Below, one piece after another: positions 1 to 64,000 of a stretch of DNA of 64,000 nt. Within the stretch, counting starts at the first letter, position 1, and each line of letters opens with the position of its first letter. The notes beneath the pieces were generated by a model, which saw nothing but the letters and a program-made list of their open reading frames with translations, was not told the origin of the DNA and did no database searches. This stretch comes from Propionicicella superfundia DSM 22317. Its GTDB lineage: Bacteria; Actinomycetota; Actinomycetes; Propionibacteriales; Propionibacteriaceae. The DNA lies in assembly GCF_000423465.1 (NCBI RefSeq), contig NZ_KE384022.1:124001-188000 (forward strand), in the 5' to 3' direction. The position numbers were made by a program, and so were the translations under genes.

Positions 1-13
1 GCCTTCGTGGCTG

Positions 14-490
14 TCAGTCATCGGTGCTGTCTCCCGTGTCGGTGTAGGACATGAACTCGTCGGCGAACGCCGCCCCCGCGTCGGTCCCGCGGTGGATCAC
101 CAGGACCGTATCGTCTCCGGCGATCGTCCCCGCGATGGTCCGGCTCGGGGTGTGGTCGAGGCCCGAGGCCAGCAGTTGCGCGGCACCCGGCGCGGTCTTG
201 ATGACGGTGAAGTTGCCGAACCCCTCCACCGCCACCACCAGTTCGGCCGCGAGGCGCGCGAGGCGTCGGCGCTGGCTGCTGGCGAGGCGCTCCTCGGACG
301 GCACCGTGTAACTCATGCCGTCGTCGTCGCGCACCCGCCTGGCGCCGAGCTCGGTCAGATCCTTCGACAGGGTCGGCTGTGTCACCTGGATGCCGATGTC
401 GGCCAGACGAGCCACCAGTTCCGTCTGCGTCCGGATGCGCTCGGTACGGATCAGCTCGGCTATCCGCGCCTGCCGGGAGACCTTCGTCAT
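14..490 (-). CDS. argR: Arginine repressor ArgR
   Basis: This 158-residue protein has the two ArgR domains. The N-terminal winged-helix DNA-binding part (about residues 1-70) carries the family motif around 'TQPTLSKDLTELGARRVR'. The C-terminal oligomerisation and L-arginine-binding part (about 80-150) ends in 'GTIAGDDTVLVIHRG'. ArgR normally forms hexamers that bind ARG boxes when arginine is plentiful. The ATG at 490 (MTKVSRQ) is preferred because upstream codons do not look like the family. It follows argD by 19 nt as the last visible gene of argC-J-B-D-R, so it probably feeds back on its own operon. Family assignment is firm; regulation of this operon is inferred. Confidence 0.95.
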   Translation of the reverse strand: MTKVSRQARIAELIRTERIRTQTELVARLADIGIQVTQPTLSKDLTELGARRVRDDDGMSYTVPSEERLASSQRRRLARLAAELVVAVEGFGNFTVIKTAPGAAQLLASGLDHTPSRTIAGTIAGDDTVLVIHRGTDAGAAFADEFMSYTDTGDSTDD

Positions 491-509
491 CGGCCCCGGC
501 TCCTCGGGC

Positions 510-1699
<1,190 letters not shown>

Positions 1700-1703
<4 letters not shown>

Positions 1704-2610
1704 TGCTCGCCTTTCTGTTTCACGACCATCGTCCCGATGCCCTCGTCGGTGAAGACCTCCAGCAACAACGAGTGCGGCTGACGCCCGTCGATCACGGTCG
1801 CGCGCGGCACGCCGCCCTCGACGGCGCGCAGGCACGCCTCCATCTTCGGGACCATGCCCGATTCCAGCTCCGGCAGCAGATCCTCCAGTTCGGCCGTGGT
1901 CAGCTCGCTGATGACCTCGTCGCTGTTCGGCCAGTCCGCGTAGAGGCCCTCGACGTCGGTGAGGACGACGAGCCGCTCGGCACCGAGCGCGATCGCCAGC
2001 GCGGCGGCCGCGGTGTCGGCGTTCACGTTCCGCACGGCGCCCTCGTCGTCGGGTGCGACCGTCGCGACGACCGGGATGCGCCCGGCATCCATGAGGTCGA
2101 GGACCGAGTCGGGATTCACCTCGACGACATCGCCGACAAGGCCGAGGTCGACCTCCTCGCCTTCCACGACGACGCCCAGCTTCTCCGACCGGAACAGGCC
2201 CGCGTCCTCGCCGGACAGGCCGACCGCCAGCGGCCCGTGCGCGTTCAACAGGCCCACGAGCTCCCTGCCGACCTTGCCGACGAGAACCATGCGGACGACG
2301 TCCATCGCCTCGGGCGTCGTGACCCGCAGCCCCCCGCGGAACTCCGAGGAGATGCCGAGCTTGCCGAGCATCTGCGAGATCTGCGGACCTCCGCCGTGCA
2401 CCACGACCGGCCGCAGTCCGCACCGGCGCAGGAACACGACATCATCGGCGAAAGCGCGCTTCAAGTCGTCGTTCAGCATCGCGTTGCCGCCGTACTTGAT
2501 GACGATCGTCGACCCCGCGTACCGCTCCAGCCACGGCAGCGCCTCGATGAGGACGGCGGCCTTCGCCTGGGTGGTGGCGAGGGCTCCGGCGACGGTGTGC
2601 AGTTCTGGGC

Positions 2611-2614
<4 letters not shown>
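1700..2614 (-). CDS. argB: Acetylglutamate kinase
   Basis: A 304-residue amino-acid kinase that phosphorylates N-acetylglutamate, the second step and usually the arginine-inhibited step of the acetylated pathway. The N-terminal '[10 protein letters not shown]' and '[14 protein letters not shown]' are the ATP/substrate glycine loops of the family; '[13 protein letters not shown]' lies in the C-terminal lobe. The GTG start (VSPELHTV) overlaps the argJ stop as GTGA, and the stop overlaps the argD start as ATGA. The start is supported by both this overlap and the family length. Confidence 0.96.
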
Positions 2615-6369
<3,755 letters not shown>

Positions 6370-6608
6370 TTCCGTTCGCTGCTCGATGGAGACCCACCTG
6401 CGCGGCACGGAATGTGATGCGATGCCGGGCTGCGACGACCGCGCCCTAGAAGCCAGTATCGCACAGTGTCCACGGCCGACCCGGCCGGTCCTCGCCAGAC
6501 ACGACGCAGACAACGAGGGATCGATCATCCTCGAATGCTTCGAGCCCGGAAACCCGACCAGCATCGCCTTCCGGCTCCGCGTCACACGCCTACGCCAAGG
6601 AGCCCGCA

Positions 6609-7259
6609 ATGCCTGACCCGTCGAACACCCCGCAGGACCGGGAACCCGTGGATCTCGCCGAGTTGCGGCGGATCGCCGAGGCGCGGGCGGCCGCGTCCGA
6701 CGGCTGGGAACTCGGCGACGGCTGGGCGTACGAACTCGGCCCGTACCCCGATCAGGGACCGCTGCGGTCCGCGTTCGCCGGCCTGCAGTTCAAGGACCAG
6801 GCAGCGCGTGCTGCGGATCGGGAGCGTGCCCAGCTCAATCTGGCATACGCCCGGGCGTCAACGGCGGTCATCGCGCCGAAGGTCCGCACCATGGCTCTCT
6901 TCGCCGCGGACCTGCGCTTTGGAATGGGGGTCAGGCGCTATGGCGTCGCAGGTACTCGTCGAGCGCATCCCGGACAACGTCCGACTGCCGGAGTCTCTGG
7001 GTCGGGGTGGCCGGCCCATGCGAACGCGACGGCGAATCTGCGAGCACGGGTACACCCGGGAGAGGGTAATCGAACGGGTGTGCGAGAGAAGGGGCACGCA
7101 GTGGCATGCCAGGAGCCAGGATGTGGGAACCATTGTGGGAACCAGAGCTTGGCGACGGGATGCGATACGCCCGCGAGGCTTGGGATTCCCCCTGCCTACG
7201 CGGGCGTCTACGCCTACCGACCTGCTCCCCGGCCTGGACTCGAACCAGGAACCCTCTGA
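6609..7259 (+). pseudogene. Orphan hypothetical ORF, probably 3'-truncated or frameshifted
   Basis: A well-placed AAGGAG lies 6 nt before the ATG, and the first roughly 85 codons have the normal G/C-rich third-position bias ('DLAELRRIAEARAAASDGWE'). After about position 6880 the bias is lost. The frame then runs antisense across a ribbon-helix-helix fragment and into the tRNA-Asn gene, where it ends at 7259. A coding gene overlapping a tRNA is unlikely, so the original 3' end has probably been lost or shifted. I do not recognise the N-terminal part. The true extent may be only 6609 to about 6890. Confidence 0.45.
6931..7107 (-). pseudogene. Fragment of a ribbon-helix-helix (CopG/VapB-like) antitoxin
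   Basis: A 58-codon minus-strand frame starts ATG at 7107 and ends TGA at 6931. Its last third reads 'LRQSDVVRDALDEYLRRHSA', a very good match to the second helix of ribbon-helix-helix repressors and antitoxins (pattern S-x-V-V-R-x-A-L-x-E-Y-L). The preceding residues are Pro/Ser-rich and show neither the expected beta-strand nor the first helix, so the fold is incomplete. No toxin gene follows downstream. It is best read as a remnant of a toxin-antitoxin locus. Confidence 0.5.
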
Positions 7260-7297
7260 TTAACAGTCAGATGCTCTGCCGATTGAGCTACCGAGGA
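7225..7297 (-). tRNA. tRNA-Asn (anticodon GTT)
   Basis: A 73-nt cloverleaf can be folded on the minus strand. The acceptor stem pairs TCCTCGG with CCGGGGA (one G-T pair). The D-arm is GCTC...GAGC. The anticodon arm is TCTGA-CTGTTAA-TCAGA with anticodon GTT. The T-arm is CCTGG-TTCGAGT-CCAGG. The discriminator base is G and CCA is not encoded. The flank at its 3' end (6609-7224) holds the orphan ORF and the antitoxin fragment, consistent with tRNA 3' ends being integration sites. Confidence 0.95.
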
Positions 7298-7369
7298 TCG
7301 CTGAACGCGAATGGAAACGTTAGCAGACCTGATGGCGGTCACGACAATCGAGAACGCACGGCCGTGACG

Positions 7370-7873
7370 TCACACGTCGTACTCGGTCGCGAGCCGGATG
7401 AGCTCGCGCTCGACCTCCTCCAGGGCCGTCGGGGTCAGCCTGCCGCCCGAGGCCACCGACCAGCCCCAGGTGATCGTCGTCTCGGCACCCAGCGTCCGCC
7501 GCGCGGTGATGGTCACCTGTCGCGTCGCCCCGGCCGGCTGGAGCGCACGCCGGAACAGGATCGTGGCTTCGACACGCTCGCGGAAGACGCCCGGCAGAGA
7601 GCCCGCGTCGGTGAGGTGAAGCCGCTGCTCCGTCCCGTCCAGCTTCGTCCAGTGGAGTTCGTTGTCGTCGGGGTTCCAGCCGCCGTGCTGGATCTCGTGC
7701 CAGGCGACCTGGTCCCAGTCGCCGGGGGAGGTCCAGACCAGCCGATCGTCCAGCGCCACCGCGTAACCGATCCCCGTGCTCGCCCAGGCGAGGACGTTCG
7801 GCTTCCCGCCGATCAGCGGCCCGAGCGAGGTGTAGACCTCCGGCGGGAGTCCCCCGCGCCGAAACATGCCCAT
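7370..7873 (-). CDS. Hypothetical protein
   Basis: A 167-residue soluble protein of unknown function. It has no signal peptide and no membrane segment. Tryptophan-rich stretches ('LAWASTGIGYAVALDDRLVW', 'DWDQVAWHEIQHGG', 'TTITWGWS') suggest a compact beta-rich domain. The start at 7873 (MGMFRRG) is chosen because CACAAT lies 6 nt upstream, giving a leaderless arrangement identical to the one before 56797. It is divergent from the dehydratase-VOC gene at 7930. I do not recognise the family beyond its resemblance to uncharacterised actinobacterial proteins. Confidence 0.75.
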   Translation of the reverse strand: MGMFRRGGLPPEVYTSLGPLIGGKPNVLAWASTGIGYAVALDDRLVWTSPGDWDQVAWHEIQHGGWNPDDNELHWTKLDGTEQRLHLTDAGSLPGVFRERVEATILFRRALQPAGATRQVTITARRTLGAETTITWGWSVASGGRLTPTALEEVERELIRLATEYDV

Positions 7874-7929
7874 ACCGCCATTGTGCCCGGCATCTTGCGT
7901 CCGGTGTGGAGGATGCCGAGCATGGAGGC

Positions 7930-8598
7930 ATGTCCGACACATCGCAGACCTCTCCCCAACTCGGGATCGGCGACATCCTGGCCGCCGACCTGACCGACTG
8001 GCGCCTGCTCGCCCAGGATCTGCACGCGCGGTTCCGCACCGGCGCGTTCGCGACAGGGCTCGACTTCGTGACCGCAGTCGGTGGCGCGGCCGAGACGGCG
8101 GGCCACCATCCCGGCATCCGGCTGGAGTACGGCTGGGTCGACCTGACGCTGCGCACTCACGAGGTCGGCGGCGTCACACGGCGCGATGTCGACCTCGCCC
8201 TGCGCATCAGCGCGATCGCCCGGGCGATGGGCCTGCCCTCGGAACCCGGCGCCCTCGCCGAGGTCGAGCTGGCCCTCGACACCGCGATGGTCCCCGAGCA
8301 GGGACCGTTCTGGGCGTCGCTGCTCACGGGCTCCACCGCCAACGCCGCCGGTGACGACGTCGTCGACCCCGCACGGCGCGTCCCGCTGCTGTGGTTCCAG
8401 CACACCGACAGCGACCGGCCGGACCGGCAGCGGTTCCACCTCGACGTCTGGGTCCCCCACGATGTCGCCCAGCGGCGCATCGACGCTGCGCTCGCCGCCG
8501 GAGGGACCCTCGTCACCGACGAATACGCACCGTCTTTCGTCGTGCTGGCCGATCCCGAGGGCAACCGCGTCTGCGTCTGCACCTGCCTCGAACGCTGA
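7930..8598 (+). CDS. Pterin-4a-carbinolamine dehydratase-like / VOC domain fusion protein
   Basis: A 222-residue two-domain protein. Residues about 10-105 match the pterin-4a-carbinolamine dehydratase fold, with the active-site block 'TAGHHPGIRLEYGWVDLTL' followed by 'THEVGGVT'. Residues about 110-222 are a glyoxalase-like VOC domain ending in 'FVVLADPEGNRVCVCTC'. The fusion is known in actinobacteria but its substrate is not. No pterin-dependent hydroxylase is nearby. The ATG at 7930 is used; a GTG at 7906 is an in-frame alternative. The gene converges on the sigma-like gene with a 9-nt gap. Confidence 0.8.
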   Translation: MSDTSQTSPQLGIGDILAADLTDWRLLAQDLHARFRTGAFATGLDFVTAVGGAAETAGHHPGIRLEYGWVDLTLRTHEVGGVTRRDVDLALRISAIARAMGLPSEPGALAEVELALDTAMVPEQGPFWASLLTGSTANAAGDDVVDPARRVPLLWFQHTDSDRPDRQRFHLDVWVPHDVAQRRIDAALAAGGTLVTDEYAPSFVVLADPEGNRVCVCTCLER

Positions 8599-8607
8599 CA
8601 CCACCGG

Positions 8608-9459
8608 TCACGCCACCTCGCACGCACCCTGCGATCGAAGCCGCTCCAGCGCCGTCGCCTCCAGTCGGCGCGCCGTGGTCACGCCGATGCCGAGCGACGC
8701 GGCCACCTGCGGCCAGGACGCCCTCGGCCCACCGACACCCAGCCGGTAGCGCACCTCGATCACCCGGCGCTCCGCCGGCGGCAGCCCGGCCACGAGCCGC
8801 GGCAGGTCCGCCGGGACGAGCCCCGGACACGCCGCGCCCGGATCCCATCGCCGGTCGGGGACCTCGACGCCCCCGTCGGCCGTGTGCAACGGGACGGTGG
8901 CCGGCTCGGTGGCCAGCCAGCCGGCGACGCGGTGGACGTCCTCGCCGGTACGGGCGGCGACCTCGGCCGTCGACGGCGGCCGTTGGTACACCTGGAACAG
9001 CTCTCCGGCCATCCGCCTCGTCCGCGACCGCCGGCCGCGCCGTTTGGCCGCCGCCGAGGTGAGCGTCGCGTGGGCGTCCACCCGGCCCATCGCGGCCCGG
9101 ATCCAGGGGCCCGCCGCCGTCGCCGGCCGGACGCCGCGGCGATGGTCGAAACGCTCCAGCGCCTCGATCAGCCCCACGCACCCCTCCTGGAACAGCTCGT
9201 CCTGCGATCGCCCGGTACGCCGCGCCTCCTGTCGCGCGAGAAACCCGACCAGCCGCAGATGCGCCTCGATGAGTTCACGCCAGGCCCGCCGGCCAGCCGC
9301 GGCGACACGGGCCAGTTCCGCGGGCGTCGCCCCGACACCGGTGGTCACCCGGCCGCTCAGCACCTGCTCGGCATACACTCCCGCCTCGACCGCGATGGCC
9401 AGTGCGACGTCCGTCCCGTCGTCGCGCCGGTCCTCCGGCTCGCTGTTGTTCGTCGTCAT
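8608..9459 (-). CDS. Divergent sigma-70 family protein
   Basis: A 283-residue protein with recognisable sigma region 2 (about 60-130, 'LIEAHLRLVGFLARQEARR', 'DELFQEGCVGLIEALERFD'). A region-3-like segment follows ('RPPSTAEVAARTGEDVHRVA'), then region 4 (about 220-283, 'LPPAERRVIEVRYRLG' and 'QVAASLGIGVTTARRLE'). The usual region 2.3-2.4 string of aromatics that melts promoter DNA is poorly kept: here it reads 'GVRPATAAGPWIRAAMGR'. It sits just downstream of dnaG, where the primary sigma gene often lies in bacteria. A CAGGGT hexamer 6 nt before the ATG suggests a leaderless mRNA. Regulon unknown. Confidence 0.8.
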   Translation of the reverse strand: MTTNNSEPEDRRDDGTDVALAIAVEAGVYAEQVLSGRVTTGVGATPAELARVAAAGRRAWRELIEAHLRLVGFLARQEARRTGRSQDELFQEGCVGLIEALERFDHRRGVRPATAAGPWIRAAMGRVDAHATLTSAAAKRRGRRSRTRRMAGELFQVYQRPPSTAEVAARTGEDVHRVAGWLATEPATVPLHTADGGVEVPDRRWDPGAACPGLVPADLPRLVAGLPPAERRVIEVRYRLGVGGPRASWPQVAASLGIGVTTARRLEATALERLRSQGACEVA

Positions 9460-9617
9460 AGGCCGACCCTGCCCCACCCGGGGGCCGGATCCGCGGCCCG
9501 GACCGGACCGGTGGAGGCAGCATCGCGACAACACTCGTCGCTGTGGATCGGCTCACAAGCGGTCCCGTTCGTGGGCAGGGACGCGACCGGCCGGACCCGA
9601 CGCCCGCCCGATCGCGG

Positions 9618-11468
9618 TCACTCCGTGAGCGAGCTCGACTCCTGGTACAGGTCGCGGCGACGTTCCTCCAGCTCCAGCAACTCGGAGAACAGCCGGTTGT
9701 AGCGCGTCGTGTCCTCCACGGGGTTCGTGCGCTGCAGGCGGGACTTCAACTCGGCGATCTGCCGCATGACCGCCAGAAGCCGCAGCCGCGCGGCGTACTC
9801 CCGCGCATAGCCGGACGAGGGCTCCCGCAGCACGGCCTCCACCCCCAGCGCGACGATGAGCTGGTCCAGCACCTCGTCCGCAGCGGCGCGACGCACCGCC
9901 TCGCTCCAGTTCCCCGCGCGCTCGGCGGTACTCAGCGCCACGAAGACCGCCCGGTACGCGGGATGGGTGAAGTCGTCGGCCGTGACCCCGTCCCACGCGG
10001 CGGCACCGTCTCCGCCGAAGACCTCCGGCGCCTGGAGCATGAGCTTGAGGGTGCCGCGCTCGACGGCAAGCGCGCGATCGCGCGGATCGGGCAGCGTGCG
10101 CAACGGCAGCCCTCCGTCGGCCGGTTCCACCGGATCGGCGTCACGACGCCGTCCGCCCCTGCGGACCCGCGCCACCTCGGCGCGCACCTCGTCAGGGTCG
10201 AGGCCCACCATGCCCGCGAGTTCGCGCGCATACCCGCTGGCCACGGCGTCGTCGCGGATGCTGCCCACGAGCGGAGCCGCCTCCCGCAGCGCCGCCACCC
10301 TGCCGTCGGCGCGGTCCAGATCGAACTTCGAGATCGTGTTCGCGAGGACGAACCTGTACAGCGGCCGGCGCGTCCCGATCAGCTCGCGCAGCGCCGCGTC
10401 TCCCTGCTGCTCGCGAAGGTCGCACGGATCCAGCCCGGACGGCTCGACGGCGACATAGGTCTGACCGATGAAGAACCGGTCCTCCTTGAACACCTTGAGT
10501 GCGGCCGCCTGGCCGGCCGCATCGCCGTCGAAGGTGAAGATGACCTCGCCGCCGAACGCCTCGTGGTCCCCCATGAGACGCTGCAGCAGCTTCGCATGAT
10601 CGGCCCCGAACGCCGTCCCGCACGAGGCGACGGCGGTGTCGACACCGGCGACGTGGCACGCCATCACGTCGGTGTACCCCTCGACGACGACGGCCTGGCT
10701 CTTCTTGCCGATCGCCGTGCGTGCCAGGTCGAGCCCGTAGAGGACGTGCGATTTCTTGTACACGAGCGTCTCGGGGGTGTTGATGTACTTGGCCGGCATC
10801 CTGTCGTCGTCGAACAGCCTGCGCCCTCCGAAGCCGAGCACGAGCCGCCCGGCGTCCTTGATGGGCCACAGCAGCCGCCCCTGGAAGAAGTCGTAGCCGG
10901 ACTCGCGGACGAGACCCGCACGCACCATCTCCTCGTCGCTGAACCCCTTGGCCCGCAGGTGGGTGCGGAGCAGGCGACCGCCACGCGGCGCGTACCCGAC
11001 ACCGAACCTCTCGGCGACATCGCGGTCGAACCCACGACCGGCCAGTTGCTGCCGGGCGGGCAGCGCCTCGGGGCTGAGCAGGAGTTCCTGGAAGAACTCC
11101 ATGGCCGCCTGGTTCGCCTCCAGGACGCGCATCCGCGCGCCGGGCTCGACCCGCGGGCCTGCATCGTCGTAGCGCAACTGGATCCCGACCCGGTCCGCCA
11201 GCAGCTCGACCGCCTCGGCGAAGGACAGATTGTCGATCCGCTGGACGAAGGTGATCACGTCGCCGCCCTCGCCGCACCCGAAGCAGTAGTACAGGCCGCG
11301 CGCTGGGGTGACCTGGAAGGACGGGGTCTTCTCCTCGTGGAAGGGGCACAGGCCCTTCAGCGTGCCCGATCCGGCGCCGCGCAGGGTGACGTGGGAGGAG
11401 ACAACGTCCTCGATCCGCGCCCGTTCCCGGACCGCGGCCACATCCTCGTCATTGATCCTGCCCGCCAC
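9618..11468 (-). CDS. dnaG: DNA primase
   Basis: A 616-residue primase that makes RNA primers at the replication fork. The N-terminal CHC2 zinc finger uses C41, H44, C62 and C65 ('CPFHEEKTPSF', 'YYCFGCGEGGD'). The catalytic core and TOPRIM domain include 'VVVEGYTDVMACHVAG' and 'TFDGDAAGQAA'. The C-terminal third is the helicase-binding domain, poorly conserved as usual. The GTG at 11468 is chosen because TAGACT lies exactly 7 nt upstream, a leaderless pattern. The downstream neighbour is a sigma-like gene. Confidence 0.96.
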   Translation of the reverse strand: MAGRINDEDVAAVRERARIEDVVSSHVTLRGAGSGTLKGLCPFHEEKTPSFQVTPARGLYYCFGCGEGGDVITFVQRIDNLSFAEAVELLADRVGIQLRYDDAGPRVEPGARMRVLEANQAAMEFFQELLLSPEALPARQQLAGRGFDRDVAERFGVGYAPRGGRLLRTHLRAKGFSDEEMVRAGLVRESGYDFFQGRLLWPIKDAGRLVLGFGGRRLFDDDRMPAKYINTPETLVYKKSHVLYGLDLARTAIGKKSQAVVVEGYTDVMACHVAGVDTAVASCGTAFGADHAKLLQRLMGDHEAFGGEVIFTFDGDAAGQAAALKVFKEDRFFIGQTYVAVEPSGLDPCDLREQQGDAALRELIGTRRPLYRFVLANTISKFDLDRADGRVAALREAAPLVGSIRDDAVASGYARELAGMVGLDPDEVRAEVARVRRGGRRRDADPVEPADGGLPLRTLPDPRDRALAVERGTLKLMLQAPEVFGGDGAAAWDGVTADDFTHPAYRAVFVALSTAERAGNWSEAVRRAAADEVLDQLIVALGVEAVLREPSSGYAREYAARLRLLAVMRQIAELKSRLQRTNPVEDTTRYNRLFSELLELEERRRDLYQESSSLTE

Positions 11469-11552
11469 GCAGCAGAGTCTAGCCAGCACGGTCGCGGAGC
11501 GGTCCCGTGGGTCTGCCCACGCGGGGCCCTGGCCGGGAATGAACCATCCTGC

Positions 11553-11573
11553 TAGTATTGTTGAACGGTCAAC
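11553..11573 (+). promoter_or_regulatory. Promoter and palindromic operator of the VOC dioxygenase gene
   Basis: A TAGTAT -10-like hexamer (11553-11558) is followed immediately by the perfect palindrome GTTGA-ACGG-TCAAC (11560-11573). The ATG is at 11590 with a GGAGG-type Shine-Dalgarno. TTGAAC/GTTCAA-type palindromes are typical of MarR-family repressor sites, so a repressor bound here would cover the start of transcription. No MarR gene is in the window. Confidence 0.6.
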
Positions 11574-11589
11574 CAAACCGGAGGACGAC

Positions 11590-12483
11590 ATGAACGACCA
11601 GCAACTGCCCGCGGACACCGCGATGGGCACGGTGAGCCTCGACGTGGGCGATCTCGACGCGATGACCGCCTTCTACCACGACGTGATCCTGCTGGACGTC
11701 CTGTCCTCGGCCGGTGACGTCGCAGAGCTCGGTCGTGCCGGACGCACCCTCGTCCGCCTGCGACACCGCCCGGGCCTTCCCCGCGGCGAGCGCCGCAGCG
11801 CCGGGCTGTTCCACACCGCGCTCCTGCACCCCGACCCCACCTCGCTCGCGACCACCCTCGCGTCCGTCGCCGTCCACGCCCCGTCGCTGTACACCGGCGC
11901 CGGCGAGCACCTCGTCTCGCAGGCGTTCTACCTCGACGACCCCGAGGGAAACGGCATCGAACTGTACTGGGACAGGCCGCGCAGCGAATGGAGCTGGGAC
12001 GACGCCGGGCACGTTCGCATGGACACGCTGTACATCGATCCCAACGGCTTCCTCGCCGAACATCTGGCCGCCGACGCCAAGGACTTCGTCCTCACCGATC
12101 CCGACCGGCGCCACGAACGCCCGCTCGCGCCGGACGAGGTCGTCGGGCATGTCCATCTCAAGGTCGGGCAGGCGGCGCGCGCGAAGGACTTCTACGTGGG
12201 CCTGCTGGGATTCGAGCTCACCGCCGAGATGCCCGGCGCCGTGTTCGTGTCGGCGGGCGGCTACCACCACCACATGGCGATGAACACCTGGGCGTCCCAG
12301 GGGGTGGGCCTGCGGAGCCCCGGCCTCGGTCTGGGCCGCGTCGACATCGAACTCCCCGGCCGGGATGCGGTGCTGGCCGCTGCCGCGCGACTGCGCGCGG
12401 GCGGCGTCGCCGTGGCCGACTCCGGCGAGGCGGTCGAGGCCGACGATCCGTGGGGGAACCGCGTCCGGCTGACCGGCGCCTGA
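11590..12483 (+). CDS. VOC-family catechol-2,3-dioxygenase-like protein
   Basis: A 297-residue protein built from two vicinal-oxygen-chelate domains (about 10-120 and 165-297), resembling CatE/MhqO ring-cleaving dioxygenases. Candidate metal ligands are the His in 'AGLFHTALLHP', the Glu in 'DDPEGNGIELYWDRP', and in the second half 'VVGHVHLKVG', 'YHHHMAMNTW' and 'VEADDPWGNRVRL'. MhqO-type enzymes open hydroquinone or catechol rings in quinone stress, and the operator upstream fits that role. The substrate here is inferred. Confidence 0.8.
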   Translation: MNDQQLPADTAMGTVSLDVGDLDAMTAFYHDVILLDVLSSAGDVAELGRAGRTLVRLRHRPGLPRGERRSAGLFHTALLHPDPTSLATTLASVAVHAPSLYTGAGEHLVSQAFYLDDPEGNGIELYWDRPRSEWSWDDAGHVRMDTLYIDPNGFLAEHLAADAKDFVLTDPDRRHERPLAPDEVVGHVHLKVGQAARAKDFYVGLLGFELTAEMPGAVFVSAGGYHHHMAMNTWASQGVGLRSPGLGLGRVDIELPGRDAVLAAAARLRAGGVAVADSGEAVEADDPWGNRVRLTGA

Positions 12484-12613
12484 CCGACCCCGCCGGGCGC
12501 TCCGATCGATCCGCCCGGAGTCTCGAGACGCCTGGAGTCCACCGCGGGCCGGACGGCGCCCCTCAACCTGCGCCGGCGGGCGCCCGCCGGGTTCCCGGAG
12601 CCCGGGAATGCCT

Positions 12614-12647
12614 GCGCGGGCCGGGGGGCACGCCCTCCGGCCCGCGC
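12614..12647. terminator. Bidirectional hairpin terminator
   Basis: An 11-bp perfect stem, GCGCGGGCCGG with CCGGCCCGCGC, encloses a loop that can pair further (GGGC/GCCC). It lies between the convergent VOC dioxygenase gene and ptsH, so it can end transcription from both sides. There is no T-tract, as is usual in high-GC actinobacteria. Confidence 0.7.
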
Positions 12648-12668
12648 GGGAGACCCGCGGGACGAGGT

Positions 12669-12929
12669 CTACTCGGCGTCGAGATCCTGCTCGATGAGGG
12701 ACGCGATCGCCGAGACCGCCTCCTCGTTGTCGGACTCGACGGTGACCTCCGCGCCCTTCGCCGCGCCCAGCGTCATGATGAGCAGGGCAGATGCCGCATC
12801 CACCGGCTCCTCACCGGTGACGGACAGGAGGATCTCGTCGTCGAACTCATCGGCCTTCTCGGCGATGACCGCCGCGGGGCGGGCATGCAGCCCGACGGAG
12901 GATCCGACGATGACGGTCTTGGATGCCAT
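12669..12929 (-). CDS. ptsH: Phosphocarrier protein HPr
   Basis: An 86-residue HPr of the phosphotransferase system. It takes a phosphoryl group from enzyme I on His15 ('SVGLHARPAAVI') and passes it to EIIA domains. The usual Ser46 region reads 'EPVDAASALLIMTLG', with serine at 47. The start has a good purine-rich Shine-Dalgarno (AAGGAAAG). It is the last gene of fruR-fruK-fruA-ptsH, 32 nt after fruA, so it should be co-expressed with fructose uptake. Enzyme I (ptsI) is not in the window. Confidence 0.96.
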   Translation of the reverse strand: MASKTVIVGSSVGLHARPAAVIAEKADEFDDEILLSVTGEEPVDAASALLIMTLGAAKGAEVTVESDNEEAVSAIASLIEQDLDAE

Positions 12930-12961
12930 GCTTCTTCCTTTCCTGGTGGTGGGCCCGATTC

Positions 12962-14956
12962 TCACACAGTCGAGGTCTTCGGCGCGCCGATGGACTTAAG
13001 TGCTAGCACGAGAAGGCCCGAAACCACCACCCCGGCGAGCAGAGCGGCAACGAATCCCCAGATCGGATCGATCGCGAAGAAGACGAAGATGCCACCGTGC
13101 GGAGCCTTCGACGTGACCTGCAGCGCCATGCTCAGGGCACCCGTGACGGCGCCGCCGGCCATCATCGACGGGATGACGCGCAGCGGGTCGGCCGCTGCGA
13201 ACGGGATCGCGCCCTCGGAGATGAACGAGGCACCCAGCAGCCAGGCGGCGCGACCGTTCTCCCTCTCCACCTCGGTGAACAGCTTCGGACGCAGGGTCGT
13301 GGCGAGCGCCATCGCCAGCGGCGGGACCATCCCTGCGGCCATGACCGCGGCCATGATCTGCAGAGAGCCCTGGTTGTCGATGCTCAGCCCTGCGGTGGCG
13401 AACAGGTAGGCCGCCTTGTTGACGGGGCCGCCGAGGTCGAAGCACATCATGAGGCCGAGGATGACGCCCAGGACGATGGCGAGGCCCGGAGTGTCGTTGA
13501 GACCCTGGAGCGCGGAGGTCATCGCGGTCATGAGGGCGGCGATGGGCCGCGCGAGCACGAGGTACATCAGACCGCCGGTGAGCAGGGTCGTGAACAGCGG
13601 GATGATGACGACGGGCATGAGGCCCGCGAGCCACCGGGGCACCTGGAGCCGGCCGAAGGCGTACGCGATGAGACCGGCGATGAGACCGCCGACCAGACCG
13701 CCGAGGAAACCCGCGCCGGTCGCGACGGCCACGGCACCAGCGGTGAAGCCGGGCGCGATGCCGGGCCGGTCCGCGATGCCGAATGCGATGTAGCCGGCCA
13801 GCGCGGGGACGAGGAACCCGAAGGCCGCCCCGCCGAGCGCGAACAGGACCGCGCCGATGTACTCCATCAGGCCGCCGGGCGGCAGGTTCGTGAGCGAGTT
13901 CTGCAGGATGATGTCGGCCGCCGAGGCGTTGATCGTGTACCCGCCGAACAGGAAGCCGAGGGCGATGAGAAGACCACCCGCGGCCACGAACGGAATCATG
14001 TACGACACGCCGGTCATGAGCGCCTGCTGGATGCGCTTGCCCCAGCCGAGCTGCGAGCCGTGCGCCGCGGTGGCCGTGGCGGCGGACGCGTCGCCGGCCA
14101 CGCGACGGGCCTGCGGGTCGGCCGCGGCCGCGATCGCCTCCTCGATCATCCGGCGGGGTTCGTTGATGGCTCTCTTCACGCCGGATTCGATGACCGGCAG
14201 CCCGGCGAACCGCTCGCGCCCCAAGACTCCGACGTCCGTGGCGAAGATGACGGCCGACGCGGCGGAGATCTGCTCGGCGGACAGCGGCTCCGTCGCGCTC
14301 GATCCCTGCGGCTCGACGAGGACATCGACGCCGAGTTCCTTGCCGGCGTTCACCAGGTAGTCGGCAGCCATGTAGGTGTGGGCGATACCGGTCGGGCACG
14401 CCGTGATCGCGGCGATCGTCGTCGCGGCCCCCGCCGTGACGGGGCCGGCGGCGGCCGGGGCGGGGGTGGGGACGGCGCCCGCGGCGGGCGCGGGCTCGGC
14501 GGCGGGCTCGACGACCCCCCGGACCAGGGACACGATCTCGTCGGGCGTGGCGGCGGCACGCAGCCCGGCGAGGAACTCCGGTTTCACGAGGGCACGGGCG
14601 AGCTTGGTCAGCAGCTTCAGGTGATCGGCGCCGCCCTCCGCGGCGGCCGCGATGAGGAAGACGATGTCCGCAGGGCCGTCCTTCGCCCCGAAATCGACGG
14701 GGGACGGCAGCCGGGCGAACCCGAGCGACGCCTGCGAGACGGCGGCCGAGCGGCAGTGCGGGATGGCGAACCCTCCCGGCATGCCGGTGGACGACTTCTC
14801 CTCCCGCGCCAGGGCGTCGGCGGCGAGGCCGGACGCCTCGGCCCGCCCGGTCGCGGCGACGATCCCCGCGAGGGAGGCGATCACCTCGGCCGGGGTGGCA
14901 CCGAGATCGACGTCCAGCGTGACCAGTGATGGCTCGATGAGCGACGGTGATGACAT
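12962..14956 (-). CDS. fruA: Fructose-specific PTS enzyme IIABC
   Basis: A 664-residue membrane permease that imports fructose and phosphorylates it to fructose 1-phosphate. The order is EIIA (about 1-150, phospho-His67 in 'GFAIPHCRS'), an Ala/Pro linker (151-178), EIIB (about 180-280, phospho-Cys187 in 'ITACPTGIAHT'), then EIIC with around eight to ten membrane segments from about 310. 'FISEGAIPFAAADP' is the conserved EIIC loop. ATG start with GGAAGGAA upstream. It follows fruK by 37 nt. Confidence 0.96.
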   Translation of the reverse strand: MSSPSLIEPSLVTLDVDLGATPAEVIASLAGIVAATGRAEASGLAADALAREEKSSTGMPGGFAIPHCRSAAVSQASLGFARLPSPVDFGAKDGPADIVFLIAAAAEGGADHLKLLTKLARALVKPEFLAGLRAAATPDEIVSLVRGVVEPAAEPAPAAGAVPTPAPAAAGPVTAGAATTIAAITACPTGIAHTYMAADYLVNAGKELGVDVLVEPQGSSATEPLSAEQISAASAVIFATDVGVLGRERFAGLPVIESGVKRAINEPRRMIEEAIAAAADPQARRVAGDASAATATAAHGSQLGWGKRIQQALMTGVSYMIPFVAAGGLLIALGFLFGGYTINASAADIILQNSLTNLPPGGLMEYIGAVLFALGGAAFGFLVPALAGYIAFGIADRPGIAPGFTAGAVAVATGAGFLGGLVGGLIAGLIAYAFGRLQVPRWLAGLMPVVIIPLFTTLLTGGLMYLVLARPIAALMTAMTSALQGLNDTPGLAIVLGVILGLMMCFDLGGPVNKAAYLFATAGLSIDNQGSLQIMAAVMAAGMVPPLAMALATTLRPKLFTEVERENGRAAWLLGASFISEGAIPFAAADPLRVIPSMMAGGAVTGALSMALQVTSKAPHGGIFVFFAIDPIWGFVAALLAGVVVSGLLVLALKSIGAPKTSTV

Positions 14957-14993
14957 GGTGGTGTTCCTTCCGTGAGGGAGTGGGCGTACGACG

Positions 14994-15956
14994 TCAGTGA
15001 TCGAGCGCCGTCACCGTGACGGCTTCCGGGTCGGCCTGGCCGGGCCCGGGGAGGGCGGACCCGGGAAGAGCCGCGGCGGCCGAGCCGTAGGCGACGGCCG
15101 AGCGCAGGCAATCGGCCGGAGCCGATCCTGCGGTATGGGCGAGCAGGAACCCGGCGAGGGACGAGTCGCCTGCACCCACGGTGGACTTCACGACGGTGGG
15201 GGGCGGAGCGGCGTGCCAGGCCTGGCCCCCCACGCTGAGCAGCGCACCCGCGCCGCCCAGGGTGACGAGGACGAACTCGACGCCGCGACCGTTGAGGTCG
15301 GCGGCGGCTCGCCGGATCCGGGCGAGGTCGCCGGCCGCGGCGCGCTCCTCCATCTCGGCCGCGTTCATGCCCGTGAGCTGGCCCAGTTCCTCGGAGTTGG
15401 GCTTGACGAGGTGGGGCGCGGCCTCGGGGAACGCTCGGGCAAGCGCTTCGAGCGGGGCGTCGGACGTGTCGACGGCCACCCTCACGCCGAGGGGGCGCAG
15501 GGCCCGGACCATCTGCGGGTACCAGTCGACAGGCGTCTGCGGAGGCAGCGAGCCCGACAGCGTGACCCAGAGGGCGTTGCGGGCGCTCCCGACGAGGACA
15601 TCGGTGAGCAGGTCGATGTGCGCGGCGGTGAGCGGCGCGCCGGGCTCGTTGAGCTTGGTCGTCGTCCCGTCGGGCTCGGTGAGAGTCAGATTCGTGCGGA
15701 CGGGGGCGCCGATCTCGACGTTGCGGAACGGCACATCCAGGTCGCGGAGGGCGTCCAGCAGCGGATCGTGCCGATCCGCCGGGACGACGGCGAGGACGGG
15801 TCGCCCGGCCATGTGGACCGCGCGGGCGATGTTCACGCCCTTGCCTCCCGGCTCGACGGTGATATCGCCCAACCGATGGACGCCGCCGCGCACCAACGGC
15901 GCGGGCAGCTTCGCGCTCCGGTCGAGACTGGGGTTCGGAGTGACCGTGACGATCAT
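14994..15956 (-). CDS. fruK: 1-phosphofructokinase
   Basis: A 320-residue PfkB-family sugar kinase converting fructose 1-phosphate to fructose 1,6-bisphosphate. PfkB signatures are 'PGGKGVNIARAVHMAG' near residue 40 and 'KSTVGAGDSSLAGFLLAH' near the C-terminus, whose Asp is the catalytic base. The ATG overlaps the fruR stop (ATGA). Genomic position between fruR and fruA makes the substrate assignment secure. Confidence 0.96.
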   Translation of the reverse strand: MIVTVTPNPSLDRSAKLPAPLVRGGVHRLGDITVEPGGKGVNIARAVHMAGRPVLAVVPADRHDPLLDALRDLDVPFRNVEIGAPVRTNLTLTEPDGTTTKLNEPGAPLTAAHIDLLTDVLVGSARNALWVTLSGSLPPQTPVDWYPQMVRALRPLGVRVAVDTSDAPLEALARAFPEAAPHLVKPNSEELGQLTGMNAAEMEERAAAGDLARIRRAAADLNGRGVEFVLVTLGGAGALLSVGGQAWHAAPPPTVVKSTVGAGDSSLAGFLLAHTAGSAPADCLRSAVAYGSAAAALPGSALPGPGQADPEAVTVTALDH

Positions 15957-16711
15957 GCGGTGATGACCTCGATTCGATGAGCAGAAAGGGCTTTCAGGTG
16001 GCTGCGACGGGCGCCGGAGTCGGTCACGAGCACGTCGACGTCATCGAGGTCGGCGAACTTGACCGTCGTCTCGACGCCGAGCTTGCTGGCGTCGGTGAGG
16101 ACGACCACCTTGTCGGCGCACTGCACCATGGCCCGTTTGACGGCCGCCTCGTCCCAGTCCGGCGTCGACAGCCCGTGTCGCTCGCTGACCCCGTTGGTGC
16201 CGAGGAAGGCGACGTCGACGCGCAGGCTGCCGAGGGCCTCGGGGTTCCCGACCGTGGCGTGCGTGAGCGGCCGGACGCGTCCGCCGAGCATGTGCACCTG
16301 TGCGGCCGACCGACCCGCCAGCACGACCGCGGCGGGCAGCGAGTTGGTGAACACCGTGGCCGTATTGTCGGCGGGGATCAGCCCGGCCAGCCGCGCCGTG
16401 GTCGTGCCCGCGTCCAGCAGCACCGTCCCGCTCGACGGCACGAGCGCCAGCGCTGCTGCCGCGATTCGTTCCTTCTCACGAGCGAACTCGCTCTGGCGCG
16501 TGTCGAGCGCGCGCTCGGGAAGAGCGAGCAGTTCGGGCGGGACCGCGCCCCCGTGCACCCGGCGGAGCAACCCCGCCTTGTCCAGCGCCTCAAGATCGCG
16601 CCGGATGGTCTCCGGCGTCACGCCGAAGAGCTCGGCCGCGTCGACGACCGACAGTCTCCCCTCGGTGCGAGCGTGTTCCACAAGCGCGTGCCTGCGTTCC
16701 TCCGCGTACAT
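15953..16711 (-). CDS. fruR: DeoR-family fructose operon repressor
   Basis: A 252-residue regulator with a DeoR-type helix-turn-helix at the N-terminus ('LFGVTPETIRRDLEALDKAG', 'LLRRVHGGA'). A sugar-phosphate-binding domain follows, with 'DAGTTTARLA' and 'VFTNSLPAA'. It is the first gene of the fru operon and probably represses it until fructose 1-phosphate builds up. The ATG at 16711 is used; a GTG at 16717 is closer to the GGGAGG and is an alternative. A palindrome covers the leader just upstream. Confidence 0.93.
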   Translation of the reverse strand: MYAEERRHALVEHARTEGRLSVVDAAELFGVTPETIRRDLEALDKAGLLRRVHGGAVPPELLALPERALDTRQSEFAREKERIAAAALALVPSSGTVLLDAGTTTARLAGLIPADNTATVFTNSLPAAVVLAGRSAAQVHMLGGRVRPLTHATVGNPEALGSLRVDVAFLGTNGVSERHGLSTPDWDEAAVKRAMVQCADKVVVLTDASKLGVETTVKFADLDDVDVLVTDSGARRSHLKALSAHRIEVITA

Positions 16712-16730
16712 GGCCACGATGCCTCCCAAC

Positions 16731-16784
16731 CAAACGGGCGTTTGATTGAGTCCGACTCTATCCGTTTATGTGGAGTGGACGCAA
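16731..16784 (-). promoter_or_regulatory. fruR promoter and FruR operator
   Basis: On the minus strand TTGCGT (16784-16779), an 18-bp spacer and TAGAGT (16760-16755) make a plausible promoter. Just downstream, 16731-16744 is the palindrome CAAAC-GGGC-GTTTG. A second partial copy, CAAACGGGCG, lies at 16820-16829 upstream of the -35. Two sites flanking a promoter would suit autorepression by a DeoR-type regulator. Binding by FruR is inferred. Confidence 0.6.
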
Positions 16785-16848
16785 GAGTTCCGGACAGATT
16801 CGGGCATACGAATCACAGACAAACGGGCGCGTCGGTGCGGCCCTCCGG

Positions 16849-17973
16849 TCACGCGCCGCGACCGATCCCCTTCGGCAGCCGGGAGACATCCCAGCCCAGA
16901 AGCTCCGATGCCTTGTCGAAGGCGAACTTGTCGGTCATCCCGCCCACGTACGTGACGGCGGCGACCGTCGCATCCGCGGCGTCCCGCCCGCTCGGCAGGA
17001 CCTCGGCGTGGGCGGTGTAGTACTCCACCAGCGCGCGCAGCACGTCCACGACCGCCGCAGCTTGCGCGACGGACTCGGGACGGGTGTAGATGCGCTCGTA
17101 GTTGAAGGTGCGCAGCGCGGCAAGAGCCTCGTAGGCGGCCGGATCCATCCCCACCTGCCCGGTCGCGGCCACCGAGTGCGCGATCGCGCGCACGAAGGTA
17201 CGGATCTGGTCCCGTCGCGTCCGGCCACAGACCTCCGTGACGACGCGCGGGAGGTCGGAGAGGTCCACGATCCCCGCTGCCACCGCGTCCTCCAGATCAT
17301 GGGCGCAGTAGGCGATCCGATCCGACCAGCTCACGATCTCCCCCTCCACCGTGGCAGGGGCCGGACGCGACCAGGAGTGATTGCGGACGCCATCCAGCGT
17401 CTCCACGCACAGGTTCAGCGGGGTGAGCACGACGTCGGCCCCCCACGGGCCGTGGTCGTACCCCCCGGGCAGGAACACGTCGAACGCATCCTCGCTGGCG
17501 TGCCCGCCGGGACCGTGCCCGCAGTCGTGCGCGAGCGCGATGGCCTCGGTCAGGCTGACGTTGGCGCTCACCGTCCTGGCGATGGACACGGCGACCTGAG
17601 ACACCTCGAGGGCGTGGGTCAGCCGCGTCCGCTGATGGTCCGTCGGAAACACCACCACCTGCGTCTTGCCGGCGAGCCGGCGGAACGCGGGCGAGTGGAT
17701 CACCCGGTCCCGGTCACGTTCGAAGCAGGTCCGCTCGGGGTCGGGCTCCTCCGGCAGCGCGCGACGACCGGCGCCGCGCGCGAGGGCGGCGCCGCGGGCC
17801 AGGCGCTCCTCCTCCCACTCCTCCCGCGCGATCCGCCCGATCGGCCGCGCCAGGTCGATCCGGGCGCAGGAGTCGCCGTGGGCTCGCACCTGATCGCCGC
17901 TGGGATGCCCGGCCGTCGTCTGCGCCCAGGCGCGCGCCCGCGCCGTCGGCGCGCCGTCTGGCCCGTCCATCAT
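16849..17973 (-). CDS. dgt: Deoxyguanosinetriphosphate triphosphohydrolase-like protein
   Basis: A 374-residue HD-superfamily phosphohydrolase of the dGTPase type, which splits dNTPs into nucleoside and triphosphate. The metal-binding motif is seen as 'RTRLTHALEVSQVA' (His120) and 'ALAHDCGHGPGGHASE' (H149-D150). 'SPAFRRLAGKTQV' is a family signature. The start at 17973 follows AAGGAG; a second ATG at 17970 is equally possible. It lies 16 nt after dus and is probably in the same operon. Confidence 0.9.
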   Translation of the reverse strand: MMDGPDGAPTARARAWAQTTAGHPSGDQVRAHGDSCARIDLARPIGRIAREEWEEERLARGAALARGAGRRALPEEPDPERTCFERDRDRVIHSPAFRRLAGKTQVVVFPTDHQRTRLTHALEVSQVAVSIARTVSANVSLTEAIALAHDCGHGPGGHASEDAFDVFLPGGYDHGPWGADVVLTPLNLCVETLDGVRNHSWSRPAPATVEGEIVSWSDRIAYCAHDLEDAVAAGIVDLSDLPRVVTEVCGRTRRDQIRTFVRAIAHSVAATGQVGMDPAAYEALAALRTFNYERIYTRPESVAQAAAVVDVLRALVEYYTAHAEVLPSGRDAADATVAAVTYVGGMTDKFAFDKASELLGWDVSRLPKGIGRGA

Positions 17974-17989
17974 GCCGCTCCTTCGTCCG

Positions 17990-19141
17990 TCAGCCGCCCG
18001 AGGTGGCCAGCTCGGCGGCGGACAGATCCGTGTCCTCGTCGAGGTCCTGCGAGTCGAGCCAGCCGTACGGCAGGACGACCTTCTCACGCGGCGAGCCCTG
18101 CCGCCCGCGCGGCGACCCCAGTTCCCCCTCGGGGAACGGCAGCGCTGCGTCGAGCTCCGCGAGCCAGCGGTCCAGGTCGGCGAAGCCGGAGACCGTCGCG
18201 AGCCCGCGCCGCACCTCGCCACCGACCGCGAATCCCTTGAAGTACCACGCCATGTGCTTGCGGAGGTCGATCAATCCCCGCTCCTCGCCATGGATGCCGG
18301 CCAGCAGTTCGCCGTGCCGCCGCACCGTCGCCGCCACCTCGCCCAGCGTCGGCAGCGCCACGCGCGGCCGCCCTGCGAAGGCGTCGGCGAGGTCCCGGAA
18401 CAACCAGGGACGTCCGAGGCAGCCACGCCCGACGACGACACCGGCGCACCCCGTCTGCTCGACCATCGCCAGCGCGTCCGCGGCTTCCCAGATGTCTCCG
18501 TTGCCGAGCACCGGGATGTCGACCGCGGTCACGAGGTGGGCGATGCGATCCCATCGCGCCGTGCCGGAGTACGACTGCGCCACGGTGCGTGCATGGAGCG
18601 TGATCGCCGAGCACCCCGCATCCGCCGCGATCCGCCCGGCGTCCACATAGGTCACGTGGTCATCGTCGATGCCGATGCGCGTCTTCAGCGTCACCGGCAC
18701 CCCGAAGGGCGCGGCCGCCCCCACTGCGGCGCGGAGGATCGCGGCGAGCCGGTCCCGTTTCCACGGGAGCGCTCCCCCTCCGCCCTTGCGCGTGACCTTG
18801 GGGACGGGGCATCCGAAGTTGAGATCGACGTGGTGGACGCCGAACTCGCCGCACAGGATGCGCACGGCCTCACCCATGACGGACGCGTCGACCCCGTACA
18901 ACTGCACCGACCGGATCGCCTCGTCGGGGGCGAACGAGAGCATGTCGAGCGTCTTGGGGATGCGCTCGACGATGCCCCGGGACGTGATCATCTCGCACAC
19001 GTACAGCCCCGCCCCGTGCTCGCGGCACAACTGGCGGAAGGCGAGGTTGGTGACGCCCGCCATCGGCGCGAGGACGACCGGCGTCTCCACCCGCAGCGCC
19101 CCCAGCACCAGGCCGCCCGTCCGCTCGCCCGTCGCCGTCAC
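17990..19141 (-). CDS. dus: tRNA-dihydrouridine synthase
   Basis: A 383-residue FMN-dependent enzyme of the DusB type that reduces uridines in the tRNA D-loop. Visible are 'VVLAPMAGVTNLAFR' at the N-terminus, the catalytic-cysteine block 'VDLNFGCPVPKVTRKGGG', 'ITLHARTVAQSYSGTARW' and 'IPVLGNGDIW'. The GTG start has AGGAGGT three bases upstream, an excellent Shine-Dalgarno. The C-terminal helical domain runs to about 340 and a short acidic tail follows. Confidence 0.94.
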   Translation of the reverse strand: MTATGERTGGLVLGALRVETPVVLAPMAGVTNLAFRQLCREHGAGLYVCEMITSRGIVERIPKTLDMLSFAPDEAIRSVQLYGVDASVMGEAVRILCGEFGVHHVDLNFGCPVPKVTRKGGGGALPWKRDRLAAILRAAVGAAAPFGVPVTLKTRIGIDDDHVTYVDAGRIAADAGCSAITLHARTVAQSYSGTARWDRIAHLVTAVDIPVLGNGDIWEAADALAMVEQTGCAGVVVGRGCLGRPWLFRDLADAFAGRPRVALPTLGEVAATVRRHGELLAGIHGEERGLIDLRKHMAWYFKGFAVGGEVRRGLATVSGFADLDRWLAELDAALPFPEGELGSPRGRQGSPREKVVLPYGWLDSQDLDEDTDLSAAELATSGG

Positions 19142-19218
19142 CGCACCTCCTGGAAACCCACATCCGTCGGATCGACAGCTTACGTCCCCGATCGAGTTGC
19201 CGATCGGCCGGAACTAAC

Positions 19219-19233
19219 TGATAATGACTCTCA
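19219..19233 (+). promoter_or_regulatory. Zur box overlapping the znuA -10 and start
   Basis: TGATAAT-G-ACTCTCA is an imperfect 7-1-7 inverted repeat (5 of 7 positions pair) of the kind bound by actinobacterial Zur. It contains the hexamer GATAAT (19220-19225), placed 7 nt before the ATG at 19233, so the promoter, operator and start codon all overlap. Zur bound with zinc would block transcription directly. The zur gene ends the same operon. Confidence 0.65.
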
Positions 19234-20156
19234 TGTCGAACAGGATTCTCGCAGGGCTCGTCGCAGCCACGCTGCTCGCCTTCGGGCTGACGGCCTGCTC
19301 CCCCGCCGCGGAGAGCGGCAAACTCAAAGTCGTCGCAGCGTTCTACCCGCTCGCGTATATCGCCGAGACGGTCGGCGGGGACCAGGTCGAGGTGTCCAAC
19401 CTCACCCAGCCCGGCGCGGAACCGCACGACCTCGAACTCACCGCTCAGCAGATCGCCTCCATCTCCGACGCCGACCTCGTGCTGTACCAGAAGGGGTTCC
19501 AGTCGGCGGTGGACAAGGCGATCGAGGCCAATCCTCCGAAGCACGCCATCGACACGTCGACCCTGGTCACGATGCTGGAGGCCACGGCCGAGGACGAGCA
19601 CGAGGGCGAAGAGCACGAAGGCGAGGACGAGCACACGACCGACCCCCACACCTGGCTCGCCCCGCAGAACATGGTCGCCTTCACGACAGCCGTCACCGAC
19701 GAGCTGAAGCAACTGGGATCGTCCCACGCCGACACGTTCGCCACCAACGGCGCACAGCTCACCAGCGACCTGAAAGAGCTCGACAGCCGCTACTCCACGG
19801 GCCTGAAGACCTGCTCCGTGCGCGATTTCATCACGTCCCACGCCGCCTTCGGATACCTCGCCAAGGCATACGACCTCACCCAGCACGGCATCGCAGGCCT
19901 CGATCCGAGCGTGGAGCCGACCACCGCCCGGATCGCGGAGATCCAGTCCCTCGCCACCCAGTACAAGATCACGACGATCTTCTTCGAGACGCTCGCCTCC
20001 CCCGCCATCGCCGAGTCCATCGCGACCGACCTGAACCTGAAGACCGACGTCCTGGATCCGCTGGAAGGAGTGACCGAGGATTCCCAGGGCACGAACTACA
20101 TGGAAATAATGGACTCGAACCTGACCGCTCTGAAGAAGGCGAACTCTTGCTCATGA
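19233..20156 (+). CDS. znuA: Zinc ABC transporter substrate-binding lipoprotein
   Basis: A 307-residue cluster-9 metal-binding protein. The signal peptide ends in the lipobox 'GLTAC' with lipidated Cys22, so it should be anchored outside the membrane. Metal ligands include the His in 'GAEPHDLELT', the His after 'DPHTW' and 'TSHAAFGYLA'. A His/Glu/Asp-rich loop ('EDEHEGEEHEGEDEH') is the usual mark of zinc rather than manganese proteins. Start 19233 is preferred over an ATG at 19224 because of the leaderless spacing. The stop overlaps the znuC start (ATGA). Confidence 0.92.
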   Translation: MSNRILAGLVAATLLAFGLTACSPAAESGKLKVVAAFYPLAYIAETVGGDQVEVSNLTQPGAEPHDLELTAQQIASISDADLVLYQKGFQSAVDKAIEANPPKHAIDTSTLVTMLEATAEDEHEGEEHEGEDEHTTDPHTWLAPQNMVAFTTAVTDELKQLGSSHADTFATNGAQLTSDLKELDSRYSTGLKTCSVRDFITSHAAFGYLAKAYDLTQHGIAGLDPSVEPTTARIAEIQSLATQYKITTIFFETLASPAIAESIATDLNLKTDVLDPLEGVTEDSQGTNYMEIMDSNLTALKKANSCS

Positions 20157-20923
20157 GCACCGCGTCCACCCCGGCCGTCGTGGTCTCGCACCTCGGCGTC
20201 AGCCTGGGTGGACTGCCCGTTCTGCGGGACGTCTCCTGCCGCGTGGAGACCGGTGACGTGACCGCGCTCCTCGGTGGCAACGGCGCGGGGAAATCCACCC
20301 TGCTCAAGGCCATCCTGGGCATCCGCCCGCACGAAGGCGGCGACATCGACCTGTTCGGGCGGCCGCTGCGGTCGTTCCGCGAATGGCACCGGATCGGCTA
20401 CGTGCCCCAGCGCGGGAGCCTGCAGCTCCGGCAGGCGACCGTCACCGAGGTCGTGTCCTCGGGCCGCCTCGCCCGTCGCCGCCCGTTCTTCCCGCCGTCG
20501 CAGGCCGATCGGCTGGCGGTCGGCCACGCGATCGAGGCGGTCGGCCTCGCCGACCGCCGCCGCGACGCGTTCGCAGACCTGTCCGGCGGACAGCAGCAGC
20601 GGGCGCTCATCGCCCGGGCGCTCGCCGGCGACCCCGACCTGCTGCTGCTGGACGAACCGTTCGCGGGAGTCGACCTCGCCACACAGGAGCGGGTGGCCGA
20701 GGTCCTGCGCGACCTGCACGGCGAGGGACGGACGCTGCTGATCGTGCTGCACGAGCTCGGCCCCCTCGCCGCCGACATCGACAGTGGCATCGTCCTGCGC
20801 AACGGACGCGTCATCTCGACCGGTCCGCTGGAGGCGCACCAGCATCACCGCGACGGTCACGAGACCGTGGAGCCCGGCGGCCCGCCCCCGCTCGTCGCAG
20901 GCGTCGGAGAGGACGTCGGATGA
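20153..20923 (+). CDS. znuC: Zinc ABC transporter ATP-binding protein
   Basis: A 256-residue ABC ATPase that powers ZnuB. It has Walker A 'GGNGAGKST', the signature 'LSGGQQQR', and Walker B 'LLLLDEPFAG' followed by the H-loop 'IVLHELG'. The C-terminal end is His-containing ('AHQHHRDGHE'), fitting a zinc system. Its ATG overlaps the znuA stop and its stop overlaps the znuB start, both as ATGA. Confidence 0.94.
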   Translation: MSTASTPAVVVSHLGVSLGGLPVLRDVSCRVETGDVTALLGGNGAGKSTLLKAILGIRPHEGGDIDLFGRPLRSFREWHRIGYVPQRGSLQLRQATVTEVVSSGRLARRRPFFPPSQADRLAVGHAIEAVGLADRRRDAFADLSGGQQQRALIARALAGDPDLLLLDEPFAGVDLATQERVAEVLRDLHGEGRTLLIVLHELGPLAADIDSGIVLRNGRVISTGPLEAHQHHRDGHETVEPGGPPPLVAGVGEDVG

Positions 20924-21909
20924 TCGACATTCTGATGCTCCCGTTCATGCAGCGCGCCCTGCTGGCGGCGTTCGCGATGGGGCTCATCGCCCCCGCCATC
21001 GGCACCTTCATCGTCCAGCGACGCCTCGCGCTGCTGGGCGACGGCCTCGGCCACGTCGCGATCGCCGGCGTGGGTCTGGCGCTCGCCACCGGCTCGGCAC
21101 CGCTGCCCCTGGCGATCATCGTCAGCGTCGTGGGCGCCGTCGGCGTCGAACTGCTGCGCCAGTACGGCAAGGCGAGCGGAGACGTCGGCCTGGCCATCCT
21201 CTTCTACGGCGGACTCGCCCTCGGCGTCCTCCTGGCCGGGGTTGCCGGGCAGGGCGCCGGCGGACTGTCCCAGTACCTCTTCGGATCCCTCCTGACGGTG
21301 ACCCCGTCCGACCTGTGGATCATCCTCGGCCTCGGCTTCCTCGTCCTCGTGCCCGCGATCGGTCTCGCCCCGCAGATCTTCGCCCTCGCCGCCGACGAGG
21401 ACCACGCCCGCACCCTCGGACTGCCCGTCCGGCTGTACAGCATCCTGCTCGTCGTCCTCGCGGCGATCACCGTGGCCCTGTCCATGCGCACGGTCGGGCT
21501 CCTGCTCGTGTCGGCGCTGATGGTCGTCCCGGTGGCTGCCGCCAACAACATGGCGCGGAGCTACCGCGGGGCGATCGGGATGTCCCTCGTGCTCGGTGTC
21601 CTGGCCTCGGTCGGCGGCGTCCTCGGCTCCTACTGGCTGAACGCGGCCCCCGGGGCGACCATCGTCATCATGGCGATCGCCTTCTTCGCCCTCTCATGGC
21701 CCGTCGGGACGCTGCTGGCCCGCCGCCGCGCCCCGGTGCGGGAGATCGCCGAGCCCGAGGAACTGCCGCACACGACGACACCCGTGCCGCACCCGCACGT
21801 CCATTCCGACACCTGCGGTCACGTCATGGTCCATCACGACGATCATGTCGACTTCATCCACGACGGCCACCGGCACGCCGCGCACCTCGACCACTACGAT
21901 GAGCACTGA
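20920..21909 (+). CDS. znuB: Zinc ABC transporter permease
   Basis: A 329-residue cluster-9 permease with about eight membrane helices between residues 1 and 270. The N-terminal 'GTFIVQRRLALLGDGLGHVA' is the family's ATPase-contact region. After the last helix there is an unusual 45-residue cytoplasmic tail with well over ten histidines ('PVPHPHVHSDTCGHVMVHHD' and beyond), likely to bind zinc. Such tails are not universal in ZnuB. It is translationally coupled to znuC and followed by zur after 5 nt. Confidence 0.94.
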   Translation: MIDILMLPFMQRALLAAFAMGLIAPAIGTFIVQRRLALLGDGLGHVAIAGVGLALATGSAPLPLAIIVSVVGAVGVELLRQYGKASGDVGLAILFYGGLALGVLLAGVAGQGAGGLSQYLFGSLLTVTPSDLWIILGLGFLVLVPAIGLAPQIFALAADEDHARTLGLPVRLYSILLVVLAAITVALSMRTVGLLLVSALMVVPVAAANNMARSYRGAIGMSLVLGVLASVGGVLGSYWLNAAPGATIVIMAIAFFALSWPVGTLLARRRAPVREIAEPEELPHTTTPVPHPHVHSDTCGHVMVHHDDHVDFIHDGHRHAAHLDHYDEH

Positions 21910-21914
21910 TCACC

Positions 21915-22334
21915 ATGACCGAACATCCCACGCTGCCCCAGCCGCTCCGCCGTACCCGCCAACGGGCGGCCCTCGCCACCCTCCTGGCCGGGTCGAGCGA
22001 GTTCAAGACCGCGCAGGATCTGCACGGTGAGCTGATGGCTGCCGGCGAGCAGGTCGGCATCGCAACCGTCTACCGCACTCTGCAGTTGATGGCCGACGCG
22101 GGCGAGCTCGACGCGATCCGCACAGCGGACGGGCATGCGGCCTACCGCAGTTGCTCGACACGGCACCACCACCACCTGATCTGCCGCGACTGCGGCAAGA
22201 CCGTGGAGATCCAGGCACCCGACTTCGAGACGTGGGCCGGCGAGATCGCACGCGCCAACGGCTTCACCGACATCGCCCACGAACTCGAGCTGTTCGGCCG
22301 CTGCGCCGACCACGGAGGATCGGTCAGCGCCTGA
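21915..22334 (+). CDS. zur: Fur-family zinc uptake regulator Zur
   Basis: A 139-residue Fur/Zur-type repressor. The winged helix is in the first 80 residues ('RRTRQRAALATLL', 'GIATVYRTLQLMADAGELD') and the regulatory metal cluster is 'STRHHHHLICRDCGKTVEI'. The first structural-zinc pair is CxxC; the second, normally also CxxC, reads 'CADHGG', so one ligand is His or missing. It belongs to the znu operon, which argues for Zur rather than Fur. Its last 11 nt overlap the 3' end of the convergent asnB-like gene. Confidence 0.93.
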   Translation: MTEHPTLPQPLRRTRQRAALATLLAGSSEFKTAQDLHGELMAAGEQVGIATVYRTLQLMADAGELDAIRTADGHAAYRSCSTRHHHHLICRDCGKTVEIQAPDFETWAGEIARANGFTDIAHELELFGRCADHGGSVSA

Positions 22335-24171
22335 CGAAGTACTCGTCGTACCACAGCAGGAAGCTGTAGACCGACCAGATCTTCTTCATGTTCTGCGCCT
22401 TCCCGGCGACGTGGTCGTCGAGGAGGGTGAGGATCTTGTCCTGCTGGAAGAACATCGCCGCCTCGGGGGACGCGAACGCACCTCGCACCTGCGCCGCGTA
22501 CCGCTCCTGGCGCAGCCAGTCGTTGAGCGGCACGGGGAATCCCAGCTTCGGCTTGTTCGCGGTCCGCTCGGGGATCTCGCGCAACGCGGCCTTGCGCAGC
22601 GCCGCCTTGGTCGAGTCCTTCTGGACGCGGTACTTCGTGGGGATGCGCAGGGCGACCTTGAGCACCTCGCGATCCAGGAAGGGCACACGGAGCTCCAGCG
22701 ACGACGCCATCGACATCTTGTCGGCCTTCAGCAGGATGTCGTGGAGCATCCACGTGTAGAAGTCGACGTACTGCATCTTCGTGACGTCGTCGAAGCCGGC
22801 GACACGGTCGAAATAGGGCTTCGTGTAGTAGGACGGCCTGTGCGCCGGGATGCGCTCGGCGAGGATGTCCTCCCGCTCCGCGACCGTGAAGTTGTACTCG
22901 TGGCGGAAGAACCGCTCCTCGATGGGCTCTGCCGAGCGCATCAGGAACCGCTGCCCGTGGAACGCGGGCAGTTTGGACACGACCCGCGCGATCGCAGCCC
23001 GCACCCGCGCCGGGACGACCTTCTCGTAGGGGGCGTAGTTGAGAGGCTCCGTGTAGCCGTTGTACCCGCCGAAAAGCTCGTCGGCCCCCTCGCCGGAGAG
23101 GACGACCTTGACGTGCCGAGCGGCGTTCTTGGCCAAGAAGTACAGCGGGACGGCCGACGGGTTCGGCAACGGCTCGTCCATGTGGTACTGGATGGTGCCC
23201 GCCGACCCGAAGAAGTCGTCCGCCGAGATCTTGTTGGCGACGTTCTCGACGCCGATGACGTCGCTGAAATCCTGCGCGTACGACAGCTCGGAGTACTTCT
23301 CCTCCTCGTAGCCGACCGAGAACGAGGTCACCGCCTGGATCTTCGCCAGCTCGTTCGTCGCATAGCTGGAGTCGACGCCGCTGGACAGGAAGCACCCCAC
23401 CTCGACGTCGGAGATCTTGTGCGCACGCACCGACTCGGAGAACGTGTCGGCGATGCGATCGACCCAGTCGTCCATGCCCGGCTCGTCGTCGGGCGCGAAC
23501 TCGTAGTCGAAGTAGCGCGTGACCGACAGGACACCGTCGGAGTAGGTGAAGTACTCACCGGCCAGCAGCTTGAACACGTCCACGAACATCGTCTCGCGGT
23601 CGGGGATGTACTCGAAGCTCAGGTACTCGGGCAGCCGACGGGTATTGACCTGCTTCACGAACGCGGGATGCGGCAGGAACGACTTGATCTCCGAGCCGAC
23701 GAGGAACGTGTCGTCGTGGTGGTAGTAGTACACCGGCTTGATGCCGAACACGTCACGCGCCCCGAACAGCTTCTTCTCGGCGGCGTCCCAGATGAGGAAG
23801 GCGAACATGCCCCGCAGCCGGTTGCAGATCTCCGGTCCGTACTCCTCGTAGCCGTGGAGGATGACCTCGGAATCGCTGGCGGTCTTGAACGTGTGCCCCC
23901 GCGCGACGAGGTCGGTGCGCAACTCCTGGAAGTTGTAGATCTCGCCGTTGAACACCAGCACCAACGTGTCGTCCTCGTTGGTCATCGGCTGACGGCCGCC
24001 CGCGAGGTCGATGATCGACAGCCGCCGGAAGCCCAGCGCGACACCCCCGTCGACGTAGTAGCTGTCGTCGTCGGGGCCGCGGTGGGCGATGGTGTCGGCC
24101 ATCGCCTCGATCAGCCCCTGCTGCGCTCCGAGATCCGTCTCATCATGGACGTAACCGACCCAGCCGCACAT
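22324..24171 (-). CDS. asnB: Asparagine synthetase B-type amidotransferase (AsnH-like)
   Basis: A 615-residue glutamine-hydrolysing synthetase. The N-terminal glutaminase domain begins with nucleophile Cys2 ('MCGWVGYVHDE') and contains 'HRGPDDDSYY' and 'NGEIYNFQELR'. The synthetase domain has the PP-loop 'FLSSGVDSSYATNEL'. On sequence alone it could make free asparagine. It follows a racemase by 14 nt and a D-aspartate-ligase-like gene, so it may instead amidate D-aspartate in peptidoglycan precursors, as AsnH does in Lactococcus. That role is inferred from context. Confidence 0.88.
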   Translation of the reverse strand: MCGWVGYVHDETDLGAQQGLIEAMADTIAHRGPDDDSYYVDGGVALGFRRLSIIDLAGGRQPMTNEDDTLVLVFNGEIYNFQELRTDLVARGHTFKTASDSEVILHGYEEYGPEICNRLRGMFAFLIWDAAEKKLFGARDVFGIKPVYYYHHDDTFLVGSEIKSFLPHPAFVKQVNTRRLPEYLSFEYIPDRETMFVDVFKLLAGEYFTYSDGVLSVTRYFDYEFAPDDEPGMDDWVDRIADTFSESVRAHKISDVEVGCFLSSGVDSSYATNELAKIQAVTSFSVGYEEEKYSELSYAQDFSDVIGVENVANKISADDFFGSAGTIQYHMDEPLPNPSAVPLYFLAKNAARHVKVVLSGEGADELFGGYNGYTEPLNYAPYEKVVPARVRAAIARVVSKLPAFHGQRFLMRSAEPIEERFFRHEYNFTVAEREDILAERIPAHRPSYYTKPYFDRVAGFDDVTKMQYVDFYTWMLHDILLKADKMSMASSLELRVPFLDREVLKVALRIPTKYRVQKDSTKAALRKAALREIPERTANKPKLGFPVPLNDWLRQERYAAQVRGAFASPEAAMFFQQDKILTLLDDHVAGKAQNMKKIWSVYSFLLWYDEYFVRR

Positions 24172-24185
24172 GGAACCCTTCCGCG

Positions 24186-24899
24186 TTAGACGTCGTGCTT
24201 GACGGACTTGCCGCTGACCTCGATGGTCCTGAGCGCCAGAGCGTCCAAGGAGTCCACGACGTCAGGCGCGAGGCCGAGATCGTGACCGAGGATCGAAAGC
24301 TCCGTACATCCTAGAACAACGGCCTCGGCTCCCCTGTCGCGCAGGTGACCGGCGAGCGCGTCGAAGCGCTCCCGGTCGACCGGGACGCCCGCCTTGACGC
24401 CGTTGTAGATGACGTCCATGACCTCGGCCTGGGTCTCGGGAGCGGGGACGACGCACTCCAGTCCCGCCGCCTCGCACGCCAGGTGGTACGTCCGGGCGAA
24501 CAGCGTCCCGTCGGTCGCCAGGACGCCGAGCCTGCGCAGGCCCGGGACGCGGCGACGGGCACGCGCGATCGTCTCGTCGATGATGCTCAGGAACGGCACC
24601 CGCACCGACGCGGCGAGCTCGGTGTGGAACCGGTGCGCGGTGTTGCACGGCATCGCGATCGCGATCACGCCGACCGCCTCCAGCGCACGGGCGTCGGCCA
24701 GCATCACCGGCAGCGGATCGGCCTCGCTGCGCCCGACGATGAACGCCGTGCGATCGGGAATCGTGGCGTGCTGCAGGACGACGAGGTTGACGTGCTCCTG
24801 GTCGGTCGCGGCATCGGTCAGCGCGACGATGCGGTCCATGAAGTAGACCGTGGCCAGCGGGCCGACGCCGCCCAGCACGCCGATCGCCTGCTCGATCAC
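24186..24899 (-). CDS. Aspartate/glutamate racemase family protein
   Basis: A 237-residue cofactor-independent racemase. The two catalytic cysteines of the family are visible in 'IAMPCNTAHRFH' and 'VVLGCTELSILGHD'. The N-terminal 'GVLGGVGPLATVYFMDRI' is typical of aspartate rather than hydantoin racemases. The GTG start overlaps the stop of the upstream ATP-grasp gene (GTGA), so the two proteins are probably made together. In this setting it most likely supplies D-aspartate from L-aspartate. Confidence 0.9.
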   Translation of the reverse strand: MIEQAIGVLGGVGPLATVYFMDRIVALTDAATDQEHVNLVVLQHATIPDRTAFIVGRSEADPLPVMLADARALEAVGVIAIAMPCNTAHRFHTELAASVRVPFLSIIDETIARARRRVPGLRRLGVLATDGTLFARTYHLACEAAGLECVVPAPETQAEVMDVIYNGVKAGVPVDRERFDALAGHLRDRGAEAVVLGCTELSILGHDLGLAPDVVDSLDALALRTIEVSGKSVKHDV

Positions 24900-26125
24900 C
24901 GCTGCCGCCCCAGGTACCGGTGGAACTTGCGCACCTGGTTGAGATGGTAGGCGGCGTTGTACGCCCGGCGCTTGAGCGTCAGATCGGGCGCGTAGACCTG
25001 CGGGTCGGACCAGCGTCCTTCACGGAACAGGCCCATCGCCCGCTCACGCATCGCGTCGTCGGCGACATAGCGGGAGATGACGTACTTCGGCACGAAGGTG
25101 AACAGGTGCTCGTTCGTCGCGACCTGCACCCCCTCCATCGGCTCGTTGCGCACGAGATCGCGGACCATCCACTCGGCCACGTTGTACCCGGCCGCCGTGT
25201 TGTAGAAGTTGCTGCGGCCCAGGCGGACGTTGATCTCGAAGAACTTGTAGGAGCCGTCGCGCGGGTCGTACTTCACGTCGAAGTTCGAGAACCCCGTGTA
25301 CCCGATGTGCTCCAGGAACGCCGTGGCGTCGGCGACAATCCGTTCGTTGGGCTCGGAGATGATGGCGCACGGGTTGCCGATGGCCGAGGGGACGTGTTCC
25401 TCCAGCAGCGTGTGGCCCGCACTGGCGAACCGCACGGTGCCGCTCGCGTCGGAATAGCACGTCAGCACCCGCATGCCGGTGTCGGCGCCCGGGATGAACT
25501 CCTGGATCAGGAACTTGTAGTCGTAGGTCGAGCTGCGGACGTTCCGCAGCACCTCCTCCAGTTCGGCCCGCGAATCGAGGATGAAGACCTTCTTCTTCCC
25601 GGGGAACTGCGCATAGTGGTACAGGGCGCTGTCGGCCGGCTTGGCGACCACCGGGAAGGGGAAGTCGAAGTCCAACGGGGTGTCCTCGGCGACGTCGTAG
25701 ACGAACGTCCCCGGATGGGCGATGCCGAGATCGGCGAGGATCTCGTAGAACCCGTCCTTGCGGACGATGCGGTTGAGCAGATCCTCGTCGATGTAGGGGA
25801 TGAGGTAGTAGGGAGAGAGCAGATCCTTGTTCTCGATGAGGATCCGCACGTACCAGTCGCCGCAGCCGATGACCAGCAGCTTGATGCCCGTCGACTCGTA
25901 CTCCCTGCCGATCGACACCAGGGTGTCGAGCAGCACCTGCTCCTGCTCGAGGTTCTCGACGTAGCGGTGCTCGACGAGACGGCTCAGCGCGATCGGCCCC
26001 GACCTGGTCATGTTCACGACGAGAGGCTGCAGTCCGTACGCCTCGTGGAACGTCCGTACCAGGCTGTAGGCGGTGATGTCGCCGCCGAGGATGACCGGCC
26101 GGAAATCGTGGGTCGTGAACTGCAT
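24896..26125 (-). CDS. ATP-grasp ligase, probable D-aspartate ligase for peptidoglycan
   Basis: A 409-residue ATP-grasp enzyme. From memory it closely parallels the Enterococcus faecium D-aspartate ligase (Aslfm) along its length: 'PVILGGDITAYSLVRTFHEA' at the start, 'FPGKKKVFILDSRAELEEVL', 'LIQEFIPGADTGMRVL', and 'YTGFSNFDVKYDPRDGSY' followed by 'FFEINVRLGRSNF', where Glu and Asn would bind Mg-ATP. Aslfm adds D-Asp to the lysine side chain of the peptidoglycan precursor. The start at 26125 has GAGAGGA upstream. It heads the operon with the racemase and AsnB-like genes. The acceptor amino acid is not shown by the sequence. Confidence 0.85.
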   Translation of the reverse strand: MQFTTHDFRPVILGGDITAYSLVRTFHEAYGLQPLVVNMTRSGPIALSRLVEHRYVENLEQEQVLLDTLVSIGREYESTGIKLLVIGCGDWYVRILIENKDLLSPYYLIPYIDEDLLNRIVRKDGFYEILADLGIAHPGTFVYDVAEDTPLDFDFPFPVVAKPADSALYHYAQFPGKKKVFILDSRAELEEVLRNVRSSTYDYKFLIQEFIPGADTGMRVLTCYSDASGTVRFASAGHTLLEEHVPSAIGNPCAIISEPNERIVADATAFLEHIGYTGFSNFDVKYDPRDGSYKFFEINVRLGRSNFYNTAAGYNVAEWMVRDLVRNEPMEGVQVATNEHLFTFVPKYVISRYVADDAMRERAMGLFREGRWSDPQVYAPDLTLKRRAYNAAYHLNQVRKFHRYLGRQR

Positions 26126-26222
26126 CGCGTCCTCTCGTCTGTCGCACATGATAGGCCAGCGTCCACCGCCGCCCCCGGCGCCACGACCTGGCGGGACGTC
26201 CCCGCACGCGGCGGCCGGACGG

Positions 26223-27704
26223 TCAGTCGAACCCGTTCGCCGCCGTCCTCGCCGGAGCGGTCGTCGCGTCGATCCACGCCGCGAAGAACGCGTCCAGATC
26301 CTGCCCCGAACGCTCGGCGGCGAAGGCGCGGAACTGCTCCAGCGAGCGGGGGCCCTCCTGCTGCGCCCAGGCGCGGAACACGGGGAAGAACACCTCGTCG
26401 CCGAGCCGGTTCCGCAGCGCCTGCATGGCCATCGGCCCGCGGACGTACACGACCGTGAAGAGTCGTTCGACGCCCGGATCGGCCAGGCTCACCTGCCACG
26501 CCCCGAAGCGCCGGTAGGTGCGCTCGAAGGTGTCGCCGGCCGAGACGCCGCCGACCCGCTCCGCGTAGACCCACGTCGCGAAGGACGCCATGGCCTCGTT
26601 GTCGAAGATGTCGTCCCACCGTGCCAGCGTCACCGTGTTGCCGACCCACATGTGCGCCATCTCGTGGACGATCGTGTCGGTGTCGACCGAGCGTGCGTTG
26701 TACACCGGGCGCCCGGCCGTCTCCAGCGCCCCGAACCACATCCCGGCCGACGGGACGACGCCGCCGATGTCCGCCAGTGGATACGGGCCCAGGAACTCCT
26801 CCAGGGAGCGCACGATCTCGCCGGTGCCGCGCAGGGTGGCCAGCATCTGCGTGCGTTGCCGCGCGGCGATCTGCGTGCTCACGGCGTACACGTAGGGCCA
26901 GTCGCCGTCGGTGCCGGTGACCATCTCGAAGGACCCCATGGAGAGGAACACCGCATACGTCGGCACGGGTCGGCGCTGCTCGTAACGCCAGGTGTCCCGG
27001 GCAGGGTCGTCGTCGGCCGTCCCGACCAGCCGCCCCACACTGAACGCCTCCATCCCGGCTGGGACGGTGACGGTCACGTCGAACGCCGCAGGGTCGCTCG
27101 GATGGTCGTTCGACGGGAACCAGACGGGGGCCGACGCGGGTTCTCCGGCCGCCGTCCACTCCTCTCCGTTGACCAGCCACACGGTGTCGTCGGCCGCCGC
27201 CGGGTCGCCACCGTAGGTGACGGCCACCGTGAACTCGGCGCCCCCGGCGATGGGCTCGGCGGGAGTGAAGCGGACGTCGCGCTCCCCCGGTTCCTGCGTG
27301 AAGTCCGCGGGCTCGCCGTTGACGAGGACGGCGCTGACGGGAAGCAGCAGGTCGAAGGACAGCGAGGTCCAGGCGCTGCCCGCGGCCGCCCTGGCGGTCA
27401 TGACCGTCGTCCCGCTGAGCCGCTCGGTGCCCGGATCCCAGGCCACGTCGATGTCGTAGGCGAGGGCGTCGTACCCGGTCGCTCCCGCCGCGGGGTCGTA
27501 GTCGTCGCCGACGCCGTCGGCGCCCTTCGCGAGGGGGAGCGGCGTCCTGGTCGGCGTGGTCGTTCGCGGCGCCTCCGGTGAAGCCGGGGATCCGTCGGGC
27601 GGCCGCGACCGCCAGGCGAGGATCCCCGTGCCCGCGATGCACAGCGCGACCAGTCCGATGAGGACGATCCACAGGACGCGGCGCGGCGGATCACCGTTCG
27701 ACAT
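26223..27704 (-). CDS. M1-family metallopeptidase, membrane-anchored
   Basis: A 493-residue protein. An N-terminal hydrophobic segment ('VLWIVLIGLVALCIAGTGIL', about 10-29) acts as a signal anchor, followed by a Pro/Thr-rich linker. The body matches M1 zinc metallopeptidases: an N-terminal beta domain, then 'TIVHEMAHMWVGNTV' (HExxH) with the downstream Glu in 'FDNEAMASFATW'. The GAMEN exopeptidase motif is not clear ('WFGALETAG'), so exopeptidase specificity is uncertain. It overlaps the recO stop by 14 nt. Confidence 0.85.
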   Translation of the reverse strand: MSNGDPPRRVLWIVLIGLVALCIAGTGILAWRSRPPDGSPASPEAPRTTTPTRTPLPLAKGADGVGDDYDPAAGATGYDALAYDIDVAWDPGTERLSGTTVMTARAAAGSAWTSLSFDLLLPVSAVLVNGEPADFTQEPGERDVRFTPAEPIAGGAEFTVAVTYGGDPAAADDTVWLVNGEEWTAAGEPASAPVWFPSNDHPSDPAAFDVTVTVPAGMEAFSVGRLVGTADDDPARDTWRYEQRRPVPTYAVFLSMGSFEMVTGTDGDWPYVYAVSTQIAARQRTQMLATLRGTGEIVRSLEEFLGPYPLADIGGVVPSAGMWFGALETAGRPVYNARSVDTDTIVHEMAHMWVGNTVTLARWDDIFDNEAMASFATWVYAERVGGVSAGDTFERTYRRFGAWQVSLADPGVERLFTVVYVRGPMAMQALRNRLGDEVFFPVFRAWAQQEGPRSLEQFRAFAAERSGQDLDAFFAAWIDATTAPARTAANGFD

Positions 27705-28431
27705 GCACCAAGGATCGCAGGCGGTGGTCCAGTTGCCAGCCCACGAAGGACGCGACGAGGTCGCTGGCCTGCCGCTGCACGATATCGGGGACCGCGCGGG
27801 TCGAGACCCAGTCGCCGTCGCGGAGCGCGAGCAGGTAGGGCATCGTCCGACTGCGCGGGACCGCCGAGCCGGGCGGGCGGCACTGGCGGCAGACCGCGCC
27901 TCCGGCGGTCGCGGAGAACGCCTCGTGGGGGCCTGGCGCACCGCACGCGGCGCAGGTGTCGAGGCTCGCTCCGTAGCCTGCGAGCGCGACGGCGCGCAGC
28001 AGGTACGAGTCCATGATCATGCCGGCCGGCCGGGGACCGTCGGGTGTCCCTGTGGTCAGGGTCCGCAGCGCGCCGACCAGGAGCAGGTGCTGGCGCAACG
28101 CGGGCTGGTGGTCCTCCCCGACGACCCGGTCGGCGGTCTCGGTCATCACCTGGGCGGTGGTGAACAGCCGGTAGTCGGCACGCATCGGCTCGGAGAAGGG
28201 GTGGAGCGTCACGGCCTGCGTGATCGTGTCGAGGGTGCGGCCGGAGGCGATCTCCAGGTCGACGTGGGAGCACGGCTCGAGGCGTCCGCCGAACTTGGAC
28301 GACACCCGGCGTACCCCCCGCGCGACGGCCCGCACCTTGCCGTGCAGCCGCGTCAGGAGCGTGACGATGCGATCGGCCTCGCCCAGCTTGTGGGTACGAA
28401 GGACGATGGCCTCGTCGCGATAGGTCGGCAC
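27691..28431 (-). CDS. recO: DNA repair protein RecO
   Basis: A 246-residue recombination mediator that helps load RecA with RecF/RecR. It has an N-terminal OB fold ('YRDEAIVLRTHKLGEADRIV'), a helical middle, and a four-cysteine zinc site ('CAACGAPG', 'CRQC'). The GTG at 28431 is chosen from family length; GACAAT lies 6 nt upstream, giving the leaderless pattern. It is divergent from uppS, with 174 nt between them. Confidence 0.94.
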   Translation of the reverse strand: MPTYRDEAIVLRTHKLGEADRIVTLLTRLHGKVRAVARGVRRVSSKFGGRLEPCSHVDLEIASGRTLDTITQAVTLHPFSEPMRADYRLFTTAQVMTETADRVVGEDHQPALRQHLLLVGALRTLTTGTPDGPRPAGMIMDSYLLRAVALAGYGASLDTCAACGAPGPHEAFSATAGGAVCRQCRPPGSAVPRSRTMPYLLALRDGDWVSTRAVPDIVQRQASDLVASFVGWQLDHRLRSLVHVER

Positions 28432-28605
28432 CGGTCCATTGTCTCCCGCCACGTCCGCCGGTGCCACGCCACGCCGCGCCGTCGGCGACAGGACAGGCCA
28501 CGTCGTGCGGTCGTGCGGAGTCGGCCGGGCCGCGAGCGGCCGGGGTCGGGGCATCGCGAGGAGCGGGCAGGAGCATCGCTCCCGTGGACGCAATAGGCTC
28601 GAGGC

Positions 28606-29388
28606 GTGACTCGACCGCCGACACCGCATCCCAGCGGCGCGCGCCCTCCGGTGCTGCCCGCCGACCTCGTCCCGCAGCACGTCGCGCTCGTCATGGACGG
28701 CAACGGACGCTGGGCGAAGGCCCGCAACCTGCCCCGCACCAAAGGGCACGAAGCAGGCGAGACGTCCCTGTTCGACGTGATCGAGGGCGCGATCGAGATC
28801 GGCGTGAAATACCTGTCCGCCTATGCGTTCTCGACCGAGAACTGGCGCCGGTCCCCCGCCGAGGTGACCTGGCTCATGGGCTTCAATCGCGACGTCATCC
28901 ACCGCCGCCGAGACCAGCTCGACGACCTCGGCGTGCGGGTGCGATGGGCGGGCCGACGGCCCCGGCTGTGGAAGTCCGTCATCTCCGAGCTGGAGACCGC
29001 CGAGAGCCAGAGCCGGGACAACAGCGTCCTGACGCTGCAGTTCTGCGTCAACTACGGCGGCCGAGCCGAGATCGTGGACGCCGCGCGGGCGATCGCCGCC
29101 GCCGCGCAGCGCGGCGAGCTCGACCCTGCGCGACTCACCGAGGATCGCTTCCGGCGGTTCCTCGACGAACCCGACATCCCCGACGTCGACCTGTTCGTCC
29201 GGTCGTCGGGCGAGCAGCGGACGTCCAACTTCCTGATCTGGCAGTCCGCCTACGCCGAGCTGGTGTTCCTGGACCGGCTGTGGCCCGACTTCGACCGGCG
29301 CGACCTGTGGCGGGCGATCGAGATCTACGCACACCGCGACCGGCGCTTCGGCGGAGCGATCCCGAACGAGGTCACGCCACCGCGCTGA
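28606..29388 (+). CDS. uppS: Isoprenyl transferase (undecaprenyl diphosphate synthase family)
   Basis: A 260-residue cis-prenyltransferase that builds long-chain polyprenyl diphosphate lipid carriers for cell wall synthesis. The catalytic Asp31 lies in '[16 protein letters not shown]', with '[13 protein letters not shown]' and the C-terminal '[19 protein letters not shown]' as further signatures. The GTG at 28606 has TAGGCT 6 nt upstream and so looks leaderless. The product chain length cannot be read from sequence. It is separated from convergent argG by a block of tandem repeats. Confidence 0.95.
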
Positions 29389-29405
29389 GTCCGTGTGCCG
29401 GATGG

Positions 29406-29515
29406 GTGAGCCCGTCGACGACGGAGGGTGAGCCCGTCGACGACGGAGGGTGAGCCCGTCGACGACGGAGGGTGAGCCTGTCGACGACGGTGGGTGAGCC
29501 TGTCGAAGCCACCCG
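29406..29515. repeat. 22-bp tandem repeat, five copies
   Basis: Five units start at 29406, 29428, 29450, 29472 and 29494, exactly 22 bp apart. The core is GTGAGCCCGTCGACGACGG; the last two copies have CTG in place of CCG. The final copy runs into TGTCGAAGCCACCC, which can pair back with GGTGGGTGAG to form a short hairpin, so the family probably grew from a REP-like palindrome. There are no variable spacers, so it is not CRISPR. Confidence 0.85.
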
Positions 29516-29529
29516 CGAGTCACGCCCAC

Positions 29530-29668
29530 GTCCTTTCGACAAGCTCAAGGACCGGTGGGACAAGTTCAGGTCCTTTCGACAAGCTCAAGGACCGGTGGGA
29601 CACAAGCTCAAGGACCGGTGGGACACAAGCTCAAGGACCGGTGGGACACAAGCTCAAGGACCGGTGAC
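29530..29668. repeat. Second tandem repeat, five copies (40- then 23-bp spacing)
   Basis: The core CAAGCTCAAGGACCGGTGGG starts at 29540, 29580, 29603, 29626 and 29649 (the last copy ends CCGGTGACC). The first two copies are preceded by GTCCTTTCGA, so GTCCTT can pair with AAGGAC, again a REP-like hairpin. The last three copies lost that arm and kept a 23-bp period. The block fills the convergent uppS-argG interval and may also stop transcription. Confidence 0.85.
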
Positions 29669-29676
29669 CGATCGAG

Positions 29677-32023
<2,347 letters not shown>

Positions 32024-32027
<4 letters not shown>

Positions 32028-34018
32028 TTGTAACTCCGTTGCTTCAGCTCGATGGACTCGTAGATGAGGGATTCCTTGTGAAGCACGGGTTTCCCACCAC
32101 TGCCGAACTCCCACGCGGCGACGTAGAGGAACTCGTCGTCGTGGCGCAGCGCCTCGCCGTCCTCGGTCTGCGACTCGGCCCGGAAGTGGCCGCCGCACGA
32201 CTCGCGCCGATGGAGCGCGTCGATGCACATCAGCTCGCCGAGCTCGAAGAAGTCGGCGACGCGACCCGCACGTTCGAGGGACTGGTTGAAGTCCTCGTTC
32301 ACGCCGGTCACCAGGACGTTCTCCCAGTACTCGGCCTTCAGGTCACGGATGAGTCCGATCGCCTTCTTCAGGCCCTCGGCGGTCCGCTCCATGCCGCAGT
32401 ACTCCCACATGATCTGGCCGAGTTCCTTGTGGTACGAGTCGACGGTCCGCGTGCCCTTGATGGACAGCAGCTTGTCGATGCGTCCCTTCACCGAGGCCAA
32501 CGCCTCCTGCGCGGCCGGGTGCGAGTCGTCGATCTTCTCGAACGGCGCGTCGGCCAGGTAGTCGTTGACCGTGTTCGGCAGCACGAAGTAGCCGTCGGCG
32601 AGCCCCTGCATGAGGGCGGACGCACCCAGCCGGTTCGCGCCGTGGTCGGAGAAGTTCGCCTCGCCCGCCACGTACAGGCCCGGGATGGACGATTGCAGGT
32701 CGTAGTCGACCCACAGGCCACCCATGGTGTAGTGCACGGCCGGGTAGATGCGCATCGGCAGTTCGTACGGATCCTCGCCGGTGATCTGGAGGTACATGTC
32801 GAACAGGTTCCCGTAGCGGGCGGCGACGCCGTCCTTGCCGAGCCGGGAGATCGCGTCCGCGAAGTCCAGGTAGACGCCGCGGCGGACCTGCCGCTCCACA
32901 CCGTCCTGCCCGACCTCGGTGACGGCGGGGCCGACCCCGCGACCCTCGTCGCACATGTTCTTCGCCTGCCGCGACGCGATGTCGCGGGGGACCAGGTTGC
33001 CGAACGCCGGGTAGATCCGCTCCAGGTAGTAGTCGCGGTCCTCCTCGGCGATCTGGCGGGGATCCTTGTCGCAGTCCTCGGCCTTCTTCGGCACCCAGAT
33101 GCGCCCGTCGTTGCGCAGCGACTCCGACATCAGGGTCAGCTTCGACTGCGTGTCGCCGTGCACCGGGATGCACGTCGGGTGGATCTGCGTGTAGCACGGG
33201 TTGGCGAAGTACGCACCCTTGCGGTGTGCCCGCCAGTTGGCGGTCACGTTGCAGCCCATGGCGTTGGTCGACAGGAAGAACAGGTTGCCGTAGCCGCCGG
33301 TCGCCAGCACGACGGCGTCGGCGTACCACGTCTCGATCTTGCCGTTGACCATGTTGCGGGTGACGATGCCGCGGGCGCGGCCGTCGGCGACGATCAGTTC
33401 GAGCATCTCGTGCCGCGTGTGCATCTTCACCGTGCCGGCCGCCACCTGACGCTCCAGCGCCTGGTACGCGCCGATCAGCAACTGCTGGCCGGTCTGGCCG
33501 CGGGCGTAGAACGTGCGCTGCACCTGCACGCCGCCGAAGGAGCGGTTGTCGAGCAGGCCACCGTACTCGCGGGCGAAGGGAACGCCCTGCGCGACGCACT
33601 GGTCGATGATGTTCGCACTCACCTCGGCGAGACGATGGACGTTGGTCTCGCGGGCGCGGTAGTCGCCGCCCTTCACCGTGTCGTAGAACAGCCGGTAGAC
33701 CGAGTCGTTGTCGTTGCGGTAGTTCTTCGCCGCGTTGATGCCGCCCTGGGCGGCGATCGAGTGTGCCCGCCGCGGGCTGTCCTGGTAACAGAAGTTGAGG
33801 ACGTTGTACCCGGCCTCGCCGAGGGACGCGGCGCCGGCGCCACCGGCGAGCCCCGTCCCGACGATGATGACCGTCATCTTGCGACGGTTCGACGGATTGA
33901 CCAGCCGCGCCGTGAACTGGCGCTCCGACCACTTCTTGTCGATCGGGCCGGCGGGGGCCTTCGTGTCCGCGACCGGATCGCCCTCGATGTAGTAATCCAC
34001 TGCGTCGTTCATCGTCAT
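32024..34018 (-). CDS. sdhA: Succinate dehydrogenase flavoprotein subunit
   Basis: A 664-residue flavoprotein oxidising succinate to fumarate, or the reverse. The FAD-binding fold begins '[19 protein letters not shown]'; the covalent-FAD histidine region is '[20 protein letters not shown]'. Active-site blocks are 'HPTCIP' and '[20 protein letters not shown]'. The length and sequence resemble the type-B enzymes of propionibacteria and Bacillus-like groups. The ATG at 34018 overlaps the sdhC stop by one base (TGATG). Confidence 0.95.
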
Positions 34019-34737
34019 CAGCCTCCGAAGGGTGCCAGGTGCAGGAACACGAACGTCGGCGGGAGCATGAACCCGACGTACAGCAGGATCGCCACGAAGT
34101 ACGCCAGCCCGTTGAGAACCCGCTCGGCCTTCTTGCTCAGGTTCGCGCCGAGCGTCGTGAAGGCGCTCCAGAACCCGTGCCGCACATGCATGCAGACAGC
34201 GATCATGCACACCGCGTAGATCACCCACACCAGCGGGCTGGAGAAGGCGCCGAGGAACATGAGGTACGGCGAGTGCTGGGTCTGCTCCAGGTCATACCCC
34301 AGCGGGACCGTCTTCGTCGTGAACTGCAGAATGTGGAAGATGATGAACAGCGCGAGGATGATCCCGCCCCAGCGCATCGTGCGCGCGGAGTACGTCTGGA
34401 CCTTCCTGGTCACATGCTGGTACTTGGATCCACGCGCCTTCGCCGACCTGTGCCACAGGTAGATCGCCGACCACATATGCAGGACGACGGCCGCGAGAAG
34501 GAAAACACGGAAGATCCAGATGAACCAGCCACTGGGCACGAGCGGGTAGAGGATGTCACCCTTGAGCCACTCGGCATAGTGGTTGAATGCCTCCTCGCCC
34601 ATGAACATCTTCAGATTGCCGTACATGTGCATGAGAAGGAAGCCCACGAGGATGAGGCCGGTCACGGCCATCAGCGCCTTGATGGCTACCGATGACCGCA
34701 CCGCTCTCTGATGGGTTGTTAGAGTTGTAGTCGCCAC
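34018..34737 (-). CDS. sdhC: Succinate dehydrogenase cytochrome b subunit (type B)
   Basis: A 239-residue membrane anchor with five predicted helices. Histidines that may bind two hemes occur in '[13 protein letters not shown]', '[14 protein letters not shown]', 'FIIFHILQF' and '[11 protein letters not shown]'. A single large anchor with no separate SdhD marks the type-B, menaquinone-linked complex. The GTG at 34737 has TATGGT 6 nt upstream, which fits a leaderless transcript and sets the operon start. Confidence 0.93.
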
Positions 34738-34833
34738 ACCGACACCATACGGCCTCACGGGTTTTCAGGCCTGGCCCCCCACCAAACTCCTGCAGGATCT
34801 CTCGCCGAACGGCCGATCTGCACGTCTTTTCGG

Positions 34834-35787
34834 TCACGACCGGCCTGTGTACACCTTTCCGGGAGAGGTCGTGCCGAGGAGGGTGCTGACCGTGACCATG
34901 GTGTAGCCGGCCTTGTTGAGCGTCGCGATGAGCTTGGGAACGCCCTTCACCGTCGACGAGTGGATGTCGTGCATCAAGATGATGCTGCCCGGCCGGACCT
35001 CCGACATGGCCACCGAGGTCAGCTTGTCCGCGGAGCGGTGCTTCCAGTCCAAGGTGTCCACGTCCCAGGTGATGATCGCCATGCCGTTGGCCGCGCACAG
35101 CTTCTTGACCGCTGCGTTCATGGCCCCGTACGGCGGCCGGAACAGGGTGATCCGGCGACCGGTCTGCGCCTCCAGGCGCTGCTTGGAACCGGCGATCTGC
35201 TTGGTCATCCCCTCCGTGCCCAGCTTGGGCAGCGCCGGATGGCTGATCGAGTGGTCCCCGATCTCCATGTACGGGTTGGCCGCCACGGACGCTGCACCGG
35301 AAGGGTTGTTCGCCGCCACGGAGCTGAGGAAGAAGAAGGTCGCGGGGACCCGTGCCGCCGTCAGCGTCTGCACGAGGGACGCCGCCTGGCTTCCCGGACC
35401 GTCGTCGAAGGTCAGGGCCACGCAGGCGTGCCTGCTGCAGTCGACCTTCGTCCCCAGCGCGGGCTGGGTGACGGCCCGGCGCGCCGTGCCGTTGGCCGCG
35501 CCGGACTTCGACCCGGTAGCCGTGGCCCGGGCGGTCGACGGCTGCGCCGTCCGCGGCGACGCGGAGGACGCAGAACCTGTCGCGGTCGCCGACGCGGATG
35601 CCGAGGCGACGGACGCGGAGGAGGCCGCGGCGGACGGCGCTGCCACGGTCGCCGACGCGGCCGGCGTGGCCGTGGACGCGACCGGATCGGCGGTGACCAC
35701 CGTCGCCGCCCGCGCGCACCCGACCATCGACACGGCGAGCGCGACGACGCTCACGACCGCCACCACGGCATCGGTTCTGGTGCTCAC
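34834..35787 (-). CDS. Lipoprotein polysaccharide deacetylase (NodB domain)
   Basis: A 317-residue exported enzyme. The lipobox 'MVGC' places the lipidated cysteine at 24. An Ala/Ser/Thr-rich linker covers about residues 30-100, and a NodB carbohydrate-esterase family-4 domain follows. Motifs are 'VALTFDDGPGSQ', the metal site 'IGDHSISHPALPKL', 'LFRPPYGAMN' and 'IILMHDIHSSTVKG'. Such enzymes remove acetyl groups from peptidoglycan or other glycans. The GTG start overlaps the stop of a second deacetylase gene (GTGA). Confidence 0.9.
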   Translation of the reverse strand: MSTRTDAVVAVVSVVALAVSMVGCARAATVVTADPVASTATPAASATVAAPSAAASSASVASASASATATGSASSASPRTAQPSTARATATGSKSGAANGTARRAVTQPALGTKVDCSRHACVALTFDDGPGSQAASLVQTLTAARVPATFFFLSSVAANNPSGAASVAANPYMEIGDHSISHPALPKLGTEGMTKQIAGSKQRLEAQTGRRITLFRPPYGAMNAAVKKLCAANGMAIITWDVDTLDWKHRSADKLTSVAMSEVRPGSIILMHDIHSSTVKGVPKLIATLNKAGYTMVTVSTLLGTTSPGKVYTGRS

Positions 35788-37235
35788 CAGCAACTCCGCT
35801 TCCGCCAGGGGGCGGCGCAGTAGACCGCCCCGGTCTGCCAGGTGTTCGGGGACGACAGTTCGGCCACCGGCACGAGCGTGAAGCCCGCCTCGGTGAGTCG
35901 CGACACGATCTCGGGGATCGCATCGACGGTCGTCGCATGGATGTCGTGCATGAGGACGATGTCGCCCGCCTCGGCGCCGGTCGCGGAGGCGATCGTCGCC
36001 TCTGTGGACTTCGTCTTCCAGTCGAGCGTGTCGATGGTCCACTGCACGAGGACCTGGTTCTGGGCGCCCACGATCTTGTTGATCCGCCGGTTGTGGCTGC
36101 CGTACGGCGGTCGCATCATCACCGGCCAGTCGCCGGTGATCTTCTGTAGTGCCACGGCATTGCGTCGCACCTGGTCTTTCGCCGCCTCGTCGCCGGACGC
36201 AGGCAGGGCGTTGTGCCGCCAGGTGTGCGAGGCGACCTCGCTGCCGCTCAGCGCGACGGCCTTCACTCCGGCCGGGTCCTCCTCGATCATGGAACCCAGT
36301 TGAAAGAAGGTGGCCGCGACACCCGCGTCGGCGAGCGCGGCGACAGCCTCGGCCGTGCGCTCACCCGGGCCGTCGTCGAAGGTCAGCGCGACGCACTTGC
36401 GCGACCGGCAGTCGCCGACGACGTCCGCGTCGGGTCGAGACCCCGCCGCCGCGGTCGCCAGCGTCGTCACACCCGGTCCGTCCACGCCCTGCGTGTAGTG
36501 GGACGGGTGGGTCGCGGCGCCGAGCGCCTCGTCGCCGAACTCCGACAGCCATTCCTGCGCGACATCCTTGTCGATCGACACCGTGAGAAGGGCGTCGGCG
36601 GCGCCTGCCGCACGTCCGGCGAAGGAGACGACCAGATCACCGCTCTCGTCGAAGCCGATCGCCGGGCCGGTGCCCTGCGGCGCGCCCGGCGACCCCAGCG
36701 CGGCGGTCGCCGCCGCCTCGTCTCCGCCCTTCGCGCCGACGTCGGCCGCCACGGCCTTCACGAAGGCGTCCCACGAGCCGGGGTCGATCAGCACGGCGCC
36801 GGTGGCGACCGTGCGGGCACCTTCCGCGTACCACAGGCTGACCGGTACGACCGCCTCGCCGGCGCTGCCACCCGCGGTGGCGACGGTCAGCACCACGCCG
36901 AGCAGGTCGTTCGAGGCTGCGATCGCGTGCCATGTCACGTCGACCGTGCCGCCGGACCTGCCCCGGGCTCGCAGCGCCTTGTTGCGCACGATCTGCGCCG
37001 CCAGGTTGAGAGCTGTCGCCCTGGACACCTCCGGCACCGCGGTGGTCACGCCGTCACCCGACAGCGTCGCGTGGGTCAGCCCGCCGATCAGCGACTCGTC
37101 GACGACCGCGAACGCCGCCTCACGCGTGGTGGGGGAAGGGGCCGGGGTCACAGGTGCCGTGTCCTGCGCACAGCCGGCCAGCCCGAGTGCGATGGCGATC
37201 ACCATCGCCGCACGCGACGCCCCAGAACGGAACAC
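35784..37235 (-). CDS. Lipoprotein polysaccharide deacetylase with N-terminal extra domain
   Basis: A 483-residue exported lipoprotein; the lipobox 'LAGC' gives Cys22. Residues about 35-265 form an extra domain like the RsiV/DUF-type extensions found on some deacetylases, and the rest is a NodB domain: 'VALTFDDGPGERT', 'VASHTWRHNALP', 'MMRPPYGSHN', 'IVLMHDIHATTVDA'. The GTG follows AAGGAGAGATC. Together with its downstream neighbour it probably edits the wall glycan outside the membrane. Confidence 0.9.
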   Translation of the reverse strand: MFRSGASRAAMVIAIALGLAGCAQDTAPVTPAPSPTTREAAFAVVDESLIGGLTHATLSGDGVTTAVPEVSRATALNLAAQIVRNKALRARGRSGGTVDVTWHAIAASNDLLGVVLTVATAGGSAGEAVVPVSLWYAEGARTVATGAVLIDPGSWDAFVKAVAADVGAKGGDEAAATAALGSPGAPQGTGPAIGFDESGDLVVSFAGRAAGAADALLTVSIDKDVAQEWLSEFGDEALGAATHPSHYTQGVDGPGVTTLATAAAGSRPDADVVGDCRSRKCVALTFDDGPGERTAEAVAALADAGVAATFFQLGSMIEEDPAGVKAVALSGSEVASHTWRHNALPASGDEAAKDQVRRNAVALQKITGDWPVMMRPPYGSHNRRINKIVGAQNQVLVQWTIDTLDWKTKSTEATIASATGAEAGDIVLMHDIHATTVDAIPEIVSRLTEAGFTLVPVAELSSPNTWQTGAVYCAAPWRKRSCW

Positions 37236-37303
37236 GATCTCTCCTTCATGAACCTGTCATGATCCTATGAGATGGGAACGCTGTAGCCGCGCGGCACCAC
37301 CCG

Positions 37304-38056
37304 TCAGCCAGAAGGTATTTCGTCATCTCCGGGCGTGTCGGCGCCACATGGCCCGTCGGCAGCGCCCGCTGCCGGCTCCGGATGCGCCTCGTTCACCGCC
37401 CGGGTGCGCGCCCGCGCCTGCTCCCGGCGCCACGCGGCGATGGCGGCATGGTGGCCCGACAACAACACCTCGGGGACGTCGAGCCCGCGCCACGAGGCGG
37501 GCTTGGTGTAGTTGGGATACTCCAGCAGACTCCAGTCGGCCGAGTGGGACTCCTCGACGAGCGACTGCGGATTCCCGAGCACCCCGGGCAGGAGCCGGAC
37601 CACCGCCTCGACGATCGCGAGCGCGGCAACCTCTCCCCCGTTCAGCACGTAGTCGCCGAGACTGATCTCGTCGACGGGGAGGATCGTGCGGGCGTACTCG
37701 ACGACGCGCGCATCGATCCCTTCGTACCGTCCGCAGGCGAGGATGAGATGTGACTCACGCGCCAGCGCGTCGGCCGTCGCCTGCGTGAAGGGCACTCCGG
37801 ACGGGGTCGGGACGATCAGCCGCGCCCCGGGCCGCGCGAGGTCGTCCAGGGCGAGCCCCCACGGCTCCGGCTTCATGACCATCCCCGCTCCACCGCCGTA
37901 GGGCGTGTCGTCGACGGTGCGGTGCCGATCGCTGGTCCACGCGCGCAGATCGTGCACGGCGACGTCGATGATGCCCGTGGCGGCCGCTTTGCCCACCAGC
38001 GACAGGTCCAGCGGGGCGAAGTAGTCGGGGAAGATCGTGACGATGTCGAGCCTCAT
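37304..38056 (-). CDS. trmD: tRNA (guanine-N1)-methyltransferase
   Basis: A 250-residue SPOUT-class enzyme methylating G37 of tRNA with S-adenosylmethionine. Knot motifs are '[18 protein letters not shown]' and '[18 protein letters not shown]', with '[17 protein letters not shown]' in the N-terminal half. An unconserved acidic/Ala tail of about 20 residues follows. The ATG overlaps the rimM stop (ATGA). Confidence 0.96.
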
Positions 38057-38580
38057 CGCGCCTCCACCGCGGCGTCGTCGAGGAGCCCGGGCAGGTCGAC
38101 GACCGTGCAGGTCCCTGCCGCGAGGTCGACGTCGGGAACCAGTTCGGCCACGAACGGGACATAGCGGGTCGCATCGCCCACGCGCACGACGAGGAGGTCC
38201 TGGGCGGGAGGGTGTTCGACAGCGACGACCGTCCCGATGGTTCGGCCCTCGCGCGTGCGGACCGTGAGTCCCACGAGCTGCCTGTCGTAGAACTCCTCGG
38301 GATCGACGGGCGTCAGGTCGGCGGGGACCGCAGCCAGCAGGACGGCACCGCGCAGCTCATCGGCGGCCGTCCGGTCGGCGACGCCGGCGAACCCGACCAG
38401 CAGGCTGCCACCGTGGCGCCGGGTTCGCTCCACGGTGAGGACCCGGCCGTCCTCGGTGATCAGCCGCGAACCCGGCGCGAACCGTGTCTCGGGCTCGCTC
38501 GTCGCGAGAGCGACGGTGACCTCGCCACCGAGCCCGTGCCCGCGGCCGACTCTGCCGACGATCACCTCGACCTCGTCCAC
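38053..38580 (-). CDS. rimM: 16S rRNA processing protein RimM
   Basis: A 175-residue 30S maturation factor: an N-terminal barrel ('[18 protein letters not shown]') and a C-terminal PRC barrel ('[13 protein letters not shown]', '[16 protein letters not shown]'). The GTG at 38580 is chosen because AAGGAG lies 7 nt upstream; an in-frame ATG at 38595 would place that AAGGAG inside the gene. It lies 59 nt after khpA. Confidence 0.93.
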
Positions 38581-38639
38581 GGACGTCTCCTTCATGCCGA
38601 GACGCCCCGAACCGATGGTCCGGGGCGTCGAGGGTCTTC

Positions 38640-38900
38640 TCAGCGACGGCCGCGCGACCGCCTGTCGACATCGACGAAGTCGACTCGGATCGGACCGCGA
38701 TCGTTCAGCGCCGCGACCACCGTTCGCAGTGCCGACGCGGTACGTCCCTGTCGTCCGATCACCTTGCCGATGTCGTCGGGGTGGACACGGACCTCCAGCA
38801 CGCGCTGGTGCCGCCGGTCGGCATCGGTCACGCGCACGTCGTCGGGGTTCCGGACGATGCCCTTGACGAGATGCTCCAACGCCTCGGCGAGAACGGTCAC
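38640..38900 (-). CDS. khpA: KH-domain RNA-binding protein KhpA
   Basis: An 86-residue single KH domain with the GxxG loop '[18 protein letters not shown]'. KhpA works as an RNA chaperone, usually with a Jag/KhpB partner, and affects cell division in several Gram-positive bacteria. The GTG overlaps the rpsP stop (GTGA), the classic rpsP-khpA-rimM-trmD order. Confidence 0.95.
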
Positions 38901-39349
38901 GCGCCCTCGTCCGCGTCGGCCGACGCCTCGGCGTCGGCGGCCTCGGGCTCGGCGGCGGCCGGTGCCTCGTCCTTCTTCGTCGCGGTGAACGCGGCGACGG
39001 CGGGGTCGTCGTTCAGGTCGGCCAGGGCGGCGTTGAAGACCGCGGCCTTGTCGGCGCGATCGGGTTGCGGCTCGATGCCGGAGGGGGCGTCGGAGCCGCT
39101 GAACTTCTGCCAGTCACCGGAACGGGTGAGCAACGCGACGACCGCCTCGGTCGGCTGCGCGCCGACCGACAGCCAGTACTGGGCGCGCTCGGAGTCGACC
39201 TGGATGATCGACGGATCGCTCTTCGGGTGGTACAGCCCGATCTCCTCGATCGCGCGACCGTCGCGCTTGGTGCGGGAGTCCATGACGACGATGCGGTAGT
39301 GCGGATCGCGGATCTTGCCGAGCCGCTTCAGACGAATCTTGACAGCCAC
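38897..39349 (-). CDS. rpsP: 30S ribosomal protein S16
   Basis: A 150-residue S16. The first 80 residues are the conserved protein ('[20 protein letters not shown]', '[13 protein letters not shown]'). The C-terminal 60 residues are an Ala/Glu/Asp-rich tail typical of actinobacteria. The GTG start follows AGGAGA by ten nt. It heads the operon; its promoter should lie in 39350-39560. Confidence 0.96.
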
Positions 39350-39667
39350 TTGTGTGGGTTCTCCTGTTGGACTTCAGCCGGGGACGATCCCGGCTCGGTG
39401 GACGAGTCTGCACCCGATCGTGGGGAATCGCGCACAAGCTCAGATGGATCTCGACCGCGGGGCGAGAGAGGGCACCCGTTGACGAGACGCGCATCGCATT
39501 CTGCCAGATTTCACCCCGCGGGGCGAACCGGTGGGGCCCGGACCCCTGCCCCTGTGCGCCGAACGCTCCGCAACTGCCGGATTCGCGCGAGTTTCCGACA
39601 GTTCCGGAGCGTTCGCCGGGGCGTGGTGGACGCATGCCGCGACGGTATCGATGCATGTCAGGATGGC
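39350..39667. other. Intergenic region between rpsP and ybaK-like gene
   Basis: This 318-bp divergent interval has no supportable gene. It must hold the rpsP promoter (not clearly seen) and contains the long palindrome at 39560-39615. CAGGAT at 39659-39664 lies 6 nt before the ybaK-like GTG. Confidence 0.6.
39560..39615. repeat. Large imperfect palindrome
   Basis: The arms CGAACGCTCCGCAACTG (39560-39576) and CAGTTCCGGAGCGTTCG (39599-39615) are complementary at 16 of 17 positions. Inside them CGGA and TCCG also pair, and the centre TCGCGCGA is itself palindromic. The element could form a long hairpin or cruciform. It is close to neither gene's stop codon, so it is not an ordinary terminator. 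Confidence 0.8.
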
Positions 39668-39670
39668 ATG

Positions 39671-40213
39671 GTGTCCGACGTGCACTCCCACCTGACCACC
39701 TGGCCGGCCGCCGAACGGCCGGAGTTGCTCGCACCGGCGGTGGCAGCCGCTCTGACGTATGTTCTTGGCGCCCGCGTGTTCGAGATCGACCCGGCGCTCG
39801 CCGACACCGCCGCGATGTGCGCCGCCTACGACGTGCCGTTGGACACCTCCGCGAACTGCGTGCTCGTGACGGGACGCCGCGGCGGCGACGAGCGCCACGT
39901 CGCGTGCGTGGCGCTCGCCACGACCCGCGTCGACGTCAACACGTTCGTTCGCAAACGGCTCGACGTGCGCAAGGCGTCCTTCAGCGCGATGGAGTTCGCG
40001 GTGTCGGCCAGCGGCATGGAGTACGGGGGGATCACGCCGATCGGCCTGCCCGCGGGCTGGCCCGTCTGGATCGACGCCGCCGTGGCCGCGACCGCCGAGG
40101 TCATCGTGGGCTCCGGCATCCGCGGATCGAAGATCCTGCTGCCCGGAGCCGATCTCGCACTGCTGCCCGGTGCGGAGGTGCTCGAGGGGCTCGCCGTTCC
40201 CGTGCTGCGCTGA
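39671..40213 (+). CDS. YbaK/aminoacyl-tRNA editing domain protein
   Basis: A 180-residue member of the YbaK/ProX deacylase family, which hydrolyses mischarged aminoacyl-tRNAs. Visible are 'ANCVLVTGRRGGDERHVACV', 'VDVNTFVRKRLDVRKASF' and 'GMEYGGITPIGLPAGWPVWI'. The conserved catalytic lysine position is hard to place. GTG 39671 is chosen for its spacing to CAGGAT; an ATG at 39668 is adjacent. The gene converges on the flavin reductase gene, 2 nt apart. Confidence 0.85.
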   Translation: MSDVHSHLTTWPAAERPELLAPAVAAALTYVLGARVFEIDPALADTAAMCAAYDVPLDTSANCVLVTGRRGGDERHVACVALATTRVDVNTFVRKRLDVRKASFSAMEFAVSASGMEYGGITPIGLPAGWPVWIDAAVAATAEVIVGSGIRGSKILLPGADLALLPGAEVLEGLAVPVLR

Positions 40214-40215
40214 GC

Positions 40216-40839
40216 TCAGGCCTGCGACCGGTTGTAGTCCGGGCGCGCCATCCGGAACACATCGCCCAGGGTCGCCCACTCGTCCACGCCCAGCTTCGAC
40301 AGGGGCCGCAGATCCTGCGGCCGCGGATGGGGTCCTTCGGGGTGGTTCTCCTCGATCACGTCCGCGTCGATGACCCAGCCGAGAACCTCGCCCACGACGA
40401 AGTGACCGTCGCCGAACTCCACGATCTGATGCAGGCGGCATTCGAGGGTGCACTGCGCGGACGCCGGCCGGGGAGGCGCGACGAAGACGCTCGGCTCGGC
40501 GGCGATGCCGCACTCGACGAACTCGGACCGGTGCGGCGGGAAGTTGCTCGCCGTCTCGTTGACCTGGCCGACATGGCCGGGCGTCGCGACCGTCACCGTG
40601 AACTCGCCCGTCTCCCGCACGTTGCGGACGGTGTCCTTCACGCCGAACGAGGTGAAGCCGATCATCGGCGGCCGGCTGGACACGATCGTGAAGGCGCTGT
40701 ACGGAGCGAGGTTGTCGACGCCTTCGGCCGAACGCGACGACACCCAGCCGATCATGCGGGGAGCGACGGACGCCGTCAGCAGGCGGTACGCACGCTGCGC
40801 GGACTGCTCCGCCGCAGGGAACGTGCGCTTGGCTGCCAC
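40216..40839 (-). CDS. Flavin reductase-like (FMN-binding split barrel) protein
   Basis: A 207-residue protein of the flavin reductase family, with 'RLLTASVAPRMIGWVSSRS', 'NLAPYSAFTIVSSRPPMIGF' and 'GEFTVTVATPGHV'. Members reduce free FMN/FAD or act as flavin-dependent oxidoreductases; which applies here is unknown. The GTG at 40839 is preferred because TAGCCT lies 6 nt upstream; a GTG at 40845 is an alternative. It is inserted between ffh and rpsP, which usually sit closer together. Confidence 0.86.
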   Translation of the reverse strand: MAAKRTFPAAEQSAQRAYRLLTASVAPRMIGWVSSRSAEGVDNLAPYSAFTIVSSRPPMIGFTSFGVKDTVRNVRETGEFTVTVATPGHVGQVNETASNFPPHRSEFVECGIAAEPSVFVAPPRPASAQCTLECRLHQIVEFGDGHFVVGEVLGWVIDADVIEENHPEGPHPRPQDLRPLSKLGVDEWATLGDVFRMARPDYNRSQA

Positions 40840-40898
40840 GGTCACAGGCTAGCCCGAACGCTTCGACCGGTGCCGGGCGCCGTTCATCGTGGACGCCG

Positions 40899-42452
40899 TC
40901 AGAGACCCTGCCGCTTGGTCTTGTCGAACAGCTTCTGCACGTCGGCGGGAAGCTGGAAGTTCTGCATCGCCTCCTGCAGTTCGGCCTGGCTCTGCGGCTG
41001 CGGCGCGGCCTGCGCGACCGGAGCCGACGGAACCGCCCCGGCCCGCTTGGCGGGGTTGCCGGACACGCGGGAGCCCTTGCCCTTCTTGCCCTTGCGCTGC
41101 TGGGGCGGGGTGCGCTTGCCCATCCCCGGGATCCCCGGCATCCCGGGCATTCCCCCGGCGAGCGACTGCATCATCTTGCGGGCCTCGAAGAACCGGTTCA
41201 CGAGGTTGTTGACGTCGGCGACGACCGTGCCGGAGCCCGCCGCGATGCGACGGCGCCGCGAGCCGTCCAGGATCTTCGGATTGTCCCGTTCGGCCGGCGT
41301 CATCGAATAGATGATGGCCTCGATCCGGTCGATCTCCTTCTCGTCGATGTTCTTCACCTGATCGATCCCGCTCATCCCGGGAAGCATGCCGAACACCTTG
41401 GACAACGGGCCCATCCTGCGGACGGCCTGCATCTGCTGCAGGAAGTCCCCCAGCCCGAACTCGCCCTGCCCGCGCAGCAGCTTCTCGGCGGCCTTCGCCG
41501 ACTGCTCGGCGTCGAACGTCTTCTCCGCCTGCTCGATGAGGGTGAGCATGTCGCCCATGCCGAGGATGCGGCTCGCCATCCGGTCGGGGTGGAAGAGGTC
41601 GAAGTCCTTCAGCCCCTCGCCGTTGGAGGCGAACATGATCGGCCTGCCCGTGACCCGGGCGATGGACAGCGCGGCGCCGCCGCGCGCATCGCCGTCGAGC
41701 TTGCTGAGGACGACCGCGTCGAATCCGACTCCGTCGGCGAACGCCTGCGCGGTGTTGACGGCGTCCTGGCCGATCATCGCGTCCACGACGAACAGCACCT
41801 CGTCCGGACTGGTCGCCTCCTTGATGCGGACGGCCTGGTCCATCAGCTCGGCATCGACGCCCAGCCGGCCTGCAGTGTCGATGACGACGACGTCGTAGAG
41901 CTTCTGCCGCGCCTCGGCGACACCCCGGCGGGCCACGTCGACCGGGTCGCCGACCCCGTTCCCCGGCTCGGGGGCGAACACGTGCACGCCGGCGCGCTCG
42001 CCCACGACCTGCAACTGCGTGACGGCGTTCGGACGCTGCAGGTCGGAGGCGACGAGCAGCGGCGAATGCCCCTGTTCCTTGAGCCACAGGCCGAGCTTCC
42101 CGGCGAGCGTCGTCTTGCCCGCGCCCTGGAGGCCGGCGAGCATGAGGATGGTCGGGGGCCTCTTCGCGAACCGCAACTGTCGTGTCTGGCCGCCCAGCAC
42201 GGCGACGAGTTCCTCGTTGACGATCTTGATGATCTGCTGCGCCGGGTTGAGAGCCTGGTGCACCTCGGCCCCGCGCGCCCGCTCCTTCAGCGCCGCGACG
42301 AAGTCCTTGACGACAGCGAGATTGACGTCGGCCTCGAGCAGGGCGATGCGGATCTCACGCGCCGTCGCGTCGATATCGGCGTCGGTCAGGCGTCCCTTCC
42401 CGCGCAGGGAGCGGAAGACGTCGTTCAGCCGGTCGTGCAGGGTGTCGAACAC
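40899..42452 (-). CDS. ffh: Signal recognition particle protein Ffh
   Basis: A 517-residue SRP GTPase that targets nascent membrane proteins together with 4.5S RNA and FtsY. The N domain covers 1-90; the G domain has 'LAGLQGAGKTTLAGKL' (G1, about 105-120), 'VVVIDTAGRL' and 'VVLSKLDGDARGG'. The Met-rich M domain includes 'MMQSLAGGMPGMPGIPGMG'. A basic and Ala/Pro/Gln-rich tail follows. GTG start. Confidence 0.96.
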   Translation of the reverse strand: MFDTLHDRLNDVFRSLRGKGRLTDADIDATAREIRIALLEADVNLAVVKDFVAALKERARGAEVHQALNPAQQIIKIVNEELVAVLGGQTRQLRFAKRPPTILMLAGLQGAGKTTLAGKLGLWLKEQGHSPLLVASDLQRPNAVTQLQVVGERAGVHVFAPEPGNGVGDPVDVARRGVAEARQKLYDVVVIDTAGRLGVDAELMDQAVRIKEATSPDEVLFVVDAMIGQDAVNTAQAFADGVGFDAVVLSKLDGDARGGAALSIARVTGRPIMFASNGEGLKDFDLFHPDRMASRILGMGDMLTLIEQAEKTFDAEQSAKAAEKLLRGQGEFGLGDFLQQMQAVRRMGPLSKVFGMLPGMSGIDQVKNIDEKEIDRIEAIIYSMTPAERDNPKILDGSRRRRIAAGSGTVVADVNNLVNRFFEARKMMQSLAGGMPGMPGIPGMGKRTPPQQRKGKKGKGSRVSGNPAKRAGAVPSAPVAQAAPQPQSQAELQEAMQNFQLPADVQKLFDKTKRQGL

Positions 42453-42571
42453 AGAAGCATCCTTCGCAGGTCCACGCGCAACGGGCGTGCGCGCAACTGG
42501 GCACCAGCGTACCGGGCGGGATGGACCGGCCGTACGGCGTCGCTACGTTCCGGGCCGGGCCGCTACGCCGG

Positions 42572-42609
42572 GGCCGCGACGCTACCGGTCCCCCGGTAGC
42601 TTCGCGGCC
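42572..42609 (-). terminator. Hairpin terminator at the sensor kinase stop
   Basis: GGCCGCGA-c-GCTACCGG and CCGGTAGC-t-TCGCGGCC form a 16-bp stem with a single mismatch and a 4-nt loop. The TAG stop of the histidine kinase lies inside the left arm. It probably ends the two-component operon; no T-tract follows. Confidence 0.7.
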
Positions 42610-43601
42610 GGAGGGTAGCTACGCGGGGGGTTTCCGCCAGGCCGCAGGACGCGTGGGAGCCGGAGCACGAACTGCGCCCCGGGCCCGTCGGCGTCGACCA
42701 GGCGGATCGAACCGCCGTACCGGTCGGCGGTATCCCGCACCAAGGAGAGCCCGATGCCGTGGCCGGAGCGCGCGGCCTCCTCGCTGCCCCGGGCGAACCG
42801 GTCGAAGACCCGATCCGGATCGATCCCCCGCACTCCGGGACCGCGGTCGCGGACCGCGATGCGGACATCCCGTCGCCCCGTCTCGATGCTCACCGTGACC
42901 TCCGTGCCCGGCGGCGCATGCTTGACGGCGTTGTCGAGCAGGGCGGTCAGCGCGCGCTGGAGGGCGATCGCCGGAAGGGCGACCCGGGCGTCGACCATCC
43001 CGGCGACCGTGATCGCGACATCGCGGCTGCGCGCGAGGACGTCCAGCGACTCGACCGTCGCCGTGACGACGTCGACGACCCGCGACGATCCGTGTGTCGT
43101 GGGCGCATCCGCCTCGGCGATCGCCAGCAGGTCGGTGACGATCGCGCTGAGGGACTGCGTCTCGCGCCGCAGCGTCTCGACCGTCGCCGCCGTCGGATCC
43201 TCCGGCGGCAACCGTCGCTGAAGAAGCTGCAGGCGGGTGTCGAGGACGGCGATGGGCGTGCGCAACTCGTGACCGGCGTCCGAGACGAACCTGCGCTGCA
43301 GTCGTAGCGACTCGGCGAGGGGCGCCACGGCTCGCCGGGTCGCCGACCAGCTCGCGAACGCGGCGATGACGACGGCACACCCCCCGATGGCCACGGCGGC
43401 GGCGAGCAGATCCGAGACCTCGACCTCGATCGAGCCGCCCGGCTCGCGCGGGGACTCGTGCGCATGGCGCAGCACGAAGACCACCATGGCCGCCAAGGTG
43501 ATGAGAACCAGGACGCCGGTGGTCACCGCGAGGTAGCCGCCGACGCGACGAGCGGCGGCGCGCACGGCCAGCCGGTCGGGGTCGCGCAGGTCGTCGCTCA
43601 T
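42582..43601 (-). CDS. Two-component sensor histidine kinase
   Basis: A 339-residue kinase with two membrane helices (about 21-43 and 64-84) enclosing a short extracytoplasmic loop of only 20 residues, so it may sense an envelope signal. The HisKA domain has phospho-His111 in 'FVSDAGHELRTPIAVLD'. The ATPase has the N box 'LTALLDNAVKHAPPG', G1 'VRDRGPGVRG' and G2 'GHGIGLSLVRDTADRYGG'. The ATG overlaps the response regulator stop (ATGA). The stimulus is unknown. Confidence 0.92.
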   Translation of the reverse strand: MSDDLRDPDRLAVRAAARRVGGYLAVTTGVLVLITLAAMVVFVLRHAHESPREPGGSIEVEVSDLLAAAVAIGGCAVVIAAFASWSATRRAVAPLAESLRLQRRFVSDAGHELRTPIAVLDTRLQLLQRRLPPEDPTAATVETLRRETQSLSAIVTDLLAIAEADAPTTHGSSRVVDVVTATVESLDVLARSRDVAITVAGMVDARVALPAIALQRALTALLDNAVKHAPPGTEVTVSIETGRRDVRIAVRDRGPGVRGIDPDRVFDRFARGSEEAARSGHGIGLSLVRDTADRYGGSIRLVDADGPGAQFVLRLPRVLRPGGNPPRSYPPAAKLPGDR

Positions 43602-44275
43602 GTGAGGCCCAGCCTGTAGCCGCGGCCGCGCACCGTCGTGACGATCTCGGGAACCGTCTTGCGGCGGATGTAGTGGACGTAGGTGTCGACGACTCCGAGG
43701 CTGTCGCCGGCGTCGAAGACGCGATGGAGGATCTCCCGTCGTGAGAAGGTCCGGCTCGGGTCCGAGGCGAGCAGCTCCAGCACCTGGCACTCACGCTCGC
43801 TGAGGATGATCCGGCCGACGTAGGGAGAGTGGATCGCGCGGCTGCGCGGGAAGAAGTCCCAGTCGCCGATCCGGGTCGGAGAGCCGTCGGTGCCGAACAC
43901 CCGGCAGATCGCGCGAAGCCGCGCGAGAAGCTCATCCAGGTCGAACGGCTTGACCAGATAGTCGTTGGCGCCGGCATCGAGCCCGTCGACCCGGTCACGG
44001 ACGGTGCCCAGCGCGGTGAGCACCAGGACCGGCGTCGCCACACCCGTACGCCGCAGCGAGGCCACCAGGTCGATACCGTCTCCGTCGGGCAGCCGCCGGT
44101 CGATGACGAGGACGTCGAACTCCGCGCGCGCCGTCTCGGCCGCTCCGCCCGCGAGGCTCGTGGCGAGCATCACGTCATAGTCGTCCTCCAACGCCTCGCA
44201 CAGCAAGGGTCCGAGATCGGGATCGTCCTCCACCAGCAGCAGACGGTCCCTGCGATCGGCGACAGGCGCGTTCAC
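43598..44275 (-). CDS. OmpR/PhoB-family response regulator
   Basis: A 225-residue regulator. The receiver domain (about 10-125) has acidic residues in 'LLLVEDDPD', phospho-acceptor Asp59 in 'VLVIDRRLPDGDG' and Lys109 in 'NDYLVKPFD'. The winged-helix effector (about 130-225) ends 'TTVRGRGYRLGL'. GTG start. It is coupled to the downstream kinase. No likely target gene stands next to it other than the divergent EamA transporter. Confidence 0.92.
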   Translation of the reverse strand: MNAPVADRRDRLLLVEDDPDLGPLLCEALEDDYDVMLATSLAGGAAETARAEFDVLVIDRRLPDGDGIDLVASLRRTGVATPVLVLTALGTVRDRVDGLDAGANDYLVKPFDLDELLARLRAICRVFGTDGSPTRIGDWDFFPRSRAIHSPYVGRIILSERECQVLELLASDPSRTFSRREILHRVFDAGDSLGVVDTYVHYIRRKTVPEIVTTVRGRGYRLGLT

Positions 44276-44448
44276 GGTGCCGGCTCCGCGGAAACGATGG
44301 CGACCACGACCGGAGCGTACGTCGTCGCCGGGCGGCGTAGGGTGCGAATGCGTGAGGGCCCCGGCCGTCCGGGTGACGAGGCGCCACCGCGGACCGCGGC
44401 CGACGCCGGGCGACCGGCCGGGTCCGGCCGTCGGCGAGAAGAGGCAGG

Positions 44449-45309
44449 ATGTGGGTGGCATATGCGATCGGCTCGGCGGTGTTCGCCGGGCTGACCGCGA
44501 TCCTGGCCAAGATCGGCATCCGCCACACGCCGTCGAACCTGGCGACCGCGATCCGCACCGTGGTCGTGCTCGCCTTCGCCTGGCTCGTCGTCTTCCTGGT
44601 CGGGTCCCAGAACACGATCACCGACCTCTCCGGCACCACCGTGGCCTTCCTCGTGGCGTCGGGACTGGCCACGGGCGCGTCCTGGCTGTGCTACTTCCGG
44701 GCGCTGCACCTGGCCGATGTGAACCAGGTCGCGCCGGTCGACAAGTCCAGCATCGTCCTGACCGTGCTGTTCGCCATCGTGCTGCTCGGCGAGACCGAGA
44801 GCCTTCCGACGCGGCTGGCCGGGATCTGCCTCATCGGCGTCGGGACCTTCCTCATGATCGAGCGGCGTGCGGCCGCCCGCGGAGCGCAGTCCTGGAGCTG
44901 GCTGCTGTTCGCCATCGGCTCGGCCGTGTTCGCCGCTCTCACGTCCGTGCTGGGCAAGGTGGGCATCTCCGGAGTCGAGTCCAACCTCGGCACCGCCATC
45001 CGGACCGGGGTGGTCCTCGTCATGGCGTGGATCGTCGTCCTCGTCTCCGGGGAGCACCGCCTGCTGCGCACCGTCCCCCGCCGGGAGCTGCTGTTCATCG
45101 CCGGCTCCGGCGTCGCGACCGGCGCGTCGTGGCTGTGCTACTTCCGGGCGTTGCAGGACGGCCCGGCGAGCGTCGTCGTCCCGATCGACAAGCTGAGCAT
45201 CGTGCTCACCGTCGCGTTCGCGACCCTGATCCTGCACGAGCCGCTCCCCCGCCGAGCAGCGTTCGGGCTCGTGCTCATCGTCGCGGGCACACTGCTGATG
45301 CTGGTGTGA
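44449..45309 (+). CDS. EamA/DMT-family transporter
   Basis: A 286-residue membrane protein of two homologous EamA halves (about 1-138 and 146-286), ten helices in all. Both halves repeat 'ATGASWLCYFRAL' and then 'PVDKSSIVLTV' or 'PIDKLSIVLTV', showing the internal duplication. Members export metabolites or amino acids; the substrate here is unknown. A weak GAGGCAGG precedes the ATG. A TAGGGT hexamer at 44338-44343 may be its -10, which would give a leader of about 100 nt. Confidence 0.88.
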   Translation: MWVAYAIGSAVFAGLTAILAKIGIRHTPSNLATAIRTVVVLAFAWLVVFLVGSQNTITDLSGTTVAFLVASGLATGASWLCYFRALHLADVNQVAPVDKSSIVLTVLFAIVLLGETESLPTRLAGICLIGVGTFLMIERRAAARGAQSWSWLLFAIGSAVFAALTSVLGKVGISGVESNLGTAIRTGVVLVMAWIVVLVSGEHRLLRTVPRRELLFIAGSGVATGASWLCYFRALQDGPASVVVPIDKLSIVLTVAFATLILHEPLPRRAAFGLVLIVAGTLLMLV

Positions 45310-45360
45310 CGTCTCCGGCGATCCGCGCCGGGGCGACGCCTGTCGGCGCATCCGCGGCCC

Positions 45361-45972
45361 TCACGCCGCACCGGGGCCGGCTCGTCGTGCCCGCAGTCGG
45401 CGCAGGAGCGCGGTGAGGACCACCGGGACGACCGACACCAGCACGATCCCCACCGTCAGCAGTTCCACGTTACGGGCGACCCACGGGATGTCGCCGAGGT
45501 AGTACCCGGCCACGGCGAGCCCTCCGGCCCACAGGCACCCACCGATCGCGTTCCAGAGGCTGAACGTGAGACGACCGATCGACGAGATCCCGGCCGCGGG
45601 AGCCAGGAAGGTGCGGACGATCGGGACGAAGCGGGCCATGACGATCGCCGCCGTGCCGTGGCGTGCGAAGAACGCGTCCGCCTCGTCCAGATACCGCTGC
45701 CGGAAGATCCGGGCGTCAGGCCGGAACAGTCCTCGTCCGCGGCGGCGCCCGATGGCGAAGCCGACCTCGCCGCCCAGAACGGCCGCGGCGGCGGCCACTC
45801 CCGCGATGGACGGCCAGGGCACGTCCAGGTGCGTGGCGAGCAGCGCCGCGGCGAAGACGAGGCTGTCTCCCGGCAGGAACGGGAACAGCAGCCCGTTCTC
45901 GACAAAGACGATGACCGCGATCAGGGCGAGAGCGAACGGGCCCGCGGCGACGAGCAACGAGGTGACATCCAT
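45361..45972 (-). CDS. DedA-family membrane protein
   Basis: A 203-residue protein of the DedA/VTT family. Motifs are 'VENGLLFPFLPGDSLVFAAA', 'GGEVGFAIGRRRGRGLF', and the re-entrant segment 'IVMARFVPIVRTFLAPAAG' (F-x-R-x3-P-x3-R). Some relatives return undecaprenyl phosphate across the membrane. It lies 10 nt after a PAP2 phosphatase gene, which supports a lipid-carrier role but does not prove it. Confidence 0.9.
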   Translation of the reverse strand: MDVTSLLVAAGPFALALIAVIVFVENGLLFPFLPGDSLVFAAALLATHLDVPWPSIAGVAAAAAVLGGEVGFAIGRRRGRGLFRPDARIFRQRYLDEADAFFARHGTAAIVMARFVPIVRTFLAPAAGISSIGRLTFSLWNAIGGCLWAGGLAVAGYYLGDIPWVARNVELLTVGIVLVSVVPVVLTALLRRLRARRAGPGAA

Positions 45973-45982
45973 GCCGCCATGG

Positions 45983-46678
45983 TCACTGTCCGTGTCCAAG
46001 AAACCTCTCAGCATCGACGGCGAGCACGCGGCCTCGGCCGGGAGTCATCGCGCCGGTACACCGGTTCGCCGCCACGCTCACGACCGGCGCCAGCAGCATC
46101 GACGCGACGACATCGCTCGGGTAGTGGACGCCGAGCCGGACGCGGGACCATGCCGTCACCAGGACGATCACGACGCCGACCACGATCGCCACCCGGCGCG
46201 TGCGGCCCGGCGCCAGCGCCAGGATCACGGCGCAGCACAGCGCCGCGGCGAAGGCCGTGTGCCCGCTCGGGAAGCTGAAGCTCTCCGGGGTCGCCACCGG
46301 CCCACTCGCGAACAGGGAGCCGGGACGGGGGCGGCGCACGACGAGCTTCACGGCCTCGGCCACGGCCCACGGCACCGCGATCCACGTCGCGACCGCCAGG
46401 CCGCGACGCACCGACCGTCCGCGAACGGCGACCCGGACCACGACCAGGAGTATCAGCGCCACGGCCCCGAGCGGGCCGAACGCGACGTCGACGCCCACGG
46501 CGACGGCGTCGAGCCACGGCGCTCCGAATCGCCCGACGGCGGCGATCGCCTGCGCCTCGGCGTCCGACCATGCCGGGGTCGCCACGATCAGGAACCCGGC
46601 GAGGAGGACCGCGCCGACCACGACGAACGCCGAGACCAGTGCCGGAAAGAGAGTGCGCGAGTACCCAACCGAGGACAT
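45983..46678 (-). CDS. PAP2-family membrane phosphatase
   Basis: A 231-residue phosphatase with around six helices. The three catalytic motifs are 'KLVVRRPRPG', 'FSFPSGHTAFAA' and 'SRVRLGVHYPSDVVAS', the last two carrying the catalytic His residues. Family members dephosphorylate undecaprenyl diphosphate or other lipid phosphates on the outer face. The ATG at 46678 heads the PAP2-DedA pair. Confidence 0.9.
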   Translation of the reverse strand: MSSVGYSRTLFPALVSAFVVVGAVLLAGFLIVATPAWSDAEAQAIAAVGRFGAPWLDAVAVGVDVAFGPLGAVALILLVVVRVAVRGRSVRRGLAVATWIAVPWAVAEAVKLVVRRPRPGSLFASGPVATPESFSFPSGHTAFAAALCCAVILALAPGRTRRVAIVVGVVIVLVTAWSRVRLGVHYPSDVVASMLLAPVVSVAANRCTGAMTPGRGRVLAVDAERFLGHGQ

Positions 46679-46752
46679 CCCAGCAGCATCGCGGGCGCGT
46701 TCCAAGAATCCCCTCAGACTCCACGGGCGCGGACAGTGCCCGGGCGGACCGG

Positions 46753-47910
46753 TCAGTCGGTGGCGAGCAGGGCGTCCACGAAGCCCTCTGCATCGAAGGG
46801 GGCCAGGTCGTCGACCCCCTCGCCGAGGCCGACGAGCTTGACCGGGACCCCGAGCTCGTTCTGGACCGAGATGACGATGCCGCCCTTCGCGGAGCCGTCG
46901 AGCTTGCTGAGGACGATTCCGGTCACGTCCACGACCTCGGCGAAGATCCGCGCCTGGGTGAGGCCGTTCTGACCGGTCGTCGCGTCGATGACGAGCAGGA
47001 CCTCGGTCACGGGGGCCTGCTTCTCGATGACCCGCTTGATCTTGCCGAGCTCGTCCATCAGACCGGTCTTCGTGTGCAGCCGGCCGGCCGTGTCGATGAC
47101 GGCCACGTCGGCACCGTCGGCCTTCGCCCGACCCACGGCCTCGAACGCGACGCTGGCCGGGTCGGACCCCTCGGGGCCGCGCACCGTCGGCACGCCGACC
47201 CGACTCCCCCACGTCTCCAACTGGTCGGCGGCCGCGGCACGGAAGGTGTCCGCCGCACCCAACACGACCGACTTCTCCTCCGCGACGAGGACGCGAGCGA
47301 GCTTTCCGATCGTGGTCGTCTTGCCCGTGCCGTTGACGCCCACGACCATGACGACGCCCGGTTCCCCGTCGGCGCCCTCGGTGCGGAGGCCGCGATCCAT
47401 GCCGGGACGGACGAGCTCCAGCAGCTCCTCGCGGAGCACCCCTCGGGCCGTGGCCGGGTCGGACACGCCGTCGACGGCGAGGCGTCCCCGCAGCCTCTCG
47501 ACGAGGGTGGTGGTCGTCGTGACGCCCAGGTCGGACGTGATGAGGGTCGCCTCGAACTCGTCCCAGGTGTCCTCGTCGATGCGGTCCCGCGCCAACAGGG
47601 TCGCGAGCCCGCGGGCCAGGGCGTTGTTGCTCGACGCGAGGCGCCGCCGGAGACGGGCCATCCGCGTTCCCGGCGCCTCGGGCGCCTCCGGCCCTGCGGG
47701 GGGCTCGACGATCTGCGCGTCGACCGCCTCCACCTCGGCCCGGGGCTCCTCGGTCTCCACGACCTCGGCATCGACCGGCTCCGCAGAGGGAAGCTCCTCG
47801 GGCGCCCCGCCGGGCAGCTCCCGCTGCCTGCCGACGATGATGGTGATGGTCGCGGCGATGACCGCCAGGAGCAGACCGCCGATGACGATCCACATGATGA
47901 TGTCGTCCAC
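46753..47910 (-). CDS. ftsY: SRP receptor FtsY
   Basis: A 385-residue SRP receptor GTPase. It starts with a membrane helix ('MWIVIGGLLLAVIAATITII', about 6-25), an actinobacterial feature, then an acidic linker to about 80. The NG domain has 'VVMVVGVNGTGKTTTIGKLA', 'VAVIDTAGRLHTK' and 'IVLSKLDGSAKGG'. The GTG at 47910 has TACACT 7 nt upstream (leaderless pattern). The next gene upstream on this strand encodes a tiny protein resembling its membrane anchor. Confidence 0.96.
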   Translation of the reverse strand: MDDIIMWIVIGGLLLAVIAATITIIVGRQRELPGGAPEELPSAEPVDAEVVETEEPRAEVEAVDAQIVEPPAGPEAPEAPGTRMARLRRRLASSNNALARGLATLLARDRIDEDTWDEFEATLITSDLGVTTTTTLVERLRGRLAVDGVSDPATARGVLREELLELVRPGMDRGLRTEGADGEPGVVMVVGVNGTGKTTTIGKLARVLVAEEKSVVLGAADTFRAAAADQLETWGSRVGVPTVRGPEGSDPASVAFEAVGRAKADGADVAVIDTAGRLHTKTGLMDELGKIKRVIEKQAPVTEVLLVIDATTGQNGLTQARIFAEVVDVTGIVLSKLDGSAKGGIVISVQNELGVPVKLVGLGEGVDDLAPFDAEGFVDALLATD

Positions 47911-47995
47911 GGCGCTCAGTGTAGAGGCGTGCTCAGGGGCGCCCGGCCATGGCCAGGATCACGGGGCCGCCGCGCCCGGGGCCCCGCACGGACGG

Positions 47996-48130
47996 TCAGC
48001 CCTGCTCGGAATCCTCGATCGGGATCGGCAGTGGCGCCGGTTCCCGTCCGACGATGATCGTGATCGATCCCGCGACGATCGCCAGGGCGATCCCCGCGAA
48101 GATGAGCCAGAACACGATTTCCACACCCAT
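47996..48130 (-). CDS. Small membrane protein resembling the FtsY anchor
   Basis: A 44-residue frame with one helix: 'VFWLIFAGIALAIVAGSITI' then 'IVGREPAPLPIPIEDSEQG'. Its middle aligns with the FtsY N-terminus encoded next door ('AIVAGSITIIVGRE' against 'AVIAATITIIVGRQ'). TAGACT (48136-48131) touches the ATG and lies 6 nt before an in-frame GTG at 48124, so the true start may be that GTG (42 residues). It is too short for most gene finders. Function unknown. Confidence 0.65.
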   Translation of the reverse strand: MGVEIVFWLIFAGIALAIVAGSITIIVGREPAPLPIPIEDSEQG

Positions 48131-48162
48131 AGTCTAATTCCCCCGATCGGACTCGTCGGCAG

Positions 48163-48390
48163 CTACTCCTCGTCGGCGTCCTCGGCATCGCCCTTGCCGC
48201 GTACGGCCAGCAGCGTCACGAGACTCTCCGGCGGCTCCGCGTCGCCGTTGAGGTGGCGCGCGGTCTCGGCGAACGCGTTGGCGATCTGGGGAGCCTTCTC
48301 CTTGCCCGCGCCCTGCGTCCCGATGACGACGACCGCGCACACGCCCAGGGCCAGGGCCAGGATCAGAACCATCGCGATGAAGACCATCAT
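48163..48390 (-). CDS. Small single-pass membrane protein
   Basis: A 75-residue protein. The N-terminal helix is 'VFIAMVLILALALGVCAVVV', followed by a polar tail ending in Asp/Glu ('GKGDAEDADEE'). There are two consecutive ATGs (48390, 48387) with GAAGAAGGG about 12 nt upstream. It lies between smc and the FtsY-anchor-like ORF, all on the minus strand. I do not recognise the family. Confidence 0.6.
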   Translation of the reverse strand: MMVFIAMVLILALALGVCAVVVIGTQGAGKEKAPQIANAFAETARHLNGDAEPPESLVTLLAVRGKGDAEDADEE

Positions 48391-48463
48391 GACGACAGAA
48401 CCCTTCTTCCGGTTGTCACCCTCAGATGCTACTCCAGACCCCAACGGCCCCCCCGGAGCACGG

Positions 48464-51400
48464 TCATCCGTCGCGGAGACGTTCGCTGATCACGGTGGAC
48501 ACGCCGTCGGAACGCATCGTGACGCCGTACAGGGCGTCGGCGATCTCCATCGTCCGCTTCTGATGGGTGATGACGATGAGCTGGCTGTCGGCACGCAGTT
48601 CCTCGTAGATCTCCAGCAGCCGCCCGAGATTCGTGTCGTCGAGCGCCGCCTCCACCTCGTCGAGAATGTAGAAGGGGCTGGGCCGGGCCGTGAACAGCGC
48701 CACGAGGAATGCCACCGCCACCAGCGACCGTTCGCCGCCCGACAACAGGGACAGCCGCTTCAGCTTCTTGCCGGCCGGTCGCGCCTCCACGTCCACACCG
48801 GTGCCGAGCCAGTCGTCGGGATCGGTGAGGACCAGTCGCCCCTCCCCTCCGGGGAACAGGCGGGAGATCGCCCGCTCGAAGGCCTCGGCCACATCGCCGT
48901 AGGCCGTCTTGAAGACCTGCTCGACGCGGGCGTCCACCTCGGCGATGATCCCCAGCAGGTCGGCCTGCGTGCGCTTGACGTCCTCCAACTGCTCGGAGAG
49001 GAACCCGTGGCGCTCCTGCAGCGCCTCGAACTCCTCCAGCGCCAGCGGGTTGATCCGGCCCAACAGGGCGAGCTGCTTGCCGGCGGCGGCGAGCCGCGCC
49101 TCCTGCTCGGCCCGCCGGTACGGCACGGTGACCTCCTCGCCGGCGGCGTCGGCCGACGGCACCTGCTGGTCGGGCCCGAACTCCGCCAGCAGGTCGGCCA
49201 CGTCCAGCCCGAGTTCGGTGAGCGCCCGCTCGGTGAGCGCGTCGATGCGCTGGGCGTGCTGCGCGACGGCCAGCTCGCCCTGGTACTGGGTCGCGACCAT
49301 CTGCTCGAAGTCGGCGGCCAGCCGGCGCGAGGTGCCCCGCAGATCTGCGAGCGCGGCGTCCGCGGCGGCGCGAGCGTCGTCGGCCGCGGCGCGCGCCGAC
49401 TCGGCCCGGGCGAGCAGGGACTCCGCATGGGTGACGGCCCACCGCGCGGCGTCGTGGACGGCGCGCGCGGCGGCGGCCTCGGCCAGCAGCTCCCGCTTCC
49501 GGGCGGCGTGGCGCTCCCGGGACGCCCGCTCGGAGGCGGCGGCGGCGCGCAGGCTCTCGGCCCGTCCGGCCACCGAACGCAGCCGTTCCTCGGCCGTCCG
49601 CAGTTCGAGGCCGGCGGCCATCTCCGCCGCCCGGGCCTCGCGTGCCACGACGGCCAGCCGATCGCGTTCGGCGGGATCGGGTTCCGCATCCACGTCGGCC
49701 GACTCCGCCAGCTCCAGCCGTCGGCGCGACTCGACCAGCGCGGCCTCGAACCGCGCCCGGCTCTGCTCCGCGTCGGCCCGGGACGCCGCGAGTCGTTCGG
49801 CCTGCGCTCGCGCCGCCGCCACCTCCTGCCGCAGACGCCCCAACTGCTCGGCCACCGCCTCCATCCGGGCATCGGACTCGTGGAGTCGCGCGAGCGCCGC
49901 GGCCACGCGCTCGGCGGCCTGCTCCCGGCGCGACCCGGCCTCGGTCAGCGCGAACCGCGTCCGCTCGAGCGTCTCCTGCGCGGAGGCGAGTTCCGTCTCC
50001 GCGGCGCCGATCTGCGCATGGAGCTCGATCGCCGACGGGCGCGAGGCACTGCCCCCCGCGGCATAGCGGACGGTCACGAGGTCGCCGTCGCGCGTGACAG
50101 CGGTGATCTCGGGCAGGGCGGTGACGAGTTCCCGCGCCGCCCCGACATCGGCGACGACCGCGACCCGCGCGAGCAGACCGGCGATGGCACCGGCGATCTC
50201 GCCCGGCGCCGTGACGAGGTCGACCGCGTACCGGGCGCCGCCCGGCAGACGGGGCCAGTCGTCCCGCTCCGGCCCGGGAGCCCCCACCGGCAGGACGCTC
50301 GCGCGGCCCAGATCATCGGCGCGCAACCGCGCGAACACCGTGTCGACGGCGGAAAGCCCGTCGACCGTCAGTGCCTGGCTCGCGCCGGCGAGGGCGACGG
50401 CCAGGGCTGTCTCGTAGCCCGGCTCGACGGTGAGCAGTTCGGCGACGGGACGGCCCACGCCCGGGATTCCCGCCTCCAGCAGCGACGCCCCGGCGTCACG
50501 CTGTTCCAGGGCCGTCCGCAGTCCCTCGAGCCGGGCCGTCAGGGCAGCCTTGTCGCGCAGTGCCCGCTGCTCCGCGTCCTGCAACTCGCTGACTCGATCG
50601 GCCCACCCGGCCGCGGCCTCCTCCGCCGCCTCGTACTCGGCGTCGAGGCCGGTCTCTCCCGCGGTGAGGCCGGCGATCGTCGACTCCAGTCCGCGATACC
50701 CGACCGAGGCCTCCTCGGCCCGGGACGCCGCCTCCTCCTCGGTCGCGGAGAGGCGACCGATCTCACCGGCGGCCGCCTCGGCGCGCGAGGCGAGCACCTC
50801 CACCTCTCCGGTGAGCCGGGCGAGGCCCTCGCGGCGGTCGGCGATCGCCCGCTGGTGGGCGGCCAGACTCTGCTCGGCCGCGGCATGGGACGCCTCGGCG
50901 GACCCGCGCTCGCGCTCGGCCTGCGTGACCCGCTCCCGGATCCGGTCGACGTCGGCACGAAGCGCCACCTCCATGCCGGACACGTTCTCGGCCTCCAGAT
51001 CGAGCGCGGCGGGATCGCGGCCCGGCCGATCCGCCGTCGCCTCCCGTTCGGCCATCCGTGCCCGGTCCGCCGCGATCGACGCCGTCGCCTGGAACCGTTC
51101 GCGCAGGCCCGCGAGGGCGTACCAGGTCTCCTGCGCTCGCTGCGCCGCGGGCGCGTGGGCACGGACGGCCGCCTCGGCCTCGTCCTCCGCGGCCCGCACG
51201 CGCGCCAGTTCGTCCTCGACGGCCTTGCGCGCCGCGACCTCGGACGCGCCCCGCTCCCGCTCCGCGGCCAGCGCGGCCCGCGCCTGCGTCAGGTCGTCGG
51301 CGAGCAGTCGCGCCTGGGCGTCGCGCAGATCGGCCTGGATCACGGCCGCCTTGCGCGCCACCTCGGCCTGCCGTCCGAGCGGCTTCAACTGGCGACGCAA

Positions 51401-51991
51401 CTCCGTGAGCAGATCGGTGAGACGCACGACGTTCGCCGCCGTGGCGTCCAGCTTGCGCAGCGCCTTCTCCTTGCGGACCCGGTGCTTGAGGATGCCGGCC
51501 GCCTCCTCGATGAAGCCGCGGCGGATCTCCGGCGTGGCCTGCAGGATCGCGTCGAGCTGGCCCTGGCCGACGATGACGTGCATCCGGCGTCCGATGCCGG
51601 AATCGCTGAGAAGCTCCTGGACGTCGAGCAGACGCGACGTGTGCCCGTTGATGGCGTACTCGGAGCCGCCGTTGCGGAACATCGTCCGCGAGATCGTCAC
51701 CTCGGAGTACTCGATCGGCAACGCCCCGTCGCTGTTGTCGATGGTGAGGACGACCTCGGCTCGGCCGAGCGGCGCGCGGGACGACGTCCCGGCGAAGATG
51801 ACGTCCTCCATCCGGCCGCCCCGCAGCGACTTCGCGCCCTGCTCCCCCATGACCCAGCTCAGGGCGTCCACGACATTGGACTTCCCCGATCCGTTCGGCC
51901 CCACGACGCACGTGATCCCGGGCTCGAAGGCGAGGGTCGTCGTGGACGCGAAGGACTTGAACCCGCGCAGGGTCAAGCTCTTCAGGTACAC
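48464..51991 (-). CDS. smc: Chromosome segregation protein SMC
   Basis: A 1175-residue SMC ATPase that compacts and separates chromosomes with ScpA/ScpB. The N-terminal head has Walker A 'VVGPNGSGKSNVVDAL' (about 29-44). Two long Ala/Arg/Glu-rich coiled coils flank a hinge at about 500-640 ('AGIPGVGRPVAELL'). The C-terminal head has the signature 'LSLLSGGERSLVAVAFL' and Walker B 'PFYILDEVEAALDD'. GTG start. Full length. Confidence 0.97.
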   Translation of the reverse strand: MYLKSLTLRGFKSFASTTTLAFEPGITCVVGPNGSGKSNVVDALSWVMGEQGAKSLRGGRMEDVIFAGTSSRAPLGRAEVVLTIDNSDGALPIEYSEVTISRTMFRNGGSEYAINGHTSRLLDVQELLSDSGIGRRMHVIVGQGQLDAILQATPEIRRGFIEEAAGILKHRVRKEKALRKLDATAANVVRLTDLLTELRRQLKPLGRQAEVARKAAVIQADLRDAQARLLADDLTQARAALAAERERGASEVAARKAVEDELARVRAAEDEAEAAVRAHAPAAQRAQETWYALAGLRERFQATASIAADRARMAEREATADRPGRDPAALDLEAENVSGMEVALRADVDRIRERVTQAERERGSAEASHAAAEQSLAAHQRAIADRREGLARLTGEVEVLASRAEAAAGEIGRLSATEEEAASRAEEASVGYRGLESTIAGLTAGETGLDAEYEAAEEAAAGWADRVSELQDAEQRALRDKAALTARLEGLRTALEQRDAGASLLEAGIPGVGRPVAELLTVEPGYETALAVALAGASQALTVDGLSAVDTVFARLRADDLGRASVLPVGAPGPERDDWPRLPGGARYAVDLVTAPGEIAGAIAGLLARVAVVADVGAARELVTALPEITAVTRDGDLVTVRYAAGGSASRPSAIELHAQIGAAETELASAQETLERTRFALTEAGSRREQAAERVAAALARLHESDARMEAVAEQLGRLRQEVAAARAQAERLAASRADAEQSRARFEAALVESRRRLELAESADVDAEPDPAERDRLAVVAREARAAEMAAGLELRTAEERLRSVAGRAESLRAAAASERASRERHAARKRELLAEAAAARAVHDAARWAVTHAESLLARAESARAAADDARAAADAALADLRGTSRRLAADFEQMVATQYQGELAVAQHAQRIDALTERALTELGLDVADLLAEFGPDQQVPSADAAGEEVTVPYRRAEQEARLAAAGKQLALLGRINPLALEEFEALQERHGFLSEQLEDVKRTQADLLGIIAEVDARVEQVFKTAYGDVAEAFERAISRLFPGGEGRLVLTDPDDWLGTGVDVEARPAGKKLKRLSLLSGGERSLVAVAFLVALFTARPSPFYILDEVEAALDDTNLGRLLEIYEELRADSQLIVITHQKRTMEIADALYGVTMRSDGVSTVISERLRDG

Positions 51992-52019
51992 GTCGCCTCC
52001 TCGCCGGTCGGGAACGCGT

Positions 52020-52601
52020 CTATTCTGACCCGTTCAGGGCGTCGGCCTTGCGCTCGGTCGCCTCGGCGTGGCGCTTTCGCACAGCCTGGAACGTCCAGAG
52101 CTTGTTGAGCACGAAGTTCACAGGCATCACCAGGACGATCTGGATGAGGTTCGCCCAGTAGAAGCGGTTGCGCAGCCCGGTCGAGTCGTCGAACACCGAA
52201 TGCGGCAGCGGCCAGTCCGACTTCGTCAGCCACGTCAGCAGGAACAGGCCGACGACGGCCGCGACCGACCCGACGAGCAGGAAGGGGAGGTACTCCTTCC
52301 AGAACGGCGCGCGGGCGTGGCCGCGGAACGTCCAGTACCGGTTGAGGACGAAGTTGAACAGGTTCGCGACAAGGAAGGCGAGGATCGCGTAGACCTGGAG
52401 CAACCGGACGTGGAACTCGGATCCGAAGAGGTTGAGGACGGCCGTGTTGTACCCCACCCCGAACAGATCGCGGCCGAGCACGTTGCACACCACGACGACG
52501 AACTGGTTGACCACAACCCCCGCGCCGCCGATGAGCCCGAACTTTCCGAACTGCAGCAGCGAGTTCCGGTATCGCGCCCACAGCGCCTGAACCTTGTCCA
52601 C
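52020..52601 (-). CDS. GtrA-family membrane protein
   Basis: A 193-residue protein with four helices of the GtrA type ('FGKFGLIGGAGVVVNQFVVV', 'ANLFNFVLNRYWTFRG', 'NFVLNKLWTFQ'). GtrA-like proteins are thought to move lipid-linked sugars or help glycosyltransferases that modify cell-surface glycans. The internal repeat 'NFVLN-x-x-W-T-F' occurs twice. GTG at 52601 fits the family; TATGAT lies 9 nt upstream. It lies 28 nt from smc. Confidence 0.85.
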   Translation of the reverse strand: MDKVQALWARYRNSLLQFGKFGLIGGAGVVVNQFVVVVCNVLGRDLFGVGYNTAVLNLFGSEFHVRLLQVYAILAFLVANLFNFVLNRYWTFRGHARAPFWKEYLPFLLVGSVAAVVGLFLLTWLTKSDWPLPHSVFDDSTGLRNRFYWANLIQIVLVMPVNFVLNKLWTFQAVRKRHAEATERKADALNGSE

Positions 52602-52754
52602 GAAGGCCCAATCATAGAGGACGATCCCGTGAACCACGGGGCGGGACGCGTCGGCAGCGGGGAACGACGATACGAGGTCGCTTCGAGAAGCACTACCGAC
52701 GGGTGGATATGCCGCACCGTGCGTCCGCGAGAGACCGCCCCGCCACCTGAGCGC

Positions 52755-53591
52755 TCACCGTCGGCGCTGGCACCGCGGGCAGAAGTGCGACGAGCGCCCG
52801 CCGAACGGCACCCGCTCGATCGGGGCGCCGCAGCGCGGGCACGCTTCTCCCCCACGCCCGTAGACGTTCAGCGAGTGCGCAAAATACCCCGACGAGCCGT
52901 TGACGTTCACGTACAGGCTGTCGAAGCTCGTCCCGCCTGCGGCGAGTGCCTCGGACATGACGTCGCCCGCGTGCCGCAGGAGCGACACGGCAACCCGTGG
53001 GCCGAGTTCGGCAGCCGGCCGCAGGTGGTGCAGCCTGGCCCGCCACAGCGTCTCGTCGGCATAGATGTTGCCGATCCCCGACACGACCTGCTGGTTGAGC
53101 AGCACGGCCTTCACCGCGCTGCGCCGGCGCCGCATCGCCGCGGCGGTCGCGTGCACGTCGAACCGCGGGTCGAACGGGTCGCGCGCGATGTGGGCCACCT
53201 CCCGGGGCAGGACGGCTCCTCCGCGGCTCAGGGTCAGCCCGCCCAGCATCCGTTGATCGACGTAACGCAGTTCGCGGCCGTCGTTCAGCGCGAACAGCAC
53301 CCGTGCGTGCGGCGGGAGCGGCGCGGCCGGCGTGTCCAGGCGGAACTGTCCGCTCATGCGCAACTCGACGAGCAGGGCGTCACCGTCGGTGAACGGGAGC
53401 CACAGGTACTTCCCGCGCCGGGCGGGAACGCCGAAGGTCCGGCCGGTGAGGTCGAGCGCGAAGCCATCGGGGCCCGCGGGGTGGCTGCGGACGGGGCGCG
53501 GGTGGAGGACGTCGACGGCGGTGATCGTGCGACCTGTCACGTGGGCTGCCAGCCCGCGCCGGATGGTCTCGACCTCGGGGAGCTCAGGCAT
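52755..53591 (-). CDS. mutM: Formamidopyrimidine-DNA glycosylase
   Basis: A 278-residue base-excision repair enzyme that removes 8-oxoguanine. The start '[14 protein letters not shown]' supplies the catalytic Pro and Glu after Met removal. The helix-two-turn-helix includes '[18 protein letters not shown]', and the zinc finger is '[15 protein letters not shown]' with 'FCPRCQ'. It overlaps the rnc stop by 8 nt. This order is conserved in actinobacteria. Confidence 0.96.
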
Positions 53592-54282
53592 CGGCCGCGG
53601 CGGCGGCCCCGAACAGGCCGACGAACGCGACCCGGGCCGCCTCCTGCTCGGCGCGTTTCTTGCTCGACCCTCGACCTGGGCCGAAACGCTTCTCCTCCAC
53701 GACCGCCCACGCGGTGAAACGCCGGTCGTGGTCGGGCCCCTGGACCTCGATGTCGTAGGTCGGAAGCCCGAGCTCCCGGGTGGAGCAGGCCTCCTGCAGG
53801 CTCGTCTTCCAGTCCAGCCCGGCGCCCGCCTGCGCAGCGTCGGCGATGAGCGGATCGAAGAGGAAGTGCACGAGGCGTCCGGCCGCGTCGAAGCCGGAGG
53901 ACACGTACACCGCGGCGATCAGCGCCTCGACGGTGTCGCTGAGGATGGAGTCCTTCTCGGCACCGCCCGTGGCCAGCTCGCCCTTGCCCAGCTTCAGCAG
54001 CGGGCCGAGGCCGAGGTCACGCGCGACCACCGCCAGGGTGCGCGCGTTCACGACCGCGGCGCGCAGCTTGGCGAGCCGCCCCTCGGGAAGATCCGGGAAC
54101 TGCCGGTAGAGCTGGGTCGTCACGACGAGACCGAGCACCGAGTCCCCGAGGAACTCCAAGCGCTCATTGTTGGGGGCGCGGCCGTTCTCGTACGCGTACG
54201 ACCGGTGGACGAACGCGAGCGCGAACAGGTCGGGCTCCACCTGGATGCCCAACTCGTCGAGGACCTCGCCGAGGCGGCTCAT
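53584..54282 (-). CDS. rnc: Ribonuclease III
   Basis: A 232-residue double-strand-specific RNase that processes rRNA precursors. The catalytic signature is '[17 protein letters not shown]', with the second acidic block '[17 protein letters not shown]'. The dsRNA-binding domain is at the C-terminus ('[18 protein letters not shown]'). ATG 54282 is used; GTG 54297, overlapping the rpmF stop as GTGA, is an alternative. Confidence 0.95.
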
Positions 54283-54293
54283 GCCGCCCACCG

Positions 54294-54485
54294 TCACGGC
54301 TGCAGCGTCTGGCGCCGGGCCCCCTTCGGGCCGTACTGCCCGCACGACGGGCATGCGGTGTGGGGCAGGTGCTTCTCGCGGCACGCCGGGTTCACGCACG
54401 TCACCAGGGTGGCGGCGCTGGCCTTCCACTGCGAACGGCGAGCACGCGTGTTGCTCCGCGACATCTTCCGCTTCGGGACTGCCAC
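54294..54485 (-). CDS. rpmF: 50S ribosomal protein L32
   Basis: A 63-residue L32 ('[20 protein letters not shown]'). It keeps four zinc cysteines ('[20 protein letters not shown]'), so it is the zinc-binding form. GTG start with AGGAGA upstream. It follows the YceD gene by 32 nt, the usual order. Confidence 0.96.
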
Positions 54486-54517
54486 GATGATCTCCTCTTC
54501 CAGGCGGCCTGGGGCCG

Positions 54518-55054
54518 TCAGTCGTCCATCAAACCGCTGAGCCCGGCCCAGCGAGGGTCCACCGCGTCACCGTGACCGTGGTCGGGATCGTCGTTCAGGT
54601 CGGTGCCGCACGTCGGGCACAGGCCTGCGCAATCCTCCCGGCACAGCGGAGTGAACGGCAGGTCGAGTACCACGGCGTCCCGCAGCACCGGTTCGAGATC
54701 GACGGTCTCGTCCTCGATGCGGCTGGCCTCCTCGTCGTCGAGCTCCTTGTCGGGGTACAAGAACAGTTCCATCAGGTCGATCTGCTCGACGAGCTCGATC
54801 TCCTTCAGGCACCGCGCGCACACCCCGTGCAACGAGACATCGGCCGCCCCGGTGACCAGGACGCCCTCGACCACAGACTCGAACCGAAGGTCGAGATCGA
54901 TGGGCGAGCCGACGGGTACTCCGATCATCTCGTTGCCGATCCCCTCGCCGGCGATCGCCGTGCGCCGCACCGTGCTCAGCCCGGCGACCCGGCGACCGAG
55001 ATCGTGGACCTCGAACACCAGGTCGGATCTCGCGTGGAGTCCTCGCTGAGACAT
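54518..55054 (-). CDS. YceD/DUF177 family protein
   Basis: A 178-residue member of the YceD family found with rpmF in most bacteria and linked to 23S rRNA or ribosome assembly. Cysteine pairs '[12 protein letters not shown]' and '[13 protein letters not shown]' suggest a zinc site. The C-terminus ends '[13 protein letters not shown]', typical of the group. ATG 55054 follows GAGGGA; an ATG at 55087 is less likely. Confidence 0.92.
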
Positions 55055-55138
55055 CGACGAATCCCTCACGTGGAGAAGACAACTCATGACCGACGCATAA
55101 CCTTACCCTGCGGCCGGGAACCGGCAAAACCGCTTCGG

Positions 55139-55636
55139 TCAGGGCTCGACGGGAGGAAGGGGCTCGGCGACCACGCCGTCGAGTTCCGCGCGGCTGGCGA
55201 GCTTGCGGCGCAGCGTGACGATCGAGCTCTCGGTGCGCTGCAGATCCGCCTCGAACTCGGCCAGCCGGCTGTCGATGAAGGCGTCGACCTCGCGGGAGAA
55301 CGCGGCGGCCTCGTCCTTGGCGGCGTTGCGGATGCGCACGGCCTGTGCGCGGGCATGGACGACCAGTTCGTGATCCTGCACGAGCCGGTCGGCCTCGAGC
55401 CGCGCCTCCCGCATCATGCGCTCTGCCTCGGCCTGGGCATCCGCAACCGTCCCCTCGGACTGCTTGACGACCCAGCGCGCATCGGCGAGGTCGACCTCCA
55501 ACTGGTCGAGGGCGCCGTCGACGAGCGCGAGCACCTCGGCCCGATTGACCATGCACGATGCAGACATGGGCACGCCCTTCGCCTGCACCACGGTCTCTCG
55601 CAGTTGCCGCAACAGCTCCATGGTTGAGTCAGCCAT
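55139..55636 (-). CDS. SepIVA-like coiled-coil division protein
   Basis: A 165-residue mostly helical protein related to DivIVA. A long coiled coil covers about residues 50-150 ('AEAERMMREARLEADRLVQD'), with little else. In Mycobacterium the gene in this place, between coaD/yceD and rnc, is sepIVA, an essential septum protein. Identification rests on position and coiled-coil character. The ATG at 55636 follows GGAG; a GTG at 55639 is adjacent. It overlaps the coaD 3' end. Confidence 0.82.
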   Translation of the reverse strand: MADSTMELLRQLRETVVQAKGVPMSASCMVNRAEVLALVDGALDQLEVDLADARWVVKQSEGTVADAQAEAERMMREARLEADRLVQDHELVVHARAQAVRIRNAAKDEAAAFSREVDAFIDSRLAEFEADLQRTESSIVTLRRKLASRAELDGVVAEPLPPVEP

Positions 55637-56141
55637 CACCAGGCTCCTTTCCCCGGCCGACGGGTCGCTCCGCCAACCATGTTCGGATACGGTCGGCGAC
55701 GGCCGCAGGAACGTACGCGCGAACGTCCCCCCCGAGCGTGGCGACCTCCCGCACCTTGGTGGAAGACAAGTATGACCACTGAGGCGCCGTTGGCACCAAA
55801 AGGGTCTCGATCCCCTTGAGGGTTCGGTTCCACTGGGCCATCTGCGCCTCGTACTCGTAGTCGCCCGCCGTCCGCACTCCCTTCACGAGAGCCGACGCGT
55901 CGTGGGCGACGCAGAAGTCCACGAGAAGCCCGCTCAGCGCGTGGACCGAGACGTTGGGGAGGTGGCCGACCGCCACCTCGACCAGTTCCACCCGCTCGGC
56001 CGGCTCGAACATGTGGTTCTTGGCCGAGTTCTGCGCCACGGCCACGATCACCTCCGAGAAGCAGGCCGCGGCTCGCTCGATGATGTCGACGTGTCCGAGG
56101 GTGATGGGGTCGAAGGACCCCGGGCACACCACTCTCATCAC
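55629..56141 (-). CDS. coaD: Phosphopantetheine adenylyltransferase
   Basis: A 170-residue enzyme of coenzyme A synthesis. The nucleotidyltransferase motif is 'CPGSFDPITLGHVDIIERAA' (TxGH-type), and the C-terminal 'WSYLSSTKVREVATLGGDV' carries the second ATP-binding signature. The GTG at 56141 overlaps the rsmD stop (GTGA); an ATG at 56138 is also in frame. Confidence 0.96.
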   Translation of the reverse strand: MMRVVCPGSFDPITLGHVDIIERAAACFSEVIVAVAQNSAKNHMFEPAERVELVEVAVGHLPNVSVHALSGLLVDFCVAHDASALVKGVRTAGDYEYEAQMAQWNRTLKGIETLLVPTAPQWSYLSSTKVREVATLGGDVRAYVPAAVADRIRTWLAERPVGRGKEPGDG

Positions 56142-56722
56142 TCCTCCTCCGCTGCGTAGTACACCGCGGTCTCACCGTACCGACGCTTCCACCGTATGGG
56201 CAGGGGCCTCGGCCACGGCACCGGGTCGGATCGGCCGGACCGCTCCACGACCACCAGGGGATCGGGTGCGAGCCAGCGCGCCTCGCACAGGGTAGCGAGC
56301 ACGTCGCCGACCCGCTCGGAGGGCATGTCGTAGGGCGGGTCGAGCCACACGATGCGGAACGGCTCCGGCGGGACGGCGGCCACGATCCGCTCCACCGGCG
56401 CGACGCGCACGGCCGCCGCGAGCCCGAGCGCGGCCGCGTTCGACCGGGCGACGGCCGCCGTCGCCCTGTCGCGTTCGACGAGCAGCACGGGGGCCGCGCC
56501 CCGCGAGGCGGCCTCGAGCCCGACGGCCCCGGAGCCCGCGTACAGGTCGCAGAACGACAACCCCGTCAGCGAGTCCTCGGCCGCCAGCCCGCCCCGGTCG
56601 AAGAAGTCCGCGATCGCGGAGAAGACCGCCTCCCGGACCCGGTCGGTGGTCGGGCGGGTCCGTGCATGGCTCGGGGTGGCGAGACGGCGCCCGCCACGGC
56701 TGCCTGCGATGATCCGGGTCAC
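56138..56722 (-). CDS. rsmD: 16S rRNA (guanine966-N2)-methyltransferase
   Basis: A 194-residue SAM-dependent methyltransferase. It starts 'MTRIIAGSRGGRRLATPS', has the SAM loop 'FCDLYAGSGAVGLEAASRGA', and the catalytic 'VWLDPPYDMP' (N/D-PPY). GTG start. It forms a tight operon with coaD, as in many bacteria. Confidence 0.95.
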   Translation of the reverse strand: MTRIIAGSRGGRRLATPSHARTRPTTDRVREAVFSAIADFFDRGGLAAEDSLTGLSFCDLYAGSGAVGLEAASRGAAPVLLVERDRATAAVARSNAAALGLAAAVRVAPVERIVAAVPPEPFRIVWLDPPYDMPSERVGDVLATLCEARWLAPDPLVVVERSGRSDPVPWPRPLPIRWKRRYGETAVYYAAEEE

Positions 56723-56796
56723 CTGCGCAGAGTACTGCCTGACCGCGATGCCTCGATCCCGCCCCTCCTGGGAGGGAACTGCCGCACAATGGCGGT

Positions 56797-57234
56797 ATGT
56801 CCAGTGCAGACGCGGGACCAGTGACGGTCCTATCGGAAGAGCGTTGTTGGGAGCTCATCGCTGAGCAGAAGATCGGTCGCCTCGGAACCTGCGTGGAGCG
56901 CGTTCCGGACATCGTGCCGATCAACTTCGTCGTGGACGACGAGACGATCGTGTTCCGGACCGCCGAGGGCAGCAAGCTGTTCGCGCTGACGATCAACCAG
57001 GAGGTCGCCTTCGAGGTGGACGGCTGGGGCGAGACCAGCGGGTGGAGCGTCGTGCTGCACGGCCGGGCCGAGCAGATCACCGACTACGACGACGTTCTGC
57101 ACGCCGAGGCCCTGCCGCTGCAGCCGTGGGTGCCCACCGTGAAGCTGCACTACGTCCGGATCGTCCCTGCGCAGGTCAGCGGGCGCGACTTCGCCTTCGG
57201 TCCCGAGCCGGATCGGAACTACGCCGAGCCGTGA
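56797..57234 (+). CDS. Pyridoxamine 5'-phosphate oxidase-like split-barrel protein
   Basis: A 145-residue FMN- or F420-binding split-barrel protein, with 'GRLGTCVERVPDIVPINFVV' and 'EVAFEVDGWGETSGWSVVLH'. Such small proteins include heme- and F420-dependent reductases, so the reaction is unknown. The ATG has CACAAT 6 nt upstream, identical to the leader before 7873. It is divergent from rsmD and ahead of recG. Confidence 0.88.
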   Translation: MSSADAGPVTVLSEERCWELIAEQKIGRLGTCVERVPDIVPINFVVDDETIVFRTAEGSKLFALTINQEVAFEVDGWGETSGWSVVLHGRAEQITDYDDVLHAEALPLQPWVPTVKLHYVRIVPAQVSGRDFAFGPEPDRNYAEP

Positions 57235-57296
57235 TCGAGCCCGGCTGACGTGTCGGGCCGCGTCCGTTGTCGGTCGCGGCGGCTAGGGTCGTGAGC

Positions 57297-59480
57297 GTGA
57301 TCGACGCATGGCAGACGGGGGCGTTCCGCGCACGTGCCGCGCCCCTGGCCGAGGTCGTGGGCGCGAAGACGGCGAAGTCCTTCGCCGCGCTGCGGATCGC
57401 CACCGTCGGTGATCTGCTCGCCCATCTGCCCCGGCGCTATCTGGCCGGCACCGAGCTCACCGATCTCTCGACGCTTCGCGAGGGCGAATACGCGGCGGTC
57501 ATGGCGCGCGTCCAGCGGACGGCGGTGCGGATGGGATCGCGGCAGCCACGACTGGAGGCCGTCGTGACCGACGGCCACGGGCACCTCAACCTCACCTTCT
57601 TCGGCCGCGCGCCCCTTGTGAAGTACTGGGAGGCCGAGCTGTCCAAGGGCGTCCGCGGCATCTTCGTCGGCAAGGTCGGCAGCTTTCGCGGCGACCTCCA
57701 GCTCGCGCATCCGCAGTTCGTGATGCTGGACGCCCGTGGCGGCATCGTGGGCAGTTCGGAGGAGAAGCGGCTGCTGGCCTCCCTGTCGCAGTCGGGTCTC
57801 GTCGGAATGTACCCGGCGACGTCCAAGCTGCCGACGTGGCAGATCGCCGAGTCGGTCCGGCTCGCTCTCGCGACGCTGGAGGGCGTGGCCGATCCGTGGC
57901 CCGGCTGGGTTCGCGACGAGGCCGGCGTCGTCGGGCTGACCGATGCCTACCGCCACGTCCACCAGCCCGAGTCCATGGCCGAGGTCGAAGCCGGCACACA
58001 CCGGCTTCGCTTCGACGAGGCGTTCGCCACCCAGGTGACGATGTCCTACCGACGCGCGTCCAACGAGGCGGCACGGGCCACGGCACGACAGCCCGTGACG
58101 GGTGGGCTCACCGATGCGTTCCTGGCCCGGCTCCCCTACCGGCTGACCGATGGGCAACGGGCCGTGTGCGACGAGATCCTCGCCGATCTCGCCCGCGAGG
58201 TCCCGATGCGGCGGCTGCTGCAGGGCGAGGTGGGCTCCGGCAAGACCGTCGTCGCGCTGATCGCGATGCTCGCCACGGTCGACGCGGGCGGTCAGGCCGT
58301 CCTCCTCGCCCCGACCGAGATCCTCGCCACCCAGCACTACCTGACGATCACCGCGCTGCTCGGCGACCTGGGCGGCGGCGCCATGCTCGGCGCGCCCGAC
58401 ACCGCCACCGACGTCGTCCTCGTCACCGGCTCGCAGCCCGCGGCCCGCCGCAGACAGGCCCTGCTGCGGGCCGTCGACGGGTCGGCGGGGATCGTCGTCG
58501 GCACGCACGCGCTGCTCGCCGACAACGTCCGGTTCGCCGATCTCGGGCTCGTCGTCATCGACGAGCAGCACCGATTCGGTGTCGAGCAGCGGGCCGCGCT
58601 GGGCGCCACGTCCGCGACCCGGCCGCATCGGCTGGTGCTCACCGCGACGCCCATCCCGCGTTCGGTCGCGATGACCGTCTTCGGCGACCTGGAGGTGTCC
58701 ACCCTCACCGAGGTGCCCGGCGGGCGCGCCGGCGTCTCCACGACGCTCGTCGACGAGGCCCGGCGCCCGGCCTGGGTCGAACGCGCGTGGCAGCGTCTCC
58801 GCGAGGAGGTGGACGCCGGGAGACAGGCCTTCGTCGTCGCTCCCCGAATCGACACCCCCGCCGACGACCCGGAGGCGCTCGGTGTCGTCGACCTCGCCGC
58901 GAGGCTCACCGCGGGGCCTCTCGCGGGGCTGCGGATCGGCGTCGTTCACGGCAGGCAGTCCTCCCCCGACCAGGCGGAGGCGATGGCGGCCTTCGTCCGC
59001 GGCGAGACCCAGGTGCTTGTCGCGACGACGGTGATCGAGGTGGGCGTCGACGTGGCGAACGCGTCGATGATGGTCGTCACGGATGCCGACAGGTTCGGCA
59101 TCTCCCAACTGCACCAGTTGCGGGGGCGGATCGGCCGTGGCGCGCACCCCGGCGTCTGTCTCCTGCTCACCAGGGCCGAGCCCGGATCGGACGCGTGGCG
59201 GCGGCTGGAGGCGGTCGCCGCGACGACCGACGGCTTCACGCTGGCCGAGATCGACCTCGAGCAGCGCCGCGAGGGCAACGTGCTGGGTTCGGACCAGTCG
59301 GGCACCCATTCGGGGTTGCGCCTGCTCAGCGTCGTCGACGACGCCGACCTCATCCGGCGCGCGCGCGACCTCGCCGACCGTGCCGTCGCGGCCGATCCCG
59401 ACCGGTCGACACCCGGCTTCGCCGATGCGGTGACATGGATCGAGTCCGTCTCCGACGCCGAGTGGTTCGAGCGTGACTGA
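57297..59480 (+). CDS. recG: ATP-dependent DNA helicase RecG
   Basis: A 727-residue branch-migrating helicase that remodels stalled forks. The N-terminal wedge/OB domain includes 'TVGDLLAHLPRRYL'. The helicase core has 'LLQGEVGSGKTVVALIAML', the DExH-like box 'LVVIDEQHRFGVEQRAALG', 'TATPIPRSVAMTVFGDLEV', and the C-terminal 'QLRGRIGRGAHPGVCLLLT'. GTG 57297 has TAGGGT 7 nt upstream. Confidence 0.96.
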   Translation: MIDAWQTGAFRARAAPLAEVVGAKTAKSFAALRIATVGDLLAHLPRRYLAGTELTDLSTLREGEYAAVMARVQRTAVRMGSRQPRLEAVVTDGHGHLNLTFFGRAPLVKYWEAELSKGVRGIFVGKVGSFRGDLQLAHPQFVMLDARGGIVGSSEEKRLLASLSQSGLVGMYPATSKLPTWQIAESVRLALATLEGVADPWPGWVRDEAGVVGLTDAYRHVHQPESMAEVEAGTHRLRFDEAFATQVTMSYRRASNEAARATARQPVTGGLTDAFLARLPYRLTDGQRAVCDEILADLAREVPMRRLLQGEVGSGKTVVALIAMLATVDAGGQAVLLAPTEILATQHYLTITALLGDLGGGAMLGAPDTATDVVLVTGSQPAARRRQALLRAVDGSAGIVVGTHALLADNVRFADLGLVVIDEQHRFGVEQRAALGATSATRPHRLVLTATPIPRSVAMTVFGDLEVSTLTEVPGGRAGVSTTLVDEARRPAWVERAWQRLREEVDAGRQAFVVAPRIDTPADDPEALGVVDLAARLTAGPLAGLRIGVVHGRQSSPDQAEAMAAFVRGETQVLVATTVIEVGVDVANASMMVVTDADRFGISQLHQLRGRIGRGAHPGVCLLLTRAEPGSDAWRRLEAVAATTDGFTLAEIDLEQRREGNVLGSDQSGTHSGLRLLSVVDDADLIRRARDLADRAVAADPDRSTPGFADAVTWIESVSDAEWFERD

Positions 59481-59647
59481 CCGGCGGCCGCATCGCGTCG
59501 CTCGCATCATCACGCCGCTCAGGCCCGGGGGTACGGTTCGCGCGTGACCGGCAGCGGTCCCATCGCGGCGCCGTGCCGATTCACGGACGTGGAGCGGATG
59601 ACTCGAGTCGGCTCGGCCGGACGGGTGCGCCGCGAGCGCACGAAAGA

Positions 59648-59671
59648 GCCCGCTCCCGCGAGGGAACGGGC
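59648..59671 (-). terminator. Rho-independent terminator after rpmB
   Basis: GCCCG-c-TCCC and GGGA-a-CGGGC form a stem around the loop GCGA, 21 nt past the rpmB stop. On the minus strand the stem is followed by TCTTTCG, a partial T-run. It can also serve recG from the other side. The rest of 59481-59692 shows nothing else. Confidence 0.75.
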
Positions 59672-59692
59672 CCGGTTCGTCTCAGGGACGCG

Positions 59693-59878
59693 TCAGCGGG
59701 TGACCTTGCCGGCCTTCAGGCAGGAGGTGCACACGTTGAGGCGCTGCGAACGGCCGTCCACGACGGCGCGCACGCGCTGAATATTCGGGTTCCAGCGCCG
59801 GTTGGTCTTCTTCTTCGACCACGGCACGTTGTGCCCGAAGCCAGGTCCCTTGGCGCAGACGTCACATACGGCAGCCAC
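59693..59878 (-). CDS. rpmB: 50S ribosomal protein L28
   Basis: A 61-residue L28 with two cysteine pairs ('AVCDVCAKG', 'VCTSCLKAGKV'), so it is the zinc-containing form. The GTG follows AAGGAGAG. No Zur-like box is visible upstream, consistent with the housekeeping rather than zinc-starvation copy. It is convergent with recG. Confidence 0.96.
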   Translation of the reverse strand: MAAVCDVCAKGPGFGHNVPWSKKKTNRRWNPNIQRVRAVVDGRSQRLNVCTSCLKAGKVTR

Positions 59879-59994
59879 CGGAGCTCTCCTTGTTTCTCGC
59901 GTGAGCGTTCTCATCTGAACGCACAGACCCTCAGCGGGGTCGTACAGCAACCTGGAAAGAATACAAGCTGGCGGCGCGCAGCGCCAAACCGCGA

Positions 59995-61680
59995 TCAGCT
60001 CGCGATCACGACCGGCACGATCATGGGCCGACGGCGGTAGGTCTTGTTGACCCAGCGGCCGATCGTACGGCGCAGCAACTGCTGCATCCGGTACGTGTCG
60101 TCGGCCTCCTCGGCGAGCGCATCGGTCAGCACCGAATGCAGTTCGGCACGGATCTCGTCGAATGCCGAATCGTCGGAGGAGAAGCCCCGGGCGAAGATCT
60201 CCGGACCGCTCACGACCGTCCGGGAACGCACGCTGACGACCGCGATGACGCTGATGAAGCCCTCTTCGCCGAGGATGCGCCGGTCGGTGAGCGCCGACTC
60301 GGAGATGTCGCCGACGGAGGCGCCGTCGACGAAGATGTAGTCGCATTCGACCTTGCCCACGACGCGGGCGAGCCCGTCCTTGATGTCGATGACGGTGCCG
60401 TCCTCGACGACGAGCGCGCGCTCCCGCGGCACTCCCGTGCGCACGGCCAACTCGGCGTTGGCGATGAGGTGCCGGATCTCCCCGTGGACGGGCAGGACGT
60501 TGCGGGGCTTCAGGATGTTGTAGGCGTACAGCAACTCCACGGCGCTCGCGTGCCCGGAGACGTGGACGAGCGCGTTCGCCTTGTGCACGACCTTGACACC
60601 GAGCCGGGCGAGGCCGTTGATGACCCGGTAGACGGAGTTCTCGTTGCCGGGGATGAGCGAACTCGCCAGCAGAACGACGTCTCCGGGCTGAACCTGGATG
60701 ACCGGGTGTTCGTGGTTGGAGATGCGCGCCAGGGCCGACAGCGGCTCCCCCTGGGACCCGGTGGAGATGATGACGACCTCGTCGTCGCGGTAGTCGTCGA
60801 TGTCGCGCAACTCGATGAGCGTTCCCTCGGGAACCCGCAGGTACCCGAGGTCGCGTGCCACCGACATGTTGCGGACCATCGACCGTCCGACGTACACGAC
60901 CTTGCGACCGTGTTTCACAGCCAGGTCCATGACCTGCTGGACACGGTGGACGTGGGAGGCGAAGCACGCCACGATCAGCTTGGCCTCCGCCTGAGCGAAG
61001 ACCCGCTCCATGTGCGGCTCGATCTCTCGCTCGGACGGGGTGAAGCCCGGCACCTCGGCGTTGGTGGAGTCCACGCAGAAGAGGTCGACGCCTTCGTCGG
61101 CGAGCCGGGCGAACCCGTTGAGATCGGTGATGCGCCCGTCGAGCGGCGTCTGATCCATCTTGAAGTCGCCGGTGTGGAGGATGACGCCCGCGGGCGTACG
61201 GACCACGACGGCCAGAGCGTCGGGAATCGAATGGTTGACGGCGAGGAAGCCCAACTCGAAATCGCCGAACCGGGTCTTCGATCCCTCGGCGACGATCCGC
61301 AGATCGGTGCCCTTGATGCGGTGCTCCTTGATCTTCTCCCGGACCAGCGCGAGGGTCAGTTGGGAGCCGACGACGGGGATGTCGGGCCGCTGCCGCAGCA
61401 GGTACGGCACCGCGCCGATGTGGTCCTCGTGCCCGTGGGTGAGGACGAGTGCCTCCACCTCGTCGAGCCGGTCGGCGATCACGTCGAGGCCGGGGAGGAT
61501 GAGATCGACGCCCGGATGGTCGTCCTCGGGGAAGAGGACGCCGCAGTCGATGAGCAGCAGCCGGCCCTCGTACTCGACCGAGGACATGTTGCGCCCGATG
61601 TCCCCGTGGCCGCCCAACGGCGTGTAGCGAATCGTCTTGGGGGGAAGCGCCGGCGGGGCGTTGCGGGGGGAATCGATCAC
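59995..61680 (-). CDS. rnj: Ribonuclease J
   Basis: A 561-residue metallo-beta-lactamase/beta-CASP ribonuclease with 5'-exo and endonuclease activity in mRNA decay. The zinc site is 'LTHGHEDHIGAVPYLL' (H82, H84, D86, H87), with 'ILHTGDFKMDQTPLDG' and the beta-CASP 'VHVSGHASAVELLYAYN'. GTG at 61680 has TAGGGT 6 nt upstream (leaderless pattern). Full length. Confidence 0.95.
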   Translation of the reverse strand: MIDSPRNAPPALPPKTIRYTPLGGHGDIGRNMSSVEYEGRLLLIDCGVLFPEDDHPGVDLILPGLDVIADRLDEVEALVLTHGHEDHIGAVPYLLRQRPDIPVVGSQLTLALVREKIKEHRIKGTDLRIVAEGSKTRFGDFELGFLAVNHSIPDALAVVVRTPAGVILHTGDFKMDQTPLDGRITDLNGFARLADEGVDLFCVDSTNAEVPGFTPSEREIEPHMERVFAQAEAKLIVACFASHVHRVQQVMDLAVKHGRKVVYVGRSMVRNMSVARDLGYLRVPEGTLIELRDIDDYRDDEVVIISTGSQGEPLSALARISNHEHPVIQVQPGDVVLLASSLIPGNENSVYRVINGLARLGVKVVHKANALVHVSGHASAVELLYAYNILKPRNVLPVHGEIRHLIANAELAVRTGVPRERALVVEDGTVIDIKDGLARVVGKVECDYIFVDGASVGDISESALTDRRILGEEGFISVIAVVSVRSRTVVSGPEIFARGFSSDDSAFDEIRAELHSVLTDALAEEADDTYRMQQLLRRTIGRWVNKTYRRRPMIVPVVIAS

Positions 61681-61774
61681 CCGACAACCCTATCCCGCCA
61701 CCCCGACGGATTCATCTCCGCCCCGTCGGGAAGGCGACAGGACGGGCAGCGGCGGCCGAGCGCGCCGCGATGGA

Positions 61775-62320
61775 TCACGCGGCGATCGACGTGTGCAGCC
61801 GGATCTCCTTGAGCGGGCTGCCGGAATCGGTCGCGACCTCACGGTGGGCGCCGTCGGGGGCCCAGCCCGTCGCGGTGACGAAGGCCCGCAACTCGTCGGC
61901 CGTGGACGCCAGCCACCAGGTGGCCCGCGAGAACCCGTCCGCACGCAGCGTGTCCACGATGGCGTTCAGGAGGCGCGACCCATGACCCTGACGACGAGCC
62001 GCCGGGTCGACCACGAACTCGGCGACCAGGGCGTCGGCGCTGGGGTCCGCGTCGGGATCGGGGCTCGGCCCGACGGCCGCGAACCCGCGGACCCCGCCAT
62101 CGCCGTCCACGGCCACGAGCACGCGGAACTGCGCCAGCGGAGGACGCGAGATCGCACGCTCCCAGGCGCTCGCGGCCTCCTGCTCCGGCAGGGCGAGCAG
62201 CTCGGCGGCCAGGCCGGCGGGCAGATGGGCGGCCCACGAGCGCCGCTGCACGGCGGCGATCTGGACCGCCTCGCGGGGCAGGGCGAGCCGCACCGCGGTC
62301 GGGCCGGAGGGTTTCGTCAC
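61775..62320 (-). CDS. GNAT-family N-acetyltransferase
   Basis: A 181-residue acetyltransferase. The acetyl-CoA loop is 'EFVVDPAARRQGHGSRLLNA' (R-x-x-G-x-G/A). The substrate cannot be told. The GTG at 62320 has TAGCAT 6 nt upstream. It follows the rnj start by about 95 nt on the same strand and is divergent from the M20 peptidase. Confidence 0.88.
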   Translation of the reverse strand: MTKPSGPTAVRLALPREAVQIAAVQRRSWAAHLPAGLAAELLALPEQEAASAWERAISRPPLAQFRVLVAVDGDGGVRGFAAVGPSPDPDADPSADALVAEFVVDPAARRQGHGSRLLNAIVDTLRADGFSRATWWLASTADELRAFVTATGWAPDGAHREVATDSGSPLKEIRLHTSIAA

Positions 62321-62424
62321 GCGGGCATGCTACCGCCGGCACGCCACATCCCGGTCGCGGGCCTCACCCGACCGCATCGAGGCACGGGCGCCGTCGCCGC
62401 GGCCGGCGCACTAGGGTCGGGCGT

Positions 62425-63699
62425 GTGACGGACACCGGAGCGGTCGCGCGGGCCAGGGTGCTCGCCGCGATCGATGTCGACGAGCTCCTCGCCCACCTCG
62501 CCTCACTCGTCCGCATACCCAGCGTGACCGGGTCGGCGGCCGAATCGGAACTCCAGCACACGCTCGCCGCCCAACTGGCCGAGCTGGGCCTGGACGTCGA
62601 CCACTGGAAACTGGATCTCGACGCCCTGCGCGCCGACCCGGACTACCCGGGCACGGAGACCGAGCGGACCGAGGGATACGGGGTCGCCGCCACGACGGGC
62701 GCCGGAGTGCCCGGGCTCATCCTCCAGGGGCATGCGGACGTCGTTCCCGTCGGCGATGCGTCCGCCTGGGCCGATGTGGACCCGTTCGGCGGCGAGATCC
62801 GCGACGGATGGCTGTACGGGCGCGGAGCATCCGACATGAAGGCGGGCGTCGCCGCGATCACCGCGGTCGCCCGGGCGCTGCGCCGTTCCGGTGTGCGACT
62901 CGCCAAGCCCCTCGCGGTCCACTTCGTGGTCGGCGAGGAGGACGGTGGACTCGGCGCCCTGGCCACGCTTCGTCGCGGCCACACCGGCGAGGCGGCCGTG
63001 ATCCCCGAGCCCACCGACGGGCACCTCATCGTCGCCAATGCCGGCGCACTCACGTTCGAGCTCCGCGTCCCCGGCCTGGCCGCACACGGCAGTTCCCGAC
63101 ACGAGGGGCATTCCGCCTACGAGGCATTCGGCCCGGTCCACGACGCCCTCCGGGTGCTGGAGCGACGTCTCAATGCCGACCCCGATCCGCTCTTCGCCGG
63201 CAATCCGCTCCCCTATGCGCTGTCGATCGGCCGCATCCGCGCCGGGGACTGGTCGAGCACGGTGCCCGACCTGCTGATCGCCGAAGGGCGTCTCGGCGTC
63301 CCGCTGGACAGCGAACCGGCGGACGTCCGGCGCCAGTTCGAAGAGGTCGTCGCGGCTGCCTGCGCACGCGATGCGTGGCTGGCCGGCCACCCCGCCACCG
63401 TGACCTGGCCCGGTGGGCAGTTCGCCCCCGGCCGGCTGCCGGCCGGCCACCCCCTGATCGCCCAGGCCTCGGCCGCCGCGGAGGCCGTCACCGGGCACCG
63501 GCCACGGGTGTGCGCGGCACCGTACGGCAGCGACCTGCGCCTGTACACCCGGGTCGGCGGCATCCCCACCCTGCACTTCGGCCCCGGCGACATCCGCTGG
63601 GCGCACGCCATCGGGGAGCGTGTCCTCGTCGAGCAGGTCGTCGCCGCGACCCGGGCGCTGGCCGTGCTGGCGGTGGAACGCCTGGTCGCCCAGCCCTGA
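62425..63699 (+). CDS. M20-family metallopeptidase (ArgE/DapE type)
   Basis: A 424-residue zinc hydrolase. Metal ligands are in 'LILQGHADVVPVG' (H103, D105), 'YGRGASDMKAG' (D137) and 'VVGEEDGGLG' (Glu171-Glu172), with a dimerisation domain in the middle and a final zinc His near 'DIRWAHAIGE'. It could be a deacetylase (ArgE), desuccinylase (DapE) or dipeptidase. It is not in an arg or dap operon. GTG with TAGGGT 7 nt upstream. Confidence 0.87.
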   Translation: MTDTGAVARARVLAAIDVDELLAHLASLVRIPSVTGSAAESELQHTLAAQLAELGLDVDHWKLDLDALRADPDYPGTETERTEGYGVAATTGAGVPGLILQGHADVVPVGDASAWADVDPFGGEIRDGWLYGRGASDMKAGVAAITAVARALRRSGVRLAKPLAVHFVVGEEDGGLGALATLRRGHTGEAAVIPEPTDGHLIVANAGALTFELRVPGLAAHGSSRHEGHSAYEAFGPVHDALRVLERRLNADPDPLFAGNPLPYALSIGRIRAGDWSSTVPDLLIAEGRLGVPLDSEPADVRRQFEEVVAAACARDAWLAGHPATVTWPGGQFAPGRLPAGHPLIAQASAAAEAVTGHRPRVCAAPYGSDLRLYTRVGGIPTLHFGPGDIRWAHAIGERVLVEQVVAATRALAVLAVERLVAQP

Positions 63700-63710
63700 C
63701 CGGGCGCCGG

Positions 63711-64000
63711 CTACATGGACTCCTCGACGATCCGCGTGACCTCGGCCTCGGTGAGCACGATCGGATTGCCCTTCATGCTGCTCGCCGCCAGGCCCTGCTT
63801 CACAGCGTCGGGAATCTGCTCGGCGGTCAGCCCCAGTCGAGACAGCGTCCGCACCCCGAGCAGGGAGACCGTCTCGGCGATCCAGGCGATGCCGTCGGCG
63901 GGCTTCGCGGCGGGGTCCCCGGTGAGGATCCGCGCGGCCTCCGCGTAGCGCTCCAGAGCGGGGTTGCCCGGGTCGCGCTCGGTCAGCGCGGCGATGTTCG
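63711..64000 (-). CDS. Iron-containing alcohol dehydrogenase, C-terminal part
   Basis: Only the last 96 or so codons are inside the window; the gene continues past 64000. The translated end reads 'NIAALTERDPGNPALERYAE', later 'LGVRTLSRLGLTAEQIPDAV' and 'AASSMKGNPIVLTEAEVTRI', ending TAG. That tail is typical of group-III iron-type alcohol dehydrogenases. The metal-site histidines lie upstream and cannot be checked. The substrate is unknown. Confidence 0.8.
   Translation of the reverse strand, partial: NIAALTERDPGNPALERYAEAARILTGDPAAKPADGIAWIAETVSLLGVRTLSRLGLTAEQIPDAVKQGLAASSMKGNPIVLTEAEVTRIVEESM

What the first reader, a model, noticed from the sequence alone, without database searches (positions are those of the whole stretch)
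22324..26125. A D-aspartate cross-bridge operon for peptidoglycan: ligase, racemase and amidotransferase
Three tightly coupled genes (GTGA overlap, then 14 nt) encode an ATP-grasp protein closely like the Enterococcus D-Asp ligase, an Asp/Glu racemase with both catalytic cysteines, and an AsnB/AsnH-like amidotransferase. In lactococci and enterococci these three activities make a D-Asp or D-Asn bridge on Lys3 of the peptidoglycan. Finding all three as one operon in an actinobacterium predicts an A4-alpha type wall (Lys-D-Asp or D-Asn) and explains an asnB away from nitrogen genes.
Basis: partly seen in the sequence, partly recalled or inferred. Interest (0 to 1): 0.8.

Follow-up and report, generated by a model that had tools for sequence, protein, structure and literature searches.

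The report
D-aspartate peptidoglycan cross-bridge operon, diaminopimelate host
Three adjacent genes in a propionibacterium very probably make, attach and amidate a D-aspartate bridge in its cell wall, as lactic acid bacteria do, but this host seems to build its wall on diaminopimelate rather than lysine.

Summary
The operon is real. On the minus strand an ATP-grasp ligase (26125-24896), an aspartate-racemase-family protein (24899-24186) and an AsnB/AsnH-like amidotransferase (24171-22324) are tightly coupled. The same order recurs in a Clostridiales MAG and in Subdoligranulum variabile, and a divergent version in genome G318 of the host's family. The ligase groups with lactobacillar ligases. 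The amidotransferase groups with AsnH-like enzymes, not with Listeria AsnB and LtsA-like proteins.

The predicted lysine-type MurE fails: the one MurE found has the diaminopimelate (DAP) motif DNPR and passes a DAP-ligase model (523 bits, cut-off 476) but not the lysine-ligase model (228, cut-off 536). Best reading: a D-Asp/D-Asn bridge on DAP (type A4gamma), not Lys-D-Asp (A4alpha).

The ligase lineage differs from those of two family relatives, which suggests several acquisitions.

Open: four ligase-less, DAP-type relatives also carry an AsnH-like gene, so the amidation target is uncertain. No wall chemistry is known for this unnamed host.

The parts
24896..26125 (-). ATP-grasp ligase, proposed D-aspartate ligase (AslA/Aslfm-like), 409 aa; first gene
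   Evidence: ATP-grasp by Pfam (PF02786) and by fold. In a 100/99-100/100 clade with lactobacillar carboxylate-amine ligases, apart from other actinobacterial ATP-grasp proteins. Keeps the 40 columns invariant across 10 aligned ligases.
24186..24899 (-). Aspartate-racemase-family protein, 237 aa; GTG start overlaps ligase stop
   Evidence: Best solved relative is an aspartate racemase, 1jfl, E 3.7e-47. Both catalytic cysteines present.
22324..24171 (-). AsnB-family glutamine amidotransferase of the AsnH-like clade, 615 aa
   Evidence: 100/100 clade with lactobacillar, Planococcus, Collinsella and Subdoligranulum enzymes.
24896..24899 (-). GTGA stop/start overlap between ligase and racemase
   Evidence: Sequence.
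26126..26140 (-). Ribosome-binding-site-like GAGAGG upstream of the ligase ATG
   Evidence: Sequence read; inference. The sigma-70-type scan found no promoter and no terminator in 21800-28000.

Best explanation
The three genes build a one-residue D-aspartyl cross-bridge on the peptidoglycan precursor. The racemase turns L-Asp into D-Asp. The ATP-grasp enzyme activates the beta-carboxyl of D-Asp with ATP and joins it to the side-chain amino group of the third stem residue, here diaminopimelate (DAP). The AsnB-like enzyme then amidates the free alpha-carboxyl of the bound D-Asp, giving a D-Asn type bridge, which transpeptidases link to D-Ala4 of a neighbouring stem. The predicted wall is A4gamma (DAP-D-Asp/D-Asn), not A4alpha (Lys-D-Asp). 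Shown here: gene order, families, catalytic residues, phylogenetic placement, DAP-type MurE. Inferred: substrates, the DAP acceptor, the amidation site and the wall type.
For: Gene trio: same order in L052 (identities 60, 54 and 60%) and in Subdoligranulum L100/L109 (38, 44 and 49%), divergent form in G318 (L062). In L. crispatus an asnB lies directly before the ligase. In L. curvatus a racemase lies directly before it. Lactobacilli mostly have D-Asp/D-Asn bridges; in L. lactis aslA and racD share an operon, the ligase uses beta-aspartyl phosphate, and AsnH amidates after addition (PMC4155827, passages). Ligase clade 100/99 and 100/100. ATP-grasp fold, with PylC, which works on lysine, among the matches. 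AsnB-like in a 100/100 clade with the lactobacillar enzymes, separate from the 97/93 clade holding Listeria AsnB and LtsA-like proteins. In the family sample all 4 ligase-bearing genomes also have an AsnB-like gene at 48% or more, against 4 of the other 193. DAP-type MurE; role of DNPR in DAP binding: PMC3829189, passages.
Against: No wall chemistry for this unnamed host. DNPR is not the only determinant of MurE specificity (PMC3829189). AsnH-like genes also occur in four ligase-less, DNPR-type relatives, of 79-95% completeness. NCBIfam names the racemase a cysteate racemase, 225 bits against cut-off 190. Ligases from DNPR and non-DNPR hosts do not form two separate groups. 5 of 14 ligase loci show neither partner nearby. 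No experimentally characterised D-Asp ligase sequence (E. faecium, L. lactis) was compared directly.
Confidence: 0.6

Rival explanations
1. Same bridge, but the AsnB-like enzyme amidates the DAP side chain (as AsnB/LtsA do), so the bridge stays D-Asp.
For: The host has a DAP-type MurE and no LtsA-clade gene was found: the other PF00733 matches are a 28% identical AsnB on C9 and a weak match on C14. Four ligase-less DAP-type relatives carry genes of the same AsnH-like clade or identity range. Other family genomes use LtsA-clade genes.
Against: The protein falls in the clade of lactobacillar enzymes, apart from Listeria AsnB, whose DAP amidation is proven (PMC8554201, passages), with strong support. 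It is coupled to the ligase and racemase.
Confidence: 0.22
2. One reading: Lys3-D-Asp/D-Asn, A4alpha.
For: The nearest characterised systems are Lys-type lactic acid bacteria (PMC4155827). G318 of the same family does combine the trio with a non-DNPR MurE (DDPHEEDP).
Against: The host MurE passes DAP-ligase models NF001124 (523.1 over 476) and NF001126 (392.1 over 373) but scores 227.9 against 536 for the lysine ligase; its closest solved relatives are DAP ligases; no second MurE among the six PF08245 matches (the MurD assignment is by position).
Confidence: 0.08
3. Not a wall system: a small D-Asp-containing metabolite, or ordinary asparagine synthesis.
For: ATP-grasp ligases and AsnB-like amidotransferases also serve secondary metabolism. 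The operon lies between a zinc-uptake/Fur cluster and an M1 peptidase, with no mur genes adjacent. AsnB is named asparagine synthase by TIGR01536.
Against: Conserved trio across phyla without other biosynthetic genes conserved beside it in the loci read; close kinship with ligase and AsnH-like genes of bacteria with D-Asp walls.
Confidence: 0.06
4. The racemase acts on cysteate (CuyB), so the ligase adds or the operon handles D-cysteate.
For: NF052483 above cut-off for own, L052, Subdoligranulum and G248 racemases.
Against: The lactobacillar and G318 racemases beside the same ligase score just under that cut-off (185 and 158.8 against 190) and all score well in the aspartate racemase family TIGR00035, so the model does not separate them sharply. 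Nearest solved relative is an aspartate racemase.
Confidence: 0.03

Closest known systems
AslA-RacD-AsnH system of Lactococcus lactis and lactobacilli
   Same: Same three enzyme families; ligase and racemase side by side; amidotransferase of the same clade as the lactobacillar ones.
   Different: Those hosts are Lys-type (PMC4155827, passages). In the text seen, L. lactis has aslA and racD in one operon and asnH is described separately; here all three form one operon in a host with a DAP-type MurE.
Aslfm/Racfm of Enterococcus faecium
   Same: ATP-grasp D-Asp ligase for a D-Asp bridge (PMC4155827, passages).
   Different: Not compared directly; no Enterococcus sequence was obtained.
A4gamma peptidoglycan of Dermabacteraceae (Brachybacterium)
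   Same: DAP with an acidic amino-acid bridge; B. avium peptidoglycan contains aspartic acid (PMC6090031 and PMC3035206, passages).
   Different: No bridge genes are named in the passages seen. Genome G230 (unnamed) has a DNPR MurE and two tandem ligases without a racemase or AsnB within the 19 kb read; that it is a Brachybacterium relative is only a guess.
AsnB/LtsA DAP amidotransferases
   Same: Same superfamily, similar length, 36-42% identity.
   Different: Separate, well supported clade.

Membership tests
D-Asp ligase family (AslA/Aslfm-like) | ATP-grasp fold | tested here: met
   PF02786 over cut-off. Model pLDDT 69.1, pTM 0.71. Foldseek E 7.2e-14 to an L-amino acid ligase, PylC among the top; 997 of 1000 re-aligned chains at Z 2 or more.
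D-Asp ligase family (AslA/Aslfm-like) | Groups with ligases of D-Asp-wall bacteria, apart from other ATP-grasp proteins | tested here: met
   100/99 and 100/100 branches, with lactobacillar ligases as proxies; no characterised enzyme sequence included.
D-Asp ligase family (AslA/Aslfm-like) | D-Asp as donor, stem-peptide amine as acceptor | not testable with these tools
   Needs enzymology.
Aspartate racemase | Asp/Glu racemase fold family with two catalytic cysteines | tested here: met
   PF01177 140.8 bits; TIGR00035 199.2 bits; cysteines in 8 of 8 aligned.
Cysteate racemase CuyB | NCBIfam equivalog NF052483 score | tested here: inconclusive
   225.1 bits over cut-off 190, but 3 of 5 other ligase-associated racemases also pass and the other two fall short by 5 and 31 bits.
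Lactobacillar AsnH (bridge amidation) | Clade membership | tested here: met
   100/100 clade of 13 rows. The lactobacillar rows are plasmid-record genes, not the characterised L. lactis or L. casei AsnH. Three ligase-less relatives lie in the same clade.
AsnB/LtsA DAP amidotransferase | Clade membership with Listeria AsnB and LtsA | tested here: not met
   Outside the 97/93 clade. The LtsA label of the Tsukamurella row is recalled, from its neighbours.
A4alpha (Lys-type) wall | Lysine-adding MurE | tested here: not met
   DNPRTEDP and GKGHE; lysine-ligase model 227.9 against cut-off 536.
A4gamma (DAP-type) wall | DAP-adding MurE | tested here: met
   NF001124 523.1 over 476. Meso- and LL-DAP cannot be told apart.
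A4gamma (DAP-type) wall | Dicarboxylic D-amino acid bridge in muropeptides | not testable with these tools
   Needs muropeptide mass spectrometry.

The most novel reading that the evidence does not exclude
This operon is a genetic basis for an amidated A4gamma bridge: a D-Asp ligase that accepts diaminopimelate, with its own racemase and amidotransferase, spread by horizontal transfer between actinobacteria and Clostridia as a portable wall-type cassette, and taken up at least three separate times within one family, whose described walls (from the one genus seen in a review) are A1gamma/A3gamma LL-DAP.
Probability: 0.5. Interest if true: 0.65.

Novelty: new variant of a known kind. Interest (0 to 1): 0.5.

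Why it matters
Peptidoglycan cross-bridge type is a classical taxonomic character of Gram-positive bacteria. If the operon works as proposed, the DAP-type A4 wall gets candidate genes, wall type becomes readable from a genome by pairing MurE type with bridge ligase, and a horizontally moving cassette explains why bridge type is so scattered among relatives. It also shows that D-Asp ligase alone does not predict a lysine wall: 5 of 9 ligase-bearing genomes whose MurE was read are DNPR-type.

Tried and rejected
Considered and set aside: Lys-type wall (MurE tests). LtsA-type amidotransferase (tree). Direct vertical inheritance from family relatives: the tree holding own and G318 ligases together is rejected at p-AU 6.2e-5, own and G371 at 1.3e-4; the groups were chosen after the first tree was seen. 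Cysteate racemase. A clean split of ligases by acceptor type: not found; DNPR label needs 3 changes on the tree, and 68 of 500 shuffles are as low.

Weak or empty: FemAB PF02388 gave no match in the host, but that family also failed to match most controls (3 of 14 match) and I did not show that it makes the bridges of relatives. Promoter and terminator scan: none found. Literature: searches listed no paper that I recognised as describing a D-Asp ligase in Propionibacteriaceae or genes for A4gamma bridges; most hits were seen only as listings, and subscription papers are not held. The Propionimicrobium Lys-type wall came to mind from memory and could not be confirmed. No named Enterococcus or Lactococcus sequence was reached. 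Naming the host: no call gives it; the family Propionibacteriaceae is deduced from a transcarboxylase 5S gene (76% to that of G331, itself close to the 5S structure 1rqb; that 1rqb is from P. freudenreichii is recalled) and from the make-up of the order. Structure model: 93 of 409 residues below pLDDT 50.
Full report
What is there. Three genes on the minus strand at 26125-22324 encode an ATP-grasp ligase, an aspartate-racemase-family protein and an AsnB-like amidotransferase. The first two overlap by GTGA and the third starts 14 nt after the second. The ligase ATG at 26125 has a GAGAGG upstream. They lie between a ZnuA/Fur zinc-type cluster and an M1-peptidase gene. Operon G+C is 65.4% against 70.5% for the window, and 0.64-0.69 in the 1-kb steps 22000-25999 against 0.67-0.74 around them.

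Which families. Racemase: PF01177, nearest solved relative an aspartate racemase, both cysteines present. AsnB-like: PF00733 and GATase domains, Cys2 kept. Ligase: weak in sequence libraries (PF02786; four weak PDB sequence matches led by VanA), but an ATP-grasp fold by model.

Where else. The ligase is rare: in a class sample 52 of 296 genomes match at E 1e-3, but only 4 of 296, own included, below 1e-50. In a family sample 4 of 197 match at 1e-15: own, G318, G371, G393. One genome-contig scan confirmed 5 relatives. Plasmid records gave lactobacillar and Subdoligranulum relatives. Of 14 ligase loci (own, L048, L049, L050, L052, L053, L054, L058, L062, L063, L097, L098, L099, L100), 4 hold all three genes (own, L052, L062, L100), 3 a racemase only (L048, L058, L097), 2 an AsnB only (L054, L099) and 5 neither; several are short. 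L048 and L049 carry two tandem ligases. In genus g122 ligase and racemase are adjacent in G371, and racemase and AsnB share a contig in G393, so the full set is present but full linkage is not shown.

Phylogeny. Ligase trees of 20 and 19 rows put own with the Clostridiales MAG (99/98; 97/98), lactobacillar ligases with G318 (100/99), and G371 with Enorma (99/99; 98/99). Trees joining own with G318 or with G371 are rejected. With 193 of 197 family genomes lacking the gene, several acquisitions are the simplest account; ancient duplication and loss is not excluded. The amidotransferase tree of 28 rows has a 100/100 clade of 13 rows (own, L052, G371, three g134 genomes, Subdoligranulum, Collinsella, Planococcus, Sporosarcina, G318, two lactobacilli), apart from a 97/93 clade of 9 rows with Listeria AsnB. 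Listeria AsnB (strain ScottA) is a proven DAP amidase (PMC8554201, passages); the tree row is another strain's annotated asnB. Note that B. subtilis AsnH is a different protein from the lactococcal AsnH meant here (PMC8554201). L. casei AsnH and L. lactis AsnH act on the D-Asp bridge (PMC3885529, passages; PMC4155827, passages).

The wall type. Six Mur-ligase-domain proteins were found in the host: MurE, MurF, MurC, MurT and FolC by profile, MurD by position. MurE carries DNPRTEDP and GKGHE, is closest to M. tuberculosis-type DAP ligases in the PDB (2wtz; organism recalled), passes two DAP-ligase equivalogs and fails the lysine one. DNPR binds the DAP carboxyl in known structures, though it is not the only determinant (PMC3829189, passages). 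Among nine ligase-bearing genomes whose MurE I read, five are DNPR (own, G490, G371, G393, G230) and four are not (G318 and G248 DDPH, G128 DDTY, Enorma EDPA). Dermabacteraceae show that A4gamma walls on meso-DAP exist (PMC6090031, PMC3035206, passages). A review table lists Cutibacterium of the Propionibacteriaceae as A1gamma (LL-DAP) and A3gamma (PMC11382707, passages).

Results against. Four g134 genomes (79-95% complete) carry an AsnB-like gene at 50-53% identity, a DNPR MurE and no ligase even by profile (three of them are in the tree), so the AsnH-like clade may include DAP amidases. The racemase passes the cysteate-racemase model. In the sister amidotransferases of L052 and G371 the glutaminase Cys2 is Ser, so those may use ammonia; own keeps Cys.

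Verdict. D-Asp cross-bridge operon: likely. DAP as acceptor: likely from MurE, unproven. Amidation of the bridge: more likely than of DAP, unproven.

Noticed in passing
L052:10072-11910; L142:4917-6776; L102:4001-5821: The AsnB-like proteins of the Clostridiales MAG and of G371 begin MSGF, and that of Sporosarcina MGGF, so the glutaminase nucleophile Cys2 is missing; they may use free ammonia.
   Followed up: partly
L048:8259-10783 and L049:8270-10753: Two tandem ligase copies in genomes G248 and G230, which could build a two-residue D-amino-acid bridge.
   Followed up: partly
L139, L140, L141 (genus g134): AsnH-like genes in DAP-type relatives without any D-Asp ligase; their substrate is unclear.
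   Followed up: partly
L062:6526-10626 and L069: G318, of the same family, has a non-DNPR MurE on a different contig from its other mur genes, together with the ligase-racemase-AsnB set: a candidate true Lys-D-Asp wall.
   Followed up: partly
L046:4280-6190: Second AsnB-family protein in the host (28% identical), beside a gene that looks like a polysaccharide chain-length protein (not scanned).
   Followed up: no
window 24186-24899: NCBIfam would name this racemase cysteate racemase (CuyB); the model also passes in 3 of 5 other ligase-associated racemases tested, so the name is doubtful.
   Followed up: yes
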